Part shown: positions 1 through 64,000 of the stretch, one piece after another
How positions within the stretch are numbered: the first letter of the stretch is position 1
Layout: every line of letters begins with the position of its first letter
Source of the DNA: Dethiobacter alkaliphilus
Lineage (GTDB): Bacteria; Bacillota; Dethiobacteria; DTU022; UBA8154
Length of the DNA stretch: 64,000 nt
Direction of reading: 5' to 3'
Assembly: GCA_016841605.1 (NCBI GenBank)
Contig: JAENYV010000003.1
Coordinates: 73,064-137,063 of the forward strand
Notes under the pieces: model-generated
Told to the model about the DNA's origin: nothing
Database searches by the model: none
Seen by the model: the letters and a program-made list of their open reading frames with translations, nothing else
Program-made: the position numbers and the translations under genes

Positions 1-1086
1 CGGCTTTTCCAGGGGAACCTCAAACAAGCGGAGATCTTTCTTTGCAGAAAAAATTTTTAAAGCATCTCGGGAAAATGATGGAGCAACAATAACTTCCAGA
101 AATGTTTTCGATGCCAGTCTGGCTGTCTGCTCATCCACTTCCCTGTTGAGAGCAACGATCCCTCCAAATATTGCCACAGGGTCGGCATTATACGCTTTCC
201 GGTATGCTTCGAGCAGTGTAGGTGCCGAGCCTACTCCGCACGGGTTGGTATGTTTAACTGCAACAGCGACAGGTTTTTCAAACTCCCGGGCCAGTTCCCA
301 GGCTGCATGCAGATCGTTAACATTGTTAAAGGAAAGTTCTTTCCCCTGAAGCTGCCTGCCGGAGGCAATGGAGGCGGCCAAAGGTAGCGGTTCACAATAA
401 AAAGCCGCTCTTTGCTGAGGATTTTCACCATAGCGCAGATCCTGCACTCTGGTAAACGAAAAGGTAATCGTCGGGGGAAAGAGCCGTTTTTTTTCATCTT
501 GTAGACGCTGCCGGAGATAGTTGCTGATGATACTGTCATAGTAAGCAGTATGGGAAAAAGCGTCGACTGCCAACTGAAAACGGGTGGAAGGGGAAACATC
601 GCCTTCACGGCGCAACTCTTCCACAACCATACTGTATGCAGAGGGATCGACGACGATGATCACGTCCCGGTAGTTCTTTGCTGCTGCTCTGACCATAGTA
701 GGACCGCCGATATCAATATTTTCGATGGCTTCTTCCAGCGTTGTCTCTTCCCTGGCGATAACCTCGGGAAAGGGATAGAGGTTGACGGCAACAAGGTCAA
801 TGGGCTCAATGGCGTGTTCAGCCATCTGTTTGCCGTGAAGGGGGAGATCGCGACGCCCCAGGATACCACCGTGCACTTTCGGATGAAGGGTTTTCAGTCT
901 TCCGTCGAGAATCTCCGGAAATCCGGTCATCTCACTGATATCCTTGACTTTTACACCGGCCTCCCGCAGAGAGCGGGCAGTTCCCCCCGTAGAGACAATT
1001 TCCCACCCCATCGTCTCCAACTCCTGGGCAAAGATGACAACTCCTGCCTTATTGGAAACACTGATCAGAGCTTTTTTACCCTTCAA
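1..1086 (-). CDS. purH: PurH, bifunctional AICAR formyltransferase / IMP cyclohydrolase (partial, N-terminal ~362 residues)
   Basis: Catalyses the last two steps of IMP synthesis. The frame is open from a TTG at 1086 to the window edge, so the C-terminal ~150 residues are missing. Seen: an N-terminal MGS-like cyclohydrolase segment (KALISVSNKAG, then STGGTARSL), the block NIDIGGPTMVRAAAKNYRDV near residues 123-142, LRYGENPQQ where the family usually has ENPHQ, and the catalytic Lys-His pair in VKHTNPCGVG at about residues 278-279. There is no in-frame ATG upstream; the TTG follows a GGAG site and overlaps the end of purN by 11 bases, which implies translational coupling. It is the last gene of the pur operon visible here; purD may follow outside the window. 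Confidence 0.95.
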   Translation of the reverse strand, partial: MKGKKALISVSNKAGVVIFAQELETMGWEIVSTGGTARSLREAGVKVKDISEMTGFPEILDGRLKTLHPKVHGGILGRRDLPLHGKQMAEHAIEPIDLVAVNLYPFPEVIAREETTLEEAIENIDIGGPTMVRAAAKNYRDVIIVVDPSAYSMVVEELRREGDVSPSTRFQLAVDAFSHTAYYDSIISNYLRQRLQDEKKRLFPPTITFSFTRVQDLRYGENPQQRAAFYCEPLPLAASIASGRQLQGKELSFNNVNDLHAAWELAREFEKPVAVAVKHTNPCGVGSAPTLLEAYRKAYNADPVAIFGGIVALNREVDEQTARLASKTFLEVIVAPSFSRDALKIFSAKKDLRLFEVPLEKP

Positions 1087-1681
1087 TATGTATACACCTT
1101 CTCCCTTCCAAACGTAATTTCTGTTCAATGAAAAGCTGAATGGCTCTGGGATAAAGGCGGTGCTCAACCCGGTGGATTCTTTCATGCAGGGTATGCTCGG
1201 TATCATCGTCCAAAACGGGAACCGAATCTTGAAGTATAATCGGACCGGTATCCAGACCCTCATCAACAAAATGAACGGTAACTCCGCTCACCCTAACCCC
1301 GTAAGAAAGGGCTTTTTGCACACCGTTAAGTCCGGGAAAAGCAGGAAGCAGGGAGGGATGGATATTGATAATCTTCCCCCTGAATTTCCGGACAAAGAAA
1401 GGGGATAAAAGACGCATGAACCCTGCTAGGACAACCAATTCTATCTGCCTTTCCAGCAGCAGGGCAACAATAACCCGGTCAAAAGCTTCCCGATCCTTAT
1501 ATTCCCGCGGATTTATGTACAAATTTTCAATACCATGTTTTTTGGCTCTTTCCAGGGCATAGGCATCCTCAACGTCGCTGATCACGACCTGTACCTGTCC
1601 GGCGATCTCTTCCCTTTCGATGGCATCGATAATTGCCTGCAGGTTACTCCCGTAACCGGAGGCAAGTACAGCCAGACGCAT
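1076..1681 (-). CDS. purN: PurN, phosphoribosylglycinamide formyltransferase
   Basis: Transfers a formyl group from 10-formyl-THF to GAR, the third step of purine synthesis. The protein is 201 residues with the family layout: GYGSNLQ near the N-terminus, NIHPSLLPAFPG with Asn106 and His108, and DEGLDTGPII with Asp144, which match the E. coli catalytic numbering when the ATG at 1681 is used. A longer frame starts at 1705, but the 1681 ATG has an AGGTGG site six bases upstream and avoids overlap with purM. It lies 16 bases after purM and overlaps purH. Confidence 0.95.
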   Translation of the reverse strand: MRLAVLASGYGSNLQAIIDAIEREEIAGQVQVVISDVEDAYALERAKKHGIENLYINPREYKDREAFDRVIVALLLERQIELVVLAGFMRLLSPFFVRKFRGKIINIHPSLLPAFPGLNGVQKALSYGVRVSGVTVHFVDEGLDTGPIILQDSVPVLDDDTEHTLHERIHRVEHRLYPRAIQLFIEQKLRLEGRRCIHIEG

Positions 1682-1697
1682 GGTTAACCACCTGCCT

Positions 1698-2744
1698 TTA
1701 GACAATTTTAATCACATTCATGTGATCGTCGCTTTTTTCCAGCCGGCCTATTTCCCAGGCCGGCCATTTTGCTTCATTCAATTTCCTGAGAACCCCGGCG
1801 GCAGCAGGTGGTGAGACAACCAGGATCATGCCGATTCCCATATTAAAAGTTCGGAACATCTCCCGCTCCGGGACAGGTCCTGTTTCCCGGATCATGGAGA
1901 AAACAGGAGGCACTCTCCAGCGTTTCTTTTCCACCACAGCACTTATTCCCCGCGGCAAAATGCGGGGAAGGTTCAATTCAATACCTCCGCCGGTAATATG
2001 AGCAATCCCCTTAATATGGTATTCCTTTAGCAAAGGCAAAATCAGGGGAACATAAATTTTGGTCGGTTTTAAAAGCTCTTCACCCAGAAGACAGCCGAGG
2101 ATAGGATAATGCTCCTTTAAAGAAAGCTTCCCATGTTCCAGTAAAACTTTGCGGACCAGCGAAAAACCGTTACTGTGCAGCCCTGTTGAAGCAAGCCCGA
2201 TCAAAAGATCCCCGGGAAGAATATCTTTACCGGGAAGAATTTTTTCCTTTTCCGCCATCCCCACGGCAAAACCGGCCAGATCGTATTCCCCGGGAGGATA
2301 AAAACCCGGCATCTCAGCCGTCTCGCCGCCCAGTAGAGCGCAACCGGCCTGACGGCATCCTTCGGCAACCCCGCGGATAATCTCCACGGCAGACTCATTA
2401 TTTATTTTGCCCACTGCCAGATAATCCAGAAAAAAAAGGGGCTCCGCACCCTGGGCCAGCAAATCGTTTACACACATGGCTACGGCATCTATACCCACTG
2501 TATCATGCTTGCCCATCTCAAAGGCCAGTTTAAGCTTCGTCCCCACACCGTCGGTAGCGGCCGCAAGGACCGGCTCCCGATATCTCTCTGTGCGGGGCTG
2601 GAAGAGGCCGGAAAAACCGCCCAACTCGGTCAGGACTTCCGGACGAAAAGTGGCCCGAACAATTTCCTTAATATCCCGCACTACCTGTTCTCCCGCCTCA
2701 ATATCCACCCCGGCACTCTTGTAATCAAAACCTTCTCCAGTCAT
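1698..2744 (-). CDS. purM: PurM, phosphoribosylformylglycinamidine cyclo-ligase (AIR synthetase)
   Basis: ATP-dependent closure of the imidazole ring, FGAM to AIR. The protein is 348 residues, normal for the family. Visible signatures are [11 protein letters not shown] at the N-terminus, a glycine-rich [40 protein letters not shown] and [12 protein letters not shown]. The ATG at 2744 follows a GGGGATGG site. It sits between purF (19 bases upstream) and purN (16 bases downstream) in the pur operon. Confidence 0.95.
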
Positions 2745-2763
2745 AGACTAATCCATCCCCTAA

Positions 2764-4155
2764 TTAAATTGGATAATCTCCGGAAAAACAGGCCAGGCAG
2801 AGTTCCTGCTCCGACATCCCCACAGATTTCAGCATCCCTTCCCGGCTCAGATACTCCAGGCTGGTAGCGCCAATTTCCCGGCGAATGTCTTCTCCATCCC
2901 TGCTGTAACCGATAAGCTCCTCATACGTGGGAGTATTAATCCCCAAATTACAGGGAGAAACAAACGGCGGCGAGCTGATGCGCAGATGAACCTCTTTGGC
3001 CCCGGCCCTGAAAAACATCTCCACCAACTTTTTGCTGGTTGTCCCCCGGACGATAGAATCATCCACGACAACGATTCTTTTCCCTTCCACCACTTTTTGC
3101 ACCGGGTTCAACTTTAACTGGACGCCGATATCACGAATCTTCTGCTCGGGCTGGATAAAAGTCCGGCCGATATAGCGGTTTTTAATCATGCCCGTCTCAT
3201 AAGAAAGCCCCAGCTCTTCGGCGAATCCGGAAGCCGCGGCCAGGCTGGAATCCGGAACACCGGTTACGATATCGGAATCCACGGGATGTTCCCGGGCAAG
3301 CTGCCGCCCCAGTTCCTTGCGCACCAGGTGCACGTTTCTCCCGCAGAGATTGCTGTCGGGACGGGCAAAATAAATGAATTCAAAAACGCAGAGAGCAGAC
3401 CGGTGGGAAGGAAGAACCTGGATGCTTTTTAACCCTTCCCCATCAATAACCACCATTTCCCCGGGGTTAATATCCCGAATTGTTTCTGCCCCTATTGTAT
3501 CAAAAGCGCATGTCTCGGAAGCCAAAACATAATGGCCGTTCCATGATCCAAGAGATAATGGGCGGATACCAAAGGGATCCCGGACACCGATCAGCTTGTT
3601 CTCCGTCAAGAAGACAAAGGCATAGGAGCCATGAAGATACGGTAAAACTCCTTTCAGGGAGGTCTCCAGATCATGGTACCCGTAACGGGCAACAAGGTGG
3701 GTAACCAGCTCACTGTCTGTTGAAGTCTGAAAGATAGAACCCTCCTGCTCCAACCTTTCCCTCAATTCTTCGGAATTAACCAGATTACCGTTATGAGCCA
3801 CCGCGAGGCAGCCCTGACGGGAGCGAATAAGCAGAGGCTGCGCGTTTTCCGGACGGCTCGCTCCAGTGGTAGAATAACGGACATGACCGGTTCCCGCGAC
3901 CGGTTTAATCTCTTTTATAATTTCTTTATCATAGGCCAATGCTTCGGAAACCAAACCCATCCCTTTTTTCAAGTATATCTGCCTTCCGTCGCTGAGAGCA
4001 ATCCCCGCGCTCTCCTGTCCCCTGTGCTGCAAGGCATAAAGGGCATATTTAATCACATGATACAGGTCTTCCCCGGGAGCATAAACTCCGAATACCCCAC
4101 AGGCCTCTCTCAGCTTATCTGTCCCCCTCTTACGGAAATCCAATGCAAATGACAA
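2764..4155 (-). CDS. purF: PurF, amidophosphoribosyltransferase (glutamine PRPP amidotransferase)
   Basis: First committed step of purine synthesis: PRPP plus glutamine to phosphoribosylamine. Seen: an Ntn-type glutaminase domain whose nucleophile would be the Cys of REACGVFGVY after propeptide removal, GHVRYSTTGAS, and the PRPP-binding loop VVVDDSIVRGTTS. Cysteines in RSALCVFE, SPCNLG and the terminal LCLAC fit the Bacillus-type 4Fe-4S cluster. The frame is open to a GTG at 4206 without a ribosome site; I prefer the TTG at 4155, which follows AGAAGGGGG and leaves an 18-residue propeptide. The exact start is uncertain. Confidence 0.94.
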   Translation of the reverse strand: MSFALDFRKRGTDKLREACGVFGVYAPGEDLYHVIKYALYALQHRGQESAGIALSDGRQIYLKKGMGLVSEALAYDKEIIKEIKPVAGTGHVRYSTTGASRPENAQPLLIRSRQGCLAVAHNGNLVNSEELRERLEQEGSIFQTSTDSELVTHLVARYGYHDLETSLKGVLPYLHGSYAFVFLTENKLIGVRDPFGIRPLSLGSWNGHYVLASETCAFDTIGAETIRDINPGEMVVIDGEGLKSIQVLPSHRSALCVFEFIYFARPDSNLCGRNVHLVRKELGRQLAREHPVDSDIVTGVPDSSLAAASGFAEELGLSYETGMIKNRYIGRTFIQPEQKIRDIGVQLKLNPVQKVVEGKRIVVVDDSIVRGTTSKKLVEMFFRAGAKEVHLRISSPPFVSPCNLGINTPTYEELIGYSRDGEDIRREIGATSLEYLSREGMLKSVGMSEQELCLACFSGDYPI

Positions 4156-4274
4156 CAAACTTCCCCCTTCTAGGAGCAGGTTGTATTTAGTATATACAGC
4201 GGTCACTCGAAAGCTTCCGCAGTACTTCCGGATTTATCTCCTCTACCTCTTTAGCGTAACTTTGGCGGGGTTTT

Positions 4275-5579
4275 TCACTCGCTTTTTTCTAAACCCAATC
4301 GCTGGAAAATACGGGAAACATGGCGAAGATTATTTCTGGGATCAAAACAGGCATCAAGCTCTCCGGGTGTAAGACGGGAAGCTACTTTTTTATCCTGTTC
4401 CAATAGTTCCCGGAAGGAAAGCTCTTCTTCCCAGGAACGCATGGCAAGTTGCTGGACGAGATCATACGCTTCCTCCCTGGAAAAGCCTTTTTCGACCAGA
4501 GCGAGAAGAACCCCCTGAGAAAAAACCAGCCCCCGTGTCTTTTCCAGATTACGCAGCATATTTTGCGGATAAATATGCAACTCTCGAATGATGCGGATCA
4601 TCTGATCCAGCAAGTAGTGCACCAGAATAGTAGAATCGGGAAATATTACTCTTTCCGCGGAAGAATGAGAAATATCCCGTTCATGCCAGAGGGGAATATT
4701 TTCCAGAGCAACCTGCGCGTTGGCCCTGACCAGCCTTGCCAGGCCGCTAACCTGTTCACAGGAAACCGGATTGCGTTTGTGCGGCATGGCAGATGAGCCT
4801 TTCTGACCACTGTAGAAAGGTTCCTCCACCTCGCGCACTTCTGTTTTCTGCAGACTGCGGATCTCTACGGCAAACTTATCCAGCGAAGAGGCGATCAGCG
4901 CCAGGACCGCAAGAAGCTCACCATGACCGTCCCGCTGCAGAATCTGAGTTGAAATGGGGGCGGGCTTCAGCCCTAACCGGCGGCAGACTTCCTCTTCAAC
5001 CCAGGGATCAAGGTAAGCATATGTCCCGACAGCCCCGGATATTTTACCGTAGGAGACTGCATCAACAGCCCTTTGCAAACGCTTTTTATGCCGGTTCATC
5101 TCGTCCCACCAGAGGGCAAATTTTAAACCGAGGGTGATGGGTTCCGCATGGATGCCATGGGTACGGCCGATCATCACGGTATCACGGTGCCGGAGAGCCT
5201 GCTTTCCCAGGATGGATATCAGTTCCTCAAGCTTCCCGGCGATATGCCCGCAGGCCTCCTGAAGCAGCAGGGAAAGAGCCGTATCCACAACATCATAAGA
5301 AGTCAGCCCGTAATGAAAATAGCGGGACTCATCGCCCAGACTCTCTGCCACGCAACGGGTAAAGGCCACCACATCATGACGGGTCATCTCTTCAATTTGA
5401 AGAATTCTCTCCACGGTAAAAGCAGCATTATTCTCTATAGCCCGGGCTGCCTCGAGAGGAATAATCCCCTTTTCGGCCAGAGCGTAACAAACGGCAATCT
5501 CAATATCCAAAAATTTTCTATACCGATTTTCCAGTTCCCAGATACGACCCATCTCTGGTCTTGTATATCTTTCGATCAA
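4275..5579 (-). CDS. purB: PurB, adenylosuccinate lyase
   Basis: Releases fumarate from SAICAR and from adenylosuccinate, so it acts in both IMP and AMP synthesis. About 434 residues. The lyase signature SSAMPHKRNP is present, together with MIGRTHGIHAEP carrying the usual Thr-His pair. The N-terminus LIERYTRPEMGRIWEL matches PurB proteins that begin Met-Ile-Glu-Arg-Tyr, which points to the TTG at 5579 with GGAG eight bases upstream rather than the GTG at 5588. It is followed by a ~120-base gap before purF in which I see no clear terminator. Confidence 0.94.
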   Translation of the reverse strand: MIERYTRPEMGRIWELENRYRKFLDIEIAVCYALAEKGIIPLEAARAIENNAAFTVERILQIEEMTRHDVVAFTRCVAESLGDESRYFHYGLTSYDVVDTALSLLLQEACGHIAGKLEELISILGKQALRHRDTVMIGRTHGIHAEPITLGLKFALWWDEMNRHKKRLQRAVDAVSYGKISGAVGTYAYLDPWVEEEVCRRLGLKPAPISTQILQRDGHGELLAVLALIASSLDKFAVEIRSLQKTEVREVEEPFYSGQKGSSAMPHKRNPVSCEQVSGLARLVRANAQVALENIPLWHERDISHSSAERVIFPDSTILVHYLLDQMIRIIRELHIYPQNMLRNLEKTRGLVFSQGVLLALVEKGFSREEAYDLVQQLAMRSWEEELSFRELLEQDKKVASRLTPGELDACFDPRNNLRHVSRIFQRLGLEKSE

Positions 5580-5627
5580 ACATGACACTCCGATCTAGTT
5601 AAGGTATGGGTTTTTTTATTCCCTTCA

Positions 5628-6146
5628 TCAGCTTTCTTTCTGCTCCAGGTAAGCTCGGTACCCAAGTTCCTGAAGACGCCGGTTTTTTCCTTTCACCTGC
5701 GAAGCAAGTTCTTCTTTATAGCTGACAAGTTGATTGCTCAACACCGGGTCTTCCAAAGCTAAAATCTGCGCGGCTAAAATCCCGGCATTAAAAGCACCAT
5801 CCAGAGCAACCGTCGCCACGGGAATCCCTTTGGGCATCTGCACCATGGCATAGAGGGCATCAATCCCTCCCAGGGCCGAACCGCTGAGCGGAACAGCGAT
5901 AACAGGAAGCGTCGTCAACGCAGCGATAACCCCTGCCAGGTGTGCTGCCGCACCCGCGCCCGCTATAATTACCTTTACACCCCTCGAAGCGGCTTTTCCG
6001 GCAAAGTCCGCGGTCTCGGCAGGAAGGCGGTGCGCCGAGGAAATAAGCACTTCATAGGGAATAGCAAATTTCTCCAGCGCTTCCAGGCAAGAGGACATTA
6101 TTTTCAGATCCGAGTCGCTACCCATCACGACGCTTACTTTTACCAT
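5628..6146 (-). CDS. purE: PurE, N5-carboxyaminoimidazole ribonucleotide mutase
   Basis: Class I PurE converts N5-CAIR to CAIR. About 172 residues with the typical VVMGSDSDLKIM phosphate-binding loop at the N-terminus, ISSAHRLPAE, and AGAGAAAHLAGVIAALT. The ATG at 6146 has AAGGAGGTG directly upstream; the frame runs to 6179 but would overlap guaA. No purK is present in the window. Second gene of the operon after guaA (19-base gap). Confidence 0.95.
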   Translation of the reverse strand: MVKVSVVMGSDSDLKIMSSCLEALEKFAIPYEVLISSAHRLPAETADFAGKAASRGVKVIIAGAGAAAHLAGVIAALTTLPVIAVPLSGSALGGIDALYAMVQMPKGIPVATVALDGAFNAGILAAQILALEDPVLSNQLVSYKEELASQVKGKNRRLQELGYRAYLEQKES

Positions 6147-6165
6147 GAGGCACCTCCTTAATATC

Positions 6166-7704
6166 TCATTCCCACTCAATAGTTGCCGGGGGTTTGGTAG
6201 TTATATCATAAACAAAACGATTAACCTGCGGGATCTCATTGACCAGACGATTAGAAATATTTTCCAGAACATCATAAGGCATCCGATACCAATCTGCCGT
6301 CATCGCATCCTGACTGGTGACGGCCCTTAACACAACCGTATGAGCATATGTCCGGCTATCTCCTTTAACCCCCACGCTAAGAATATTGGGGAGCACGGCA
6401 AAGGCCTGCCAGATATCCCTGTAGAGCCCTGCTTTCTTAATCTCTTCAATAATTATATCATCCGCTTCCTGAAGGATCTCTACTTTCTCAGGTGTAACTT
6501 CTCCCAAAATGCGCACGGCCATACCGGGACCGGGAAAAGGATGCCGCCAGACAATATCTTCGGGCAGACCCAGTTCCTGGGCTACACGGCGAACCTCATC
6601 CTTAAATAAATATTTTAAGGGCTCGATCAGAGAAAGCTTCATATCATCGGGAAGTCCCCCCACATTATGGTGAGATTTTATGACCGATGCTGTGGCTGTA
6701 CCGCTTTCAATAATATCGGGATAAAGGGTGCCCTGGACGAGATATTCGATTCCGCCGATTTTCTCGGCCTCCCGTTCAAAAACACGGATAAAATGATTAC
6801 CGATAATCTTTCTCTTTTTTTCCGGATCAATAACACCCTGCAGCAGTGCTAAAAACTCGGATCCTGCCTCCACAGCGATAAGCTCCATTTGAAATTTCTC
6901 TCTAAAAGTCTTGACCACCTGTTCTTTTTCACCCTTGCGTAAAAGCCCGTGATCCACAAAAATACAGATCAGGCGAGATCCGATCGCCTGATGGACCAGG
7001 ACAGCCGCAACGGAAGAATCTATCCCTCCGCTCAAACCGCAGACAACTTTACCCTCTTCTCCCACTTTTTGTCTGATCTCTGTTATACTGCCCTCAATAA
7101 AATTCTCCATCGTCCAGTCTCCGGAAAACCCGCAGACCCGGTAAAGAAAATTGCTGAGAATTTGCTGCCCCTGGGGAGTATGAACTACTTCAGGATGAAA
7201 CTGCAAGCCGAAAAATTTCCTCTTTTCATCTGCCATGGCAGAAATGGGAGAATTTTCGCTGGCTGCAATCACCTCGAAACCGGCAGGCAACTTCATAACC
7301 TGATCTCCGTGACTCATCCAGGCTTCAAATCTTTTTCCCAGACCCTCCAGCAACGGGGATTGTTCACGAGAAGTTAAAAAAGTCCTGCCGTACTCCTGGT
7401 GCCGGGCTCGCATGACCTCTCCACCCAGGTCTTTGGCCATTAACTGCATCCCGTAGCAGATCCCAAGCAGGGGAATCCCCATGCGGTAGAAACCTTGGTC
7501 ACAGCAGGGAGCTTCCTGGTCATAGACGCTGGCGGAGCCACCGGAAAAAATAAGGGCAGAAGGACCTGCTTCAACCAGCTCTTCCAGAGATACATTATAA
7601 GGCTTAATCTCGCAATAAACTTTTAATTCACGAATTCTGCGGGCAATGAGTTGGGTGTACTGTCCTCCAAAATCCACAATTACCACTTTTTCCAGTGTAC
7701 CCAT
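6166..7704 (-). CDS. guaA: GuaA, GMP synthase (glutamine-hydrolysing)
   Basis: Converts XMP to GMP. 512 residues from the ATG at 7704, which follows AAAAGGAGAAC. An N-terminal class I glutamine amidotransferase domain shows [17 protein letters not shown] (nucleophile Cys) and [13 protein letters not shown] (His/Glu). The C-terminal ATP-pyrophosphatase domain shows [12 protein letters not shown], and the GMP synthase dimerisation end is IEWE. It heads the pur operon here, which is unusual compared with Bacillus, where guaA stands alone; this puts GMP and IMP synthesis under shared transcription. Confidence 0.96.
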
Positions 7705-7741
7705 CAAAGTTCTCCTTTTCAATACTAAAACACAATGTACT

Positions 7742-7770
7742 CAAATACAACGCTTTCTTTTATTCGTCAA
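7742..7770 (-). promoter_or_regulatory. Candidate sigma-A promoter of the guaA-pur operon
   Basis: On the minus strand a TTGACG (7770-7765) is followed after 17 bases by TATTTG (7747-7742), 38 bases before the guaA start. The -35 is good and the -10 is weak. I could not identify a purine riboswitch in the ~140 bases between groEL and guaA. Confidence 0.4.
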
Positions 7771-7794
7771 ACCAGGTCTTTTTTCCTCCTGTTG

Positions 7795-7825
7795 CATGAA
7801 AAAAACCGGGAGAAATCTCCCGGTT
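7795..7825 (-). terminator. Rho-independent terminator of groEL
   Basis: A ten-base-pair stem (AACCGGGAGA against TCTCCCGGTT, 7804-7825) with a tiny loop lies 20 bases after the groEL stop and is followed on the minus strand by a T run. The plus strand also has T residues after the stem. Confidence 0.85.
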
Positions 7826-7845
7826 TTTTGCCCATTTTGTTTTGA

Positions 7846-9477
<1,632 letters not shown>

Positions 9478-9577
9478 TTACAATTCCCTCCTTAAAGGAA
9501 TGATTTAATCAATTTTACTTTAAAACTTCTTTTTGAACCCTGAGAGTCTTGCACCGGAAAAGTAAGTAATGAAAGGA

Positions 9578-9865
9578 TTACTGAAAAACGCCTAAAATAT
9601 CATCCTGCCGTAAGATAAGGTATTCTTCACCGTCAATCTTAACTTCCGTCCCCGCATACTTGGAAAAAACTACCTTATTTCCGACCTGGACATCCATCTC
9701 GACTCTTGTACCATTATCTAAAACTCGGCCCGGACCCACAGCCATGACTTCTCCCTCTTGCGGTTTTTCCTTTGCTTTATCGGGGAGAACAATACCGGAA
9801 CTGGTCTTTTCCTCCTTCTCTAAAACTTTAATAATCACTCTTTCGCCTAATGGCCTCAGATTCAT
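9578..9865 (-). CDS. groS: GroES, 10-kDa co-chaperonin
   Basis: Lid of the GroEL chamber. 95 residues starting [13 protein letters not shown], with the mobile-loop region [19 protein letters not shown] and the end DDILGVFQ. An AAGGAGGG site precedes the ATG. First gene of the groES-groEL operon. Confidence 0.98.
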
Positions 9866-9900
9866 CTAAAACCCTCCTTGCATTTTTTTCTATTTTTTTG

Positions 9901-9927
9901 TTAGCACTCTTTAAAAGTGAGTGCTAA
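9901..9927 (-). promoter_or_regulatory. CIRCE operator (HrcA binding site)
   Basis: A perfect TTAGCACTC-N9-GAGTGCTAA inverted repeat, the consensus for HrcA repression of chaperonin operons. It lies between the promoter and the groES ribosome site. hrcA itself is not in the window. Confidence 0.97.
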
Positions 9928-9941
9928 TATCCTTTAGATAT

Positions 9942-9968
9942 ATTATAAAGAACGGATGGAGAAGGCAA
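9942..9968 (-). promoter_or_regulatory. Promoter of groES-groEL
   Basis: A consensus TATAAT at 9947-9942 with a TTGCCT-like -35 about 15-16 bases further upstream, immediately ahead of CIRCE. The position relative to CIRCE fits; the -35 spacing is slightly short. Confidence 0.7.
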
Positions 9969-10117
9969 ATCAGAAAAAACAGCATATATCAATTTTACAG
10001 GCCGTCTTAACTTACCACATTTGATTATCCCTTTTTTTCTCCCAATTACGTAAAATTACATAACATAACAGTATTCTCTATTATACCCATGAAAAAATAA
10101 AAATATGCGGTAAAAGC

Positions 10118-10147
10118 GGAAGTCAGAGGGCAGGAGCCGGGAGCCGG
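10118..10147. repeat. Low-complexity AGTCAG/GGAGCC repeat, copy 1
   Basis: A stretch built from AAGTCAGA, GCAGGAGCCGG and GAGCCGG units in the 340-base gap between groES and mog. Two further copies in the opposite orientation flank mog. Apart from this repeat, the groES promoter and the mog terminator, I see nothing else in 9970-10310. Confidence 0.6.
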
Positions 10148-10184
10148 AAAAAAACATTTTTTCATCTCGAATAACATTGATTTT

Positions 10185-10225
10185 TGATTAAAAATAAAGA
10201 TGCCCTTCTCCAATAAAAGGACATC
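10185..10225 (-). terminator. Terminator of the molybdenum-cofactor operon
   Basis: Read on the minus strand, GATGTCCTT and AAGGGCATC pair over nine positions (one G-U) around a nine-base loop, followed by TTTATTTTT. It lies about 85 bases after the mog stop. Confidence 0.75.
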
Positions 10226-10310
10226 CTTGTTATCACTTTATCGCAAGTGAATAACTTTACACAATGTCAAGCAACCGGGACCTTGCACTCAGTCGATATA
10301 CCAGTCATTA

Positions 10311-10868
10311 TTATTCCGGCTCCTGAATTCCGACTTCTGTCTTCTGCATTATTGGCGGACTGCAATCCGCGACCGTTCCCCGCAGCAGTTCAGCGGCATG
10401 AGGAATAGCGGGAAGAATAACCTCCAGGCACTCGCGAACCCCCCGAGGACTCCCCGGCAGGTTGACAATCAGAGTCTCTCCCCGAATACCGCACACTGCA
10501 CGGGAAAGCATGGCATGAGGCGTTTTTTTCATGCTTTCCTTTCTCATTGCCTCTGCCAGGCCGGGAACTTCTTTGTGAATAACATCGAGGGTCGCTTCAG
10601 GAGTAAAATCCCTGGGAGCAAGACCGGTCCCCCCCGTTGTTAGAATAAGGGAAGCTCTGATCTCATCAGCCAGCCTTTGTAACTCGGCTTTGAGCAAAGT
10701 GCGATCATCCGGAACAACACCATAAAAGACCACTTCCCATCCCTGCTCCTGCGCCATCTCTATAATTACCTTTCCGCTCAGGTCATCCCTTTCTCCTCTG
10801 GCACTACGGTCACTGGCTGTTAAAACGGCCACCCGAACCGGTATTTCCTTTTTCTGAGCATCTGTCAC
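10311..10868 (-). CDS. mog: Mog/MoaB-type molybdopterin adenylyltransferase
   Basis: Activates molybdopterin by adenylylation before metal insertion. About 185 residues of the MoCF_biosynth fold: VAVLTASDRSARGERDDLSG at the N-terminus and LTTGGTGLAPRDFTPEAT, the family signature. The GTG at 10868 follows GAGGTGG; a GTG nine bases further up is also possible. The last roughly ten codons lie inside a copy of the AGTCAG-type repeat, so the C-terminal tail is probably repeat-derived. Last gene of the moeA operon. Confidence 0.9.
   Translation of the reverse strand: MTDAQKKEIPVRVAVLTASDRSARGERDDLSGKVIIEMAQEQGWEVVFYGVVPDDRTLLKAELQRLADEIRASLILTTGGTGLAPRDFTPEATLDVIHKEVPGLAEAMRKESMKKTPHAMLSRAVCGIRGETLIVNLPGSPRGVRECLEVILPAIPHAAELLRGTVADCSPPIMQKTEVGIQEPE
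10312..10345. repeat. AGTCAG/GGAGCC repeat, copy 2 (inside the end of mog)
   Basis: TTATTCCGGCTCCTGAATTC followed by CGACTTCTGTCTTC. It starts with the same TTATTCCGGCTC as copy 3 and overlaps the last codons of mog. Confidence 0.6.
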
Positions 10869-10891
10869 TGGAACCACCTCTGCCTAGTTGA

Positions 10892-10933
10892 TTTTTATTC
10901 CGGCTCTTGACTTCCTGTTTCCGACTTCTCATC
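10892..10933. repeat. AGTCAG/GGAGCC repeat, copy 3 (between the moeA fusion and mog)
   Basis: TTATTCCGGCTCTTGACTTC and then a second CGACTTCTC block. Same orientation as copy 2, so mog is flanked by two direct copies. Confidence 0.6.
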
Positions 10934-10935
10934 CC

Positions 10936-12858
10936 TTATGAGGAACGCCAGGCAACCCGGCCGCTTTGCTCCAGGTTGTAACCTCCCATTTTCTCCACCA
11001 CATCCCGGAAGGATTTTGAGCCGATGATCTCTAAAAGAGCACGACATGGAGGAGAATTTAGAAAGTGTTCCGGTATAGCCAGTTCATAAGACTCTTGTGC
11101 CAGGGGAATAAAATCAACACCAAGAGCATCGGCGGCCGCACGGATTCCAAGACCCGCGTCTGCGCTCCCCGCAGCAACGGAAGCTGCCACGGCAAGGTGA
11201 TTAAATTCCTCCCGGTCGTAACCTTCAATATTTTGAGGGTCCAACCCCTCATTTTTCAGGGCAAAATCAAGAAAAATACGTGTTCCGGCTCCTTTTTGCC
11301 GGTTGATAAAAACAATGCCCGGGCGATACAGATCTCTGATATTAAATATTCGTTTGGGGTTTCCCGGAGCAACCATCAGCCCTTGCTCGCGACGGGCCAG
11401 ATGAACCAGTGCCAGGTGTATCCCGGGCAGGTAACGTTGCAAATAGGGGATGTTGTAAAGACCTGTCTCAGGGTCCAGCAGATGCATACCTGCCAGGTGA
11501 GCTTCACCCCTTTTCAACGCCATGATTCCCCCCATACTTCCAACATGAGCAGAGGAAAAAGTGTAACCTTTTTCCTCTTTTTTCAAGAAGTCAGCCAGAA
11601 TATCCAGGCTCAGATCATGGCTTCCCAGGCAAACGATGGCTTTTTCCACCTCTTCCCGCGAACGCCACAGTTCTACCCGGATCTTTTCTCCGGTCTCCAA
11701 TCCTTCTTTATCCTGTGGTATAACGGACTGACCATCCGCCCGGACCAGAGAAAGGCTTACTCCGGCTCCCCGGGAAAGAGGAGTTGCCACAAACTTATCA
11801 TCTACTTTGCCGACCTTCATCCTTAAAAACTCTTCATCCTTCAAAGATGAGACGATGCGTCTGGAAACAGAAGCGCTCAGCACCTCTTTAGGAGAAGGCT
11901 TTTGTTTTTGCCAGCGGTATAAAAGAGGTTTGACAAAAAGCTCCAGGGCCATATGCGCGGCAACGGGATACCCGGGGATTCCTACGACCGGAATGGAACC
12001 GATCCTGCCCAGAATAACAGGTTTACCCGGCCGCATCGCCACCCCGTGGAGCAGGACTTCGCCTACTTTGTTTAATACCCCGAAAGTGTGGTCCCTTCTT
12101 CCGGCAGAGGAACCTGCACTGATCAGAAGTAGATCATTGTCGGTTGCTGCCTGAAGAAGTGCGTTTTCAAGTAGCTGAAAATCATCTTTGACAATCGGTA
12201 ATTTGTTGGCTTTTCCTCCCCAGGATTGAACAAAAGCAGCAAAGGCAAAGGAGTTCGATTCAATGATTTGTCCCGGTTCGGGTCTTTTCCCCGGAGGAAT
12301 AAGCTCGGTTCCCGTAGGGATAATCCCCACCCGGGGCTTTTGCAAAACAGTTATGGTAAAAATTCCGCCATTTAACAGGGCACCTATATCCAACGGACGA
12401 ATAAGATGATAGGATGGGAGAATCATTTCCCCGGCGACGATATCTTCTCCGATAGAACGAACATGCTGCCAGGGAGTTGCGGGCTGACGAATTTCCACGA
12501 CAAGTGAGTTATCCTTTTCGGGGAAAAAGAGCTCTTCGATCATAATTACAGCATTACAGCCCTGGGGCAACGGGCCGCCGGTATCAATATAAAAAGCATT
12601 TTCCCCTAAAAGCAGCCTCCGGGGAGACGTAGGGGAGGCCCCAAAAGTATTTACAGCATTTACAGCGATCCCATCCATCGCCGAAGCATGGTAATGGGGA
12701 GAGGAAAGCTGTGCAAAAACAGGCTTGGCCGTTACCCGGCCGACAGCTTCAACAGTATTTATCTCTTCTTCCCCCATTTCTTGTTGAGAAGCAGCATATA
12801 AAAAAAGCTCACGGGCTTTTTCCAGGGGGGTATTTGTAAGGTAAACCTTCCTCTCCAA
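10936..12858 (-). CDS. MoeA-type molybdopterin molybdotransferase fused to a periplasmic-binding-protein-like domain
   Basis: About 640 residues. Residues 1-400 form a MoeA protein, which inserts molybdate into adenylylated molybdopterin: SSPHYHASAMDGIAV, PTGTELIPPG, SAGSSAGRRDHTFG, GIPGYPVAAHM. Residues ~420-640 form a PBP-like domain of the kind found fused to MoeA or to molybdate regulators, with INRQKGAGTRIFLD and GSADAGLGIRAAAD. The domain has no signal peptide, so it is presumably cytoplasmic and may sense molybdate, tungstate or a cofactor intermediate (inference). The TTG at 12858 follows GAGGAGG by nine bases; the frame is open to 12879. Confidence 0.9.
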   Translation of the reverse strand: MERKVYLTNTPLEKARELFLYAASQQEMGEEEINTVEAVGRVTAKPVFAQLSSPHYHASAMDGIAVNAVNTFGASPTSPRRLLLGENAFYIDTGGPLPQGCNAVIMIEELFFPEKDNSLVVEIRQPATPWQHVRSIGEDIVAGEMILPSYHLIRPLDIGALLNGGIFTITVLQKPRVGIIPTGTELIPPGKRPEPGQIIESNSFAFAAFVQSWGGKANKLPIVKDDFQLLENALLQAATDNDLLLISAGSSAGRRDHTFGVLNKVGEVLLHGVAMRPGKPVILGRIGSIPVVGIPGYPVAAHMALELFVKPLLYRWQKQKPSPKEVLSASVSRRIVSSLKDEEFLRMKVGKVDDKFVATPLSRGAGVSLSLVRADGQSVIPQDKEGLETGEKIRVELWRSREEVEKAIVCLGSHDLSLDILADFLKKEEKGYTFSSAHVGSMGGIMALKRGEAHLAGMHLLDPETGLYNIPYLQRYLPGIHLALVHLARREQGLMVAPGNPKRIFNIRDLYRPGIVFINRQKGAGTRIFLDFALKNEGLDPQNIEGYDREEFNHLAVAASVAAGSADAGLGIRAAADALGVDFIPLAQESYELAIPEHFLNSPPCRALLEIIGSKSFRDVVEKMGGYNLEQSGRVAWRSS

Positions 12859-12899
12859 GAAACAAAACCTCCTCAACAAACCTTTTACTTTTACTATTA

Positions 12900-14141
12900 T
12901 TAAAAGAGAAAAACGCGGACAGGACTACCTTCCGCAAGACCTTCAATATTTCTGGGCACGATAAAATACCCGTCCCCCTTGATCATCGTTTGCAACAGAC
13001 TGGATACCCCAAAAACAGGCCTGGCCCAAATTTTCTCTCCGGACTTGTCGTCTTCATTCCGAGAGAGAACCACCCGGACATAGTCTTCCCTTCCCCCGGG
13101 AGAAGAAAAGTTCGTACCCAGCAAGGCATCCACGCCGGGTTGATGGGAAGTAAAGGGGGAAAGTCCCTGAAAACGGCGTAATAGAGGTTTAACAAATAAA
13201 AGAAAACTGAACATGGCTGATACAGGGTTACCTGATAAGCCAAAGATCGGCACACCGTTACTCGTGCCGTAGATAACCGGTTTACCAGGACTCATGGAGA
13301 CACCATGAAAAAGAACACCCTCCCCGGGAAGACGATCTATGACCCTTACCGTAACATCCCTGCGTCCAACAGAAGTTCCCCCGGAAATAAGGATTACGTC
13401 GGCATTACTGAGGACTTCCTGAAGACCGCTGTAAAGAGCATCTTCGCTGTCCGGGAAAATCCCTAAATACTCCGGCTGTCCTCCGCTTTCCAGTACCTGA
13501 GCAAAAAGCGCATATCCGTTAATATCCCGGATCTGCCCCGGTCCGGGATTTTTTTCCGGTGAAACAAGCTCATCCCCCGTGGAAATAATAACTACTCTGG
13601 GTCTTTTAAAGACCTTAATCCGTAAAAGTCCCAGGGCAGCCAGAATACCGACATCCTGCGGTCTTAAAGAATGACCTTTCCTGAGAACAATTTCGTTTTC
13701 CCGGAAATCATCGCCGGCAAGAATCATGTTTTCCAGAGGGGCAACGGAACGATAAACAGCCAGTTGATCTCCCAGAATATCACAGTGTTCCACCATAACC
13801 ACGCTATCGCTTCCGGGAGGAAGCATTCCGCCGGTGGAGATGCCCATGGCCTCCCCAATCTCAATCCCCGCCGGGGGAGAAGCCCCCATCAGAATTTCAC
13901 CCTTTAACAACAAAAGCGCGGGGATATCCTCCGAGGCCCCGAATGTATCGGAACTTCTGACGGCAAAACCGTCCATCGTTGAACGGGGAAAAGACGGAAC
14001 CTGCCCCGGGGAAACAATATCCACCGCCGGCACCCGGCCCGGGGCATCAAAGATATTGATTTCTTCCGTCCTCACCGTTTTTCCCTCAACTGAAGAGAGA
14101 ACCCGGTTTTGTGCTTCATTAACGGTTAATACTGTTAACAT
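12900..14141 (-). CDS. moeA: MoeA, molybdopterin molybdotransferase
   Basis: 413 residues, a stand-alone MoeA: FPRSTMDGFAVRSSDTFGAS, ISTGDELVSPEKNPGPGQ, ISGGTSVGRRDVT, GLSGNPVSAMFSFLLF, and a C-terminal MoeA_C domain. It lies 41 bases before the larger MoeA fusion, so two MoeA paralogues are made from one transcript. Organisms with both molybdenum and tungsten enzymes often keep two MoeA proteins; whether that applies here cannot be told from sequence alone. Confidence 0.93.
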   Translation of the reverse strand: MLTVLTVNEAQNRVLSSVEGKTVRTEEINIFDAPGRVPAVDIVSPGQVPSFPRSTMDGFAVRSSDTFGASEDIPALLLLKGEILMGASPPAGIEIGEAMGISTGGMLPPGSDSVVMVEHCDILGDQLAVYRSVAPLENMILAGDDFRENEIVLRKGHSLRPQDVGILAALGLLRIKVFKRPRVVIISTGDELVSPEKNPGPGQIRDINGYALFAQVLESGGQPEYLGIFPDSEDALYSGLQEVLSNADVILISGGTSVGRRDVTVRVIDRLPGEGVLFHGVSMSPGKPVIYGTSNGVPIFGLSGNPVSAMFSFLLFVKPLLRRFQGLSPFTSHQPGVDALLGTNFSSPGGREDYVRVVLSRNEDDKSGEKIWARPVFGVSSLLQTMIKGDGYFIVPRNIEGLAEGSPVRVFLF

Positions 14142-14169
14142 AAACGATCACCACATAATGATCTTCATT

Positions 14170-14340
14170 TTATTTGAAACAACCCAACTGACAGCCAACT
14201 ATTTTAAGTTTTAGTTGATTGCAAAGATCCCCAACTTCCGCGACGGAGCAATTGTGCTCCCGGGCGATCTTGAAAGCCATAGCGCAGGGTATTTTACCCT
14301 GAGGAGCTGCTTCCTGCAAACTTTTTTTAACCCCTTCCAT
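14170..14340 (-). CDS. Small Cys-containing protein heading the molybdenum-cofactor operon (function unknown)
   Basis: 56 residues from an ATG that follows AAGGAGGAAG. The middle reads AFKIAREHNCSVAEVGDLCN, which looks like a short helix-turn-helix or helical hairpin, and the C-terminus is VGCQLGCFK, giving a Cys-X3-Cys pair; five Cys in all. It lies 28 bases before moeA and directly after the only good promoter of the block, so it is co-transcribed with moeA. It could be a small DNA-binding or metal-responsive protein; I do not recognise a characterised family. The frame is open to 14361, but the upstream start lacks a ribosome site. Confidence 0.7.
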   Translation of the reverse strand: MEGVKKSLQEAAPQGKIPCAMAFKIAREHNCSVAEVGDLCNQLKLKIVGCQLGCFK

Positions 14341-14384
14341 CTTTCTTCCTCCTTCGAGCATAGTTTATCTCTTTATATAAAAAA

Positions 14385-14413
14385 ATGGTACATCATTCTC
14401 TCTTTTTTGTCAA
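14385..14413 (-). promoter_or_regulatory. Promoter of the small protein-moeA-moeA/PBP-mog operon
   Basis: A perfect TTGACA (14413-14408), 17-base spacer and TACCAT (14390-14385) on the minus strand, 45 bases before the small gene's ATG. About 160 bases separate fapA from the small gene; no terminator is obvious in it. Confidence 0.7.
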
Positions 14414-14502
14414 TGAACTATGTTTTACCGGGTCTTCTGATAAGTAGGACTAAAGATAGCATTGAAGGCTTTTTTTCCGGGGCTTTTTACTCGGGCAAAG
14501 AA

Positions 14503-16296
14503 TTAGAAGTTGACTATTTTTAACATTCCGCTTTCAGAATCGTACCCGATTTTTATCTTTGAATATTCATTATCAAATCGATAAACAATTTTCCCGATCT
14601 GAACAGTAACATCTTCATGGACCAGGTCAAAATAAATCGAGGAATGGATGGGAACTCTAATGCGTACCTGAGAGGCGCTGCTGCCGCTCTCTGTACTGAT
14701 AAAACAAAATTCTTTTACTTTTACATCTCCCTGGGCTTCAATGGAACCGCCGCGGCAAACCCCATGAATATTTACCCTGCCGCCTGACTGTAAAAAGGAA
14801 TAATAGCTCCCTGCACCGGTAATTTCAATATCTCCAATGTGTTTTAAGAGCGAATTCTGGACATAGGAAACGTTGAGGGGCGGTATTTCCTTCAGCAGAT
14901 CTTCAACCTCGGTAAGAAAAGTACGGAGAGAACTCCCCAACTCATTTAATATTAACGGACTGTCAATATCATCTATTTTACCGGAAAATACATTTTGTAA
15001 AAGCCCGATTGTTTTTTTTAAAGAAGCGAATTGTCTGTCATCGTTGTCCTTTAAGGTGGATTCAATTTTTGTCAGGCTTTCCTTCATACTGGAAGGTATT
15101 TTTTGCGAAACTGCAGCGATAATCCGCTGCAAAGAAGCTACATCCAACTCCCGGCCCTTTTCAGACAGGCTGGCGACAACCTTCTTAACGGCATTTAAAA
15201 AGCCGGCATATTCCTTTTCCAATATACTTATTTGCTGTATAATCTTTTTCAAGAGGGCAAAATGTAATCCTCCTTCAACCTGACACTTAACAACATTTCG
15301 TGTAAACTGAATTTTTCCTCCGGCTTTTACGACAGCACCGTATGCATTCCCGTTTACAAAGAGATCGCCCCTGGCTTCAACCAGCATATTCTCCGTAATA
15401 TTGCCGTAAATCCTAATATCCCCATTAAAACGCACATTTCCGCTCTCTAAATTTACATCTCCGTTATGTGTAATAAGATTGGCAACCTTAATAAAGTTAC
15501 CGCTCACAATAAGACGGCCGTCTCTCTGAGCGATTATTTCACCCTTCTCTTCCAGAAATTCCACGCCTTCCCCGCATTTAAACCTGACACTTCTCACCGG
15601 TTTGGGCACAATTACTTTTCCCGTTACTGTTTCGCCCGGAACACCGGTTACCGGAGGGTGAACCACAGCAATCAAATCTCCCTTACTCACTGACGGAAAA
15701 CGGAATCTCTCCCGGAAATCAACCTGTTTCTGCGAGTTTACTTCATGGGTAATCGTCTCTACTTCCGTTTTCGTTTGAAAATCAATCCGTCCGTTTTCTC
15801 CCTCCTGGACCTTTTTCCCTTTCGCCACTATTTCCGGTTCTCCGGAAGCCCTCTCCAACGCGATTTTAATCGAGGCGTAATCAATGCCAAAAACAACGTG
15901 CTTGGCCTTCAACTGCGCTTCTATCTCTTCCAGGGATAAAATTTTCTCCAGTTTAACGGCCTTCTCCACCTTAATCTTTAGTTCATTCGACATTTCCGTA
16001 TCCGGCAATTTATATTCGGTTGTCCTACGGGGGAAAACAGTCAGTTCAGCTATGTAAGCATCAGGAGTCAAGGAAACAACACAACGGGCGTCTTCTACCT
16101 TAGACGGAGAAGTAATTTCAATGACATCATCCTCAAACACCTCCCGCGGTGATTCCAGCAACTCATTATTGACATAAACCGTAACACCTTCTTCAGCGGG
16201 ATAGAGCACTGCAGGTATTCCGTCTCCCTGGGGATTATTCACCACGACCTTTCCATCCACAATACAGGCCTGACCGCTTACATCTTTTTCCGACAT
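14503..16296 (-). CDS. FapA / DUF342 family protein
   Basis: About 597 residues. The central part is the FapA (DUF342) beta-helix-like region with repeated short motifs such as NLITHNGDVNLESGNVRFNG and GDIRIYGNITENMLVEARGD. It is followed by a charged helical or coiled-coil stretch (roughly residues 330-470) and a second short beta repeat, IHGVCRGGSIEAQGDVKVK. FapA proteins are linked to flagellar or polar assembly and surface functions, but the molecular role is not well defined. No signal peptide is visible, so it is probably cytoplasmic. The ATG at 16296 is chosen over an upstream start at 16317. Confidence 0.85.
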   Translation of the reverse strand: MSEKDVSGQACIVDGKVVVNNPQGDGIPAVLYPAEEGVTVYVNNELLESPREVFEDDVIEITSPSKVEDARCVVSLTPDAYIAELTVFPRRTTEYKLPDTEMSNELKIKVEKAVKLEKILSLEEIEAQLKAKHVVFGIDYASIKIALERASGEPEIVAKGKKVQEGENGRIDFQTKTEVETITHEVNSQKQVDFRERFRFPSVSKGDLIAVVHPPVTGVPGETVTGKVIVPKPVRSVRFKCGEGVEFLEEKGEIIAQRDGRLIVSGNFIKVANLITHNGDVNLESGNVRFNGDIRIYGNITENMLVEARGDLFVNGNAYGAVVKAGGKIQFTRNVVKCQVEGGLHFALLKKIIQQISILEKEYAGFLNAVKKVVASLSEKGRELDVASLQRIIAAVSQKIPSSMKESLTKIESTLKDNDDRQFASLKKTIGLLQNVFSGKIDDIDSPLILNELGSSLRTFLTEVEDLLKEIPPLNVSYVQNSLLKHIGDIEITGAGSYYSFLQSGGRVNIHGVCRGGSIEAQGDVKVKEFCFISTESGSSASQVRIRVPIHSSIYFDLVHEDVTVQIGKIVYRFDNEYSKIKIGYDSESGMLKIVNF

Positions 16297-16335
16297 GCTC
16301 AGCACCACCCCAACCATCCAGCCCTTTCAGTCGGG

Positions 16336-17691
16336 CTACTTTTTCTTTTTGGCGATCTCTCGTGTACCTACCTTAACTACTTCATTAATAGGCATGTATG
16401 TATCGGTAGATATAAGTTCCTTTGTGATTTTCTTGCCCTCCTCGTTGACAAGACGATAAACATTAACGCGATATCCTTCCTCTCCTGCCTGAACCTGTCG
16501 CCGAACCCCTTTAGGAAGACTGGGATCAGGTTGTTCCAGCAAGCGGGGAGTCAGAACTTCAATATCTTCACTGACGATATCAACAGTCCGTCCAGGGGTC
16601 TTCTCCGCCCCATAAAGGAATAAAGTTAATGAGTCGTCTACCTGCCCGGCAATTATGACGGGATAATTACGGGCATTGGAAAACTTGAAATCAATAATAT
16701 CATGAGCAACAGTAGCATCTTGTCCCAGTGGAACATAGGAAACAGGACGGCTGTGACGGGATCGCTGCACAATCTCCATTTCTCCCCGCAAAGCAACCTG
16801 ATACAATGTCGTTGCAACCTGGCAGATACCGCCTCCAATACCGGGAACAAATTTTCTGTTCTGGATGACCAAAACTTCCCTGTAACCCTGCTCCGCTGTT
16901 ACAGAGCCAATTTCTTCATTAAAAGAAAAAACTTCTCCGGGTTGAAGAATCCGACCGTTAATCGCTTCCGTAGCCAGCATGATATTGTGCTTCCGATCGT
17001 CGCTGGAGTCATTCAGAGAAGTGGCATAAGAAACAATTAAACAACCGAAATCAGGCAAATCGGCCTCTGTAATCCCGGGCGCCTTTTCCTGCACTCTCAG
17101 CGGGATATCAACAAAATTTCCCGACTGCAGGTGCTCTTCCACAATTTTTTTGTTTTGATCTAAATCTAATAAATAACCCTGTTCTTCTCCCAGGACAAAA
17201 GGGATTCCTTTTTTGATTACCATTCGGGCATCTTTGGGTTCCCTGTCTATCTCGCTCTTAATTTTTTCCAACTCTCCGAGCAGATAGGTATCGGAGACAG
17301 AAAGGGGAACGCTCAGGGAAGCTGAAATAGGAAGCCATCTTACCGTATTAAAATAATAATGACCGGCTTCGTAGATTTCACTTATTCCGAGGACACTTTC
17401 AATTGCCTCCTCCAACTGAAAAGCGCTAACCCCGGAATGGAGAGGAATGGAAAAAGTTCTGTCTTCCCAGGCCAGGGTTATGGAGGAGGGAAGAACCAGT
17501 TTTTCCATCAGTTTTTCCCTGGCTTCCTCATACGTCAGTCCGTCCAGAGAAATATGATCCACTTCCACTCCAGGTATAATCCTGTTTTCATAGTAATATC
17601 CGGCTGCACCAATTCCGCCTGCGATCCCTGCTGTAGCCTGTAAAAAAATAATCAAAAAAAACCAGATTTTCCCCGGCACGCGCCCCATCAT
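16336..17691 (-). CDS. VanW family protein with N-terminal membrane anchor
   Basis: 451 residues. A signal-anchor (residues ~9-31, FFLIIFLQATAGIAGG) is followed by a YkuD-associated/PG_binding_4-like region (EVDHISLDGLTYEEAREKL) and a VanW domain containing LQPGEVFSFNEEIGSVTAEQ and VPGIGGGICQVATTLYQVAL. The C-terminus (VNVYRLVNEEGKKITKELIS) resembles a G5-type domain. VanW proteins are envelope-associated, named from vancomycin-resistance clusters, and of unclear biochemical role. Here the context is envelope/surface genes rather than resistance. Confidence 0.88.
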   Translation of the reverse strand: MMGRVPGKIWFFLIIFLQATAGIAGGIGAAGYYYENRIIPGVEVDHISLDGLTYEEAREKLMEKLVLPSSITLAWEDRTFSIPLHSGVSAFQLEEAIESVLGISEIYEAGHYYFNTVRWLPISASLSVPLSVSDTYLLGELEKIKSEIDREPKDARMVIKKGIPFVLGEEQGYLLDLDQNKKIVEEHLQSGNFVDIPLRVQEKAPGITEADLPDFGCLIVSYATSLNDSSDDRKHNIMLATEAINGRILQPGEVFSFNEEIGSVTAEQGYREVLVIQNRKFVPGIGGGICQVATTLYQVALRGEMEIVQRSRHSRPVSYVPLGQDATVAHDIIDFKFSNARNYPVIIAGQVDDSLTLFLYGAEKTPGRTVDIVSEDIEVLTPRLLEQPDPSLPKGVRRQVQAGEEGYRVNVYRLVNEEGKKITKELISTDTYMPINEVVKVGTREIAKKKK

Positions 17692-17703
17692 TAGCCCCCT
17701 CGG

Positions 17704-18549
17704 TTAATCTCTCACGGACATGGCCAGTTCCATTAGCTTTTGAGTACCAAGCCTGTAGACACGGTCAAAAAGTTCCTCGGTAATAATTTCATTTTCCCAG
17801 GCAATGACTTCTCCATTATCCTTTTTCAAATCCTTTAACAATGTTTTTCCAATCAGATACTGTCTCTGTCTTTGCACAAAAACTTCGGCAGGATCCGGGT
17901 CGCCTTTTGGTTGTGAAATAAGCAGATCCCGTTCCGTAACGGAGGCCGGAACAGCAGCGTCTGGTTCGGCTTTTTCAAATGCCGGAATTTCAACCGTAAC
18001 GGCAGGCCCATCATCTCCTTGCTTAAAATTTCCCGTTTCTTCCTTCTCAGACGAAAAATATTCAGACCTCTCGTTTAGTAATTCACTTTCCTCTTCCACA
18101 ATCAGCACTTCCTTGCCGATCGTAATTACTGCCCGGGCCGGCAAAAATTGTTCGTTTTCTTCTTTGCCTTTATAAAAAAACTCGGCCAGTTCCCCGCTCT
18201 CTGTATCAACGGAAAACTCGACAACCTCTCCCAATAACTTACCCCTCCTGGTGACTACTTGTGTTCCCAGGACCTGAATACCTTTCTGGACCAGCTCTAC
18301 GAGAATGGGAATATTCATAATATTAACAATAACATTTCTATCTTCAACAGTAACGGCAAATTCACCAACCCCCTCGGCAGAGCGAAAAGAAAGTCCCTTC
18401 AATTCCCTGTCGTCTCCAGGCTCATCCAAAAGCAAAAATTCAACGTTTTTTTGCTTGGGATTGATAACCAGACCTTTCACCGTGCCAATCTGCATCCCTT
18501 CCGAGATACCGATCACCGGTGCTCCGATTATCTCCTTACTTTTTTTCAT
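17704..18549 (-). CDS. PRC-barrel domain protein
   Basis: 281 residues with two PRC-barrel-like units: residues ~1-80 (IIGAPVIGISEGMQIGTVKG) and ~85-160 (VLGTQVVTRRGKLLGEVVEF). A charged linker rich in Glu and Pro follows, then a C-terminal segment, GEVIAWENEIITEELFDRVY. PRC-barrel proteins in Gram-positive bacteria are often sporulation- or cell-cycle-associated, but no role is established for this one. It lies 12 bases before vanW. Confidence 0.82.
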   Translation of the reverse strand: MKKSKEIIGAPVIGISEGMQIGTVKGLVINPKQKNVEFLLLDEPGDDRELKGLSFRSAEGVGEFAVTVEDRNVIVNIMNIPILVELVQKGIQVLGTQVVTRRGKLLGEVVEFSVDTESGELAEFFYKGKEENEQFLPARAVITIGKEVLIVEEESELLNERSEYFSSEKEETGNFKQGDDGPAVTVEIPAFEKAEPDAAVPASVTERDLLISQPKGDPDPAEVFVQRQRQYLIGKTLLKDLKKDNGEVIAWENEIITEELFDRVYRLGTQKLMELAMSVRD

Positions 18550-18587
18550 ACTTCAACCTCCCCCTTTTTTTTAGTTCCCGTTACTCC

Positions 18588-19634
18588 CTATTCCTGAAAT
18601 ATTTTTTCCGCCCTGATCTTAATCAGTTGAGGAATTTGTGAAAAAGGAAGATCCGGATGCTCGGTTTTTTTTAACAACTCCTCAATAGTCAAAAGGTACT
18701 GCACTACTTTTTCAAAATGGCGCCGTAAAGATGCAGATAGGGATGAACCATTTTCCAACAGAAATCCTTCGATTAAACCTGCTGCTTCAAGATATTTTCC
18801 CATCTCTTTATACAGAAAGACAAATTCCGTATAAATCATGCCTTTTAATGAAACATCTCTGGTCTGAGACAGAGCTGCTTTAAATTTCTCCACGGCTAAG
18901 GGAAAATTTTTCTCTTCCTTTGCCTGAAAAGCGCTATCTATTAACCCCTGAAAATCAAATTTGTTTTCCGTCAATAATGTTACCTCCTTCCTTTGTGCTT
19001 TGATACCTTCGGAGATCAGGAAAAGGGGCTCTTTCCAGGCCGGAGGAAGCAAAAATTCTTTCGGAAGCGTTAGAAGCTCTTTGGGAAGCATATTGGTAAC
19101 AGGTATAATCTTACGAACATCAGTAATCCCTTGTTCGGGAAATGCAGGTAATTTTGCTACGCTAACTTTTCTAGCTTCTACCGGTTCCGGTTCTACCGGC
19201 TTTAGCAGTTCTACCGGTTCCGGTTTTGCTTCGCATTTATCTTCCCCTAAAACAGCTTTTTCCTGCAGGGATTTATTAGTAATATTTTTTTCAAAAAGAA
19301 AATAACCTCCGAAAAGAACAAGTAATAAAACTCCGGAAAAGGCAATCACCGGAGAAATAAAGCTCATTAAACCCGGCAGGAAAAACGATAACAGATAAAC
19401 CCATAGAACCATTAGTGCAATTAGCTTTAAGGATAAACCGCGAAAAAATTTTCTTAACCAGGCCAGGAAGAGAAAAAAAATTAGGGCTATTATTGAGACA
19501 ACTAGATAATAAACAAGCACAACAGGCCTTCCTTCTTTAAATAAAAATAAAAACAAAACAATAAGAAATAAAAGATAAGATTCACTTAGGAAATAATTCG
19601 CCACAAATACATCTTTTTCCTTTTTATCCGACAA
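18588..19634 (-). CDS. Membrane protein with C-terminal TPR-like helical domain (unknown function)
   Basis: 348 residues. Four hydrophobic helices lie at about residues 16-34, 38-60, 68-90 and 92-113. They are followed by a Pro/Glu-rich linker (~135-165, encoded by a short imperfect DNA repeat at 19180-19235) and a helical C-terminal region (~228-335) with TPR character (QAKEEKNFPLAVEKFKAALS). Probably a membrane-anchored scaffold with the TPR-like part in the cytoplasm (inference). First gene of the PRC-vanW-fapA cluster, 38 bases upstream of the PRC gene. Confidence 0.75.
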   Translation of the reverse strand: MSDKKEKDVFVANYFLSESYLLFLIVLFLFLFKEGRPVVLVYYLVVSIIALIFFLFLAWLRKFFRGLSLKLIALMVLWVYLLSFFLPGLMSFISPVIAFSGVLLLVLFGGYFLFEKNITNKSLQEKAVLGEDKCEAKPEPVELLKPVEPEPVEARKVSVAKLPAFPEQGITDVRKIIPVTNMLPKELLTLPKEFLLPPAWKEPLFLISEGIKAQRKEVTLLTENKFDFQGLIDSAFQAKEEKNFPLAVEKFKAALSQTRDVSLKGMIYTEFVFLYKEMGKYLEAAGLIEGFLLENGSSLSASLRRHFEKVVQYLLTIEELLKKTEHPDLPFSQIPQLIKIRAEKIFQE

Positions 19635-19654
19635 ATATTAGACAATTTTTTTGC

Positions 19655-19682
19655 ACAAAAATACCACAGTAAAAACTGTGGT
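19655..19682 (-). terminator. Hairpin, likely terminator downstream of argH
   Basis: ACCACAGT (19663-19670) and ACTGTGGT (19675-19682) form a perfect eight-pair stem with a four-base loop, followed on the minus strand by ATTTTTG. It lies about 245 bases past the argH stop, before the next operon. Confidence 0.55.
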
Positions 19683-19764
19683 CCCAAACACTACAAATGC
19701 AGGAGGTGAACGGCAACGGAGAAGATCATCTTTGCTGCCCTTCGCTTTTGAAAGGCTTTTTTAT

Positions 19765-19920
19765 TTAGCACTACAGCGAAAATTTACTTGTTTTACTAAA
19801 CTAATTTCCCCTTGGTTTTCGTATACGCCCGGCGCTTTGCCCGAGCGCTACAAGCGTTCCGAGCGCCGTCAAACTATCCCCGTGACGTCGCGAATTAGTA
19901 ATTTTCGCTGTAGTGTTAGT
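19765..19920. repeat. Short inverted-repeat element (MITE-like), copy A
   Basis: About 155 bases bounded by near-identical inverted ends: AGCACTACAGCGAAAATTTA on the left and its reverse complement (TAATTTTCGCTGTAGTGTTA) on the right. The inside is GC-rich and self-complementary (GGCGCT...AGCGCC). About 75 bases of one half recur between argF and argD (23700-23783). It has no coding capacity and lies directly downstream of argH. The rest of the 290-base gap holds only the hairpin at 19663-19682. Confidence 0.65.
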
Positions 19921-19926
19921 TAGACC

Positions 19927-21384
19927 TTAAATTCTTTTTCCTGTTATGTCACCACCGGACTTTTGCAAAATCTCCCCGGCAAGATCAAGTTGTCTCCGAA
20001 CCGCCTCCGGAGCCGTCCCCCCGCGGCATTTTTTAGCCTCGACCGCTTTCCGGGGCAAGAGCATTTCTCGTGCTTCCGGAAAAGCAAGCAGTGGATGTAT
20101 CCGGGCCAGCTCCTTGTCTGAAAGCTCATCTAAAAATTTTCCGGATTCCAGAGCTTTGCGAACCAGTTGACCGGTAACAGCATGGGCTTCCCGAAAGGGA
20201 ACACCATTGCGGGCCAGGAAATCCGCCAATTCGGTGGCCACGGAAAAATCTTTTTTTACACTATGTTTCATCTTCTCCTCGCAAAGCTTCATACTCCGAA
20301 GAAGATCCGCATAAAGAAAAAGCACATCTTTTATCGTATCGACAGTATCAAAGAGGGGTTCCTTGTCTTCTTGCATATCCTTGTTATAAGCCAGCGGAAG
20401 GCCCTTAAAGACCACCAGTAAGGCCATCAGATTGCCGTATACCCTGCCGGTTTTTCCCCTGACCAACTCGGGAATATCCGGATTTTTTTTCTGGGGCATC
20501 ATGCTGCTTCCGGTGGTATACGCGTCGCCCAGCTCAATAAAGGAAAACTCCTGTGATGACCAGAGGATCAGTTCCTCGCTGAAGCGGCTCAGATGCATCA
20601 TCAGCAAAGAGGCGCCATATAAAAAGTCCAGAACAAAGTCGCGATCACTGACCGCATCCATACTGTTTTCATAAAGTCCGCCAAAACCAAGTTGAGCAGC
20701 TACATCTTCCCGATCTATGGGGAAACTTGTTCCGCTCAGAGCACCGGCTCCGAGAGGCATCATGTCGGCACGCCGGAAAACTTCCCGGAACCTCTCCCGG
20801 TCTCTCTGCAGCATCCAAAAGTAAGCCATCATATGATGGGAAAAGAGGACGGGCTGTGCCCTCTGCAGATGGGTATAACCGGGGAAGATAACATCCAGGT
20901 ATTTTTCCGCCAGTTCCAGGAGCACCTCCTGAAGTGCAAAGATGGCTCTTTCCACTTCCGCGCTTTGCTTTTTGACATAAAGATGCATATCCAAAGCAAC
21001 CTGGTCATTCCGGCTGCGGGCTGTATGCAGTTTTCCCCCTGCAGGCCCGATTTTTTCCGTTAGCTTTCTCTCAATATTCATATGAATATCTTCCAGGGAA
21101 GGGTCAAAAACAAACCGCCCCTGCAGAATATCTTCTTCTATTTCACGGAGGCCTTGAGTAATCTGCTCGCCTTCCGCGGGAGTCAAGATTCCCTTTTTTA
21201 CCAGCATTGCACAGTGGGCAAAACTGCCCTGAATATCCTCTTCTGCCAACCGCCGGTCAAAATTAATCGAAGCGCTGAAAGCTTCCGCTTTTTTATCCAG
21301 AGGCTCCCTGAATCTGCCCCCCCACGGTTTTTCCTGCAAACCGGCATCGTTTAGCTTCTCGCCGGCAGATTCCCGTTCCTTCAT
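19927..21384 (-). CDS. argH: ArgH, argininosuccinate lyase
   Basis: Last step of arginine synthesis, releasing arginine and fumarate. About 485 residues with WGGRFREPLDKKAEAFSASI at the N-terminus, ARSRNDQVALDMHLYVK, FPGYTHLQRAQPVLFSHHM and the fumarase-superfamily signature GSSMMPQKKNPDIPE. The ATG at 21384 lies just past the argG stop, and a GTG two codons earlier overlaps it; translation is coupled either way. Confidence 0.96.
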   Translation of the reverse strand: MKERESAGEKLNDAGLQEKPWGGRFREPLDKKAEAFSASINFDRRLAEEDIQGSFAHCAMLVKKGILTPAEGEQITQGLREIEEDILQGRFVFDPSLEDIHMNIERKLTEKIGPAGGKLHTARSRNDQVALDMHLYVKKQSAEVERAIFALQEVLLELAEKYLDVIFPGYTHLQRAQPVLFSHHMMAYFWMLQRDRERFREVFRRADMMPLGAGALSGTSFPIDREDVAAQLGFGGLYENSMDAVSDRDFVLDFLYGASLLMMHLSRFSEELILWSSQEFSFIELGDAYTTGSSMMPQKKNPDIPELVRGKTGRVYGNLMALLVVFKGLPLAYNKDMQEDKEPLFDTVDTIKDVLFLYADLLRSMKLCEEKMKHSVKKDFSVATELADFLARNGVPFREAHAVTGQLVRKALESGKFLDELSDKELARIHPLLAFPEAREMLLPRKAVEAKKCRGGTAPEAVRRQLDLAGEILQKSGGDITGKRI

Positions 21385-21386
21385 GC

Positions 21387-22610
21387 TCACTTCCCTTTCT
21401 CCAACTCCTCTTGCCAGGTCTTCCGCAGCATGCCGTCAACCAGCAGCGGCAGACCGAAAAGGTTGATAAAACCTCCGGCATCTTTCTGATTATACAGGTC
21501 ATCTTCGTCAAAAGTCGCCAGTTCAGGATGGTAAAGGGAAAACGGAGAACTCTTGCTTACCACCGTAATATTGCCTTTATACAGTTTTAGTTCAACCTCT
21601 CCGCTTACCGTCTCCTGTGTACTTTTAATGAAAGCATCAAGAGCCCGGCGCAACGGAGTGTACCAGAGACCGTAATAAACTACTTCGGCATATTTCCCGG
21701 CAACCATTTCTTTAAAATGCATTGTTTCCCGGTCAAGGGTCAGTTGCTCCAGTTCTTTATGCGCAAAATAAAGGATGGTTCCACCGGGAGTTTCATAAAC
21801 ACCCCTGGATTTCATCCCCACCAGACGGTTTTCAACCAGATCCGCCCGGCCGATGGCATTTTCTCCGGCAATTCTGTTAAGTTCTTCCATCAGCTCTACA
21901 CTGCCCATGGATGTTCCGTTCAGGGCAACCGGGACTCCTTTTTCAAAGGAAATCTTGAGAGAAGTAGATTTATCCGGCGCTTCTTCCGGAGAGCGGGTCA
22001 GCAGAAACATCTCTTTACTGGGTGCCCGGGTCGGGTCCTCCAGGATGCCTCCCTCATAGCTGATATGCCAGAGGTTCCGGTCCATACTGTAGGGTTTTTC
22101 TACGGTCACAGGGATGGGAATTCCGGCCTTCTGCGCATATTCAATGGCATCTTTTCTGGAACGGATATCCCAAATTCGCCAGGGTGCAATAATTTTTAAA
22201 TGGGGGGCCAGGGCTTTTACCGTCAGCTCAAAGCGGACCTGATCATTCCCTTTCCCGGTTGCACCGTGAGCGATAGCCTCAGCCCCTTCCTTCAGGGCAA
22301 TCTGCACCATAGCCCGGGCGATAATCGGCCTGGCAATAGCTGTCCCATTGTAGTACCTACCCTCGTAAAGCGCTCCCGATTGGAGCATGGGAAAGGCAAA
22401 CTGCTCCAAAAATTCCTTCCTGAGATCCTCAATATATATTTTACTGGCCCCGGTTGCCAGGGCCTTTTCTTCCAGACCATCAAGTTCCCCGCTTCCCTGT
22501 CCCACATCCGCGGCAAAAGCAATAACCTCGTAATCATACTTTTCCTTGAGCCATTTGACGATAATAGAGGTGTCTACCCCTCCGGAATAAGCCAGTACTA
22601 CTTTAGCCAC
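21387..22610 (-). CDS. argG: ArgG, argininosuccinate synthase
   Basis: Joins citrulline and aspartate with ATP. 407 residues starting [15 protein letters not shown] (the usual LDTS is VDTS here), with the P-loop SGG motif, [14 protein letters not shown], and [15 protein letters not shown]. It starts with GTG at 22610. Its stop overlaps the argH start region. Confidence 0.96.
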
Positions 22611-22656
22611 CTGCGCTTCACCCTTTCAAATTTTTTGGAATCTGATCGGTTACATT

Positions 22657-23595
22657 TTATTTCCCCATCAACAGCGCCATCAAACCTTTCTGGGCATGAA
22701 GGCGGTTTTCAGCCTGATCCAGAACAATGGAACTTTTACTTTCCAGGACTTCGGCTGTAATCTCCTCACCTCGGTAAGCAGGAAGACAGTGCATAATGAC
22801 TGCTCCGGGAGCAGCGGCTTCCACCAACCTGCTGTTTACCTGGTATGGGCCGAAAACCTCCCTGCGGGCCTGTTTCTCTTCTTCCTGCCCCATACTGGCC
22901 CAGACATCGGTATAGATTACTTCTGCCTTTTCCACCGCCTCCAGGGGATCGGAGGTTACCACAATCCTGCTTCCTGATACCAGAGCATTGGACCGCGCTT
23001 TTTCTTCGATTTCCGGAGAGGGCCGGTAATTTTGCGGTGCAGCGATCGAAACATCCAGACCCATTTTAGAACAACCGATCATCAGTGAATGGGCCACATT
23101 ATTTCCATCCCCCAGGTAAGCCAGCTTTACTCCTTTCAAGTGCCCTATCTTCTCCTCGACAGTCAGGAGGTCGGCCAGGACCTGGCACGGATGCAAAAGA
23201 TCCGTCAGGCCGTTGATAACCGGGACAGAGGCAAAAGCAGCCAGTTCTTCCACTTCCCCGTGATCGAATGTGCGAATCATAATCCCGTCAACATAACGGG
23301 AAAGGACGGCAGCGGTATCTTTGATCGGTTCCCCCCTGCCCATTTGCAACTCCTGACTGCTGAGAAAAAGGGCGGAGCCGCCGAGTTGCCACATCCCCAC
23401 TTCAAAAGATACCCTTGTTCGAGTAGAAGGTTTCTGAAAAATCATGGCCAGGGTTTTACCCGCCAGCGATGGGTGTGCTTCACCTTTTTTTTGCCTCGCT
23501 TTCAGTTTCGTAGCCATATCAAGGATGGCTCCGATCTCCTCTGCTGAAAAATCCTGCAAAGTGAGACAGTGACGCCCGTACATACTTGTCAACAC
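22657..23595 (-). CDS. argF: ArgF, ornithine carbamoyltransferase
   Basis: Makes citrulline from ornithine and carbamoyl phosphate. About 312 residues with the carbamoyl-phosphate loop FQKPSTRTRVSFE, the DLLHPCQVLADLLTVEE block and the ornithine-binding MHCLPAYRGEEI. The start is ambiguous: the ATG at 23610 has no good site, whereas the GTG at 23595 follows GGAGGGTG by the normal distance. It is separated from argD by a 190-base gap that contains a dispersed repeat. Confidence 0.95.
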   Translation of the reverse strand: MLTSMYGRHCLTLQDFSAEEIGAILDMATKLKARQKKGEAHPSLAGKTLAMIFQKPSTRTRVSFEVGMWQLGGSALFLSSQELQMGRGEPIKDTAAVLSRYVDGIMIRTFDHGEVEELAAFASVPVINGLTDLLHPCQVLADLLTVEEKIGHLKGVKLAYLGDGNNVAHSLMIGCSKMGLDVSIAAPQNYRPSPEIEEKARSNALVSGSRIVVTSDPLEAVEKAEVIYTDVWASMGQEEEKQARREVFGPYQVNSRLVEAAAPGAVIMHCLPAYRGEEITAEVLESKSSIVLDQAENRLHAQKGLMALLMGK

Positions 23596-23664
23596 GATAT
23601 CACCCTCCATTCAAAAACTTTAAACCCGTTCCACCGTAATTAACGTTGCCGGGAGGCGGTTCTA

Positions 23665-23783
23665 TCAGGTGCTTTGGCAAACCGCCGGAACCGGTGCTTC
23701 ACCCGAGCTCCTGGCGTATAAGGAAGCTAAGAGGAAACTTGTGGTATAGCATAACAAACAATCTTTCGCTGTAGTGCTAACCT
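23665..23783. repeat. Dispersed repeat, copy B (between argD and argF)
   Basis: Contains GGCGTATA...AAGAGGAAACTTG and ends TTTCGCTGTAGTGCTAA, matching in order one half of the element downstream of argH (reverse complement of 19765-19840). An internal inverted repeat GGCGGTT...AAACCGCC (around 23656-23684) borders it. The copy overlaps or touches the last bases before the argD stop and puts an untranslated spacer inside the arg operon. Confidence 0.6.
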
Positions 23784-23786
23784 TAC

Positions 23787-24986
23787 TTATTTTACGGCTC
23801 TCTCTTGCAGAGCTGTTTCCAAGATCTTGAGGGCGGCATTTAATTCGCTTTCCGCCACGTTGAGGGGAGGCAGAAGACGAAGAATAGTCTCCCCGATACA
23901 ATTAATAAGCAGTCCTTTTTCCTGACAAAGACGCTGAATTTCCCTGGCTTCGCCTCCGGTTTCAACTCCCAGGATGAGACCTTTGCCGCGGATCTCCCTG
24001 ATCAGAGCAGGGAAAAGCTTTTGCAGCCGTTCCAGTCCACTTATCAGGAAAGCACTTTTTTGCTCCACAAGGTCCAGAAAGCCTTCCTCCAGAAGACTTC
24101 TTACGACGGCTAAAGCGGCAGCACAGGCCACCGGATTGCCCCCGAAGGTTGAAGCATGATCACCTGGAGAAAAACCCCTGGAGACCTCCTCGGAACAGAG
24201 CATCGCGCCGATAGGCAGCCCCCCTCCCAAAGCTTTGGCCAGGGTAAAAATATCAGGAATAACATTATAATGCTCAAAAGCAAATAATTTACCGGTTCGT
24301 CCCATCCCGCACTGAACTTCATCAAAAATCAGCAGGAGATTTTCTTCATGGCAAAGTTGGCGGAGCTCTTGCAGAAATTCTTTCGTGGCAACATGGACGC
24401 CTCCTTCACCCTGAACGGGTTCGACCATAACGGCACAGGTATGCGGATTGACCTGGGAACGAAAAGAATCCGCATCATTAAAGCGAGCATACTTGAAGCC
24501 GGGAATCAGGGGTTCAAATCCCCGGTGAAATTTCGTCTGTCCCGTCGCGGTAACCGTGGCCAGAGTACGCCCATGAAAGGAATTCAGAGCGGTAATAATC
24601 TCGAAGCGTTCCTCACCAAATTGCAGTTTACCGTATTTGCGGGCCAGTTTAATGGCAGCCTCATTGGCTTCCGCCCCGCTGTTGGAAAAAAATACTTTCC
24701 CGGCAGGAGAATTTTCTACCAGTGCTTGGGCCAGTCCAATCTGGGGTTCCGTATAATACAAATTTGAAGCATGAATAACTGTTTCCATCTGCCGGCGGGC
24801 GGCCTCGATGACTGGAGGAAAACAATGCCCGAGTGCATTTACCGCCAGGCCGCCGACAAAATCAAGATATTCTCTGCCGTTCTCATCCCAAACACGGGTT
24901 CCCTCACCTTTAACCAGCAGGGGGGTCATCTCCCGCTGCCGGTTATAGGTGTTGATTATATATTTTTTTTCGTCATCCTGCAGCAT
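23787..24986 (-). CDS. argD: ArgD, acetylornithine aminotransferase
   Basis: PLP-dependent class III aminotransferase making N-acetylornithine. 399 residues with FVGGLAVNALGHCFP, FFSNSGAEANEAAIKLARKY, the PLP-binding Asp in LLIFDEVQCGMGRTGK and the Lys in FTLAKALGGGLPIGAM. A second class III aminotransferase at 37.5-38.9 kb is longer and outside this operon, so this copy is the arginine enzyme by context. The ATG follows AAGGAGAGGGG. Confidence 0.95.
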   Translation of the reverse strand: MLQDDEKKYIINTYNRQREMTPLLVKGEGTRVWDENGREYLDFVGGLAVNALGHCFPPVIEAARRQMETVIHASNLYYTEPQIGLAQALVENSPAGKVFFSNSGAEANEAAIKLARKYGKLQFGEERFEIITALNSFHGRTLATVTATGQTKFHRGFEPLIPGFKYARFNDADSFRSQVNPHTCAVMVEPVQGEGGVHVATKEFLQELRQLCHEENLLLIFDEVQCGMGRTGKLFAFEHYNVIPDIFTLAKALGGGLPIGAMLCSEEVSRGFSPGDHASTFGGNPVACAAALAVVRSLLEEGFLDLVEQKSAFLISGLERLQKLFPALIREIRGKGLILGVETGGEAREIQRLCQEKGLLINCIGETILRLLPPLNVAESELNAALKILETALQERAVK

Positions 24987-25006
24987 CTTTCCCCTCTCCT
25001 TCCCTT

Positions 25007-25903
25007 TTACAAAACCATTGTTCCAATTCCTTCATCCGTAAATATTTCCAGAAGAAGGGAATGGCTCAGACGACCATCTATAATATGTGTCCGGCGAACG
25101 TTGTTGTTCAGTGCTTTAATACAGGCTTCCACCTTGGGGATCATCCCCGAGGATATTTCCCCGGAAATAATCATCTCCCGGGCCCTCTGGCGGTGAAGAG
25201 AAGAGATAAGGCTGGTCGCATCTCCCTGCCTGGCGGAGATACCTTCTACGTCGGTCAAAATAATTAATTTTTCCGCCCGGAGTGCGGCAGCCAGTTCACC
25301 GGCAACATGATCCGCATTAATATTCAATCCGTCTCCTTCCGGAGATACTCCGATGGAAGAGATGACCGGGATGTAGTTATGCTGGTTCAAATTATGGATA
25401 ACTTCGGGGTTTACCCTGACCAGATCCCCGACAAAACCCAGATCGACAAAACTTTCTTCCCCGTCCCGAACAACCCTGGTCGGAGGCATCTTCTGGGCAA
25501 CCAGTAAATTACTGTCTTTACCGCTTAAACCTACTCCCCTGCCTCCGTGCCGGTTCAACAGTTTCACCAATTCCGTGTTTACTTTGCCTACCAGAACCAT
25601 TTCAGCCAGTTCCATCGTTTCTTTATCGGTAACCCTCAGTCCTCCCACAAAGTCGGCCTTTTTCCCCAGGCGTTCCATCATCTCTGTAATCTCTTTTCCG
25701 CCGCCATGAACAACAATAGGGTTAATACCGATAAATTTAAGCAAAACTATATCCTGGGCAACGGAATCTTTTAACTCTTCGCTGACCATGGCCTGACCAC
25801 CGTATTTAATAACAAAAGTTTTTCCGGCAAAATTACGGATATAGGGCAGCGCTTCGATCAGAATATCAGCCTTGGCAATAAGAGCGTCCATGCCATTTTT
25901 CAT
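25007..25903 (-). CDS. argB: ArgB, acetylglutamate kinase
   Basis: Phosphorylates N-acetylglutamate. About 298 residues: FVIKYGGQAMV at the N-terminus, PIVVHGGGKEITEMMERLG, GRGVGLSGKDSNLL and INADHVAGELAAALRAEKLI. The N-terminal extension and the C-terminal HIIDGRLSHSLLLEIFTDEG resemble the arginine-sensitive hexameric type, so feedback by arginine is likely (inference). The ATG at 25903 follows AGGTGG; the frame is open to 25915. Confidence 0.95.
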   Translation of the reverse strand: MKNGMDALIAKADILIEALPYIRNFAGKTFVIKYGGQAMVSEELKDSVAQDIVLLKFIGINPIVVHGGGKEITEMMERLGKKADFVGGLRVTDKETMELAEMVLVGKVNTELVKLLNRHGGRGVGLSGKDSNLLVAQKMPPTRVVRDGEESFVDLGFVGDLVRVNPEVIHNLNQHNYIPVISSIGVSPEGDGLNINADHVAGELAAALRAEKLIILTDVEGISARQGDATSLISSLHRQRAREMIISGEISSGMIPKVEACIKALNNNVRRTHIIDGRLSHSLLLEIFTDEGIGTMVL

Positions 25904-25917
25904 TATTCCAACCACCT

Positions 25918-27141
25918 TTAGCTCCTGTAAGAGCTGTTTATCTTGATATAATCATAACTCAGATCACATCCCCAGGCAACCAGTTCATCTTCCCCCATGT
26001 GAAGATGGATTAAAACAGGGACCTCCGCCTTCTGTAAAATTTCCCGGGCTTTTTGTTCATCAAAAGAAAGGCCCCTTCCGCCTGACGCAACCTGAAGATC
26101 ACCGAGAAAAACATCCACCAGCCGTGGTTCGAAATCCGCTCCGGAATACCCCATCGCGGTAATTATACGTCCCCAGTTGGCATCCTCACCGAAAAAGGCT
26201 GTCTTGACCAGGGTAGAATTTAAAACGGCCCGGGCTATTTTTCTCCCGGCAGCATAATCCGGCGCCCCCTTAACGGTTAAGCAGATCACTTTACCGGCTC
26301 CTTCCCCGTCTGCAACCAATTGTGTGGAAAGGTCGCGGCAGAGATGAAGAAGCGCCTGACAGAATGCTTCTTTTAATGCATTCTCTTCTTTGGCAGGAAA
26401 GCATTGTTCCGCCCCGGCACAGGAAAAAAGGAGCACCATATCATTAGTAGAAGTATCCCCGTCAACACTGATAACGTTAAATGAACGTTTGACGGCTTCC
26501 CTGAGCGCTTCCTGCAAGAAACTTTTTTCCAGTTTAAGGTCGGTAAAAAGAAATGCCAGCATGGTGGCCATATCCGGACAGATCATCCCTGATCCTTTAG
26601 CCATCCCGGCGATTCGGAAAGAGGACTCCTCTTTCCCCTCCAGGCTGACCCTGTACGCACTCTCCTTGGGGAAAGTATCCGTTGTCATAATAGCGCGGGC
26701 CGCGTCCCCGCCCCCGGATGAAGAAAGAAGAGAAGCAGCCTTTTCAATGCCCGCAGAGAGCTTCTCCATGGGAAGGTACTGTCCGATCACCCCTGTAGAT
26801 GAGACCAGGACTTCCTCCTTCTGCAGCCCCAGGCAACCTGCGGCGGTCTGCGCTGTAGCAAGGGCATCATCCAACCCCTGCTCCCCTGTACAGGCATTGG
26901 CGTTCCCGCTATTGACAACCAGCGCTCTAACCGGGTTTGCGAGGTGTTTTTCCGTAATCATTAGGGGAGCTGCCTTAAACTTATTAGTGGTAAAAACTCC
27001 GGCGCAGGCAGCAGGACGGGAACAGTAAATGAGCGCCAGATCGTCCGAATTATCTTTTTTAATTCCACAGCTTACTCCCGCGGCCTGTATGCCGGATATG
27101 GCAGTAATGCCACCCTCAATTTTTTCCAGTTTTATTTTCAT
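25918..27141 (-). CDS. argJ: ArgJ, bifunctional ornithine acetyltransferase / N-acetylglutamate synthase
   Basis: Recycles the acetyl group from acetylornithine to glutamate. 407 residues. The autocleavage site is seen in MICPDMATMLAFLFTD (Thr nucleophile), with ALVVNSGNANACTGEQG and the C-terminal GCDLSYDYIKINSSYRS also typical. No argA or argE is present in the window, consistent with a cyclic pathway run by ArgJ. It lies 2-15 bases from argB. Confidence 0.95.
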   Translation of the reverse strand: MKIKLEKIEGGITAISGIQAAGVSCGIKKDNSDDLALIYCSRPAACAGVFTTNKFKAAPLMITEKHLANPVRALVVNSGNANACTGEQGLDDALATAQTAAGCLGLQKEEVLVSSTGVIGQYLPMEKLSAGIEKAASLLSSSGGGDAARAIMTTDTFPKESAYRVSLEGKEESSFRIAGMAKGSGMICPDMATMLAFLFTDLKLEKSFLQEALREAVKRSFNVISVDGDTSTNDMVLLFSCAGAEQCFPAKEENALKEAFCQALLHLCRDLSTQLVADGEGAGKVICLTVKGAPDYAAGRKIARAVLNSTLVKTAFFGEDANWGRIITAMGYSGADFEPRLVDVFLGDLQVASGGRGLSFDEQKAREILQKAEVPVLIHLHMGEDELVAWGCDLSYDYIKINSSYRS

Positions 27142-27171
27142 GGTTCCTGTGCCTACCTTTTGCTCATCTTT

Positions 27172-28209
27172 TTACGGCCTCAAAGGAATTGCTTCCAAAC
27201 CCTGTTCCTCGGGAAGCCCCAACATAAGATTCATATTCTGAACGGCCTGACCGGCCGCCCCTTTAACAAGATTGTCCAAAGCTGAAAGTATAATAAGCCG
27301 GCCGGTCCTCCGGTCCCACTGCAAAGCCAGGTCACAATAATTGCTGCCGTAAACATTTCCGGTCTCCGGAAACATGGCGGGAGGCAGCAGCCGGACAAAT
27401 TTTTCCCCCTCATAAAATTCCGCATATATCTCCCGTATTTTTTCTTCCGGTAAATCTGTTTCTATTTTGAGATACATTGTACTGAGAATTCCCCTGATCA
27501 TCGGAACGAGATGAGGGACAAAGGTAAAAACGAACTCTTTCCCCCGTAGTTTGCTCAGTTCCTGTTCCATTTCAGGAGTATGCTGGTGACGGGCCACCTT
27601 GTAAGCACGAAAGTTCTCTGTGCACTCAGAGAAATGCAGTGCCTGGGAGGGAACCTTTCCCGCTCCGGATGTCCCGGACTTGGAATCCACCACCAGGGTC
27701 TCATGTTCCGGAAGCCCCCGGGCCGCAAGGGGAGCCAGCCCCAGAATTACCGATGTAGGATAGCATCCCGGGTTGGCAACCAGTGCCGCTCCTTTAATCT
27801 CTTCACGATAAAGCTCCGGCAAGCCATAAACAGCTTCTCCCAACAAGTGGACAGCCTGATGATCTTTCCCATACCATTCCCTGTAGAGGGAGTGGTCTAA
27901 CAAGCGGAAGTCGGCACTAAGGTCGATAACCTTTAAGCCCGCCTCGTAAAGCTGGGGAACAACGTCCATGGACTGACCATGGGGCAGGGCGGAAAAAACC
28001 AGATCCGTTTTTTCAACCGCTTCATCAAGGGAAAATGAACTGCATCTCAGGTCCGTAATGCCCCGAAAATGAGGATGGACCGTGGCCAGGGGCTCCCCGG
28101 CAAAAGAATGAGAAGTAACGTAGTTAATTTTAACGCCGGCATGCGGTAAAAGAAGCCGTAAAAGTTCATTTCCTGTATAACCTGTAACGCCGATAATCCC
28201 TACACGCAA
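27172..28209 (-). CDS. argC: ArgC, N-acetyl-gamma-glutamyl-phosphate reductase
   Basis: NADPH-dependent reduction of acetylglutamyl phosphate. About 345 residues: RVGIIGVTGYTGNELLRLL (Rossmann loop) and the active-site Cys in ALVANPGCYPTSVILGLAPL. The frame extends to 28299, but the preceding codons belong to the T-box terminator. AGGGGG abuts an ATG at 28218 with no spacing, so the TTG at 28209, nine bases after it and giving a start like other ArgC proteins, is preferred. First gene of the arg operon. Confidence 0.93.
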   Translation of the reverse strand: MRVGIIGVTGYTGNELLRLLLPHAGVKINYVTSHSFAGEPLATVHPHFRGITDLRCSSFSLDEAVEKTDLVFSALPHGQSMDVVPQLYEAGLKVIDLSADFRLLDHSLYREWYGKDHQAVHLLGEAVYGLPELYREEIKGAALVANPGCYPTSVILGLAPLAARGLPEHETLVVDSKSGTSGAGKVPSQALHFSECTENFRAYKVARHQHTPEMEQELSKLRGKEFVFTFVPHLVPMIRGILSTMYLKIETDLPEEKIREIYAEFYEGEKFVRLLPPAMFPETGNVYGSNYCDLALQWDRRTGRLIILSALDNLVKGAAGQAVQNMNLMLGLPEEQGLEAIPLRP

Positions 28210-28225
28210 CTGTATCATCCCCCTA

Positions 28226-28596
28226 AAATCAAGAGAGCCCCTCCTCCTTAAAAGGACGAGAGGCTTTTCTCGCGGTACCACCTTTTTTGACCCCGGCAAG
28301 AAGGGTCCTCCTCAAGCCTTCTCACCGGAACATAAAACCGTCTCCGGTTAAGAAAGGACAGGAACCTTTTAACGCAGGTCAAACGGAGAGCCTACACATA
28401 TAAAGCATATAAAAAGAAGCTTACCCTGTCTCTCACTCTTCCGGGAAAGACAGGGATAAATATGCTCTTACTCTACTTCAACTCTCACCTCCAGGGTGCG
28501 CTTCAAGACGGTTCCAGCACCGGGCTTCCACCATCCCCGGCTCTCTTGAACTATCCCCGCCTTTACTATCCCCTTCAACGGCTGGGTATAATTATA
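28226..28596 (-). promoter_or_regulatory. T-box riboswitch leader of the arg operon (specifier CGC, arginine)
   Basis: On the minus strand the leader shows the stem I elements AGAGAGCC and GGTGGAAGCC, then GAAG-CGC-ACC, where CGC (28500-28498) sits in the specifier position and reads as an arginine codon. The T-box core GGTGGTACCGCG is at 28283-28272, and a terminator stem (GCCTCTCGTCC... against ...AGGAGGAGGGGCTCTC) ends around 28230. The bulge TGGT would pair with an uncharged tRNA ending ACCA, as both tRNA-Arg genes in this window do. Uncharged tRNA-Arg should therefore switch on argC-J-B-D-F-G-H. The 430 bases between argC and the carboxyltransferase gene are filled by this leader and its promoter. 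Confidence 0.92.
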
Positions 28597-28599
28597 TAC

Positions 28600-28628
28600 A
28601 TTTTAGCATTGGAGAAAAGAAAAGTCAA
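28600..28628 (-). promoter_or_regulatory. Promoter of the arg operon T-box leader
   Basis: TTGACT (28628-28623), 17 bases, TAAAAT (28605-28600) on the minus strand, right at the end of the upstream carboxyltransferase gene and just ahead of the leader. Confidence 0.75.
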
Positions 28629-28643
28629 TAACTATCCGAAAAA

Positions 28644-30185
28644 TTAAACAGGGAAGTTGCCGTGTTTTTTCCGGGGACGATCCTGAACTTTTCCTTTCAG
28701 GGAATCAAATGCCCTGATCAGATGGGTACGCGTATCAATGGGATTAATTACTTCATCAACCCAGCCTCTTGCTGCCGAAATATACGGGTTGGCAAAACGC
28801 TGACGGTATTCTTCAACTTTTTTCTTTCTCTCCTCAGCGGGATTTTCGGCTTTTTCAATATCCCGACGGTTAATAATATTTATTGCTCCCTCGGGGCCCA
28901 TGACGGCAATCTCCGCTGTCGGCCAGGCGAAAACATAGTCCGCGCCCAGGGCACGACAATTCATGGCGATATAAGCGCCTCCGTAGGCTTTGCGTAAAAT
29001 AACGCTTATTTGGGGAACAGTAGCCTCCGAATAGGCATAGAGGATCTTGGCCCCGTGGCGAATAATACCTCCGTATTCCTGATGGACACCGGGAAGATAG
29101 CCCGGAACATCCACAAAGGTAAGCAGGGGAATATTAAAGCAGTCACAGAACCGGACAAAACGGGCAATTTTGTCCGAACAATTTATATCAAGACAGCCGG
29201 CCAGAAACTTGGCCTGGTTGGCAATGATGCCCACGGTCTGTCCATTAAGGCGGGCAAACCCCACAACAGCGTTTTTGGCATAATGTTCCTGAACCTGGAA
29301 GAAATCGCTGTCATCCACAACTCTTTTGATCACTTCCACCACATCGTATGGCTTATTGGCATCGTCGGGAACCAGTGTGGCCAGATCTGCTTCCGGAAGG
29401 GCCGGCTCGGCAGGAGGTGCTGCGGGGGCATCATCAAAGTTATTAGACGGAAGAAAACTAAGGAGTCTCCTCAGCTTGACAAAGCACTCTTCTTCAGTGG
29501 CCGCCCGAAAATGAGCAACACCGCTGACTTCGTTATGTGTGGCGGCTCCGCCCAGCTTGCCCGCGCTGACATCTTCTCCCGTAACAGCCTTTATAACCTG
29601 GGGTCCGGTAATAAACATGTAACTTGTGTTGTCCACCATAAAGATAAAATCCGTCAACGCGGGGGAATAAACCGCCCCGCCTGCGCTGGGTCCCATGATT
29701 ACGGATATCTGGGGGATGACACCTGAATTAACCGTGTTGCGGTAGAAAATATTACCGTACCCGTCCAGAGACCCGACCCCTTCCTGGATACGAGCTCCGC
29801 CTGAGTCGTTAATCCCGATACAAGGCGCACCGTTCTGAGCAGCCAGATCCATAACCCGACATATTTTCATGGCATGGTATTCGCCCAGAGAACCTCCCGA
29901 AACAGTAAAATCCTGGGCAAAGACATAGATCAGGCGTCCGTCTACTGTCCCATAACCGGTGACGACACCTTCCCCGGGAAGGGGGATATCAAGCGTGCTG
30001 GCGTCTTTCAGGTCATCCTGGACAAAGGTCCCGACTTCAACAAAGCTACCCGGGTCCAGAAATTGTACCAATCTCTCCCGGGCTGTTTGTTTTCCCTTTT
30101 TATGTTGGTCTTCGATCCGCTTTTCTCCGCCGCCCTGGAGAATAATTTCCCGCCTCTGCTCTAAAAATTTCAACTTATCATCCAC
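28644..30185 (-). CDS. Acyl-CoA carboxyltransferase (propionyl-CoA carboxylase beta / methylmalonyl-CoA decarboxylase alpha type)
   Basis: About 513 residues with the two carboxyltransferase halves: GKQTARERLVQFLDPGSFVE, GINDSGGARIQEGVGSLDGY, IMGPSAGGAVYSPALTDF, and in the second half FVDVPGYLPGVHQEYGG and AYGGAYIAMNCRALGADY. It moves carboxyl groups between biotin and an acyl-CoA. No biotin carrier, biotin carboxylase or membrane decarboxylase gene is next to it, so its partner is encoded elsewhere. The neighbouring sucCD suggest the methylmalonyl-CoA route to succinyl-CoA (inference). A GTG at 30185 after TAGGAGG is preferred over the open frame to 30272. Confidence 0.9.
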   Translation of the reverse strand: MDDKLKFLEQRREIILQGGGEKRIEDQHKKGKQTARERLVQFLDPGSFVEVGTFVQDDLKDASTLDIPLPGEGVVTGYGTVDGRLIYVFAQDFTVSGGSLGEYHAMKICRVMDLAAQNGAPCIGINDSGGARIQEGVGSLDGYGNIFYRNTVNSGVIPQISVIMGPSAGGAVYSPALTDFIFMVDNTSYMFITGPQVIKAVTGEDVSAGKLGGAATHNEVSGVAHFRAATEEECFVKLRRLLSFLPSNNFDDAPAAPPAEPALPEADLATLVPDDANKPYDVVEVIKRVVDDSDFFQVQEHYAKNAVVGFARLNGQTVGIIANQAKFLAGCLDINCSDKIARFVRFCDCFNIPLLTFVDVPGYLPGVHQEYGGIIRHGAKILYAYSEATVPQISVILRKAYGGAYIAMNCRALGADYVFAWPTAEIAVMGPEGAINIINRRDIEKAENPAEERKKKVEEYRQRFANPYISAARGWVDEVINPIDTRTHLIRAFDSLKGKVQDRPRKKHGNFPV

Positions 30186-30262
30186 CGTTACATGATACCT
30201 CCTACCCAAAGATTTTTCTTCTTTCTTTATTGGTTCACCACGATAATTCCACAAGCGCTTAC

Positions 30263-30291
30263 AGTATATCAATACAGGAATCCTTTTTCAA
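30263..30291 (-). promoter_or_regulatory. Promoter of the carboxyltransferase gene
   Basis: TTGAAA (30291-30286), 17 bases, TATACT (30268-30263) on the minus strand, about 80 bases before the GTG start. It supports the downstream start, because the longer frame would begin inside the promoter. Confidence 0.65.
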
Positions 30292-30332
30292 CCATTTTCT
30301 GCAACGGCTCGCAACGGCTTACTCCTCATTTT

Positions 30333-31184
30333 CTACAAGACAGGCTTCCCCAAAATTTCAGCAGCAAGAGTCGAAACCTGAAAAGGAAGCTCCGCGATCC
30401 TGACCCCGGCTTTTTCCAGCGCCTCTACCTTCCCCCTGAAGGTGCCTTTTCCCCGTTCAATAATCGCGCCGGCATGGCCCATTCTTTTCCCGGGTGGAGC
30501 ACTCCTGCCGGCCAGGCAGGCGATAACCGGCTTACTGATCTGTTCTGCAATAAACTCTGCAGCCTCTTCTTCTGCTCCTCCGCCGATCTCCCCGACCAGG
30601 ACAATCAGTTTCGTTTCAACATCGCGCTCGAATTCACGAAGCGCATCCACAAAATTTAAACCGGTAACCCGATCCCCTCCCAGACCTACGGCGGTAGAAA
30701 TACCATATCCGGCATCCCTAAGATTAGCGACAATCTCGTAGCCCAGCGTTCCACTGCGGGCAATGAGCCCAACCTCTCCCCGGACATAGTAATGATGGGG
30801 CATGATCCCCACCTTGCATCTTTCCGGGGAGATGATACCCACAGTATTGGGACCGACAACCAGAGCACCGGCCCCGCGGCTGAAAGAGATAAACTCCATG
30901 GCATCATGAACCGGAATTCCCTCAGTAATAACCACAACCTTTTTTAAGCCGGCATCCAGAGATTCCAGCACACTTTCTTTGGCCAGAAGAGGGGGAACAA
31001 ACAGGATGGAAATATCCGGAACGTGTTCCCTGAGGGCAGCTTTCACGGTCTCATAAACGGGTATACCTTCCACTTGGAACCCGGCCTTCCCCGGGGAGAC
31101 TCCGGCAACAATATTTGTCCCGGCCTCCAGCATCCGTCCGGTGTGAAAAGAGCCCTGCCTCCCGGTAATTCCCTGAACCAGCAC
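30333..31184 (-). CDS. sucD: SucD, succinyl-CoA synthetase (ADP-forming type) alpha subunit
   Basis: Binds CoA and carries the phospho-histidine. 283 residues: LVQGITGRQGSFHTGRM, VVITEGIPVHDAMEF, GPNTVGIISPERCKVGIMP and the active-site His in MGHAGAIIERGKGTF. It starts at GTG 31184 (AGAGG six bases upstream). Homologues usually begin about ten residues earlier, and the sequence upstream in the same frame (IFIDERTR) continues the homology without any standard start codon, so the true start may be an AUU or AUA codon. It lies 26 bases after sucC. Confidence 0.92.
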   Translation of the reverse strand: MLVQGITGRQGSFHTGRMLEAGTNIVAGVSPGKAGFQVEGIPVYETVKAALREHVPDISILFVPPLLAKESVLESLDAGLKKVVVITEGIPVHDAMEFISFSRGAGALVVGPNTVGIISPERCKVGIMPHHYYVRGEVGLIARSGTLGYEIVANLRDAGYGISTAVGLGGDRVTGLNFVDALREFERDVETKLIVLVGEIGGGAEEEAAEFIAEQISKPVIACLAGRSAPPGKRMGHAGAIIERGKGTFRGKVEALEKAGVRIAELPFQVSTLAAEILGKPVL

Positions 31185-31210
31185 CCTTGTCCTCTCGTCA
31201 ATAAAAATAG

Positions 31211-32338
31211 CTATTTTTCTCCCTCCCCGGATCCGCTTTTTGCCAGTTCCACTGCTTTCCGGACTGCTTCTTCCATATTCCTGTAAACCTGTACACCGGC
31301 CTCCCTAAGTATTGCTCCGCCTTCTTCTTCATTGGTCCCGGCCAGGCGAAAGGCAACCGGAACAGAAATATCCTTTTCTTTTTGAACTTGCAGAAAAGCT
31401 TCGGCCACATCGTCGCAACGGGTAATGCCGCCAAAAATATTGATCAAGACGGCCTTGGGACGGGTTGCCAGCAGGAGTTCCAGTGCACGCGCCGTTTGCG
31501 CTGCCCCTGCTCCGCCTCCGGCATCAAGAAAGTTCGCGGCTCTGCCTCCAAAATAGTCGAGCATATCCAGGGTGGCCATAGACATTCCGGCCCCATTGGC
31601 CATAACGCCTATATCACCGCTGAGCCGGACAAAAGCCAGCCCGGATTCATAGGCTTTTTTTTCCAGATCCGTTCTCTCTTCCACCCTCGGCAAGTTGTTT
31701 TGTCTGACAAGAGCATCATCGTCAACCGTAACCTTTGCATCAACGGCTGTCCAGCTATTGTCTGCCAGGACAAGGGGATTAATCTCCACCAGTTCCGCGT
31801 CCCTTTCCTGAAAAAGTTGGTAAAGATTGCGGAGGATAGCGCTGAAACCGACTGCCTCATCAGCGCTTAACTCCAGGCGTCTGCAGATCTCTCTGGCCAT
31901 AAAGGGTTGTAACCCCATGAGAACATCAATCGGACAGGTTATCATCTCTTCATCCGGAACATCTTCAATATCCATACCTCCTGATGTTGAGGCCAAAACC
32001 ACAGGGCACCGTCCGGTTGTATCAATGGTTATGGCCAGATAGAATTCACGGTCAATCTGCATTTTTTGCTCAATCAGAAGACAACTCGCCCGGCTTCCCC
32101 CGACTTCCAAGGTGAAAAGCCGTTCAGCTTCCTTTTGGGCTTCTTCAGGATTTCGCGCCGATACAACACCTCCTGCTTTACCCCGCTTCCCGGCCAGGAT
32201 CTGCACCTTGAGGACGACAGGGCCCAGCATTTCGGCTGCTCCGGCTGCTTCCAAAGGGGTGAAGACAACCTTTCCCTTGGGAATAGGGATGTTATACGCT
32301 GAAAAAAGTTCTTTTCCCATATATTCAAATAACTTCAT
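31211..32338 (-). CDS. sucC: SucC, succinyl-CoA synthetase beta subunit
   Basis: ATP-grasp subunit that binds nucleotide and succinate. 375 residues from the ATG at 32338: MKLFEYMGKELFSAYNIPIP, VLKVQILAGKRGKAGGV, LVEINPLVL, GAGMSMATLDMLDYFGG and the signature NIFGGITRCDDVAEAF. Partner of the adjacent sucD; with the carboxyltransferase it suggests succinyl-CoA/methylmalonyl-CoA metabolism. Confidence 0.94.
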   Translation of the reverse strand: MKLFEYMGKELFSAYNIPIPKGKVVFTPLEAAGAAEMLGPVVLKVQILAGKRGKAGGVVSARNPEEAQKEAERLFTLEVGGSRASCLLIEQKMQIDREFYLAITIDTTGRCPVVLASTSGGMDIEDVPDEEMITCPIDVLMGLQPFMAREICRRLELSADEAVGFSAILRNLYQLFQERDAELVEINPLVLADNSWTAVDAKVTVDDDALVRQNNLPRVEERTDLEKKAYESGLAFVRLSGDIGVMANGAGMSMATLDMLDYFGGRAANFLDAGGGAGAAQTARALELLLATRPKAVLINIFGGITRCDDVAEAFLQVQKEKDISVPVAFRLAGTNEEEGGAILREAGVQVYRNMEEAVRKAVELAKSGSGEGEK

Positions 32339-32422
32339 TTCGTCTTCTTCCACCGCCTTCCCTTGCTTTAACTACATTCGAAAAAGTTTTTGAAAATCCT
32401 GCTTCAGGCAATTTTCTCCTGA

Positions 32423-32451
32423 TCGACTTTTTTCAGGATATATGCTATACT
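32423..32451 (+). promoter_or_regulatory. Promoter of the P-loop/Asp23-like gene
   Basis: TCGACT (32423-32428), 17 bases, TATACT (32446-32451) on the plus strand, followed 12 bases later by TCGGAGG and the ATG at 32475. The gene is divergent from sucC. Confidence 0.65.
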
Positions 32452-32474
32452 GAAAAAAATTTTCGGAGGCTTTT

Positions 32475-33338
32475 ATGAAAGTTTATGCTTTGATCGGCCC
32501 CAGTGGGACGGGGAAAAGCCATCATTCGGGGTTGGTCGCCTATCAGGAAGGAATTGAATATATCATTGATGATGGTTTGCTGATTAAAGGTAACCAGGTT
32601 TTGGCAGGACGTTCGGCAAAACGTGAGAACACAAAAATGGGTGCGACAAAAAGAGCCATCTTCCTGGACATGGAACATGCCTCACAGGTAAAAAGCAAGA
32701 TTCAGGAAGCTAATCCGGAAAGCATCCTTATTTTAGGAATATCGGAACGGATGATCAAGAGGATAACAATGCGTCTGGAACTACCATATCCAATAAAAAT
32801 TTTTAATATTTCCGATGTGGCCTCCGAGAAAGAAATTGCCAGAGCGCTGGAAATCAGAGAAAAAGAAAATCGTCATGCTATTCCCATTCCCACTTTCGCC
32901 ATAGAAAAAGACTTTCCGGGATTCTTCATGGATTCGATCAGAGCTTTTTTTAAAGGAAAAGGTAAAGGGAAGAACTTCGGCACGGCACCGCGTAATCTGG
33001 AACATTCCATCGTTCGCCCCATATACAGCAGCCTGGGTAATTATTTTCTTCATGAAAATGCCATTGAACAGATTATTATTTATATTACTGAGCAAAGAAA
33101 AGAAATTGCCCGCGCCCGGACGACAACTCTCCTTTCCACCACAAACGGGATGATCATACATATACAGGTAGACATTTATTTTGGATCCGGCTTTCTCCCC
33201 CGCCTCTTACAAGAAATTCAGGAGGAAATAAAAACAAAATTGGAATATTTGACAGGACTGCAAATTTCCCGGGTAAATATTACAGCCAGGAGGATTATTC
33301 TGCCGGAAAAGAAAAACCTTTCTCCACATAAAAAATAA
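32475..33338 (+). CDS. P-loop ATPase with C-terminal Asp23/Gls24-like domain
   Basis: 287 residues. A Walker A loop opens the protein (LIGPSGTGKSHHSGLVA), followed by IEYIIDDGLLIKGNQVLAG. The N-terminal ~190 residues look like a small nucleotide-binding domain, and residues ~195-275 (LSTTNGMIIHIQVDIYFGSG, LTGLQISRVNITARRI) resemble the Asp23/Gls24 alkaline-shock fold. It is the only plus-strand gene in the first 45 kb and has its own promoter. Homologues are known in Clostridia, but I know of no demonstrated role; an envelope-stress or nucleotide-sensing function is a guess. Confidence 0.75.
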   Translation: MKVYALIGPSGTGKSHHSGLVAYQEGIEYIIDDGLLIKGNQVLAGRSAKRENTKMGATKRAIFLDMEHASQVKSKIQEANPESILILGISERMIKRITMRLELPYPIKIFNISDVASEKEIARALEIREKENRHAIPIPTFAIEKDFPGFFMDSIRAFFKGKGKGKNFGTAPRNLEHSIVRPIYSSLGNYFLHENAIEQIIIYITEQRKEIARARTTTLLSTTNGMIIHIQVDIYFGSGFLPRLLQEIQEEIKTKLEYLTGLQISRVNITARRIILPEKKNLSPHKK

Positions 33339-33442
33339 GCTCCCGCTTCTGGAATAAAGCTGAGAGCTGAATTAGCTTGAATTTGACCTGTAATTTATGT
33401 AAATTGGAACATTTTTTTCGCATAAAACACCTCTTTTCTAAC

Positions 33443-34783
33443 CTACTTTTTGTAAGCTGCCCTGTAATCATTCGCTTTCTCCCGCCAGTTTCCGGAGAGG
33501 TTATCCAGATATACGGCAACATCTCCCTGCAGGACCTGCTCAGCCCCTGAATGGGTGGGATGAGCATTGCTCTCCTGCACAATTTCCCGCAATGAACTCG
33601 GAGTATCAATAATAGGACAGGGAGCAAGATGATTCTCATTAAAGGGTTGTCTTTTCTGATAAGCCTTGAAAAGAGGATTTTGCAGAACTTCTTTCAAGCT
33701 TTTGCCGCGGATGTTATCGACGGCAAAGTGAACAAAAGCGCAGGGTTCCACTTCACCGGAAGCATTAATATGAAAATAATGCTTCCCTCCGGCGATGCAT
33801 CCCTTGGTATGGTCTCCGTCGTTCCAGAAGTCGGCAATAAGAACAGGCTTTTTCCTGCGTAGTTCCTGGACCCTGCTCAGCATCCACAGGCGCTGTTCGG
33901 GAGTCAGCATTAATTCAACATTGGGCTGTCTGCCTATGGGAATATAATGAAAAGACCAGATATAGGTTACCCCTTTTTCCACCAGGAACTCTATAAAAGC
34001 ATCGCTAAAAAGTTCTTGAATATTATAACGCATGGAGGTAACCGAAGCCCCGAAAAAAACTCCTCTCTCCCTGAGAAAGTCCATCGCCCGGACGACTTTA
34101 TCAAAAGTTCCTGCTCCCCTGCGGGCATCAGTCTGCCCTCTCCAGCCTTCCAGGCTAAAAGCCGGTGAAAAATTGGCTAAATCTGCCAGACGATCCGCAA
34201 CCTTTTCATCAATTAAAGTTCCGTTCGTATAGGACATAAAAACAGAATCAGGATGCTGCGCCACGACATCCAGGAGGTATGGATAACAAAAAGGCTCTCC
34301 CCCCGATAAAACTATCCAGTGGATGCCCAGCTGTTTGGCTTCATCAATAATCCGGCTAAAGAGCTCCGGTTCCAGATGATCGGTTTTATTGTATTCACCC
34401 GCCCAGCATCCTTCACAATGCAAGTTACAAGCTGCAGTAGGGTCAATTAAGATAAGTGAAGGGATAGAAACCCCAAGCTCCGCGGCAATTTTTTCCCTCT
34501 TCGGCCTTCCCAGGAGAATTCCATCAACAACCCAAGAATTAAAAAAATTTGAAAGTACTTTAGGATTCTTGCAAAGTCTGCGTGTTTGTTCCATAATAAG
34601 CGGATTATCACGAAAATGGTCTTTTAATTTCTTAATTGATTCTTTGTGATCGGGAACTACAGCCACCCTTTCCACAAAATCCATCAGCACAGGTAAATTT
34701 TTCTCCGGATCTTTACTGATATATTTAATTGCTTGATCGATAGCCAACTCAGCTGCTATTTTTTTGACGGAATCAAAGGTCAT
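33443..34783 (-). CDS. Radical SAM protein of unknown substrate
   Basis: 446 residues. The 4Fe-4S motif Cys-X3-Cys-X2-Cys is in AACNLHCEGCW, followed by WIVLSGGEPFCYP and FMSYTNGTLIDEK. Later cysteines in TKGCIAGGKHYFHINASG, EPCAFVHF and LAPCPIIDTPSS could bind an auxiliary cluster or substrate. About 110 N-terminal residues form a helical domain ahead of the barrel. It stands alone on its own transcript, so context does not suggest a substrate. AAGGAGGGG precedes the ATG. Confidence 0.85.
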   Translation of the reverse strand: MTFDSVKKIAAELAIDQAIKYISKDPEKNLPVLMDFVERVAVVPDHKESIKKLKDHFRDNPLIMEQTRRLCKNPKVLSNFFNSWVVDGILLGRPKREKIAAELGVSIPSLILIDPTAACNLHCEGCWAGEYNKTDHLEPELFSRIIDEAKQLGIHWIVLSGGEPFCYPYLLDVVAQHPDSVFMSYTNGTLIDEKVADRLADLANFSPAFSLEGWRGQTDARRGAGTFDKVVRAMDFLRERGVFFGASVTSMRYNIQELFSDAFIEFLVEKGVTYIWSFHYIPIGRQPNVELMLTPEQRLWMLSRVQELRRKKPVLIADFWNDGDHTKGCIAGGKHYFHINASGEVEPCAFVHFAVDNIRGKSLKEVLQNPLFKAYQKRQPFNENHLAPCPIIDTPSSLREIVQESNAHPTHSGAEQVLQGDVAVYLDNLSGNWREKANDYRAAYKK

Positions 34784-34880
34784 CCTAACCCCTCCTTAAA
34801 ATTATTTACCGCTTCTGCTGCAATAACTTCATAAAGAGGTCATTAATAACATTATAAAGAGTCCATCTTTAAGATAAGTT

Positions 34881-34910
34881 ATTATATCATATATATTTCC
34901 ATTTTTGCAA
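34881..34910 (-). promoter_or_regulatory. Promoter of the radical SAM gene
   Basis: TTGCAA (34910-34905), 18 bases, TATAAT (34886-34881) on the minus strand, about 100 bases before the start codon. Apart from this and the terminator at 35065-35093, the 340-base gap 34784-35123 is AT-rich and holds nothing I recognise. Confidence 0.65.
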
Positions 34911-35064
34911 ATTGAACATCAAGTCCTATATTTCGATATCGATTATTTCAAGCGATAATAAATGATTAAGGAATTTTATCGTCCGGATACTTACTAAAGA
35001 TTTAATTATCTCTTATTATCTCCGATTTTTTGAGAGATATCCCTTTTTATTACAAATGCCGTTC

Positions 35065-35093
35065 AAAAAAATAATGGAGAAAAAGTTCTCCAT
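35065..35093 (-). terminator. Terminator of fdhD
   Basis: ATGGAGAA (35074-35081) pairs with TTCTCCAT (35086-35093); on the minus strand the stem is followed by TATTTTTTT. It lies 30 bases past the fdhD stop. Confidence 0.8.
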
Positions 35094-35123
35094 ATTTTAC
35101 TCTTATTCTATATTTATTATATA

Positions 35124-35921
35124 TTAAAGGCTGTCAGAATTTATGCGGTTGGGGTTGGCATAAATATTTAGCCTCTTCCCCCGGGCGAAACCGACCAGAG
35201 TAATACCCAGTTTCGCTGCGATTTCCACGCTAAGAGTTGTCGGAGCCGAACGGGAAACAATAATTGGAAACCCCATTTTTGCTCCTTTTATGACTATTTC
35301 AGAAGAAAGACGCCCGCTGGTGAGCAATATTTTATCATCCATGGAGATATTATCCAGAATACACCGGCCGACGATCTTATCCACAGCGTTGTGTCGGCCG
35401 ATATCCTCGCTGCAAAAAAGCAACTGCTCCCTGTCTGCTAAAGCGGCGCTGTGAACTCCGCCGGTCGCCTTAAAGAGAGCGGAATTGTTCTGCATCTCTT
35501 TTAATAATTTCAGAAGCACCTCTCCGCTTAACCTGAGGGAAGAAACAACCGGCTTGCTTTGCAGCGAATCAAGGACATTAAAAAAAACTGTTCCTTTCCC
35601 GCATCCGGAAGTGACCGTTCTCTTCCCGTATAGCTTTTCCTCCAAATCGACGCTTCCTGCTGTCCTGACATAAACGAAACCTTTTTCCCTATCCAGAGAA
35701 ATCTCTTCCAGATCACCGGAATCAAAAAGCAAGCCCTCCGAACGCAAAAAACCTACAGCCAGGCAATCCAGCGAAAAAGGAGAACAGAGAAGGGTGACAA
35801 ATTCACGACCATTTAGAAAAATAGTTAATGGCATCTCCACAACAACCTGATCTTTCTCTTCCGCCGGATAGCCACTTTTAACACGAATAATGTCCACATC
35901 TCTCAGACCTGTATCTTCCAT
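35124..35921 (-). CDS. fdhD: FdhD, formate dehydrogenase accessory sulfurtransferase
   Basis: Transfers sulfur to the molybdenum or tungsten cofactor of formate dehydrogenase. 265 residues: MEMPLTIFLNGREFVTLLCS-type N-terminal block, VTSGCGKGTVFFN, the ATGGVHSAAL segment and FCSEDIGRHNAVDKIVGRC, ending with LTSGRLSSEIVIKGAKMG. The active-site loop shows one Cys (SGCGKG) where E. coli has Cys-X2-Cys. The ATG at 35921 follows GGGAGG. The reading frame stays open upstream to 36461, but that part is the shadow of proS. It fits with the Mo-cofactor operon at 11-14 kb. Confidence 0.93.
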   Translation of the reverse strand: MEDTGLRDVDIIRVKSGYPAEEKDQVVVEMPLTIFLNGREFVTLLCSPFSLDCLAVGFLRSEGLLFDSGDLEEISLDREKGFVYVRTAGSVDLEEKLYGKRTVTSGCGKGTVFFNVLDSLQSKPVVSSLRLSGEVLLKLLKEMQNNSALFKATGGVHSAALADREQLLFCSEDIGRHNAVDKIVGRCILDNISMDDKILLTSGRLSSEIVIKGAKMGFPIIVSRSAPTTLSVEIAAKLGITLVGFARGKRLNIYANPNRINSDSL

Positions 35922-35970
35922 ATTATCCTCCCAAAGATTATTCCCGGCAAGGCCCGACATGGACGGCGGG

Positions 35971-36051
35971 AAGCAAGGGGACGGTTCTTCTGCTTCCCGC
36001 CTGTGTGTGGTGGTGGGGTGGGGGGGGGGCAGAAGAACCGTCCCCTTGCTT
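35971..36051. repeat. Perfect 23-base inverted repeat (GGGGACGGTTCTTC family)
   Basis: AAGCAAGGGGACGGTTCTTC plus TGC at 35971-35993 is exactly complementary to 36029-36051, with a 35-base loop holding a run of ten Gs. The right arm starts at the base next to the proS stop codon. It could act as a terminator-like hairpin for proS, but there is no T tract. A related arm (CAAGGGGACA) appears at 61323-61369. Confidence 0.85.
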
Positions 36052-37503
36052 CTAGTATGCCCTGGCGAAATAAACAAGCTGTCCTTCCTTTTGGCAGTAA
36101 AGACAAGGACCTTTATCCTCCGGATCCCGGTCAAAGGGTATACACCGGATCGTTGCTTTGGTTTCAGCTTTGATCTCTTCTTCGCAACGGGAATCACCGC
36201 ACCAGTGAGCCAGAATAAAACCCCTCTTTTCCTCCAGGATCTTTTTAAATTCCGTATAATCAACAGGACGGTAGGTTTTTTGCTGCCTGAATTCCAGGGC
36301 CTGCCGGAAGAGAGCATCCTGAATTTCCTGCAATAAAAGGGGCAAATGTCCGGTGAGCTCTTTGTCGGAAAGAAAAGTCTTCTCTCCCGTATCCCTACGG
36401 ACTGCGGTAACCCCTCCGTTCTCCAGATCCCTGGGGCCGATCTCCAACCGCAGAGGAACACCTTTCATCTCCCACTGGTTAAATTTCCACCCTGGTGAGT
36501 ATCCCTCCCGGTCATCCAGTTCCACCCGAAAATCCAAACCGCGCAGCGTTTCGACGAGTTCCCTTGCCCGTAAAAGAACCTCATCTCTTTTCTTTTTACT
36601 GATGATGGGAACAATGACCACCTGGACAGGAGCAACACGCGGAGGAAGCTTCAGGCCGCGATCATCTCCGTGAACCATAATCAGGGCTCCGATAAGTCTT
36701 GTGGAGACCCCCCAGGAAGTTGTCCAGGCATATTTAAGTTCATCATCCCTGTCCTGAAACTTGATCTCAAAAACACGGGCAAAATGCTGCCCCAGATTAT
36801 GGGACGTACCTGCCTGCAGCGCCTTCCCATCGGCCATCAAAGCTTCAATAGTATAAGTCCGTAGCGCACCGGCAAATTTTTCCTTCTCCGTCTTTAACCC
36901 GGAAACCACAGGTATGGCTAATTCGTTCTCCAAAAAATCCCTGTACACACCCAGCATTTTCAATGTTTCTTCCTGTGCCTCTTCTTCGGTGCCGTGCACC
37001 GTATGCCCCTCCTGCCAGAGAAACTCCGAAGTACGTAAAAAAGGACGGGTATTCTTCTCCCACCGGACCACGTTGCACCACTGGTTGATGAGCAGGGGAA
37101 GGTCTCTCCATGACTGAACCCACCGGGCATACATCTCGCAAATAATAGCTTCCGAAGTGGGGCGCACCACCAGTTTTTCCGACAGCTTCTCCTTCCCGCC
37201 CTGTGTAACCAGCGCAACTTCCGGAGCGAATCCTTCAACGTGCTCCGCCTCTTTTTGCAAGAGCGATTCGGGAATAAAAAGCGGGAAATAGGCATTTTTA
37301 TGTCCCGTTTCTTTGATTCGCCGATCCAGGAGGCGCTGAATATTTTCCCAAATGGCATATCCGTAGGGACGGATGGCCATACAACCTTTTACCGGTGCGT
37401 AATCCATCATCTCGGTTTTCAGCACAATATCCAGGTACCACTGTGAAAAATCCTCCCCTTGGGGAGTAATTTCCTTGACAAAATCCTTTTCATTAATTCC
37501 CAC
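36052..37503 (-). CDS. proS: ProS, prolyl-tRNA synthetase (short, archaeal/eukaryotic-like type)
   Basis: Charges tRNA-Pro. 483 residues without the bacterial editing insert: KGCMAIRPYGYAIWENIQ, PLLINQWCNVVRWEKNTRPF, FLRTSEFLWQEGHTVHGTEE and the C-terminal domain with Cys pairs (AHWCGDSRCEEE, GPCLYCQKEG) that bind zinc in this subtype. It starts with GTG at 37503, 24 bases after the aminotransferase gene. Confidence 0.94.
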   Translation of the reverse strand: MGINEKDFVKEITPQGEDFSQWYLDIVLKTEMMDYAPVKGCMAIRPYGYAIWENIQRLLDRRIKETGHKNAYFPLFIPESLLQKEAEHVEGFAPEVALVTQGGKEKLSEKLVVRPTSEAIICEMYARWVQSWRDLPLLINQWCNVVRWEKNTRPFLRTSEFLWQEGHTVHGTEEEAQEETLKMLGVYRDFLENELAIPVVSGLKTEKEKFAGALRTYTIEALMADGKALQAGTSHNLGQHFARVFEIKFQDRDDELKYAWTTSWGVSTRLIGALIMVHGDDRGLKLPPRVAPVQVVIVPIISKKKRDEVLLRARELVETLRGLDFRVELDDREGYSPGWKFNQWEMKGVPLRLEIGPRDLENGGVTAVRRDTGEKTFLSDKELTGHLPLLLQEIQDALFRQALEFRQQKTYRPVDYTEFKKILEEKRGFILAHWCGDSRCEEEIKAETKATIRCIPFDRDPEDKGPCLYCQKEGQLVYFARAY

Positions 37504-37527
37504 AGCAACCAGCCTTTCTCTGAGTTG

Positions 37528-38922
37528 TCATCTCCTGAACAAGGAAGAAATAGCACTTTTGCCGCTTTTTAAGGCAATCTTGAGGAAACCCTTATGGCGG
37601 CTGAACAGTTCATCAAAAGCTTCTACAACACGATCTATCTCCTCAGTAGTTACCGTCAGAGGCGGCTCAAGGCGAATTACGTTCGGGTTATTTAAAGTAA
37701 AAAGAACCATAACCTTAAATTCCTTGAGCAACTCCGCAGCAACCATGGAAGAAAGGAAATCGGAGGAGAGCTTCCCCCACATCCCCGCGCTCAAAGAATC
37801 CAGCAAACCTTTGCTGGGAGATAGCTCCAGTCCGATCAACAGGCCTTTTCCGCGAACATCCTGAATAAGATCATACTTATTTTTTAACTTTTCCATCTTC
37901 TGCAAAAAATACTCGCCCTTTACTTGCGCTTCATGGGGAAGATCTTCTTTAACAATCGTCTCCACCGCGGCGATGGCCGCGGCTGCACTGTGAGCATTCC
38001 CCCCAAAAGTGGAGGTAAGCATTAATCCCCGGTCCATGCCGCCTCCATAGGCTTTCTTCATAATCTGTGCCGTGGTGATATAGCAGCCGATGGGGACGAC
38101 TCCCCCCCCCAAAGACTTAGCCAAAACCAGAACATCGGGGACAACATCTTCATGCTGACAGGCAAACATCTTTCCTGTTCGCCCCAGCCCTGTCTGAATC
38201 TCGTCGAAGATCAGCAGGGTATTGTACATGCTGCACAATTTTCTTGCTTCCCGCAGATAACCGGGAGGCGGCAGAATAATACCCCCTTCGCCCTGGATGG
38301 GCTCGACAATAAATGCCGCAGTGCTGCTCTCCTTCAGGGCTTTTTCCAGGGCATCCACATCGCCGAAGGGGACGGAAAGACAACCGGGGATCAGGGGTTC
38401 AAAAGGTTGCTGGTACTTTTTTCTGCCTGTCACGGAAAGGGAACCCATCGTTTTCCCGTGAAAGCCGCCCTGGGTGTAAATAATAGGTTCTTTACCCGTA
38501 TAAATGCGGGCCAGCTTTAAAGCCCCTTCCACAGCCTCGGTTCCGGAACTGCAAAACCAGCAGTTCTGTAGCCCCGGTGGAGCAATCTGAGCCAGGTTGC
38601 AGGCAAGGACCGCGGCAAATTTCCCCAAGGCGGATTGCAGCATGACCGGAGCTGTTTCAACCTTGTGCAGGGCCTCCAGAACAGCCGGATGATTATGCCC
38701 TAAATTGAGCGAACCGTATCCCCCCACGAAATCTAGATAGCGGTTGCCGTCTTCGTCCCACACGCTGCAGCCCTGGGCTTTAACAAAATTCAAGTCCATG
38801 CCTAAAAGGGCCTGAAGGCCGGCCAAAACAGGATTAACATAACTTTTATAGGTTTCCAGAATCTCTTTTCTGTCTAATCGAAGGGCGTCATCAATTGACA
38901 ACAACTTCCCCTTTAAATCCAC
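37528..38922 (-). CDS. Class III aminotransferase, putrescine/ornithine type
   Basis: About 464 residues: LDFVGGYGSLNLGHNHPAV, CSSGTEAVEGALKLARIY, the PLP Asp in LLIFDEIQTGLGRTGK and the Lys in VLAKSLGGG. Length and N-terminal extension fit putrescine-type aminotransferases (PatA/YgjG-like) better than ArgD; the substrate is not proven. A run of nine Cs at 38102-38110 encodes the Gly-rich SLGGGVVP and could slip. A GTG at 38922 after GGAGG is preferred to the TTG at 38937. Upstream of proS. Confidence 0.87.
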   Translation of the reverse strand: MDLKGKLLSIDDALRLDRKEILETYKSYVNPVLAGLQALLGMDLNFVKAQGCSVWDEDGNRYLDFVGGYGSLNLGHNHPAVLEALHKVETAPVMLQSALGKFAAVLACNLAQIAPPGLQNCWFCSSGTEAVEGALKLARIYTGKEPIIYTQGGFHGKTMGSLSVTGRKKYQQPFEPLIPGCLSVPFGDVDALEKALKESSTAAFIVEPIQGEGGIILPPPGYLREARKLCSMYNTLLIFDEIQTGLGRTGKMFACQHEDVVPDVLVLAKSLGGGVVPIGCYITTAQIMKKAYGGGMDRGLMLTSTFGGNAHSAAAAIAAVETIVKEDLPHEAQVKGEYFLQKMEKLKNKYDLIQDVRGKGLLIGLELSPSKGLLDSLSAGMWGKLSSDFLSSMVAAELLKEFKVMVLFTLNNPNVIRLEPPLTVTTEEIDRVVEAFDELFSRHKGFLKIALKSGKSAISSLFRR

Positions 38923-38974
38923 GTCGGCCACCTCCAAGTTTATTCATTAGCAAGTCCACATAATGCGTGTTTAA

Positions 38975-40273
38975 TTAATCTTGAAAGGGGGTAACAATGG
39001 AAACGGCATGGAGATCCTCTTGTAAATGCTCATGAAGGATTTTTTCCAAATCCGCAATAGTGATCTCTTCCAATACATCCAGCACATCGAAAAAATCGAT
39101 TCCCCGGAAACGATAGGCAAGATAATTATTGGCAATGAACTCCAGGGAGTTAAAGCTGCGCAGAAAGTCTCCCCTCATCGTCCGCTTATGCCTGATAAAA
39201 CTTTCTTGTTCAAGCCCTTCCTTTTTTACCTTATCGATCCCTTCCCAAATCTTTTCCATAAGCTTTTCAGGGTCTTTTGTCCTCCCCCCCAGAAGCGTAT
39301 ACCCGTATGTCGTTTCGGCAGTAAAGCCGGCCGAAAAATGCTCATCCAAAAGGCCGTCTTCATAAAGCTTTGTATACAACTCTTCACTCCGCCCAAAAAT
39401 CATTTCCAGAAGGAGTTCCGAAGCCAGTTCCTTAAAAAGGAGAGCTTTCCCGTCAAGAAACGAATATGTAGCTTTAAAGCCCATATTAAAGATAGGTTGA
39501 GAGACGGAAAGTTCCTGGATAACTTTTTTCTGTTTTACCGCTCTGCCCTCCTCAGGATAAACACGTTTTACATCCCGTGCCGGAGACACTGAGCGGCCGG
39601 CAATGTTTTTACTTACCTGTTTCAGTATTTCCTCCGGTGATACATCACCGGTTACGAAAATAGCCATGTTGGCAGGATGATAAAAAGTATGGTAACATTT
39701 ATAAAGAATTTTTTCGGTTATCTTGCTGATGCTCTCAACAGAACCGGCAATATCATTTTTAACGGGATGCTCCCGGTAGAGAGCCTCCAAGAGATTAAAA
39801 AAGACGCGCCATTCGGGATTATCCTCATACATTCTGATTTCCTGCTGGATGATCCCCTGTTCCTTGGCAACGCTCTCCTGAGTAAAATACGGACTTTGCA
39901 CAAAATTCAAAAGCAGCTCGAAACTCTCCGGGAAAAAATCCGTGCAGGAAAAAAGATAAGTAGTACTGGTAAAACCGGTAAAGGCGTTGGAAGAAGCCCC
40001 AAACTTAGCAAACTGATCAAACGCGTTGCCACCTTCATCATCAAAGAGCTTGTGCTCCAAAAAATGCGCGACGCCATCCGGAACAGCAATCAGCTCATCT
40101 CCGTTACCCGTTACCCAAAACTTATTGTCGATAGAGCCAAAACGGGTGGAAAAAATGGCATACTTTTTATTATAACCCTTCCGGGGAAGAACATAAAGTG
40201 CCGGACCGGGGTCCAGGGCTGCATGATAGACCTTCTCTCTCAAAGTGTTGTTGGCTTTAATATTCCAATCCAT
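38975..40273 (-). CDS. M16 family zinc peptidase (YmfH-like)
   Basis: 432 residues. The inverted zinc motif His-X2-Glu-His is in VAHFLEHKLFDDEGG, with a downstream Glu in the EQGIIQQEIRMYEDNPEW block, as in pitrilysin-type peptidases. Probably acts with the upstream M16-like partner (7 bases away). In Bacillus the YmfF/YmfH pair lies near developmental genes; the substrates are unknown. Confidence 0.88.
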   Translation of the reverse strand: MDWNIKANNTLREKVYHAALDPGPALYVLPRKGYNKKYAIFSTRFGSIDNKFWVTGNGDELIAVPDGVAHFLEHKLFDDEGGNAFDQFAKFGASSNAFTGFTSTTYLFSCTDFFPESFELLLNFVQSPYFTQESVAKEQGIIQQEIRMYEDNPEWRVFFNLLEALYREHPVKNDIAGSVESISKITEKILYKCYHTFYHPANMAIFVTGDVSPEEILKQVSKNIAGRSVSPARDVKRVYPEEGRAVKQKKVIQELSVSQPIFNMGFKATYSFLDGKALLFKELASELLLEMIFGRSEELYTKLYEDGLLDEHFSAGFTAETTYGYTLLGGRTKDPEKLMEKIWEGIDKVKKEGLEQESFIRHKRTMRGDFLRSFNSLEFIANNYLAYRFRGIDFFDVLDVLEEITIADLEKILHEHLQEDLHAVSIVTPFQD

Positions 40274-40279
40274 AGGTAA

Positions 40280-41566
40280 TTATTCGCTCCCTTCATTGTC
40301 CATAGAGCGGAGAAAGTAAACACTGTCCAGGGCTACTTTCCGGGCTACTTCCACAACATCGCCCGTTTTAATTTTTTCAATTTTAGCCGTCAGCCGGTCC
40401 ACTCCTTCATCTCTGTTTCCCACGATTCCGTCTAAAAAGAAAGCCAAAAGGTTTGCAGGGCTGTCTCCAATAATTTTAAACTGGTTGAGCAGAGCTCTTT
40501 TTGTATTCTCCATCTCTTCGGAAGTGATTTCCCCGGCTTTTATATTTTCCACCTGTTCTTCAATAATCTCCCTGGCCTGCGCATAATTCTTCGTCTCAAT
40601 ACCGGAACCGATTAATTGTATTCCTTTATGTTTTTCCAGCCTGGAGAAGGCATAATAAGCCAGGCTGGCCTTCTCTCTGACATTCTGAAAAAGTTTTGAA
40701 TGGGGAAAACCTCCCAAAATACCGTTATAAAACAACAGGGCCGGGTAATCATCATCCCGGTAGACCGTATTGGTACGATAACCCAGGGTTAATTTTCCCT
40801 GGTTGACGGGAAGTCTCTCTTCCCAAAAACGAATATCTTCAGGGCTTTTTCGGACCTCAACCGCAGGAAGAGCGGTCGGATCTCCACTACGGGAAAAAGA
40901 AAAAGCCTCTTCAATAAGGGGAAAAGTACTCCGGGGATCAATCTCCCCCACTACAAATACATCCAGCGGTTTATCTTGGAGAAGGCTTTGATAATAATCA
41001 TAAAGACCACCCGGAGAAATTCCGTCCAGATCCTCGACATTTCCATATTTATAAACCCCAAAACGCTCCTTGGCGCACATGTTCTGTATGCAGCGTTCCA
41101 GGGCATAATTTACCTTATCATTAACAAGCCCCCGGATCTCCTTGCCCAATTGTTCTTTTTCCTGTTCCACATATTCTTTTTTAAACCCCCCGTTCTCCTG
41201 GAAGGGTTCCGTTATGACGCTTTTTAAGATGGAAAGACCCTGGCGCAATAAATCCTCGCCCGGCGCAAATTTATTATGAATCATCTCCAGGGAAAAAGCG
41301 AGGACCTGCCTTTCGCCCATTTTGATCACATCCGAACTCAGTTCCGCCCCGTAAAGCTCCTCCAGGCGTATTCTCAAGTCCCGGTAAGTCGGATACTGCC
41401 TGCTCCCTCTTTCCAGAACCGCAGGTAAAAGAGCTGTCTGGGTTGCTGTCTCTCTTTCCAATGACTGCTGCAAAAACACAGCAATCAAAACCGTTTTAAA
41501 TTTTTCAACCGGGATCAGGTGAAGATTAATATTTGCGGGTAATGTCTTGCTTTCCAGGGCTAACAA
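40280..41566 (-). CDS. M16 family peptidase-like protein without zinc motif (YmfF-like)
   Basis: 428 residues with the M16 fold pattern (TALLPAVLERGSRQYPTYRD, YNGILGGFPHSKLFQNVREK, LAYYAFSRLEKHKGIQLIGS) but no His-X2-Glu-His where the active member has it. It is therefore likely the non-catalytic half of a heterodimer with the next gene. It begins with TTG at 41566. Confidence 0.86.
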   Translation of the reverse strand: MLALESKTLPANINLHLIPVEKFKTVLIAVFLQQSLERETATQTALLPAVLERGSRQYPTYRDLRIRLEELYGAELSSDVIKMGERQVLAFSLEMIHNKFAPGEDLLRQGLSILKSVITEPFQENGGFKKEYVEQEKEQLGKEIRGLVNDKVNYALERCIQNMCAKERFGVYKYGNVEDLDGISPGGLYDYYQSLLQDKPLDVFVVGEIDPRSTFPLIEEAFSFSRSGDPTALPAVEVRKSPEDIRFWEERLPVNQGKLTLGYRTNTVYRDDDYPALLFYNGILGGFPHSKLFQNVREKASLAYYAFSRLEKHKGIQLIGSGIETKNYAQAREIIEEQVENIKAGEITSEEMENTKRALLNQFKIIGDSPANLLAFFLDGIVGNRDEGVDRLTAKIEKIKTGDVVEVARKVALDSVYFLRSMDNEGSE

Positions 41567-41626
41567 GGGTATTTATTCCTCTCTTTCCGATCATTTTTCA
41601 ATTTGATCATATTTGATCATAGTTGT

Positions 41627-44071
41627 CTATATTTCCATCTTCTCAGGCGGATCTCCTGCCGCTTTAGAATAATTTTGTGGAAAATACTCCCCCAGGGCCA
41701 GGATGAGCATGGGTAATCCCCCGTAAAGTATCGTTGTTGCCGCCGCCACCACGCCGGAATCATTTACAATCAGTGCCGTCACTGTTGCGGCAATAATTCC
41801 TCCCATAGTCACTCTGAACCCGGGCTCCCCGGCAAAAATACTTCTAATTAATCCGACGGGATAATAGTAAAGGATGGAAATCAGAGTAATCATTACTATT
41901 AACGCCCTGGTCCAAAGAGAATAACGAACCAGCTTGTAGTTCATTTCCAGCTTCCGCACAGCCGTGTTTATGAGTTCTCCAAACCCGTCTTTCTGGACTA
42001 GTTCCAATGTCCGCCCCAGGTGGGAGACAGCCGCACCGGGACGGGGAAGATTTAAAAAATAAAGCAGCGAGCCTGTCAGCAGTATAAAAAGGAGCGGTAT
42101 TGCTACAAGTGTAAGCAGGCGAGGCTGCCTCTTTCTTTTATTATTCAATGAAGACCGGATCCATGACAGCGGATTCTCCCCATATTGGAGAGAAACAAAG
42201 CCCCCGAGGGAGAGAGAGAAGGAGAGAGCTGCCGTCACAGCACCTCCGAAATTAGCGCCAAAAGCGGGTGAAGCCATCAGATATAAAATTATGAAAGATA
42301 AAGCGGCGAAAAGCCAAACCATTGGCCTGATTTCCGGTAAATTCGTCAAATTTCTTCTCTCTTCCCACCCTTCCAGCCCTTTCAAGCGCAGGGAAACAAG
42401 CGAGCCGAAACCCAGGATAAAGGAACCGATCATTACCCCCATGTACTCATTGCCGATACCGTAAAAACGGGCACCTCCGATCGGATCATAGCCTAAAAAT
42501 GAACGGCTTTGCAGGGGGGAACCGCCGAGTAAATCTGCTGTTATAAAGCCAAAAATCAGCAGACCGGCAACAGAAAAAAACTTCATGGGCTTTCGCCACA
42601 AAAGAGCGGTAAAAACAACAAAAATTACCGTTAAAACAACCAGGAAAAGAAAGTTAAGGGGAAAAGACTCGGTTGGGAAGAAACCGAAAGCCGGAGCAAG
42701 AAGAAGGGCAAGGGGGAAATACAAAAGTCCGTAAAGACCCGTCCTTAAAAAACGAACAGGTTGAAAGCGGAGCAAAACACCGGCCAGCCCGGACAATATT
42801 AAAATTATCAACATAAGAAGGTATCCCTTAATAACCGACGGACGCTGTGTATACGTCCGCGCTGTCCGCTCTGAAAGAGCCGCCGTTTTCTGCAGATGTC
42901 CCTCTGAAAGTCCCGCCTTAAAGGGCACACCGAAGAAAAAAACAGGAGAAGAGAGACCCAAATGGTTCGCCACAGAAGGTGCAATATCAATATTGGCAAC
43001 AAGCCCCGGAACTCTGGTCGTCGCCGATCTCAGCAGCCCTCCGCCGGGGTTTGCAGGATTATAGTAGACCACCGGAGTAAGACGATATCCTCCTGTAACG
43101 GTAGCTTGCGGCAGAGAGGGAACGATAATAAGCAGGCGGTCTTGCGGGCGAAGATCGGCCCGGAGACCATCCAGAAAAAGGTCCAGCTCAGCAAAAGACT
43201 TCTGGAGAAGTTCCCCTCGCCTGTTCGCGGAAAGGTGACCGAGATAGGCATCTATTCTGTTTGTATCTCCCCATTCGACCACAAATAAAGAAGCTTTTTC
43301 CCGGCAGGATTCATAAGCAGCCAGGTAGGCCTCTGCATTACTGCGGTACCCGAAAGGAAAAGTTCCGTCTTCTTGCAGGAGAGAGGCCGATACATCCCCG
43401 TAGGCAACAACACCATCCCGATTCATGGCGATAGTTACCGCCTGACGGCCTTCTTGATTGGTATCCGCGTTCCCTAATACGGCGGCAGAAAGCCCGTTTT
43501 CGGAAAGTGTTTCACCCAAGGCACCCAGCAAGACCGGGTAAGACATATTGCTGTTAAGAAGTTCAAGAGCCCCTGTATAAGGATGCAAAACCGTCCCCTG
43601 GGGCACTTCGTTTTTCCCGGAGTGACGACGGTAAAGTACTTCAACCGACCGGCTCTCATCTTCTCCCCGGTTAAAAGCCCTGCGTGCCGTCCAATTTCCC
43701 AGGACACGGGCACCTGCCCCGATCGTTAAATATCCGCTCTCCGTTCCCGGAGAGCCGGCTGTATTCACGTTCATCAAACCAAGTGAACTATCCCGCAGAA
43801 GTGATGTTAAAAGCGGCCCGGAATACGAGAGAAGATCCTGCAAGGTTATTTTATCCAGGGTAAGAAGAAAAAAGCGCGCCGGGAGCTCATCTCCCCGGGA
43901 CAAATCTTGCCCGGGTAATTCATCCCCCAATGCTGCACGGCCGCTGGTATCAGCCTGCATATAACTGCAGCTTTTTGGCATAACCTGCTCAGGAAGAAAA
44001 ATAAAGGAAAAAACAAAAAGGATCGTCGCCAGGCAAATGCAGAAATATTTACCAATAATCCGGCTGTTCAT
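41627..44071 (-). CDS. Large membrane protein with extracytoplasmic alkaline-phosphatase-like domain
   Basis: About 814 residues. A signal-type helix (residues ~8-28) is followed by ~380 extracytoplasmic residues with an alkaline phosphatase-like pattern (FLLTLDKITLQDLLSYSGPL, VVEWGDTNRIDAYLGH, IIVPSLPQATVTGGYRLTPV) and about eleven hydrophobic helices from residue ~412 to ~800. The ATG at 44071 overlaps the glycosyltransferase stop (TGATG), so both are made together, suggesting polysaccharide or lipid-linked glycan work at the membrane (inference). I do not recognise a characterised family. Confidence 0.78.
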   Translation of the reverse strand: MNSRIIGKYFCICLATILFVFSFIFLPEQVMPKSCSYMQADTSGRAALGDELPGQDLSRGDELPARFFLLTLDKITLQDLLSYSGPLLTSLLRDSSLGLMNVNTAGSPGTESGYLTIGAGARVLGNWTARRAFNRGEDESRSVEVLYRRHSGKNEVPQGTVLHPYTGALELLNSNMSYPVLLGALGETLSENGLSAAVLGNADTNQEGRQAVTIAMNRDGVVAYGDVSASLLQEDGTFPFGYRSNAEAYLAAYESCREKASLFVVEWGDTNRIDAYLGHLSANRRGELLQKSFAELDLFLDGLRADLRPQDRLLIIVPSLPQATVTGGYRLTPVVYYNPANPGGGLLRSATTRVPGLVANIDIAPSVANHLGLSSPVFFFGVPFKAGLSEGHLQKTAALSERTARTYTQRPSVIKGYLLMLIILILSGLAGVLLRFQPVRFLRTGLYGLLYFPLALLLAPAFGFFPTESFPLNFLFLVVLTVIFVVFTALLWRKPMKFFSVAGLLIFGFITADLLGGSPLQSRSFLGYDPIGGARFYGIGNEYMGVMIGSFILGFGSLVSLRLKGLEGWEERRNLTNLPEIRPMVWLFAALSFIILYLMASPAFGANFGGAVTAALSFSLSLGGFVSLQYGENPLSWIRSSLNNKRKRQPRLLTLVAIPLLFILLTGSLLYFLNLPRPGAAVSHLGRTLELVQKDGFGELINTAVRKLEMNYKLVRYSLWTRALIVMITLISILYYYPVGLIRSIFAGEPGFRVTMGGIIAATVTALIVNDSGVVAAATTILYGGLPMLILALGEYFPQNYSKAAGDPPEKMEI

Positions 44072-45249
44072 CAATACACCTCTGCCCCTTTTACCGACTT
44101 TTTCTTTTCCAGAATGCTTTTATATAACTTTTCCGTTTCCTGCAACATCTTTTCTTCCGTAAAAACCTTCATGACCTCTGCCGCCGCTTCCTTCCCCAGC
44201 TTTGCCCTCTGCTGAGGCCGCAGAGCAAGCCACAACATTTCACGGGCAAGGGCAGCGACATCCTCCGGAGGAAACAAAAGCCCGGTCTTTCCGTGGCAAA
44301 TAAGTTCGGGAATTCCGCCTGTTGCCGCGGCTATCCTGGAAACTCCTGCCGACCCGGCCTCCAAAAGGGAGATAGAGAGGCCTTCGCTGCGGGAAGCGAG
44401 GACAAAAAGATCCAGAGAAGAAAGAAAGTCCGGCATCGCCTTAACCTCCCCCAGGAAAAAAACGCGTTCCTCCATCCCTAATGAATTCCTCAGATCTTCA
44501 AGTCGTCTTCTCTCCGGCCCCTCGCCGGCAATGAAAAATCCTGCCCCCGAAACATCCTTTGCCACCTCTGCAGCCGCGCGTATAAAGAGATCAAAACCTT
44601 TCTGGGGAACAAGTCGTCCGGCAGTTCCAACCCGAATTCCCCTCCACTTAAAAAGAGGGAGCAGAGCTTCTTCCACATGGCAGATACTGTCTCTTTCCGG
44701 CTCCCGGTGAGGTTTATCAGCAAACAACCACGGATCAATCCCGTTGTAGATTTTTAAAATTTTAGAAAGGGGAATACCAAAACCGGCTACTTCATCGCGC
44801 AAAGCCCCGGATACCGCAATGTAACCTGCTGCTGCCGGGTCAAGAAATTTTACAACCCGCTGGAAAAAATTCTCCGGGATCAGGCTTTTCCCCGGATAAG
44901 CCAGAAAATTATGGACCGTTACCACCGCCGGGCAACGGAAAAGCCAGGCTACGGGAAGCCCCACCATTGCTGCTCTGAACCCGTGAATATGCATCAAATC
45001 AGGCCGCGTTTCCCGGCAGATACGCAGCAACCGGACCAAAACATGAAGATCCCGCCACGGATCCAGCCCATCTTCGAGGGGAAAAGGATAAAAGCATAGC
45101 CTTTCCTGAAGTTCAGGGGAAAAGGGAAAAGCAGGCGCTGCCAGAAAAACATCCCACCGGTCAGGAAAGTAATTCAACAACGACTGAATATGCCGGAACA
45201 TCCCTCCCGCCAGAGGTCTTGTCACGTACAGTAATTTTTTCCTTCCCAT
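44071..45249 (-). CDS. Glycosyltransferase family 4 (GT-B fold)
   Basis: About 392 residues. N-terminal RPLAGGMFRHIQSLLNYFPD, LMHIHGFRAAMVGLPVAW; C-terminal nucleotide-sugar site GTAGRLVPQKGFDLFIRAAA and the EX7E region SRSEGLSISLLEAGSAGV. Transfers a sugar from an activated donor, presumably to a lipid or polysaccharide acceptor. The frame extends to 45333, but only the ATG at 45249 starts the conserved N-terminus; its ribosome site is weak. Followed directly by the phosphatase-like membrane protein. Confidence 0.88.
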   Translation of the reverse strand: MGRKKLLYVTRPLAGGMFRHIQSLLNYFPDRWDVFLAAPAFPFSPELQERLCFYPFPLEDGLDPWRDLHVLVRLLRICRETRPDLMHIHGFRAAMVGLPVAWLFRCPAVVTVHNFLAYPGKSLIPENFFQRVVKFLDPAAAGYIAVSGALRDEVAGFGIPLSKILKIYNGIDPWLFADKPHREPERDSICHVEEALLPLFKWRGIRVGTAGRLVPQKGFDLFIRAAAEVAKDVSGAGFFIAGEGPERRRLEDLRNSLGMEERVFFLGEVKAMPDFLSSLDLFVLASRSEGLSISLLEAGSAGVSRIAAATGGIPELICHGKTGLLFPPEDVAALAREMLWLALRPQQRAKLGKEAAAEVMKVFTEEKMLQETEKLYKSILEKKKSVKGAEVY

Positions 45250-45523
45250 ATCAATATGCTTTCCCGCAAAAGCTTTTTTTATTAGAGCTATGTACAATGT
45301 TTTTTTGCAAGTGAAAATTCCCCGCTTTTGCAAAGTATTTCCCAGGCACCAGTGGGGAATTCTTTATGTAAACCTACCTCTCATATCTTCAGAAAGAAGA
45401 ACTGAAAATGGCATTTGGCATTACCTATTAAAGTAATTATATGTTATGATTTAAGAAGCTTGAGCAGGTATTCCTGGGGGCTTTGGTCATCCAATGTCTC
45501 AGACATGGTTACCATTGTATATT

Positions 45524-45592
45524 TCGACCGCATCCGGACACCAATTTCGGAAACGTCCGGACAATATTTCGGAATTATACGGACATCATAAC
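45524..45592. mobile_element. Remnant of an IS21-type insertion-sequence end
   Basis: Contains repeated CGTCCGGACAATATTTCGGA and CATCCGGACACCAATTTCGG blocks, the kind of multiple terminal repeats found at IS21-family ends; read on the minus strand it is followed by a short open frame (MVTMSETLDDQ..., ends 45444). No transposase is present. It lies in the 420-base gap between the glycosyltransferase and the MoaE-like gene and marks the left border of the AT-rich island. The rest of the gap shows nothing I recognise. Confidence 0.5.
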
Positions 45593-45669
45593 ATAACAGC
45601 ACATTATCCACCGGCAGTACCGAGTAACATGCAAATAGTAACAATTTTTAAAAAGGAGCGTATCAGACT

Positions 45670-46080
45670 ATGATTAATAAAAAAATTAAAAAAATTTCAC
45701 CATCTATGGATGAATGGCTCAAAGAAGCAAAAGCGGATCCTGTTGCTTTAAAGGTAGGAATGTTTTTAGTTCATAATGGTGTTGTACGCCAAACGCCTAA
45801 AGCAAAGGTTCGCCAAGGGTTTGATGATGGTTCGTTGGTAAAAGGAATGGAATTTTTCTATGATGCAGTGAAAGTTGATGAGGCGATTGCGGAAACTTAT
45901 AAGATGGATGGAATATTCTATGTTAAGGTGTGGCTTAATGAAGGTCAGCTTGAAATTGGGGATGACATAATGTATGTACTTATAGGTGGCGATATTAGAC
46001 CCCATGTTGTAGATGCTCTTCAGTTCCTGGTTGAAAAAATCAAAACCAAATGTGTTACTGAAATAGAACAAAAAGCATAA
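45670..46080 (+). CDS. MoaE-like protein (molybdopterin synthase large-subunit family), orphan
   Basis: 136 residues: VGMFLVHNGVVRQTPKAKVR, VKGMEFFYDAVKVDEAIAET, IFYVKVWLNEGQLEIGDDIM and GGDIRPHVVDALQFLVEKIK, which follow the MoaE order of blocks although the catalytic region differs from the E. coli type. A typical MoaE sulfurylates precursor Z together with MoaD. Here there is no moaD or moaA beside it and the gene lies in the accessory island, not with the Mo-cofactor operon at 11-14 kb. AAGGAG lies 11 bases before the ATG. Confidence 0.7.
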   Translation: MINKKIKKISPSMDEWLKEAKADPVALKVGMFLVHNGVVRQTPKAKVRQGFDDGSLVKGMEFFYDAVKVDEAIAETYKMDGIFYVKVWLNEGQLEIGDDIMYVLIGGDIRPHVVDALQFLVEKIKTKCVTEIEQKA

Positions 46081-46097
46081 AATCGAAAGAAAAGCAG

Positions 46098-46244
46098 ATG
46101 AATACTTTGACGGTTGCCTTATTTGGCCGCGGCAATACAGTCGTCCCAACTGTAGGTGAGCATATTTATGCAGAAGATGGTGAAGTTGAGCTTACAGTAA
46201 GGCAACAAAAAAATGAAGCAGGAATAATCAAAGGCCATATATAA
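46098..46244 (+). CDS. Small open frame, chimeric (tail related to the integrase remnant)
   Basis: 48 codons starting MNTLTVALFGRG, ending KNEAGIIKGHI. The last ~45 bases (AAGGCAACAAAAAAATGAAG...) align with the 3' end of the tyrosine-recombinase fragment at 57950-57990. The first half matches nothing I know. Probably a decayed junction rather than a working gene, though it follows moaE-like by only 17 bases. Confidence 0.35.
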   Translation: MNTLTVALFGRGNTVVPTVGEHIYAEDGEVELTVRQQKNEAGIIKGHI

Positions 46245-46254
46245 GGTATTAAAT

Positions 46255-46278
46255 AACCGGGAGTAACGGCTCCCGGTT
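46255..46278. terminator. Hairpin AACCGGGAG/CTCCCGGTT, left copy
   Basis: Nine-pair perfect stem with loop TAACGG followed by ATTTATTG; the plus strand could terminate the moaE-like transcript. An identical stem and loop is at 58062-58085; both belong to a longer direct repeat. Confidence 0.65.
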
Positions 46279-46315
46279 ATTTATTGAAGAATAAAGACAA
46301 CAAAAGGTATTTTAT

Positions 46316-46480
46316 TTATTAGAATTTTCCCATTCATCTCTGCTAACTTTATCTTGGTCTATTTTCCAGCAATTCAAACTATATATCTTTTTTTATGTTT
46401 GTTAGTTATTGTGAGATTAAGTGTTCCTTTTATCATGTATGGGTAATTACCACCTGTAAAATCGAATTAACACCTACAAT
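46316..46480 (-). pseudogene. Dead copy of hicA
   Basis: Aligns with the intact hicA at 58117-58335 on the same strand. Translated pieces are NYPYMIKGTLNLTITNKHKK, then a TGA stop, and VSRDEWENS in another frame. The His of GSKHPYM is replaced (NYPYM) and the 5' part is gone. The following ~300 bases (46481-46775) hold nothing I recognise. Confidence 0.8.
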
Positions 46481-46775
46481 AAATTTTTATACTAAACGGT
46501 AGCGCCTCTTCAACAATAGCTTCGTTGCATCCCAGTCGTCGTAAAAATAACAATTGAAAATTTGTATCAGTACAGGTGCAGTTTTGGCATGTTAATAGAT
46601 TTATTTAGATAGGCAGGGAATATAATACACCATAGCGAAATTTATCCATTATCTCATTCTACAATTATCAGAAGATTATAAGTTAAACTAACTTAATTCA
46701 GGGGAACAGCCAATAATCTTTTAGCAGATATCCTGTATCCCCAAATTTGTTTCTTGGGAAGGAATAAGGAATAAT

Positions 46776-48295
46776 ATGACTTTGCCATTACGACATATAT
46801 CGGTACGGGTGCCTTGGCATGACAGTGGTTGGAACGGTAAGATTTGCATGGATTCCAGGAACAATTCTGCGTGCATGTTTTTGCCAAGAATTCAGATGCA
46901 AAAAACATTCCCCTAATTGACAGGATTGACAGAGTGTTGATTGGCGCTACCACGGTTAAAAGAGTCGGCGAATTAGTTGAATACAAATACAAAACAAAGC
47001 ATCCCCCCCTCAGAAGTTCTTTCTGGGAAAGGCCCGTTTACCATGGATTAAATCCGAAGTATGATGAGGGGTTCATCCTCCCATACCAAGAGCTTATTGC
47101 GTTCCTGACTGACGAAAGCCAGGAAGAAATTGAGCAATATATCGCCTATGCTCCTAATTTCGAGGAGTTTTCATATGGATCCGAGCTCTTATCTCATGAC
47201 ACAGCCATAGATGCATTAATATCATTGAGAAACGCGCTCCACACCATTACTGAGAAACTGGGTACAAAACAAGCCTACCAGGGGCAATTTGCCTGGATAA
47301 ACGAAAAACTAAGTAACCTCTGGAATATGCGTGGGGCCTTTCCGGGCCTTGGCCCCGTATTGAGTGCCATGCAAGTGCCGGAAGGGAATATCGTTGCCTG
47401 GGAAATTGAAAAATATTTACGTCAGCAAGACGGCAAAATCCCAAAAACGGATCCATGGGACAAGGTATTAGAAGTATTACATGGGAAGGCAGACTGGTTA
47501 AGGCAGGACCTACGTGCATCTATAAGTAAATCGCTGGCAGGGGTTTGGGAAACAATGCCAAAGGAAAGAAAGGAATACCTGAAGCTCCTAAGCCGGTTAA
47601 ACATTAATAACGAGCAGGCGGAGTATTTCTATGAGAACCATAGTGAACATGATTACCTGAACAATATGTACTTGTTTTATGAGAATTCAATTTTAACCAA
47701 CCATCCCATCAGTATTGATGTTGTTGATAAAGCGGTTTACTTAAAAGAAAACCTCTTGAAAACTTTCCCCCTTCCTGAAAGTGCACAGGCTGATGGTTTA
47801 CACGATCATCGCAGGATCAGGGCTTTTGTGCTAAACACCCTTGAGTTGTCAGCCTGCCAGGGGCATTCCCTGCAAACCCAGGAACAGGTTATTTCTTCAA
47901 TTAATGAGCGGGATAAAGAAAACCCCCTTTCTGTCACGCGGGATATTCTCAATTACACAGAAAAATTCTTCGCAGATAAAATTAAGATTGAGCAGGTGCA
48001 AAGTGAAGGGGATTCAGGTTATAAGTATTATAAACTATCCCGTTATGCTGATTATAAAAAAATAATTTACAATACGGTATTTAATAGAGTACATAAAGCA
48101 AGACGGATTAATGTAACAATCAACTGGCAGGACCTACTGGATTTAGAAATCAAAGCAAAGGAAAGCCCCTCTGACCGGGAACGTCAGAAAGAAGACCGTG
48201 CCCGCAAGGAAAAACTGGCAACACTCGCAGAGATCAGCCAATCCCGCTTTTCCATTATTATTGGTCCGGCAGGCACGGGTAAAACAACGCTCTAA
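46776..48295 (+). pseudogene. RecD-like helicase, N-terminal part (frameshifted and cut after Walker A)
   Basis: An ATG at 46776 after AAGGAA opens LPLRHISVRVPWHDSGWNG, NNSACMFLPRI, then the frame meets a TAA at 46914. The rest of the protein continues in another frame from about 46890 (KNSDAKNIPLIDRIDRVLIG ... WERPVYHG) for ~470 codons up to IIIGPAGTGKTTL and a TAA at 48295. This is the large N-terminal region plus the Walker A loop of a big helicase; the motor domain is missing beyond it. Its C-terminal part lies inverted just to the right, fused to Res. Such helicases occur in defence loci. Confidence 0.8.
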
Positions 48296-48349
48296 TAGCA
48301 GTTTCTCCTCCAGGTCATTGACACTGAACCATTCCACGAATTTCAGGTT

Positions 48350-51300
48350 TTACCAGTTTTTACTCTTGTGCTGAACAATTTCCTCGAAGATATCCTCTTC
48401 TTTCCTAACCAATGAACTGCTGAACCACTGACTGAGGCGCACATCAATCCTGTCTTGTGGCATCCCTCCATCCCCGGGGGAACCTTTTTGTTGCCTGAAT
48501 ATCTCTTTCAGTTCATGTTCCTGTGTGGCCTGTTTGTAAGGAACAATCCCGTTGTGTGCATACCATTCCTTTTTCATCTCCCATTTTTTCCGATAGCCAT
48601 CATGGGCAAGCATTCCCAGGTGTTCCCAGTAAAACACAACACCAAGTTCCCTGTTTTCAATCGTAAAATCAGGGTGTATGGTAATACCCCGGGCGTCGCA
48701 GATTGGCTGTTCATAGGTGTAGGGTACTTGCTGGTAAAACAACTGATCGGCAATGATTACTTCAGATTTTGAGATCATAAATTCGCCCAGGGCGGATATT
48801 TGGACATAATTTCTGTCATAGTAGCGTTTCTTTATCTCTTTTAGTGCCGGTGTGCTGAATATATCAGTAAGCCGGCGGCCCGTTTCGCTGAATCCATCGT
48901 TTGTATATTTTTTGAAATCTTTAATATCACCTTGATGGAAAATTATGATACGGTCCTCCTGGCGGGTTAGGGCCGTATATAGCAGCTCGCGGCTCAAGAG
49001 CCTGCATGGATTGGGGAGAATGAGAAAAACGGTCTTAAAGCCGCTGCCCTGTGATTTGTGCACGGTAATGGCATAGGCAAGTTCAAATTCAATATCACCG
49101 TCTTCCCTGAAATCGGCTTCCTTTAAAGCATAGGCGTAGCCCGGTTGTGAGGAAAACTCGATCTGAACATTTGGGGGATCGTTGAACAACTTCTTCGCAC
49201 AAGTTATCTTAGCTTCCTCAATATCGTCGGTACGAGTCATTTCACCGAATTTTGTTGATTGCATACTGCCTTTTGTTTCTACAATAAAGAAGATATGCTT
49301 CACCGCGCCCTTCTTAAATGAAATGGCCCAGTCCGGGGAGTAATTGCCAACGGGTGTCGGGATATAAAACCCACGCGGCCCCCTCGGCAGTTTGGCATAG
49401 ACTATCACCTCGTCGGCAGCGTCCAAGTCTTCGGCGAATTGCCTCTCGATGCTGTTGGCCGAAGTACCGTCCGTAAAGATATAATCTTGAATGGCGTTTT
49501 TTGCCTTGAAGGCCTTGGCGTATTCATCGGAAGCCCGGCTCATATTAAAGATGTCCTGAGAATACGGTTCTTCCGCACTCGGAGCATAGGTGATATGCTC
49601 CACGACTACAGAAGCTTTTTGACGATTAATAATGCCTGCGGTCCTGCTGATGAATTCCTCCGGATTTTCGCAGAACAACCATAGCTTCTCAGGCAAGATG
49701 CCTTTGAGTATTGCCGTGATCGTTCGGCGCGTAAGGGTTGCTCTTTCCGCTATTTTGCCAATAAGGTCATACTCGGCATGGCCGCCTTGGGCACTGTCAA
49801 GTTTTTTTGTCTCTGTACGCTTCACGTTAAATTCTATGCCTTCTTGTTCGCCTCGAGTAATGCTATAGGAAAGCCGGGCAACTCTCAATTCTGCATTGAT
49901 GGCAGCGATGGACTTCTGAATAAGTTCGTCGCTGACAAACTCCACTGTGTAAGCATATTTTTTGTTAATTCGATCCCACAGTTCCTTAAAGTCCTTCCAG
50001 TTTTCATTCAGTGGATTGTCTTTAACCTTCGTTTCATGTCCGTTGCCTGCCATATCTTTCAGAATACTTGGGTCGAAAATAGCTTGTACCAGCTTGTGGA
50101 TGCTCTCGGAAAGCGGTTCAAGTTCCGGTTTTAACGGTTCAAAGTTACCCGTCTCTGCGGCAGCGCGGTAAGTGTCCGTAATACCGCCGTTGTCGTCAAC
50201 ATAATAGTTGCGGACAAGATAGTGGTATATTGCGGTGGCCTCTGCTTTCGAAATTGTATGTATGTTGTCACCGATATTAATGCTTTTACCGCTAAAATAC
50301 TCAATGCTCGCTTTCGTCGGGCGTTCATAAATATCGGCTATGATTTCACTCTGCAATTCCGCAACAAATTTGGTATAGCTTTCGCTTGCAACAACGGTCA
50401 GCATATTCACGCTGTGAACGAGGTCGTCTCCGCAAACTTCTAAATCCTGCCGTTCACCGGTGCTATTCACGCAAAGGCGCATGCCTCGCCCCACTTCCTG
50501 CCGTTTTGTTGTAGCGCTGTCGGAATGCTTCAAGGTGCATATCTGAAACACATTGGGGTTATCCCAGCCTTCCCGCAGAGCGGAGTGAGAGAAAATAAAC
50601 CGGGTCGGCTCATCAAAGGAGAGCAGCCGCTCTTTGTTCTTTAGGATGAGATCATAAGCAGAGATGTCGTCCGAAAACTCACTGCCGCGCTTGACTGTGC
50701 TGTTAACAGGGTGCCCTTTTTTATCTATGGAGAAATAGCCCCGGTGGGTGTCGGCGGCATCGATGCCTCGCAGATAGGCCTGATAAGCCGAAGGTACTAG
50801 CGTTAGCCGCTCGTTTAGTGCAGCGGTGTATTCTGCCTCGAAGATACGGCCATACTCACCGAGGACTTCCTCTCCTTCGTCACCATATTGGCGGTAATTC
50901 GCTACCTCATCGATGAAAAAGAGGGATAGGCACTTGATGCCCTGCTCAAACAGCTTTTCCTCCTTATCAAAATGTGAGGCTATTGTTTCGCGGATTTGGA
51001 TGCGGCGTATATCCCTCTCGTTGACATTACCGCTTGCTTCTCCTGTTGACAAGATATCACCATTTGAAAATTTAACCAGCGCACGTATCGGGTCGATTTC
51101 AGCGATGGAAATACCTTTATATTCTTCCAGCCCATTTGATGCGGTATAAAGGCTATCACCCGCGCCGAGTATATGAATCTCGCGTTTAATACCACTGCTG
51201 CGTATTACCTCAAATTCCAACCTAGCCCGGGGAGGCTTCTTGTGGTCGATTACAATAGCGGCAAGATACATATATCGATTTGTCCCGCTCAGGTTTTTTA

Positions 51301-51616
51301 ACTCGAAGCCCTTGACCTCGATTTTTTTAACAAGCTTCTTTTTATAAGCGTCAAGAGCGTCAAGGACATAAACAAGGTTGTGTGAGGTCTTATGCGTTGC
51401 CGAATAGTTCAGCGAGAACAACGGGTTGAAATTCTTCTTCAAAGCATTCTGTGTCGCTGCGCCGCCCATTTTTTGGGGCTCGTCCAGAATAATAATCGGG
51501 CGGTTTGCCTTGATGACATCGATGGGCCGGCGGGAGCCGAACTCATCCCGTTTGCTGTAGATAATTCTCGCTGCCTCGTTGCCCCTTCTTCCCTCGACAT
51601 TCTTAGCCTCATTCAT
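48350..51616 (-). pseudogene. Chimeric open frame: type III restriction subunit (Res) body fused to the C-terminal part of the RecD-like helicase
   Basis: 1088 codons without a stop. Residues 1 to ~815 are Res: RPIIILDEPQKMGG (DExx box), NYSATHKTSHNLVYVLDALD, HSALREGWDNPNVFQICTL, RQEVGRGMRLC, and the PD-ExK nuclease NYSPDWAISFKKG...FIVETKGS. From ~820 the sequence becomes helicase-C-like: ELAYAITVHKSQGSGFKTVF, LLSRELLYTALTRQEDRIII, then a nuclease-like tail (IHPDFTIENRELGVVFYWEH). The junction is near 49160. The Res part lacks its ATPase start, which lies in another frame upstream (51624-52150), so the original enzyme is dead; a fused protein could still be made from an internal start. Confidence 0.85.
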
Positions 51617-51623
51617 TGTCGTG

Positions 51624-52150
51624 TTAAATGCCTGGGTGTTGATTGATCATGACATTGATGCCGGAAGACTGGGAGAACTCGTCCAACTGGTGCAGGTTGA
51701 AGGAATTATAGACAAAAAACCGGGCCTTCATTCCATATGGTTCCATAAAATGTTCCTGTGTGATTTCAAAGGATTTCTTAATCCCTTCGCGGATGGCAAT
51801 GCTGGGCACGACGACGATGAACTTGCTCCAGCCATAAGCCTTGTAGAGCCCAAACATGGTCTTGATATAGACATAAGTTTTACCGGTGCCGGTTTCCATT
51901 TCCACATCAAGCGAAACGACACCAAGCCCGGGAACAAGCTCATTGGAAAGCTTAATATTATTTGCCATTTGAATATCACGGATATTTTTCAGAAGCTGTT
52001 CCTTGGCTAGTTCTACGTCCGCGTTTCTATAAGCGGCTTCAAGTATTTCAATTTCTTCGACAGTTAATTCATTGCGTGTGTTATAGTATTTATTCCAGAG
52101 TTTTTTGCGTTTTTGCTCTTCGGTCTCATCGAATAAGCTTGATTGCGGCT
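51624..52150 (-). pseudogene. Res, Walker A segment (separate frame, between IS3 and the frameshift)
   Basis: Reads [59 protein letters not shown] (Walker A), [20 protein letters not shown], and ends SGINVMI. The next residues of the family (NTQAFNTT) are found in the following frame: a TGAT unit is duplicated at 51640-51647, causing a frameshift. The right end stops at the IS3 boundary. Confidence 0.85.
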
Positions 52151-52224
52151 TGACCCCCTGTCATTGGAGAATATACGTTTAAACTCTCAATCTTACTTAA
52201 AAATACTCTAATTTTGAGCAGCCG

Positions 52225-52345
52225 CCCTTGACATGGGGCCCCTGGTGTCCATGTTTCATAGGGCCAGTCAGGGCCAGCTGCAGCTAACGCTTTGTGGCCC
52301 ATTGCCGAAGGCAGGCTAACATGGACACCTTCCCCATGTCAAGGG
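52225..52345. repeat. Long imperfect hairpin in the non-coding tail of the IS3 element
   Basis: CCCTTGACATGGGG (52225-52238) and GGTGTCCATGTT (52244-52255) are complementary to CCCCATGTCAAGGG (52332-52345) and AACATGGACACC (52318-52329). It lies between the orfB stop and the IS end. Confidence 0.8.
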
Positions 52346-52363
52346 TCTTCGATAAACGGCTGC

Positions 52364-53179
52364 TTAAGCAACGAACTTTTTGCCTGTTATCTGCTTATTA
52401 ATAACAGCCTTGAAGTACTTAGCTGGGGCCATGTATCCGATACTGCCGTGCCGGCGGCGATTATTATAATAATCCATATATTCACTAATAACCCTGTATG
52501 CGTCAGTAAAACTGGAAAACTCATTTCTACTGTAACATTCGTCTTCCAGGATCGAATGGAAGGATTCAATATAGGCATTCATATTAGGTGTTTTTACCGG
52601 GATTCTTTCATGCGTTAGCTTCCATTTCCAACATGTTTCTTGAAATATCTTAGCTGTAAACTGGGAGCCATTATCTGTCCTTATGATCGGTAACTCCATA
52701 CCGGGTTTCAATCCCCGCTTCTTAAGTGAATTAATAAGCACTGCACAAGCATCTTTAGCTTTTGCACTTAGCCCAAGGTGATAGTCAATCACTGAGCGGT
52801 CATATACGTCGATAAGGGATAGCTGGAAAAAGAACCTGTCAATACCTGCTATATACCCATACTTCAAATCCATCTGCCAGTGCTGGTTTGGAGCAGTAAC
52901 TTTCTCTCGTTTGGCTAGTTTTCTCGGACGAAACGGATATATCTTACGTTGAGGTCGCAAGACGTTAAGTTCTTTGCAGAGCCTGTAAGTTTTCTTGTTA
53001 TTTATAATAAGCTGATAGTCTTCTTGCAAGGTTATGTTGATTTTCTTATAGCCATAGGGAAAACCATCCCCGGCAATTATATCTTTAATAAAATCTTTTA
53101 TTGTGTCATCGGGGACTTTTTTCCCTTTTGAATTTACTGAGTAACCTGGAATCTTGCGTCCCGGTTGCTTTTTAGACAA
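52364..53179 (-). CDS. IS3-family transposase OrfB (DDE integrase)
   Basis: 271 codons from the first start-like codon; the frame is open upstream to at least 53325 (PSVADRVAIAKRWIEKGYHS...), overlapping orfA, so the true product is likely made by frameshifting from orfA. Catalytic residues: Asp in HWQMDLKYGYIAG, Asp in PIIRTDNGSQFTAKIF and Glu in NMNAYIESFHSILEDE. It ends YFKAVINKQITGKKFVA. It looks intact. Confidence 0.93.
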   Translation of the reverse strand: MSKKQPGRKIPGYSVNSKGKKVPDDTIKDFIKDIIAGDGFPYGYKKINITLQEDYQLIINNKKTYRLCKELNVLRPQRKIYPFRPRKLAKREKVTAPNQHWQMDLKYGYIAGIDRFFFQLSLIDVYDRSVIDYHLGLSAKAKDACAVLINSLKKRGLKPGMELPIIRTDNGSQFTAKIFQETCWKWKLTHERIPVKTPNMNAYIESFHSILEDECYSRNEFSSFTDAYRVISEYMDYYNNRRRHGSIGYMAPAKYFKAVINKQITGKKFVA

Positions 53180-53307
53180 ACCTTGATTAAAGGCAGTTTC
53201 GTTAATTTTATGGTAGTAGGTGGATGAAGCAAGACCGACAGAGTTAAGGACTATAGAAGAATGATAGCCCTTTTCTATCCACCTTTTAGCTATAGCAACC
53301 CTGTCGG

Positions 53308-53622
53308 CTACCGAGGGTTTGGAATATCTCTTAATTCTCTTAAAATAGCCAGCTCCAGCTCTTTATCAGCAAGAAGGCGTTTTAACCTGTCATTTTCAGT
53401 GCTAATTTCTCTAAGTTGCCTTTGCATAGCTTTCTGGCGATCATCCTTAGCTCTGGGCAATGGTTTAACTGTACCATGTTTCCGATACTTATTTAACCAA
53501 GTATGAATAGTGTTAGAAGAAATCTCATGTCGGCGAGCTACTAAAGCCACATTACCTGTTTCTTGACACTCCTTAATAATCAATTCTTTGAATTCATCAC
53601 TATACTGTTTGTTGTTTTTCAT
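53308..53622 (-). CDS. IS3-family OrfA (helix-turn-helix protein)
   Basis: 104 residues: YSDEFKELIIKECQETGNVA, RRHEISSNTIHTWLNKYRKH (helix-turn-helix) and a C-terminal leucine-zipper-like stretch REISTENDRLKRLLADKELE. It recognises the IS ends and is the upstream partner for the OrfAB fusion. The overlap with the orfB frame near 53310-53345 fits programmed -1 frameshifting; I did not pin down the slippery site. Confidence 0.93.
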   Translation of the reverse strand: MKNNKQYSDEFKELIIKECQETGNVALVARRHEISSNTIHTWLNKYRKHGTVKPLPRAKDDRQKAMQRQLREISTENDRLKRLLADKELELAILRELRDIPNPR

Positions 53623-53696
53623 TAAAACCTACCCCCTATTAAAATGTTAACATATTAAACGTGTTTTCTCCAAATTCTTTAGGGGGCTAAATAGAT

Positions 53697-53845
53697 TGCT
53701 CATATTTTTGCTCGCTTGGTCCCTTGCGTTTGCCGAGGTCGAGTCGGTACTTGCTCATACCTTGATTTGGCTGTCCTGCAAATACCTTGACTACGCTTTC
53801 GGCGGCTTCTGTTTGGAAAGGCTGTATTTTAAACTGAAATTTCAT
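53697..53845 (-). pseudogene. Res, first ~49 codons (cut off by the IS3 element)
   Basis: The ATG at 53845 comes directly after the mod stop. It reads MKFQFKIQPFQTEAAESVVK, VFAGQPNQGMSKYRLDLGKR and then runs into the IS end with a TAG. This is the start of the type III restriction subunit whose remainder lies at 52150-48350. Confidence 0.85.
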
Positions 53846-54376
53846 TTACAGCACCCTCCTTATTGTGCTCGGACTATAGGTGGAGAACACCTGCTCAAAG
53901 TTTACCATTGCACTGTCGCTCAAGAAACTACTGTCGCGGAACACAGCGTAGTACGGTTTTTTCTTTGCAATTTCTATAATAAGGGCGGTATCAACCCTGC
54001 CAAAGCAGGCAATAAGGTAATTGTCGTTGACATAGAACGTTTTGTCCTCCTGGTTGATTTTCGCCGAAGGCGGTATACCAAGGTCAAGCATAACCTGGAA
54101 AAGCAAGTCCTCATCTGAACGAGCGGGTTTGATATTATCCATGAAGCCCTCGATATCAAAGTTCAACTGAGCGTACCCTTCAGGTGTATAGTACACATTT
54201 TTCATATTGCTGCTGTCGAGTTTGAGAACACGGAAACCGATGTCTAAATTTTCAATACTCTCTTTGTCTTTGTTTTCTTCTTTGGTTTTCTTTCCTGCAC
54301 GGCGGATACGTTCTTTGCCAATTTCGCAGATTGTCTTGTATCCGGCTTTTGAGCTGCTGCACTGTCTTCTTGGCAT
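53846..54376 (-). pseudogene. Type III DNA methylase (Mod), C-terminal part after a frameshift
   Basis: Reads ICEIGKERIRRAGKKTKEEN, IGFRVLKLDSSNMKNVYYTP, DEDLLFQVMLDLGIPPSAKI, YLIACFGRVDTALIIEIAKK and FEQVFSTYSPSTIRRVL, the usual C-terminus of type III Mod proteins. The true sequence enters from the neighbouring frame at about 54360. The stop is adjacent to the res start, as in intact mod-res operons. Confidence 0.85.
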
Positions 54377-54745
54377 ACTTCTGGCAATTGTACCAAAATA
54401 AATTTGCGCTTCCCGTCGTCTTCTGTGTTAAGTTGCATTACTGCGTGTGCGGTCGTGCCACTACCGGAGAAAAAATCAAGGACAATATCATAACTGGTTG
54501 TTGATAACTGCATGCAGCGTTTTATCGTACCAATAGGTTTAGGGTTATTGAATATTGTCTTTTCAAATGCTAAATCAATAAATTGTTCTGTTCCGCGTTC
54601 ACTATTTACATCTTTATATGTCCATGAACTTATCGGCTTTAGCAACTCTCTACCCTCTAGGTAATCTTTTACCATAATACCCCATATTTTTCGAGTTGGC
54701 ATATACTTAGGTATTAGTTTGTTGATATTAGAAATAGTGAAAATA
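54244..54745 (-). pseudogene. Type III DNA methylase (Mod), SAM-binding segment, N-terminus lost
   Basis: Homology starts near 54745 (IPKYMPTRKIWGIMVKDYLE) and includes the SAM-binding motif DIVLDFFSGSGTTAHAVMQL and KFILVQLPEVCQ. It then leaves frame at ~54360. The target-recognition region and the catalytic DPPY segment are absent, replaced by the truncated helicase gene. The methylase cannot be functional. Confidence 0.85.
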
Positions 54746-56513
54746 GCAGAACTTTTTTGTTGCCCTGATTGAACGGGTGCTGAATTTTCTCAGATATAAG
54801 CTGAAGAAGTGTCTGCAGCTTTGTGTCGTGTTCTGGTGTGATGTCTTTTATCATCAAGATTAGTAATTTCAGGGTTTCAGAGTCCTCGATAAGCTTTTTA
54901 CGCCAGGATATGTAGTCCATATCACCAAGGTCAATATCAATCTTCTTAGTGCCACCTGTAAAGAAGTTAGTATTTTGGTCATCGTCATCAAAGTCATTTT
55001 CGGAGAGTTCTCTAGCGCTTATTACCTTCCTGCTGCCCCTCTCATAGTTGTCTATCTCAGCAATCTTATCATCAATAAGGCTTTTTACCCTCTGGATTGT
55101 GATATTAAAGGATGCCACTGAGCTCTCAAGTCGCTTCAAAAGATTAATGCACATCAGTCGGCGAATACCGATTTCACGCCCAGCACGGTCAATATTCACA
55201 TTTGGGTCGATATATTTTGCCCGTTTGCTATCGAGCAAGAAATCCGTAGGGATATAGACGGCTAAATTCAGCCCCATTAGCTGCTCGTAAATTATGTCAT
55301 AGTCAATAGCGGAGGGCAGGTTGGTTAGTTTTGGACGAAGGGCTATTGGCTTCATCCTTTCCGGAAATTTTCCTATCTCCTCAATATTGTAGTAATTTTC
55401 GATATGCTTACGGGAACGGGCAATGGTTACACTGTCAAGCATGGTGAAAAAGTCAAAATCAAGGTCGCGGAGAAGGTTTTCGGTGGTGCGCTCTTTGGCT
55501 TCAAGCCTACACCATTTATTAAAGGCGGTTTGGGCGTTACGAAAGATAACATCAATAGGTTTTGTCGTATCCAGTTTATCATTTATGAGTGCGGGGTTAC
55601 CCTCATAGGCAAGTTCAAGCTGATGCCGTAAATCAGAAAAGCCATTGTTTACAGGTGTCGCTGAAAGCATCAGCACCTTTGTTTTGACACCTTTGCGGAT
55701 AACCTTATTGAGCAGTTGAAGATAGCGGTTCTCACGCTTGTCAGCACCCCGCCCGTAATAGTCCCCACCATTACGAAAATTATGACTTTCATCGATAACG
55801 ATTAGGTCATAGTTACTCCAGTTAAATTTAGAAAGGTCTATAATGCCGGAAAAGCCGCTTTCCCTAGACAAATCCGTGTGGTAAAGCACATCGTAGCGCA
55901 GAAAGTCTGTGAAAATAGGATTATTCAGGTAATTTTCTTTAAATGTGTACCAGTTATCACCAAGTTTTTTTGGGCAGAGGACGAGTACAGTGCGATTACG
56001 CAGTTCGTAGTATTTGATTACCGCAAGGGCGGTAAAGGTCTTGCCGAGACCGACGCTATCGGCAAGAATACAACCATTATACCTTTCCAGTTTGTTGATA
56101 ATCGCGAGGGTCGCATCTTTTTGGAAGGCGTACAGCTTGTTCCAGATTTTTGTTTCCTTGAAGCCCGTTGCCTCATTTGGCAGAACATCCTCGTTGATAT
56201 CCGCAAGAAACTCGCTGAAGATATTGTAAATAGCAACAAAGTAAACGAACTCCGGCGAGTTCTCATTGTAAGCGGCAGTGATGCCGTCGATGACTTGCTC
56301 GGTCACGTCCTGCAGCAGCTTTTTGTCGTTCCAAATCATATTGAAACTATCGAGGAACTGGCGACTTTCTAAATGGGCAAATTTAATCGTTTGCACAACA
56401 ATATTGTTGCCACGTTCACAGCCTAGGTCTGAGGTGGTAAAGCCGTTGATCGGTGTATACGAGAATCCGCCGTCAGCCTGCTTTACGTCGAGGAAGGTGT
56501 TGATCAAATCCAC
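54714..56513 (-). pseudogene. SNF2/DEAD-type helicase, motor domain, C-terminus truncated
   Basis: 599 codons: INGFTTSDLGCERGNN, YAFQKDATLAIINKLERYNG, ILADSVGLGKTFTALAVIKY (Walker A), YDLIVIDESHNFRNGGDYYG (DEAH-like), TKVLMLSATPVNNGFSDLRH (motif III). It ends KKVLLFSLFLISTN near 54714, where an intact protein would enter the second RecA-like lobe; instead the sequence passes into mod. The N-terminal phospholipase-D-like region is in another frame upstream. Confidence 0.85.
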
Positions 56514-56830
56514 GCTGCAAATTCACGGGCAATTACTTTCTGGGTTAATTTGTTTCGCAGCTTGACTTCGAACTCCGTGCCGTAAAGTGAGCGCTCGCGG
56601 TTAAGCCGAGGAATATAAAATTCCCGTTTCTCTTTCGGAGCTTTTTCCTGCAAGAATGTCGGTGAGGTGAAAATAAAGCGCAGCTCATCAATACCATCAA
56701 GTTGTTTTTTGAGAGCTTGGTAAGCATATATTGAAAAACAAGCGGCGGCTATCGAAAGCTTATCACCTTTCGATATTGTTGCCGCCAAGTCATCTTTAAC
56801 GGTTTTATTAATATTGTCGAGAATTTGCAT
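56504..56830 (-). pseudogene. PLD-like N-terminal region of the SNF2-type helicase (frameshifted)
   Basis: 108 codons from an ATG at 56830 after GAGG: MQILDNINKTVKDDLAATIS, KLSIAAACFSIYAYQALKKQ, LRFIFTSPTFLQEKAPKEKR, LYGTEFEVKLRNKLTQKVIA, then a stop at 56504. The helicase continues in the next frame (VDLINTFLDVKQADGG). Together they are one gene of the PLD-plus-SNF2 kind often found beside type III mod-res operons. Confidence 0.8.
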
Positions 56831-57007
56831 ATGTTTTTCCTCATTTACAACAAATATTACAGGTTACTTCGAATGAAAAAAGGTTTGCTTAGTTTAATAA
56901 AATCATAGAGGGAGATCGAGATTTCGCTTTTTAAAAAAAATGTTTGTTCAGCAGACTGCTCCTTGCCTGGTCAGCGGTGTAATGTTTAGAATTATTGTAT
57001 AACGTTT

Positions 57008-57124
57008 TTAAAATATGAATTCAAGTTCGTTTTTGTTGTAGAGCTGGGAAAGATATTTTAAAAATTCTTCTTTGATATCTTCTGCTAGTCCAGAGTCATC
57101 AAACCACTGTTTTAAATCTTTATT
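57008..57124 (-). pseudogene. Short coding remnant, C-terminus of an unknown protein
   Basis: 38 codons without a start: DLKQWFDDSGLAEDIKEEFL, KYLSQLYNKNELEFIF, stop. The amino-acid pattern is protein-like (amphipathic, charged) but I cannot assign it. It lies upstream of the dead helicase in the 1-kb gap 56831-57850. Confidence 0.3.
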
Positions 57125-57491
57125 TTAGTCAATGTGAGGGTAACAATAAAGATTCAATATGGTCTATATAGCCAAGGTAATAATATGTAATTCTGCAAAA
57201 ATAGGTCTATCCCTTTAACGAATGAAGTCATGTTTTGTCGAATAGCAAGAAAGGTATAGACAAAGCGATTTAATTTTGGACAGTTAAGAAAATAGTTTGA
57301 GAGAAGCGCTCATTGGCTAAGGGTAAAAGTTGTCTGTTAATTTAATTTGAAAGATAGCTTAGAAGAGCCATAATGGCATTTGTCCACTTTTCTTACCTTG
57401 TAGGCGATGGCTATCATTTTACAGAAAAATGTATGCTCTTAAACAAGAAAAGACCTGAAATCCTAAACGGGAGGGCTAAAAATTTATCTGC

Positions 57492-57674
57492 CTAATTATG
57501 CTCTCCGGCATGGTAGTCCGGAACCAGGGCCAGCAGTCCTTCCTGGATGTATTGGCTACATAATATTGCTTCCTCTTTACCAAAATCAAGAATTATGCGC
57601 AATGCCTTCATTCCGTATTCTTTAAAAAATGTGCATTGGACCCGGAGGAGGTGTTTACCGTTGAAGAGACCATA
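57492..57674 (-). pseudogene. Remnant resembling the C-terminus of a WYL-type transcription regulator
   Basis: 60 codons ending at TAG 57492: GLFNGKHLLRVQCTFFKEYG, MKALRIILDFGKEEAILCSQ, YIQEGLLALVPDYHAGEHN. The ALxxILxFGxxAxIL pattern resembles the C-terminal extension of WYL-domain regulators, which often control defence islands. No start and no N-terminal half are present. The family assignment is tentative. Confidence 0.4.
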
Positions 57675-57820
57675 TCAATGGAAAAGTGACATCGCAGAAA
57701 TGCTGAAGGCTTTCTTACTTTTACCGGAGAAACGTGATTATGGTGAGTGTTTCAATTAAAAAAGAGCCTAATTCGGGTATCAACTTGAATCACTCACCAT
57801 AATTTAAGGCTCTACATAAT

Positions 57821-57850
57821 GCCTCTTATGGGGAGCTCCCCATAAGAGGC
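57821..57850. repeat. Perfect 30-base palindrome
   Basis: GCCTCTTATGGGGAG at 57821-57835 followed without spacer by its exact complement (57836-57850). It sits 2 bases before the integrase fragment. A second inverted pair, TATGGTGAGTG (near 57739) and CACTCACCATA (near 57791), lies just upstream. Confidence 0.9.
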
Positions 57851-57852
57851 AC

Positions 57853-57990
57853 ACATTTGCCACATTGAGCCTTCAGGAGGGCATTGACATCCGGACCACC
57901 CAGGAGAACCTTGGCTATCATGATTCAAGCTTTACGGTGAACGTTTACAGCAAGGCAACGAAGAAAAGGAAACAGGAGGGCCACAAGTAA
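57853..57990 (+). pseudogene. Tyrosine recombinase, C-terminal fragment
   Basis: 45 codons: TFATLSLQEGIDIRTTQENL, GYHDSSFTVNVYSKATKKRK, QEGHK, stop. It matches the end of phage-type integrases (HTFATL box, LGH box here changed to LGY, and the nucleophile Tyr in NVYS). Everything upstream, including the first Arg box, is missing. It is the only trace of an integrase for the island. Confidence 0.8.
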
Positions 57991-58061
57991 GATCGGGAAC
58001 CTGTTTGGCCTCCTGTATTCAGGAATAACCCCTATCCTAAACAGGATATTCTGGATCTAAT

Positions 58062-58085
58062 AACCGGGAGTAACGGCTCCCGGTT
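58062..58085. terminator. Hairpin AACCGGGAG/CTCCCGGTT, right copy
   Basis: Same stem and loop as at 46255-46278, followed on the plus strand by TATTGTT. It lies between the integrase fragment and hicA, which end towards each other, so it may terminate either. Confidence 0.65.
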
Positions 58086-58116
58086 TATTGTTAAAGAATA
58101 AAAGTAACAAAATGTA

Positions 58117-58335
58117 TTATTTTTTAGAATTTTCCCATTCATCTCTGCTAATTTTAGCTTGGTTTAATATTTTTTCCAGCAACTCAGGCCATATCTCTTT
58201 TTCTTTATGTTTGTTAGGTATTGTGAGCTTAAGTGTTCCTTTCACCATATATGGATGCTTACTACCTGAAAATGGCCCATTAAAACCAAATTCTTTTAGC
58301 CTCTTTATTAGGTCTCTTCGGCTTATGGGCTGCAA
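58117..58335 (-). CDS. hicA: HicA-type toxin (mRNA interferase)
   Basis: 72 residues: ISRRDLIKRLKEFGFNGPFS, GSKHPYMVKGTLKLTIPNKH (catalytic His), LLEKILNQAKISRDEW. HicA toxins cleave mRNA through a double-stranded-RNA-binding-like fold. It starts at TTG 58335 after GAGGAAAG and overlaps hicB by 13 bases, typical coupling of a toxin-antitoxin pair. A dead copy lies at 46316-46480. Confidence 0.9.
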   Translation of the reverse strand: MQPISRRDLIKRLKEFGFNGPFSGSKHPYMVKGTLKLTIPNKHKEKEIWPELLEKILNQAKISRDEWENSKK

Positions 58336-58967
58336 CTTTCCTCAACCACCTTGCCTAATTCTATTCCGTCAAGAACAGGTAACGGGTCATGATCAAGAAG
58401 TTTTAAAACTATCCACTCTTCAATAACTTCTCGTAATATAGAAATACATAGCTCTTTAGTATCTTCGTTTGCCCATACCCCAGGGCATTCTGGTATCTCA
58501 GCATAATAAGAGCCGTCGCTTAATCTCTCAATCTTAGAACTTGACATTGCCGCTTTAATGTATGAAGACAATATAGGCCTTGTTTCCAATGTAAATCCAG
58601 CCTCTCTATTTTCCGTTTTAAAATGGTCCTCGGCCGTATGATAATTACTCATTTCCATTTTTAAATTCAAGTTTAATTGATGCAAATTTTCTTCTTCTAT
58701 GATACAATATGTCTTTTCCTTATTATAGTTTAACCAATTATTTCTTTTTTTTTGCATCAGCTGAGGAGTTAGAAAGTTTTGAAGTTTTGAATATAAGTCT
58801 TCCATTTTATTTCTCTTACCCATAATAATTACCTTAATTATATCAGGGTCATTATTTCGACGTCGATACATCATTTCAATATTTGGCATGTCAGAGAAAT
58901 CGTTCTCGTCATAAGGCAATGTATAACTAATTCTTTTATTCTTCTGAAAAAGCCGAGGCTGCATCAT
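58323..58967 (-). CDS. HicB-type antitoxin with a ~130-residue N-terminal extension
   Basis: 214 codons. Residues ~133-214 are HicB: ILSSYIKAAMSSSKIERLSD, GSYYAEIPECPGVWANEDTK, LREVIEEWIVLKL. That is the full usual HicB length, and HicB would neutralise the adjacent HicA. The first ~130 residues (DIIKVIIMGKRNKMEDLYSK, KKRNNWLNYNKEKTYCIIEE) match nothing I know and are charged and Asn-rich. They may be a real fusion or an upstream gene that lost its stop. The start overlaps the preceding gene by 32 bases. Confidence 0.72.
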   Translation of the reverse strand: MMQPRLFQKNKRISYTLPYDENDFSDMPNIEMMYRRRNNDPDIIKVIIMGKRNKMEDLYSKLQNFLTPQLMQKKRNNWLNYNKEKTYCIIEEENLHQLNLNLKMEMSNYHTAEDHFKTENREAGFTLETRPILSSYIKAAMSSSKIERLSDGSYYAEIPECPGVWANEDTKELCISILREVIEEWIVLKLLDHDPLPVLDGIELGKVVEESCSP

Positions 58968-59262
58968 TTATAAAGTTCACCACTTTCTCTTTGTTATCAA
59001 AAGCAGTTTTATTAATCAATTTAGCAAACCTAAAAAAGTGTGGCCAAGTCAAACAAATTCGAGCAACAACCTCGCCTGCATCAGCATCCTCACCTTCAGG
59101 ATTAAAAGGGAGTTTTTGAACAAACGTTATCGAGATGCTTTCTAAATTAGCGTTTACCTGAACATAATCCGAAAACTTTGAAGAGATCAGAGATTGATCA
59201 GGAAAAAAAATTTGCACTCCTTGTTTGTTTTCCTTTTCCTCAGATATCTTATTTTCATCCAT
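58936..59262 (-). CDS. DUF3467-like small protein
   Basis: 108 residues: DQSLISSKFSDYVQVNANLE, SISITFVQKLPFNPEGEDAD, AGEVVARICLTWPHFFRFAK. The pattern of an extended beta region ending ARIxLTWPHFxxFAKLI resembles DUF3467 proteins, whose role is unknown. GGGAGGGAG precedes the ATG at 59262. It heads a probable three-gene unit with the hicB-like and hicA genes. Confidence 0.65.
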   Translation of the reverse strand: MDENKISEEKENKQGVQIFFPDQSLISSKFSDYVQVNANLESISITFVQKLPFNPEGEDADAGEVVARICLTWPHFFRFAKLINKTAFDNKEKVVNFINDAASAFSEE

Positions 59263-59417
59263 ATTTCTCCCTCCCAGAAATTAATATTAAAGCAAAAAGG
59301 GTTTTTGATGCTTAAGAGCCCAAAAACCTTTAAATAGATGATACGCCAACTAATGTCAAAACCGTATTTTTTGTTATATATTAACTCCTCACTAATTTAA
59401 TAAAGGCTTAAAAACAA

Positions 59418-59493
59418 TGGTGCACCTGGCAGGGATCGAACCTGCGACACCCGGATTAGGAATCCGGTGCTCTGTCCCCTGAGCTACAGGTGC
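59418..59493 (-). tRNA. tRNA-Arg (anticodon CCU)
   Basis: 76 bases with encoded CCA. Acceptor GCACCTG pairs with CAGGTGC; the anticodon arm is CCGGA-TTCCTAA-TCCGG, giving CCT (reads AGG); the T loop is TTCGATC. Discriminator A. The 3' end faces the accessory island. Confidence 0.95.
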
Positions 59494-59541
59494 ATGCATT
59501 ATCATAAAATAGAGTATAATCATTTTTAATTAACGAATAAA

Positions 59542-59616
59542 TGGTACGCCCGCAGGGATTCGAACCCCGACTTCAGGCTCCGGAGGCCTGCGTGATATCC
59601 CTTTCACCACGGGCGC
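59542..59616 (-). tRNA. tRNA-Arg (anticodon CCG)
   Basis: 75 bases with encoded CCA. Acceptor GCGCCCG against CGGGCGT, anticodon arm CAGGC-CTCCGGA-GCCTG giving CCG (reads CGG), T loop TTCGAAT, discriminator A. It lies 48 bases upstream of the CCU tRNA on the same strand, so probably one transcript. The 257 bases to the MATE gene hold nothing I recognise. Confidence 0.95.
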
Positions 59617-59873
59617 GTGCTTCTTTTCAAAAATTATGATAACATTTCCCACTGGAAAAGTCAATGGACTAATATGGACTATAATCCTCTCGTCCTTTTC
59701 GAAGACTTTTGGACAAGTCTTTTCTGGCAGCTGAAAGAAGGATCTTCCCGACGTTTGTTATTCAAATCTACTCCAACTCTAACTATTTTGTTGGTCTGAA
59801 CTCCAGCCGCTATACCGCTTAAACCTACCCATTATGCAACTGATAGTAAATGTGTGTAATTATACTTCTCAAC

Positions 59874-61241
59874 CTAGTCCGTACATGCAACATTTGAATG
59901 AGTGGTTTGCTTAGTGGCCTTTTTAATCACCAGCACAAACATTCCAAAAGCCATGAATAATGAAATGTAGTCTGCAATAGCCTGGGAATAGATGACTCCG
60001 TCAAGACCGATAGTTGCATTAAAAATATAAAGTAAAGGGATAAAAACAAATCCTTGTCTGCTTACATTTAGCAGACAAGAGCTGCCAACTTCTCCCATTG
60101 CTTGTAATGCAAAGGTAATAACAAATAGAATACCTACTACAGGGCCTGAAATAATTAATGCATACAACATTTTTACACCGTGTTCTATAACCGCCTGATC
60201 TGCAATAAATGCTTTAACAATAGGATTTGCTGCCAATACATACACAAATGTAAAAATTGTTCCCAGTATTGCTGTACACATAAATGAAAACTGGACAATC
60301 TTTTTTAAACGTTCCATATTTTGGGCACCGTAATTATAACCAACCAATGGTTGAATTCCCAGTGCAAATCCTAACTGTATCAATATCAAAAATATACCCG
60401 CTCTCATAGCAACACCCATTGCCGCAATATATATTTCGCCGCCTGCATATCCATTTAAAACATTGTTAAGAAGAACATTAGATAAACTCATTAACACATT
60501 GTTCAAAGAAGCAGGGATACCAATGGCAAAAAGCCCGACAATATCAGGACGGTTGATTTTCGCATCCTGTATTTTTATTGAAAGCAGAGTTTTCTTCCCA
60601 ACAAGATAATGTATATAGTAGATACTTCCGACAACATTACCAATAACTGTAGCCCATGCGGCACCTGCAACCCCCATATCCATAGCTAAAATCATAATCG
60701 GATCCAGTATAATATTAGTAATAGTTCCTATCATCATACCAACCATAGCTTCTTTAGGTGCGCCTTCCGATCTTACTATGTTGCTGAATGCAACTGATAA
60801 TATAACAAATGGTGCGCCGACAGCAACGCACGTAAGATAAATCCTTGCAAAATCTATGGTCTTTTCATTTACACCAATGATTCTTAAAATACCGTTCATG
60901 CCAAATAAAAATACTGCAAACATAATAAATCCAAAAACAATCGAGCCATAAAAACAAAAACTGCCAATCCGAGATGCTTTTCCTTTATCCCCTTGGCCGA
61001 TCAATCTTGATATTGCGGAGCTGCCGCCGATGCCAAAGATATTTCCAATCGCTATAAACAGCAAAAACACCGGCGTTGTTAGAGAAATGGCAGCTACCTG
61101 ATTAGCGTCACCTGTCTGACCCACAAAAAAAATATCTGCCATGTTATAAATGATTATTAACAGCATACTAAGGATACTCGGAATTACCATTTTAGCGACT
61201 GCCTGTGATATTGGCGTTTTTTCAAAAAGTTCTTCGTTCAT
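59874..61241 (-). CDS. MATE family efflux transporter (MepA-like)
   Basis: 455 residues, twelve hydrophobic helices in two MATE halves: SILSMLLIIIYNMADIFFVG, FGIGGSSAISRLIGQGDKGK, and in the second half NVLMSLSNVLLNNVLNGYAG and LGFALGIQPLVGYNYGAQNM. Such proteins export drugs or metabolites using Na+ or H+ gradients. AAGGAG precedes the ATG. It lies downstream of the FAD oxidoreductase and TetR genes on the same strand, 310 bases away, so it may or may not be in their regulon. Confidence 0.92.
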   Translation of the reverse strand: MNEELFEKTPISQAVAKMVIPSILSMLLIIIYNMADIFFVGQTGDANQVAAISLTTPVFLLFIAIGNIFGIGGSSAISRLIGQGDKGKASRIGSFCFYGSIVFGFIMFAVFLFGMNGILRIIGVNEKTIDFARIYLTCVAVGAPFVILSVAFSNIVRSEGAPKEAMVGMMIGTITNIILDPIMILAMDMGVAGAAWATVIGNVVGSIYYIHYLVGKKTLLSIKIQDAKINRPDIVGLFAIGIPASLNNVLMSLSNVLLNNVLNGYAGGEIYIAAMGVAMRAGIFLILIQLGFALGIQPLVGYNYGAQNMERLKKIVQFSFMCTAILGTIFTFVYVLAANPIVKAFIADQAVIEHGVKMLYALIISGPVVGILFVITFALQAMGEVGSSCLLNVSRQGFVFIPLLYIFNATIGLDGVIYSQAIADYISLFMAFGMFVLVIKKATKQTTHSNVACTD

Positions 61242-61322
61242 AAATTACAGCTCCTTCATATCAAGTCCGGTCACTGTAGGATTTTTAGCTGAAAATCCTT
61301 TTCGCTAATCTGCTGTTTTACA

Positions 61323-61369
61323 GTGACAAGGGGACAGTCCTCTATAAGGAGAATGTCCCCTTGGTCACA
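61323..61369. repeat. Inverted repeat of the GGGGAC family
   Basis: GTGACAAGGGGACA (61323-61336) and TGTCCCCTTGGTCAC (61355-61369) pair with a single bulge. The core CAAGGGGACAGTCCT resembles the arm next to proS (CAAGGGGACGGTTCT, 35974-35988). It lies in the 310-base gap between the FAD oxidoreductase and the MATE gene; nothing else was recognised there. Confidence 0.75.
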
Positions 61370-61551
61370 ACTTGACTCTTTCTAACTCTCAGTATATTAT
61401 ACTGTTTTTTTTCTGTCTTCAACATTCTTCTTATTAATCTCTATTTTCATAGGTTATCATTCAAATACATCCCAAAGATCAATCTAATCGTTTCATAATT
61501 CTAACAGAATATTGGAAGTTACGCAACTTTATAATTTTAATCATTACTAAT

Positions 61552-63051
61552 TCACTTTATATTTTTGGCACACTGGTAAGCTGCTGCAAGGGCACCGGGC
61601 ACACCGCCGATCTGCATCGCCCAGCAGGAGCCGATATAAAGATTTTTTACCGGTGTTTTTATATTCACGCTCATAGTGTTTTTATAAAACTTTTTCTTCG
61701 GGTTCCAGCTCCATGCGGAGCTTGCTCCGGCGGTATTATGGGTAAATCTTTCATAAGTGAGTGGAGTTGCAGCATCTCTATATGCGATATATTCCTTTAA
61801 GTTGGGAATCAGCCCGGTTGCGCCGATTATCATGGCCTCCATCGCTTTTTTCTTTAACTGCTTGTATACATCCTTGTCTCCGCCGCCCCAGTTGTTCAGC
61901 CAATGATAAGGCACTATGGACTGAAGCATCAATGAGGATTTACCTTCCGGAGCATGTTTAGGATTTACCATTGACGGTGAATAGAACGAAACAGATGTCT
62001 TGCTGAAAAACTCGCTGTCTTCGGAATTGTAAATGTCGTAACCGGGTTTATTGTTAAAAGTAAAAACGTGAGGAACCCTCATATATTTACCGAGTTCTTC
62101 GTTGGACATATTCAATCCCAGATATACTGTGAAAAAGCCCTCCGAAACGGCAGCCTTGTCGATATTATCCTGTAACTCCTGAGAAATAAAGCTCTTATCG
62201 TCTAAGAGCTTCAGGAGGGTTTTCTTATAATCCCCGGCAGAAATGACGTAATCTGCGTCATAAACGTTATTTTTACATGAGACTCCAACTGCGGATCCGT
62301 TTTTTGTTATTATCTTATCCACATAGGAGTCCAGCTGCAATTCCCCGCCCTGTTTTCTGAAGTTTTCCGCGAGAATGTCAGCCCATGATTGCATGCCGCC
62401 TTTCACAGTCCAATAGTCGGAAAAAATCCCCGAAATAGCCCCTCCCAAAAACATGGCCGGCATGTCCGGATAACCGAATCCACTGAATAGCTTGAACAGC
62501 TTGGAGTCTTTTTCAAAATATTTGGCGGCAAACTCCGATGATGTCATACGGCCGTACTGCTTTGACAGTTTTATAAGCTTTGGGCTATTAACAATGTAGT
62601 GAAGCATTGATGTTAGCATCTCAAGCCCGCTGCATAAAAAGGGCATCGGTTTATCCACGTCCCCCATCAGGCCGACTATTTTATCCAAATCCGAAAAAAG
62701 CGTATCCAGCTTTTCTTTATCGGAGGGGAAAGCAGTGTAAATCATTTTTTTATAATCATCGTAAGTCTCAGGTGTTCCCTCTAAATCCTCTGAAACGAAT
62801 CTTATTTTTTGTTTTACGAAGTCTATCTTTTCAAATACGCCTATCTCCTTCATGGCCTTAAATACCGATGCTGAAGCTTCGAAAGAAACAGTACCGCTTT
62901 CAAAATAATAGCCCTTTCTGTAAAAACCCGCTGTATAGCCGCCAGGCCTGCTGTGGGATTCGAATATGGTTACTTGATGTCCCTTCTTTGCCAGAAGGTT
63001 GCCGGCAATAAGCCCACCGATTCCCGAACCGATGATTATTACTTTTTTCAA
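61552..63051 (-). CDS. FAD-dependent oxidoreductase, phytoene desaturase / retinol saturase-like
   Basis: About 499 residues. The N-terminal dinucleotide fold is VIIIGSGIGGLIAGNLLAKK, with ESHSRPGGYTAGFYRKGYYF after it, and the C-terminal FAD motif is NLYIGSCWAMQIGGVPGALA. CrtI-type enzymes desaturate isoprenoids or reduce polyunsaturated lipids; no carotenoid genes are near, so the substrate is unknown. The TTG at 63051 follows GGGGGAG; a GTG at 63084 overlapping the tetR stop is the alternative. Confidence 0.88.
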   Translation of the reverse strand: MKKVIIIGSGIGGLIAGNLLAKKGHQVTIFESHSRPGGYTAGFYRKGYYFESGTVSFEASASVFKAMKEIGVFEKIDFVKQKIRFVSEDLEGTPETYDDYKKMIYTAFPSDKEKLDTLFSDLDKIVGLMGDVDKPMPFLCSGLEMLTSMLHYIVNSPKLIKLSKQYGRMTSSEFAAKYFEKDSKLFKLFSGFGYPDMPAMFLGGAISGIFSDYWTVKGGMQSWADILAENFRKQGGELQLDSYVDKIITKNGSAVGVSCKNNVYDADYVISAGDYKKTLLKLLDDKSFISQELQDNIDKAAVSEGFFTVYLGLNMSNEELGKYMRVPHVFTFNNKPGYDIYNSEDSEFFSKTSVSFYSPSMVNPKHAPEGKSSLMLQSIVPYHWLNNWGGGDKDVYKQLKKKAMEAMIIGATGLIPNLKEYIAYRDAATPLTYERFTHNTAGASSAWSWNPKKKFYKNTMSVNIKTPVKNLYIGSCWAMQIGGVPGALAAAYQCAKNIK

Positions 63052-63083
63052 TTTCCGCTCCCCCTTTAATCTGAATGAGTTCA

Positions 63084-63665
63084 CTATATTTTGGGTTCAG
63101 TCAAGCCTTTAATGACAAACTCTACTAAGTAATCTAAAATTTGCGGAAAATATTGGTTACCGACTTCTTCCTTATGGGTATCAATATTTATTAGCGCGTT
63201 AAAAATAGCCATAATAAGCTCACGATCGATATCGTCCCTCATTTTTCCTTCAGTCTGCCATTTTTTTATTAACTCCGCAAAACTGTTATATAAGAAGTCA
63301 ACATGTTTAATTCCGTTTTCTTCACGGTAATGTTGCTCCAGTTTGCTAAATATATCCCTGTTATACCATTCCCTCAATATGGGATTTGAGTTCATACCGC
63401 GGATGTTCAGTAACATCAATTCTTTAACCACATTTAAGGGATCCCCCTCCAGGTCGATAGATTCCATAATACTCTTTTTAAGTTTTACGTTTTCTTCTAA
63501 AAAAATATCCATAAAAAGCTTCTCTTTCGAAGAATAATAGTTATAAAAGGTACCTACCCCTATTCCAGCCATTTTTGTAATGTCAGACACATTTGTGTCT
63601 TTGAAGCCTTTGGAACTGAATAACTCTCTTCCGGAATTAAAGATATTCGCTTTTTTATCACTCAA
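63084..63665 (-). CDS. TetR family transcriptional regulator
   Basis: 193 residues. The N-terminal helix-turn-helix is TNVSDITKMAGIGVGTFYNY followed by YSSKEKLFMDIF; the rest is an all-helical ligand/dimer domain. It starts at TTG 63665 after GGAGG and overlaps or abuts the FAD oxidoreductase gene, so it likely regulates itself and that gene from the palindrome upstream. Confidence 0.92.
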   Translation of the reverse strand: MSDKKANIFNSGRELFSSKGFKDTNVSDITKMAGIGVGTFYNYYSSKEKLFMDIFLEENVKLKKSIMESIDLEGDPLNVVKELMLLNIRGMNSNPILREWYNRDIFSKLEQHYREENGIKHVDFLYNSFAELIKKWQTEGKMRDDIDRELIMAIFNALINIDTHKEEVGNQYFPQILDYLVEFVIKGLTEPKI

Positions 63666-63684
63666 ATAACTTACCTCCAGAAAT

Positions 63685-63714
63685 CATGAATGAATTTTAT
63701 TTTATTCATTCATG
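63685..63714. promoter_or_regulatory. Palindromic operator upstream of tetR
   Basis: CATGAATGAAT (63685-63695) and ATTCATTCATG (63704-63714) form a perfect 11-base inverted repeat with an 8-base spacer, 20 bases from the tetR start. An additional half-site CATGAATGAT lies at about 63797 near the divergent araC-type gene. Likely bound by the TetR protein. Confidence 0.7.
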
Positions 63715-63846
63715 TTACACAATAAAACTTTTTATTGTCTTTAAATTATAAATTAAAAAGCTATAATATTATTATAGTTTTATACGCTATATATTTCATG
63801 AATGATATTAACAAAAAGTAGCAAAATATTGATGGGAGGGAAAATA

Positions 63847-64000
63847 ATGGATAATTACTTGCGACAAGACTATACTATAATACCTGACCAATATTTTCCT
63901 GTCAGTATAGCCTTGCACAATAACCCCCTGCCCGGACCTATTTTTGCAAGCCATTGGCACGAACATTTTCAATTTATCTATTGCATTAAAGGGGGGGCCC
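63847..64000 (+). CDS. AraC family regulator, N-terminal cupin part (cut by window edge)
   Basis: The first 51 codons from an ATG after GGGAGGG: DYTIIPDQYFPVSIALHNNP, PIFASHWHEHFQFIYCIKGG. The HWHEHFQ segment is the typical sugar-binding cupin of AraC-type regulators. The DNA-binding half lies outside the window. Divergent from tetR with a shared 180-base AT-rich control region. Confidence 0.75.
   Translation, partial: MDNYLRQDYTIIPDQYFPVSIALHNNPLPGPIFASHWHEHFQFIYCIKGGA

Follow-up and report, generated by a model that had tools for sequence, protein, structure and literature searches.

The question raised by this locus is why a cluster of defence genes in Dethiobacter alkaliphilus lies between two diverged copies of one sequence, and how the two copies arose. 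In the window, that is the whole 64-kb stretch (64,000 nucleotides) that was analysed, they stand about 11.8 kb apart. The initial annotation had described a direct repeat in the same orientation holding an integrase end, an identical hairpin and hicA, a left hicA that is dead and has lost its catalytic His, and enclosed defence genes that are broken. All of these points were borne out, and the features of the two copies are as follows.

46192 to 46223, plus strand: left copy, last integrase codons (YSKATKK, then a stop), from alignment and shuffles
46255 to 46278, unstranded: left copy, putative integrase terminator hairpin
46313 to 46474, minus strand: left copy, hicA pseudogene, 3' two thirds only, with frame breaks and His27 changed to Tyr
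57853 to 58028, plus strand: right copy, 3' remnant of a tyrosine integrase gene, with indels relative to that on contig C15 of relative G021 (G021:C15)
58062 to 58085, unstranded: right copy, putative integrase terminator hairpin
58117 to 58335, minus strand: right copy, hicA, open, His27 kept

Pairwise alignment in the same orientation gave 191 identical columns of 232, gaps counted, for the main block (46252-46474 against 58059-58287; 83% over 216 columns with E 6e-59 by BLASTN). Upstream of it lies a separate integrase-tail block (46192-46223 against 57945-57977) with 28 of 33 columns identical, a score reached by none of 1000 mononucleotide and none of 500 dinucleotide shuffles. Since this block exceeds all shuffles, the similarity extends beyond hicA and the hairpin, to which it might have been confined. 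The copies have in common the last codons of a tyrosine integrase, the 24-nt hairpin, which is identical in both, and the 3' part of hicA. Similarity does not continue into the outer flank (46476-46843 against 58288-59500; score reached by 408 of 500 shuffles) or into the other one (45334-46190 against 56850-57850; 311 of 500). In its own 4.07-Mb genome the repeat occurs at these two places only, and the same count led us to reject the hairpin as a dispersed repeat. A 48-codon frame (46098-46244) without a Pfam match, lying 3' of a MoaE-like gene, crosses the junction into the left integrase tail.

The right hicA starts at TTG, stays open over 72 codons and matches Pfam HicA (E 2.5e-7); it has His27, as do two relatives (from G009 and G021). 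Of the left hicA the 5' third is missing, the frame is broken, and Tyr stands where the right copy and these two relatives carry His27. The right gene overlaps a second gene, whose last ~84 residues form a HicB-like domain (UPF0150) 44% identical to two relatives, and this is preceded by a third.

58323 to 58967, minus strand: gene with a HicB-like antitoxin domain (about residues 131-214) and an unmatched N-terminal extension
58936 to 59262, minus strand: DUF3467 gene, preceding the HicB-like gene

A HicA with the conserved His adjoining a HicB, by which HicAB modules are recognised, is found in the right copy only; the left copy lacks it. The likeness to HicAB toxin-antitoxin systems, known here from sequence, consists in the HicA match with His27 and in the HicB-like domain of the next gene upstream. 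The arrangement departs from such modules in the ~130-residue N-terminal extension of the HicB-like protein, in the DUF3467 gene ahead of it and in the dead second hicA. The extension found a match at none of 33 hicA loci elsewhere, and two hicA loci on viral contigs matched none of the queries used.

All of the defence genes enclosed by the copies are damaged.

46844 to 48295, plus strand: PDC-S68 RecD-like protein, N-terminal part (profile 177-636 of 1221)
48350 to 51616, minus strand: open frame of chimeric make-up, in which type III Res (profile 190-962 of 989) runs in frame into the C-terminal part of PDC-S68 (974-1194)
51624 to 51968, minus strand: upstream piece of that type III Res (profile 82-177 of 989)
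52364 to 53622, minus strand: transposase orfA/orfB, between pieces of the Res gene and near the Res N-terminus
53846 to 54702, minus strand: type III Mod reduced to its C-terminal ~260 residues (profile from 360 of 621) and split over two frames
54714 to 56830, minus strand: HKD+Snf2-type helicase lacking its C-terminal third, abutting the Mod fragment

The PDC-S68 gene is split over 46844-51616, its N-terminal part on the plus strand, which presumably ends at the Walker A motif, and its C-terminal part on the minus strand, fused to type III Res in an open frame of 1088 codons in which both profile matches meet at residue 812. No PDC-S68 relative that could account for the split gene was found in 96 other genomes of the class. 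The transposase pair is one that we take to be of the IS3 type, and 53687-53845 we take to be the N-terminus of type III Res. A 108-residue frame (56504-56830) is probably the N-terminus of the HKD+Snf2 helicase.

The origin of the repeat was approached through the integrase remnant and the features that flank the island.

45310 to 45669, unstranded: left inversion breakpoint zone; homology to relative G001 upstream, on the glycosyltransferase side, stops at 45309
45670 to 46080, plus strand: MoaE-like gene, left of the left copy
59354 to 59382, plus strand: candidate surviving tRNA-side element end, 25 of 29 positions identical to G021:C8
59418 to 59493, minus strand: tRNA-Arg(CCT), the probable integration target
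59542 to 59668, minus strand: tRNA-Arg(CCG) and its upstream flank, with the right inversion breakpoint at about 59669

In G021:C15, from the same family, an intact integrase gene matches window positions 57856-58015 at 80% and ends 136 bp from a tRNA-Arg(CCT) that corresponds to the one at 59418-59493; next to the integrase gene are genes for a DNA methylase and for EcoRII-C. Three more relatives, 53-63% identical to the G021:C15 integrase over the matched parts, are encoded by genes that end ~144-170 bp from a tRNA-Ala (G001), a tRNA-Val and a tRNA-Pro (both G021). The distance from integrase end to tRNA is thus ~135-170 bp in four of the five relatives examined; the fifth and more distant (G092, 39%) departs from the pattern, the nearest tRNA found being ~1.2 kb away. 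The remnant at 57853-58028 is a member of this family, tRNA-adjacent in those four of five relatives. In the window it lies 1.4 kb from the tRNA, with the hicA cassette between. A hairpin of the CCGGGAG type followed by a run of T stands 3' of the integrase gene in all four closer relatives, for which reason the hairpin of the window repeat is most simply read as the integrase's own terminator.

Between terminator and tRNA the same four relatives share a short region with TGTCAAA motifs. Window positions 59263-59417, beside the tRNA, match this region with a score that none of 500 shuffles reached. The best piece, 59354-59382, lies 35 bp from tRNA-Arg(CCT), a spacing close to that in G021:C8; when the whole window was scanned with a profile it scored weakly (E 3.3), and the hit rests on its position. 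The same test gave no element-end sequence after the left hicA (score reached by 434 of 500 shuffles), and a control (179 of 500) and the region that follows the G001 tRNA (253 of 500) also scored at chance level. If the hit at 59354-59382 is accepted, the hicA-hicB-DUF3467 cassette would lie inside the element, between the integrase terminator and the att arm.

The element's target is, on these comparisons, likely to be the tRNA-Arg(CCT) gene. In G019:C39 a 49-bp copy of the 3' end of this tRNA (94%) lies 5.4 kb from it, and a tyrosine-integrase fragment (Pfam E 2.6e-7) stands beside it, which indicates that the site is a hotspot, also used by another element. A copy of the tRNA 3' end as a direct repeat on the element's far side was found neither in the 64-kb window nor beside the left copy, and we accordingly call the window's element a remnant only; the repeat may possibly have been lost by deletion. 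A 10-bp tRNA match at 46571-46580 was considered as an att remnant near the left copy and rejected, being at chance level.

The flanks of the island have been rearranged, and both the tRNA and a ~14-kb inversion had been overlooked in the initial annotation. The orientation of tRNA-Arg(CCG) relative to the gene block at 38-45 kb is opposite to that of the window in all ten loci showing both (L018, L071, L072, L073 and L075-L080, read by eye from tables). When the window is compared with G001, homology is lost at two points, 45309 towards the glycosyltransferase gene and 59668 towards the tRNAs, and both breakpoints fall within one short intergenic region of G001. A single inversion of ~14.3 kb, from the tRNAs to the MoaE-like gene, would account for both the orientation and the breakpoints; no inverted repeat of note was found at the latter. 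In G012 (L076, G012:C138) and G017 (L079, G017:C43) the two tRNA-Arg genes are mutually inverted, 11-13 kb apart, so that rearrangement or inversion at this locus is a recurrent event within the family. Two landmarks were tried and discarded. The MoaE-like gene does not serve as a fixed anchor on the chromosome, since in G001 and G002 its homologues lie in other contexts, without the repeat. The other was the GerA block found after tRNA-Arg(CCT) in these two relatives, tried as a marker of the far inversion end; in the window's own genome it is matched at only 67% and on another contig.

The two copies of the repeat seem to be either corresponding ends of two related elements or duplicates of one such end. 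The reading that we favour, with moderate confidence, is that two related integrative elements were stacked at one tRNA-Arg site by tandem accretion, the older giving rise to the left copy, and that the block was later inverted. Each copy would represent an integrase-proximal end, made up of the 3' end of the integrase gene, its terminator and then hicA. The tyrosine integrase would place such elements at the 3' end of tRNA-Arg(CCT), and two elements of one lineage, both with hicA behind the integrase terminator, would have inserted there in turn. The older, distal element would have decayed to the left copy. The newer, adjacent to the tRNA, would have delivered the helicase, type III restriction-modification and PDC-S68 genes, the assignment of this cargo to it being drawn from position only, and its integrase and cargo would then have decayed through deletions, fusions and an IS3-type insertion. 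As a last step the block from tRNA-Arg(CCG) to the MoaE-like gene would have inverted, leaving the tRNAs on the island's far side from the glycosyltransferase gene.

Tandem accretion predicts the same end twice, in the same orientation, with the distal copy more worn. The element end is present twice in one orientation relative to the tRNA, the distal copy being the more worn, and the two integrase-terminator ends lie on the same strand at one tRNA. Since no internal att site between the elements was found after the left hicA, accretion is here deduced from the arrangement of the ends. We infer also that the second copy came from a second integration and not from a duplication, as well as the order of events.

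A possible but rather doubtful origin is that one element sat at tRNA-Arg(CCT), and that its integrase-terminator-hicA end was duplicated by ordinary recombination, the extra copy then decaying neutrally. The duplication would have happened in the course of the rearrangements by which PDC-S68 was split and the block inverted; the several further rearrangements of the island speak for it. So does the integrase-hicA junction, which no search found outside this genome. With the left copy as query the repeat was found in none of 96 other genomes of the class (best seven candidates per genome scored), and with the right copy the junction was found in none of 397 other genomes of the phylum (best two candidates per genome scored), many of these genomes being fragmented, so that weak copies could be missed. 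The right copy matched integrase parts only among the 397, in G001 and G092, and among 22 other genomes of the family it matched integrase parts (G001, G021) and short hicA pieces (G002, G009), without the repeat. A general integrase-hicA linkage was rejected, the sequence around the 33 hicA loci of the named genome collection giving no integrase match. That hicA lies beside this integrase in no other genome searched (33 loci, 96 class genomes, 397 phylum genomes) tells against accretion; since the junction is seen in this genome alone, the linkage is not general to the element family and may be one local event, later duplicated.

The differences between the two hicA copies bear on the same point. 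They fall at 9 of 53, 4 of 54 and 8 of 55 first, second and third codon positions, with no third-position excess. Because they are spread in this way they do not look like divergence between two selected genes, and the pattern fits decay after a duplication at least as well. On the other side, an identity of 83% requires the duplication to be old, each copy has its own integrase-tail changes, and the spacing after the integrase differs, the stretch from integrase tail to hairpin being ~50 bases longer in the right copy. At three tail positions G021 has the base of the left copy and not that of the right, so that the left is not merely a worn copy of today's right one. Two successive integrations remain our preferred reading.

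It had also been proposed that the copies are the ends of an old mobile unit, or the result of a duplication or insertion between two hicA loci. A mobile origin is upheld by the tRNA-targeting element end and by the existence of island-free alleles; the copies as two ends of one unit are not. Their common orientation, their position at both island edges and the integrase tail in each would suit terminal repeats or att sites of one 11.8-kb mobile unit, which we nevertheless think very unlikely: the repeat holds integrase and hicA coding ends and exceeds an att core by far in length and in divergence, and the integrase's site in relatives is the tRNA 3' end. The island-free alleles, moreover, carry no copy. 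In G001, G002, G005, G006 and G008 the two tRNA-Arg genes lie 1-234 bp apart, with neither repeat nor island. One copy is expected at this site if an insertion fell between two hicA loci, or if the ancestor simply had a single copy; the repeat-free alleles of the tRNA site carry zero. The suggested search of relatives for a single-copy allele without the island thus did yield island-free sites, but with neither copy. When ten tRNA loci were compared with window positions 46192-58340, the sole match was a 148-bp piece in G001 (89%). It corresponds to window 52238-52384, beside the IS3-type transposase genes, and to G001 L071 10831-10978, shortly after tRNA-Arg(CCT).

That two independent hicA loci stand 11.8 kb apart by chance, with a common terminator as the hairpin, gains a little from the wide spread of hicA (33 loci across many phyla in the named genome collection) and is hardly credible, given that the integrase tail before the hairpin matches too (0 of 500 shuffles), that hairpin and repeat occur nowhere else in the genome, and that the copies are 83% identical in DNA, as against 55-59% in amino acids for the next hicA relatives.

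Stacking of elements at one site is known from other islands. In two earlier reports (PMC5704250, PMC4891358), tandem accretion denotes successive site-specific integrations at one tRNA gene with decay of the older element, and the integrases of the two parts of a Klebsiella composite island are related (74%) and not identical. The present locus would share the successive integrations at one tRNA, the decayed older element and the related, non-identical integrases, accretion being a deduction here; it differs in that the window is without an internal att site, most of the older element is gone and the block is inverted. The locus adds one more case to a known type of genomic island, and it has the look of an ordinary composite island, now decayed, at a tRNA-Arg hotspot, with a history that is unusually readable. 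Given the tRNA target of the relatives and the inversion, the puzzling repeat round a defence island can be read as stacked element ends. The known mechanism is unchanged by these findings, which add an arginine-tRNA hotspot that repeatedly takes up elements in this genome family and a possible place for a toxin-antitoxin cassette, between integrase and att arm.

The only unusual feature is the placing of a HicA-HicB cassette within the element end. We suggest, tentatively and with considerable reserve, that hicA-hicB-DUF3467 forms part of the recombination module of the element lineage, where it separates the integrase terminator from the att arm on the tRNA side. If so, the cassette would remain linked to the tRNA-proximal end and make cell survival depend on retention of the element, and its position would explain why hicA has outlived the rest of the island.

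The element of G021:C15 is like that of the window in its tRNA, in having the closest integrase (80% at the DNA level, in the tail), in the kind of terminator and in its restriction-modification cargo. It differs in that the integrase is intact and 136 bp from the tRNA with no hicA between, the cargo is another one, there is no second copy, and the tRNAs have the common orientation. Immediately 5' of the integrase remnant, the window has a perfect 32-bp palindrome (57820-57851, TGCCTCTTATGGGGAG/CTCCCCATAAGAGGCA) that occurs at one place in the genome, with a second inverted repeat near it at 57737-57803.

Follow-up and report, generated by a model that had tools for sequence, protein, structure and literature searches.

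A 1088-codon open reading frame in Dethiobacter alkaliphilus (positions 48350-51616, minus strand, of the window, i.e. the whole 64,000-nucleotide stretch of DNA that was analysed) is very probably a pseudogene. It lies in what is best read as a decaying defence island, in which a scrambled RecD-like helicase of the PADLOC candidate-defence family PDC-S68 was joined in phase, by chance, to a broken type III restriction gene (Res). The finding is an ordinary one, two broken anti-phage genes joined fortuitously, and it carries a caution: a long open frame may be a dead chimera even when two domains can be recognised in it, and an automated annotation might label it a fused restriction helicase. 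The locus is also a clear example of defence-island decay through deletions, short inversions, frameshifts, and an insertion sequence (IS).

The chimeric open reading frame

The frame starts with ATG, is single-copy in the genome, and lies inside a 279-kb contig. A preliminary description of this DNA had given its extent exactly, and its account of a Res start followed by the C-terminal motor and nuclease-like tail of a RecD-like helicase was borne out by profile matches. Amino acids 1-812 are type III Res (PADLOC REase_III at aa 18-812, 712 bits), and the Pfam match RE_endonuc (PF19778, aa 718-820, 77.7 bits) places the C-terminal PD-ExK endonuclease domain in the frame. Amino acids ~817-1024 are the C-terminal motor and nuclease end of PDC-S68 (family match at aa 812-1035; Pfam UvrD_C_2 at aa 846-890), and the last ~63 codons (aa ~1026-1088) come from the middle of the same helicase and form a third piece. 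The order is thus Res, C-terminal piece (C), middle piece (M), and an in-frame TAA at 48350-48352, within M, terminates the frame. The switch from Res to helicase, earlier put near 49160, was measured at 49168-49180.

The start codon (51616) is an internal methionine of Res, downstream of a +1 frameshift. No Shine-Dalgarno sequence was found there, while the orphaned native Res start at 53845 still has one (AAGGAGG), which argues for a pseudogene. That the protein is a functional fusion of the Res nuclease half with the C-terminal nuclease half of the helicase is very unlikely, even though 1088 codons are open and Res motif II (DEPQ), the PD-ExK motif, and the helicase SKSEVI/PDFTI/YWEH tail are all kept. 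Neither motor is complete: DEPQ lies inside the frame and the Res Walker A outside it, upstream in a frame of its own (51624-51968), and the helicase has lost most of its motor ahead of VHKSQGS. Besides the missing Shine-Dalgarno sequence, the fusion was seen in no other genome searched, and the Mod partner that a type III Res depends on is truncated. Judged from the sequence, the product is probably neither translated nor active, and its expression as a new two-nuclease protein with a function gained after the rearrangement would be highly improbable.

Decay of the restriction operon

The main part of Res (49181-51643, minus strand) corresponds to codons 196-1015 of the 1041 in the Res gene of locus L061, to which it is 80% identical; it contains motif II and the PD-ExK motif (PDW..ETKG) and lacks Walker A. 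A +1 frameshift relative to both L060 and L061 lies at 51643-51646 (minus strand), and because of it Walker A is left out of the chimeric frame, in the N-terminal part of Res (51645-52124, minus strand, other frame). Near codon 50, Res is interrupted by an IS3-type insertion sequence (52147-53692, minus strand) with an HTH_Tnp_1 frame and an rve frame (Pfam), of which a 99% copy was found elsewhere in the genome. GATTGC direct repeats (a 6-bp target duplication) flank both ends, and the second copy is flanked by GAAACC. The element would belong to the IS3 family, an assignment made only on its transposase domains; a 6-bp duplication is longer than expected for IS3. Codons 1 to ~50, with the native start and its Shine-Dalgarno sequence, lie at 53693-53845 (minus strand), and at the other end the last 26 residues of Res are lost at 49180. 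Since Res was also broken independently, by the IS with its matched target duplication and by the frameshift, the pseudogene reading gains support.

The rest of the operon is degraded as well. Mod is a remnant of residues 360-628 (53849-54657, minus strand), frameshifted at ~54350, and no intact Mod partner is present at the locus. A SNF2-like helicase of the same operon is reduced to residues 2-724 of 1087 (54732-56860, minus strand) and frameshifted at ~56500. A ~3-kb deletion joins SNF2 to Mod residue 360, with loss of the SNF2 C-terminus, DUF4391, and the Mod N-terminus. Because these genes were also deleted or frameshifted, the locus is read as a decaying island. An intact minus-strand SNF2-DUF4391-Mod-Res operon is found in two genomes of other families of the same phylum, G201 and G299 (SNF2 1080-1087 aa, DUF4391 205 aa, Mod 628-651 aa, Res 1025-1041 aa); the window shares its gene order and strand but differs in these deletions and in the IS within Res. 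Compared with type III Res in general (PADLOC REase_III PDLC03647; PRK15483), residues up to 1015 of 1041 are kept over the pieces, at ~80% identity to Res of G201 and G299, whereas the gene is split by the IS, frameshifted, and has its C-terminus replaced by helicase pieces, next to a truncated Mod. On comparison with the intact operons of relatives, the type III restriction side is judged to be dead.

Among Res codons with a single change, the nonsynonymous/synonymous counts were 17/115 on the window branch and 17/251 in the two intact relatives combined (Fisher p=0.035 against the relatives pooled, not significant against either alone). This is weak relaxation, consistent with recent inactivation and not proof by itself, and its weakness suggests that the Res part was constrained until recently. 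Another genome of the same genus carries a remnant of a related Res gene (L028 9085-10015, G004:C142; 70-79% identical in DNA to the Res of the window) from which two internal stretches are deleted; defence-gene decay by internal deletion is found in this sister species too.

Helicase pieces and their rearrangement

Helicase pieces were numbered on L073, a full-length helicase from Pedobacter sp. MC2016-05 (1260 aa), and further pieces (residues 1-44 at 46776-46907; 773-837) were found by a PDC-S68 profile search of the genome. Piece N1 (residues 5-47; 46776-46904, plus strand; tblastn 60% identity, E 4e-15; PDLC05065 1-44) meets piece N2 at 46892-46907, where residue 47 adjoins residue 187 with a frame change and ~139 residues gone (profile search and tblastn). 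N2 (residues 187-652; 46898-48292, plus strand; tblastn 38% identity, E 7e-101; PDC-S68 E 2e-124) ends at Walker A, and its frame (46844-48295, 483 aa, PDC-S68 177-636) stops directly after GPAGTGKTTL. The earlier placement of the helicase N-terminal part on the opposite strand at 46776-48295, ending after Walker A, holds in this respect, but that part is two pieces in different frames.

At 48290-48296 the end of N2 (652) adjoins residue 850 of the inverted piece M (tblastn). M (residues ~765-850; 48296-48543, minus strand; 42-44% identity, E 3e-12 to 4e-15) was first a weak profile match (773-837 at 48296-48517, minus strand, E 0.035) and was confirmed by closer relatives (778-850 against L073, 42% identity, E 3e-12; 765-850 against L074, E 4e-15). 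At 48536-48547 residue 765 meets residue 1222 of piece C, in frame by phase. C (residues ~1010-1222; 48542-49168, minus strand; 65-66% identity to L073-L075) carries the VHKSQGS and TALTR motifs and the nuclease-like SKSEVI..PDFTI..YWEH tail. At 49168-49180 Res without its last 26 aa is joined in frame to C; the L061 DNA alignment stops at 49179, and the junction was also placed by protein alignment.

The four pieces do not overlap at all, and the three larger ones (N2, M, and C) have the same closest relatives, L073-L075, which points to one helicase gene cut up. Identities to these relatives were 38-41% for N, 37-40% for M, and 65-66% for C, and L073 and L075 compared over the same parts gave 42, 41, and 60%. 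Every piece matches the PDC-S68 family (PADLOC PDLC05065), whose closest full-length members were from Pedobacter, Sulfurospirillum, and Methanolobus (C part 65-66% identity). The window differs from them in that residues 48-186, 653-764, 851-1009, and 1223-1260 (~35% of the gene) are gone and M and C are inverted; no one frame of ~1220-1260 aa holds both SF1 motor halves plus the nuclease-like tail, the gene being in four pieces on two strands. An origin from a pair of helicases, a tandem copy behind Res (yielding C) and a convergent copy (yielding the N pieces), fused by deletion, is unlikely. L098 and L111 do have a PDC-S68 helicase downstream of Res in the same orientation, but the window pieces never overlap, the larger three are closest to the L073-L075 clade and not to operon-type helicases (C is 47% identical to that of L098), and M would need inversion anyway.

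Along the plus strand the pieces run N1, N2, inverted M, inverted C, inverted Res. A single inversion of the 3' half would have placed inverted C before inverted M, so one inversion is insufficient and two are needed. The earlier proposal, inversion of the helicase 3' part with loss of the middle, is therefore kept in its broad idea and rejected as a single event, because M, itself inverted, separates the N pieces from C; that description had also missed M itself, the IS, the Res frameshift, the helicase N-terminal deletion, and the SNF2 and Mod decay. From a convergent start two inversions with deletions would suffice; a tandem start (Res then helicase, same strand, as in L098 and L111) would take three, or a second helicase copy, and is less likely. 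No Res tail was found upstream of the helicase start. A helicase originally convergent to Res is favoured as most likely, with the same-strand helicases (of another clade) after Res in Syntrophomonas palmitatica and an Erysipelotrichaceae genome standing against taking this orientation as proven.

We infer an ancestral state in which an intact PDC-S68 helicase, most likely on the plus strand, faced the minus-strand SNF2-DUF4391-Mod-Res operon. Scrambling of the helicase would have taken several deletions and two or more short inversions, one inversion joining its C-terminal part to a Res gene without the last 26 codons. No repeats, inverted repeats included, were found at the junctions, so the pieces were probably joined by illegitimate end joining or template switching; the DNA of relatives is too distant to reveal microhomology there. 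A programmed, reversible inversion switching the helicase on and off was rejected as extremely unlikely: parts of one gene do lie on both strands, but the junctions lack inverted repeats, sequence was lost and not merely flipped, and, save the IS transposase, no gene for a recombinase was seen next to it.

In the scrambling proposed here, the two old frames would have happened to stay in phase, giving the 1088-codon frame. Both sides of each junction are old open frames, and phase is kept with a probability of 1/3 per join (1/9 for two). The length of the frame was inherited from two long ancestral frames; chance concerns the junction phase only. The preliminary description had also attributed the fused frame to chance; it overstated how unusual its retention is.

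The junctions are known from the assembled contig. Inverted sequences with intervening deletions make up over 85% of multiple displacement amplification chimeras (PMC1855051), a pattern that the locus matches, and the genome is a 36-contig draft. That the pieces were inverted and deleted in vitro or mis-joined, the true genes being intact and separate, is nevertheless quite unlikely. A single amplified cell would not usually yield a genome 98% complete in 36 contigs, the sequence around the junctions is unique and far inside the contig with no inverted repeat linking them, and the contig spans the 1.55-kb repeated IS with correct target duplications. The lesions in SNF2, Mod, and Res do not depend on these junctions. 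A profile search found the missing helicase parts nowhere else in the assembly, other contigs included, the other matches being RecD-like paralogues, which favours real scrambling and loss.

Relatives and neighbouring observations

The same fusion in other genomes, which the preliminary description had named as evidence of a real fused protein, was looked for and not found. In a whole-frame search of 398 phylum genomes (58 with matches, the window's own included), Res ended by aa ~830 and the helicase began at aa 815 or later, in separate frames, in all matches apart from the window. Alignment of the helicase C part gave 80 loci, none with Res in the same frame and 69 with the helicase N part in it. 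This absence favours the explanation by chance joining. Res of G201, G299, and S. palmitatica (80-85% identity) extends 26 residues beyond the junction to its own separate end. Two loci (S. palmitatica and the Erysipelotrichaceae MAG) have a separate PDC-S68 helicase, from another clade, downstream of Res and in the same orientation. Single-protein searches with the helicase N part gave no match in genome contigs or viral contigs, and the junction DNA was found neither in viral contigs nor in the 22 other genomes of the family. In the literature searched, no paper named PDC-S68 and none linked DUF4391 to type III restriction.

What lies immediately 3' of this type III Res varied among relatives (L061 5768-8803; L060 5819-8017; L098 5020-8714; L111 5025-8747), the slot being occupied by SIR2 and short pAgo (G201), by a PDC-S06 ATPase (G299), and by the PDC-S68 helicase in a same-strand operon (S. 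palmitatica, Erysipelotrichaceae MAG); defence genes may use this site as a cargo slot. In S. palmitatica (L098, around 4386 and 7803) Res and the PDC-S68 helicase are each apparently split into two frames, and either gene may be a pseudogene or contain sequencing errors. Within the window, a frame at 58323-58967 combines an unrelated N-terminal part of ~130 aa with a UPF0150/HicB-like C-terminal domain and is possibly another joined frame. A MoaE-like frame (PF02391, 33 bits) lies at the island edge (45670-46080).
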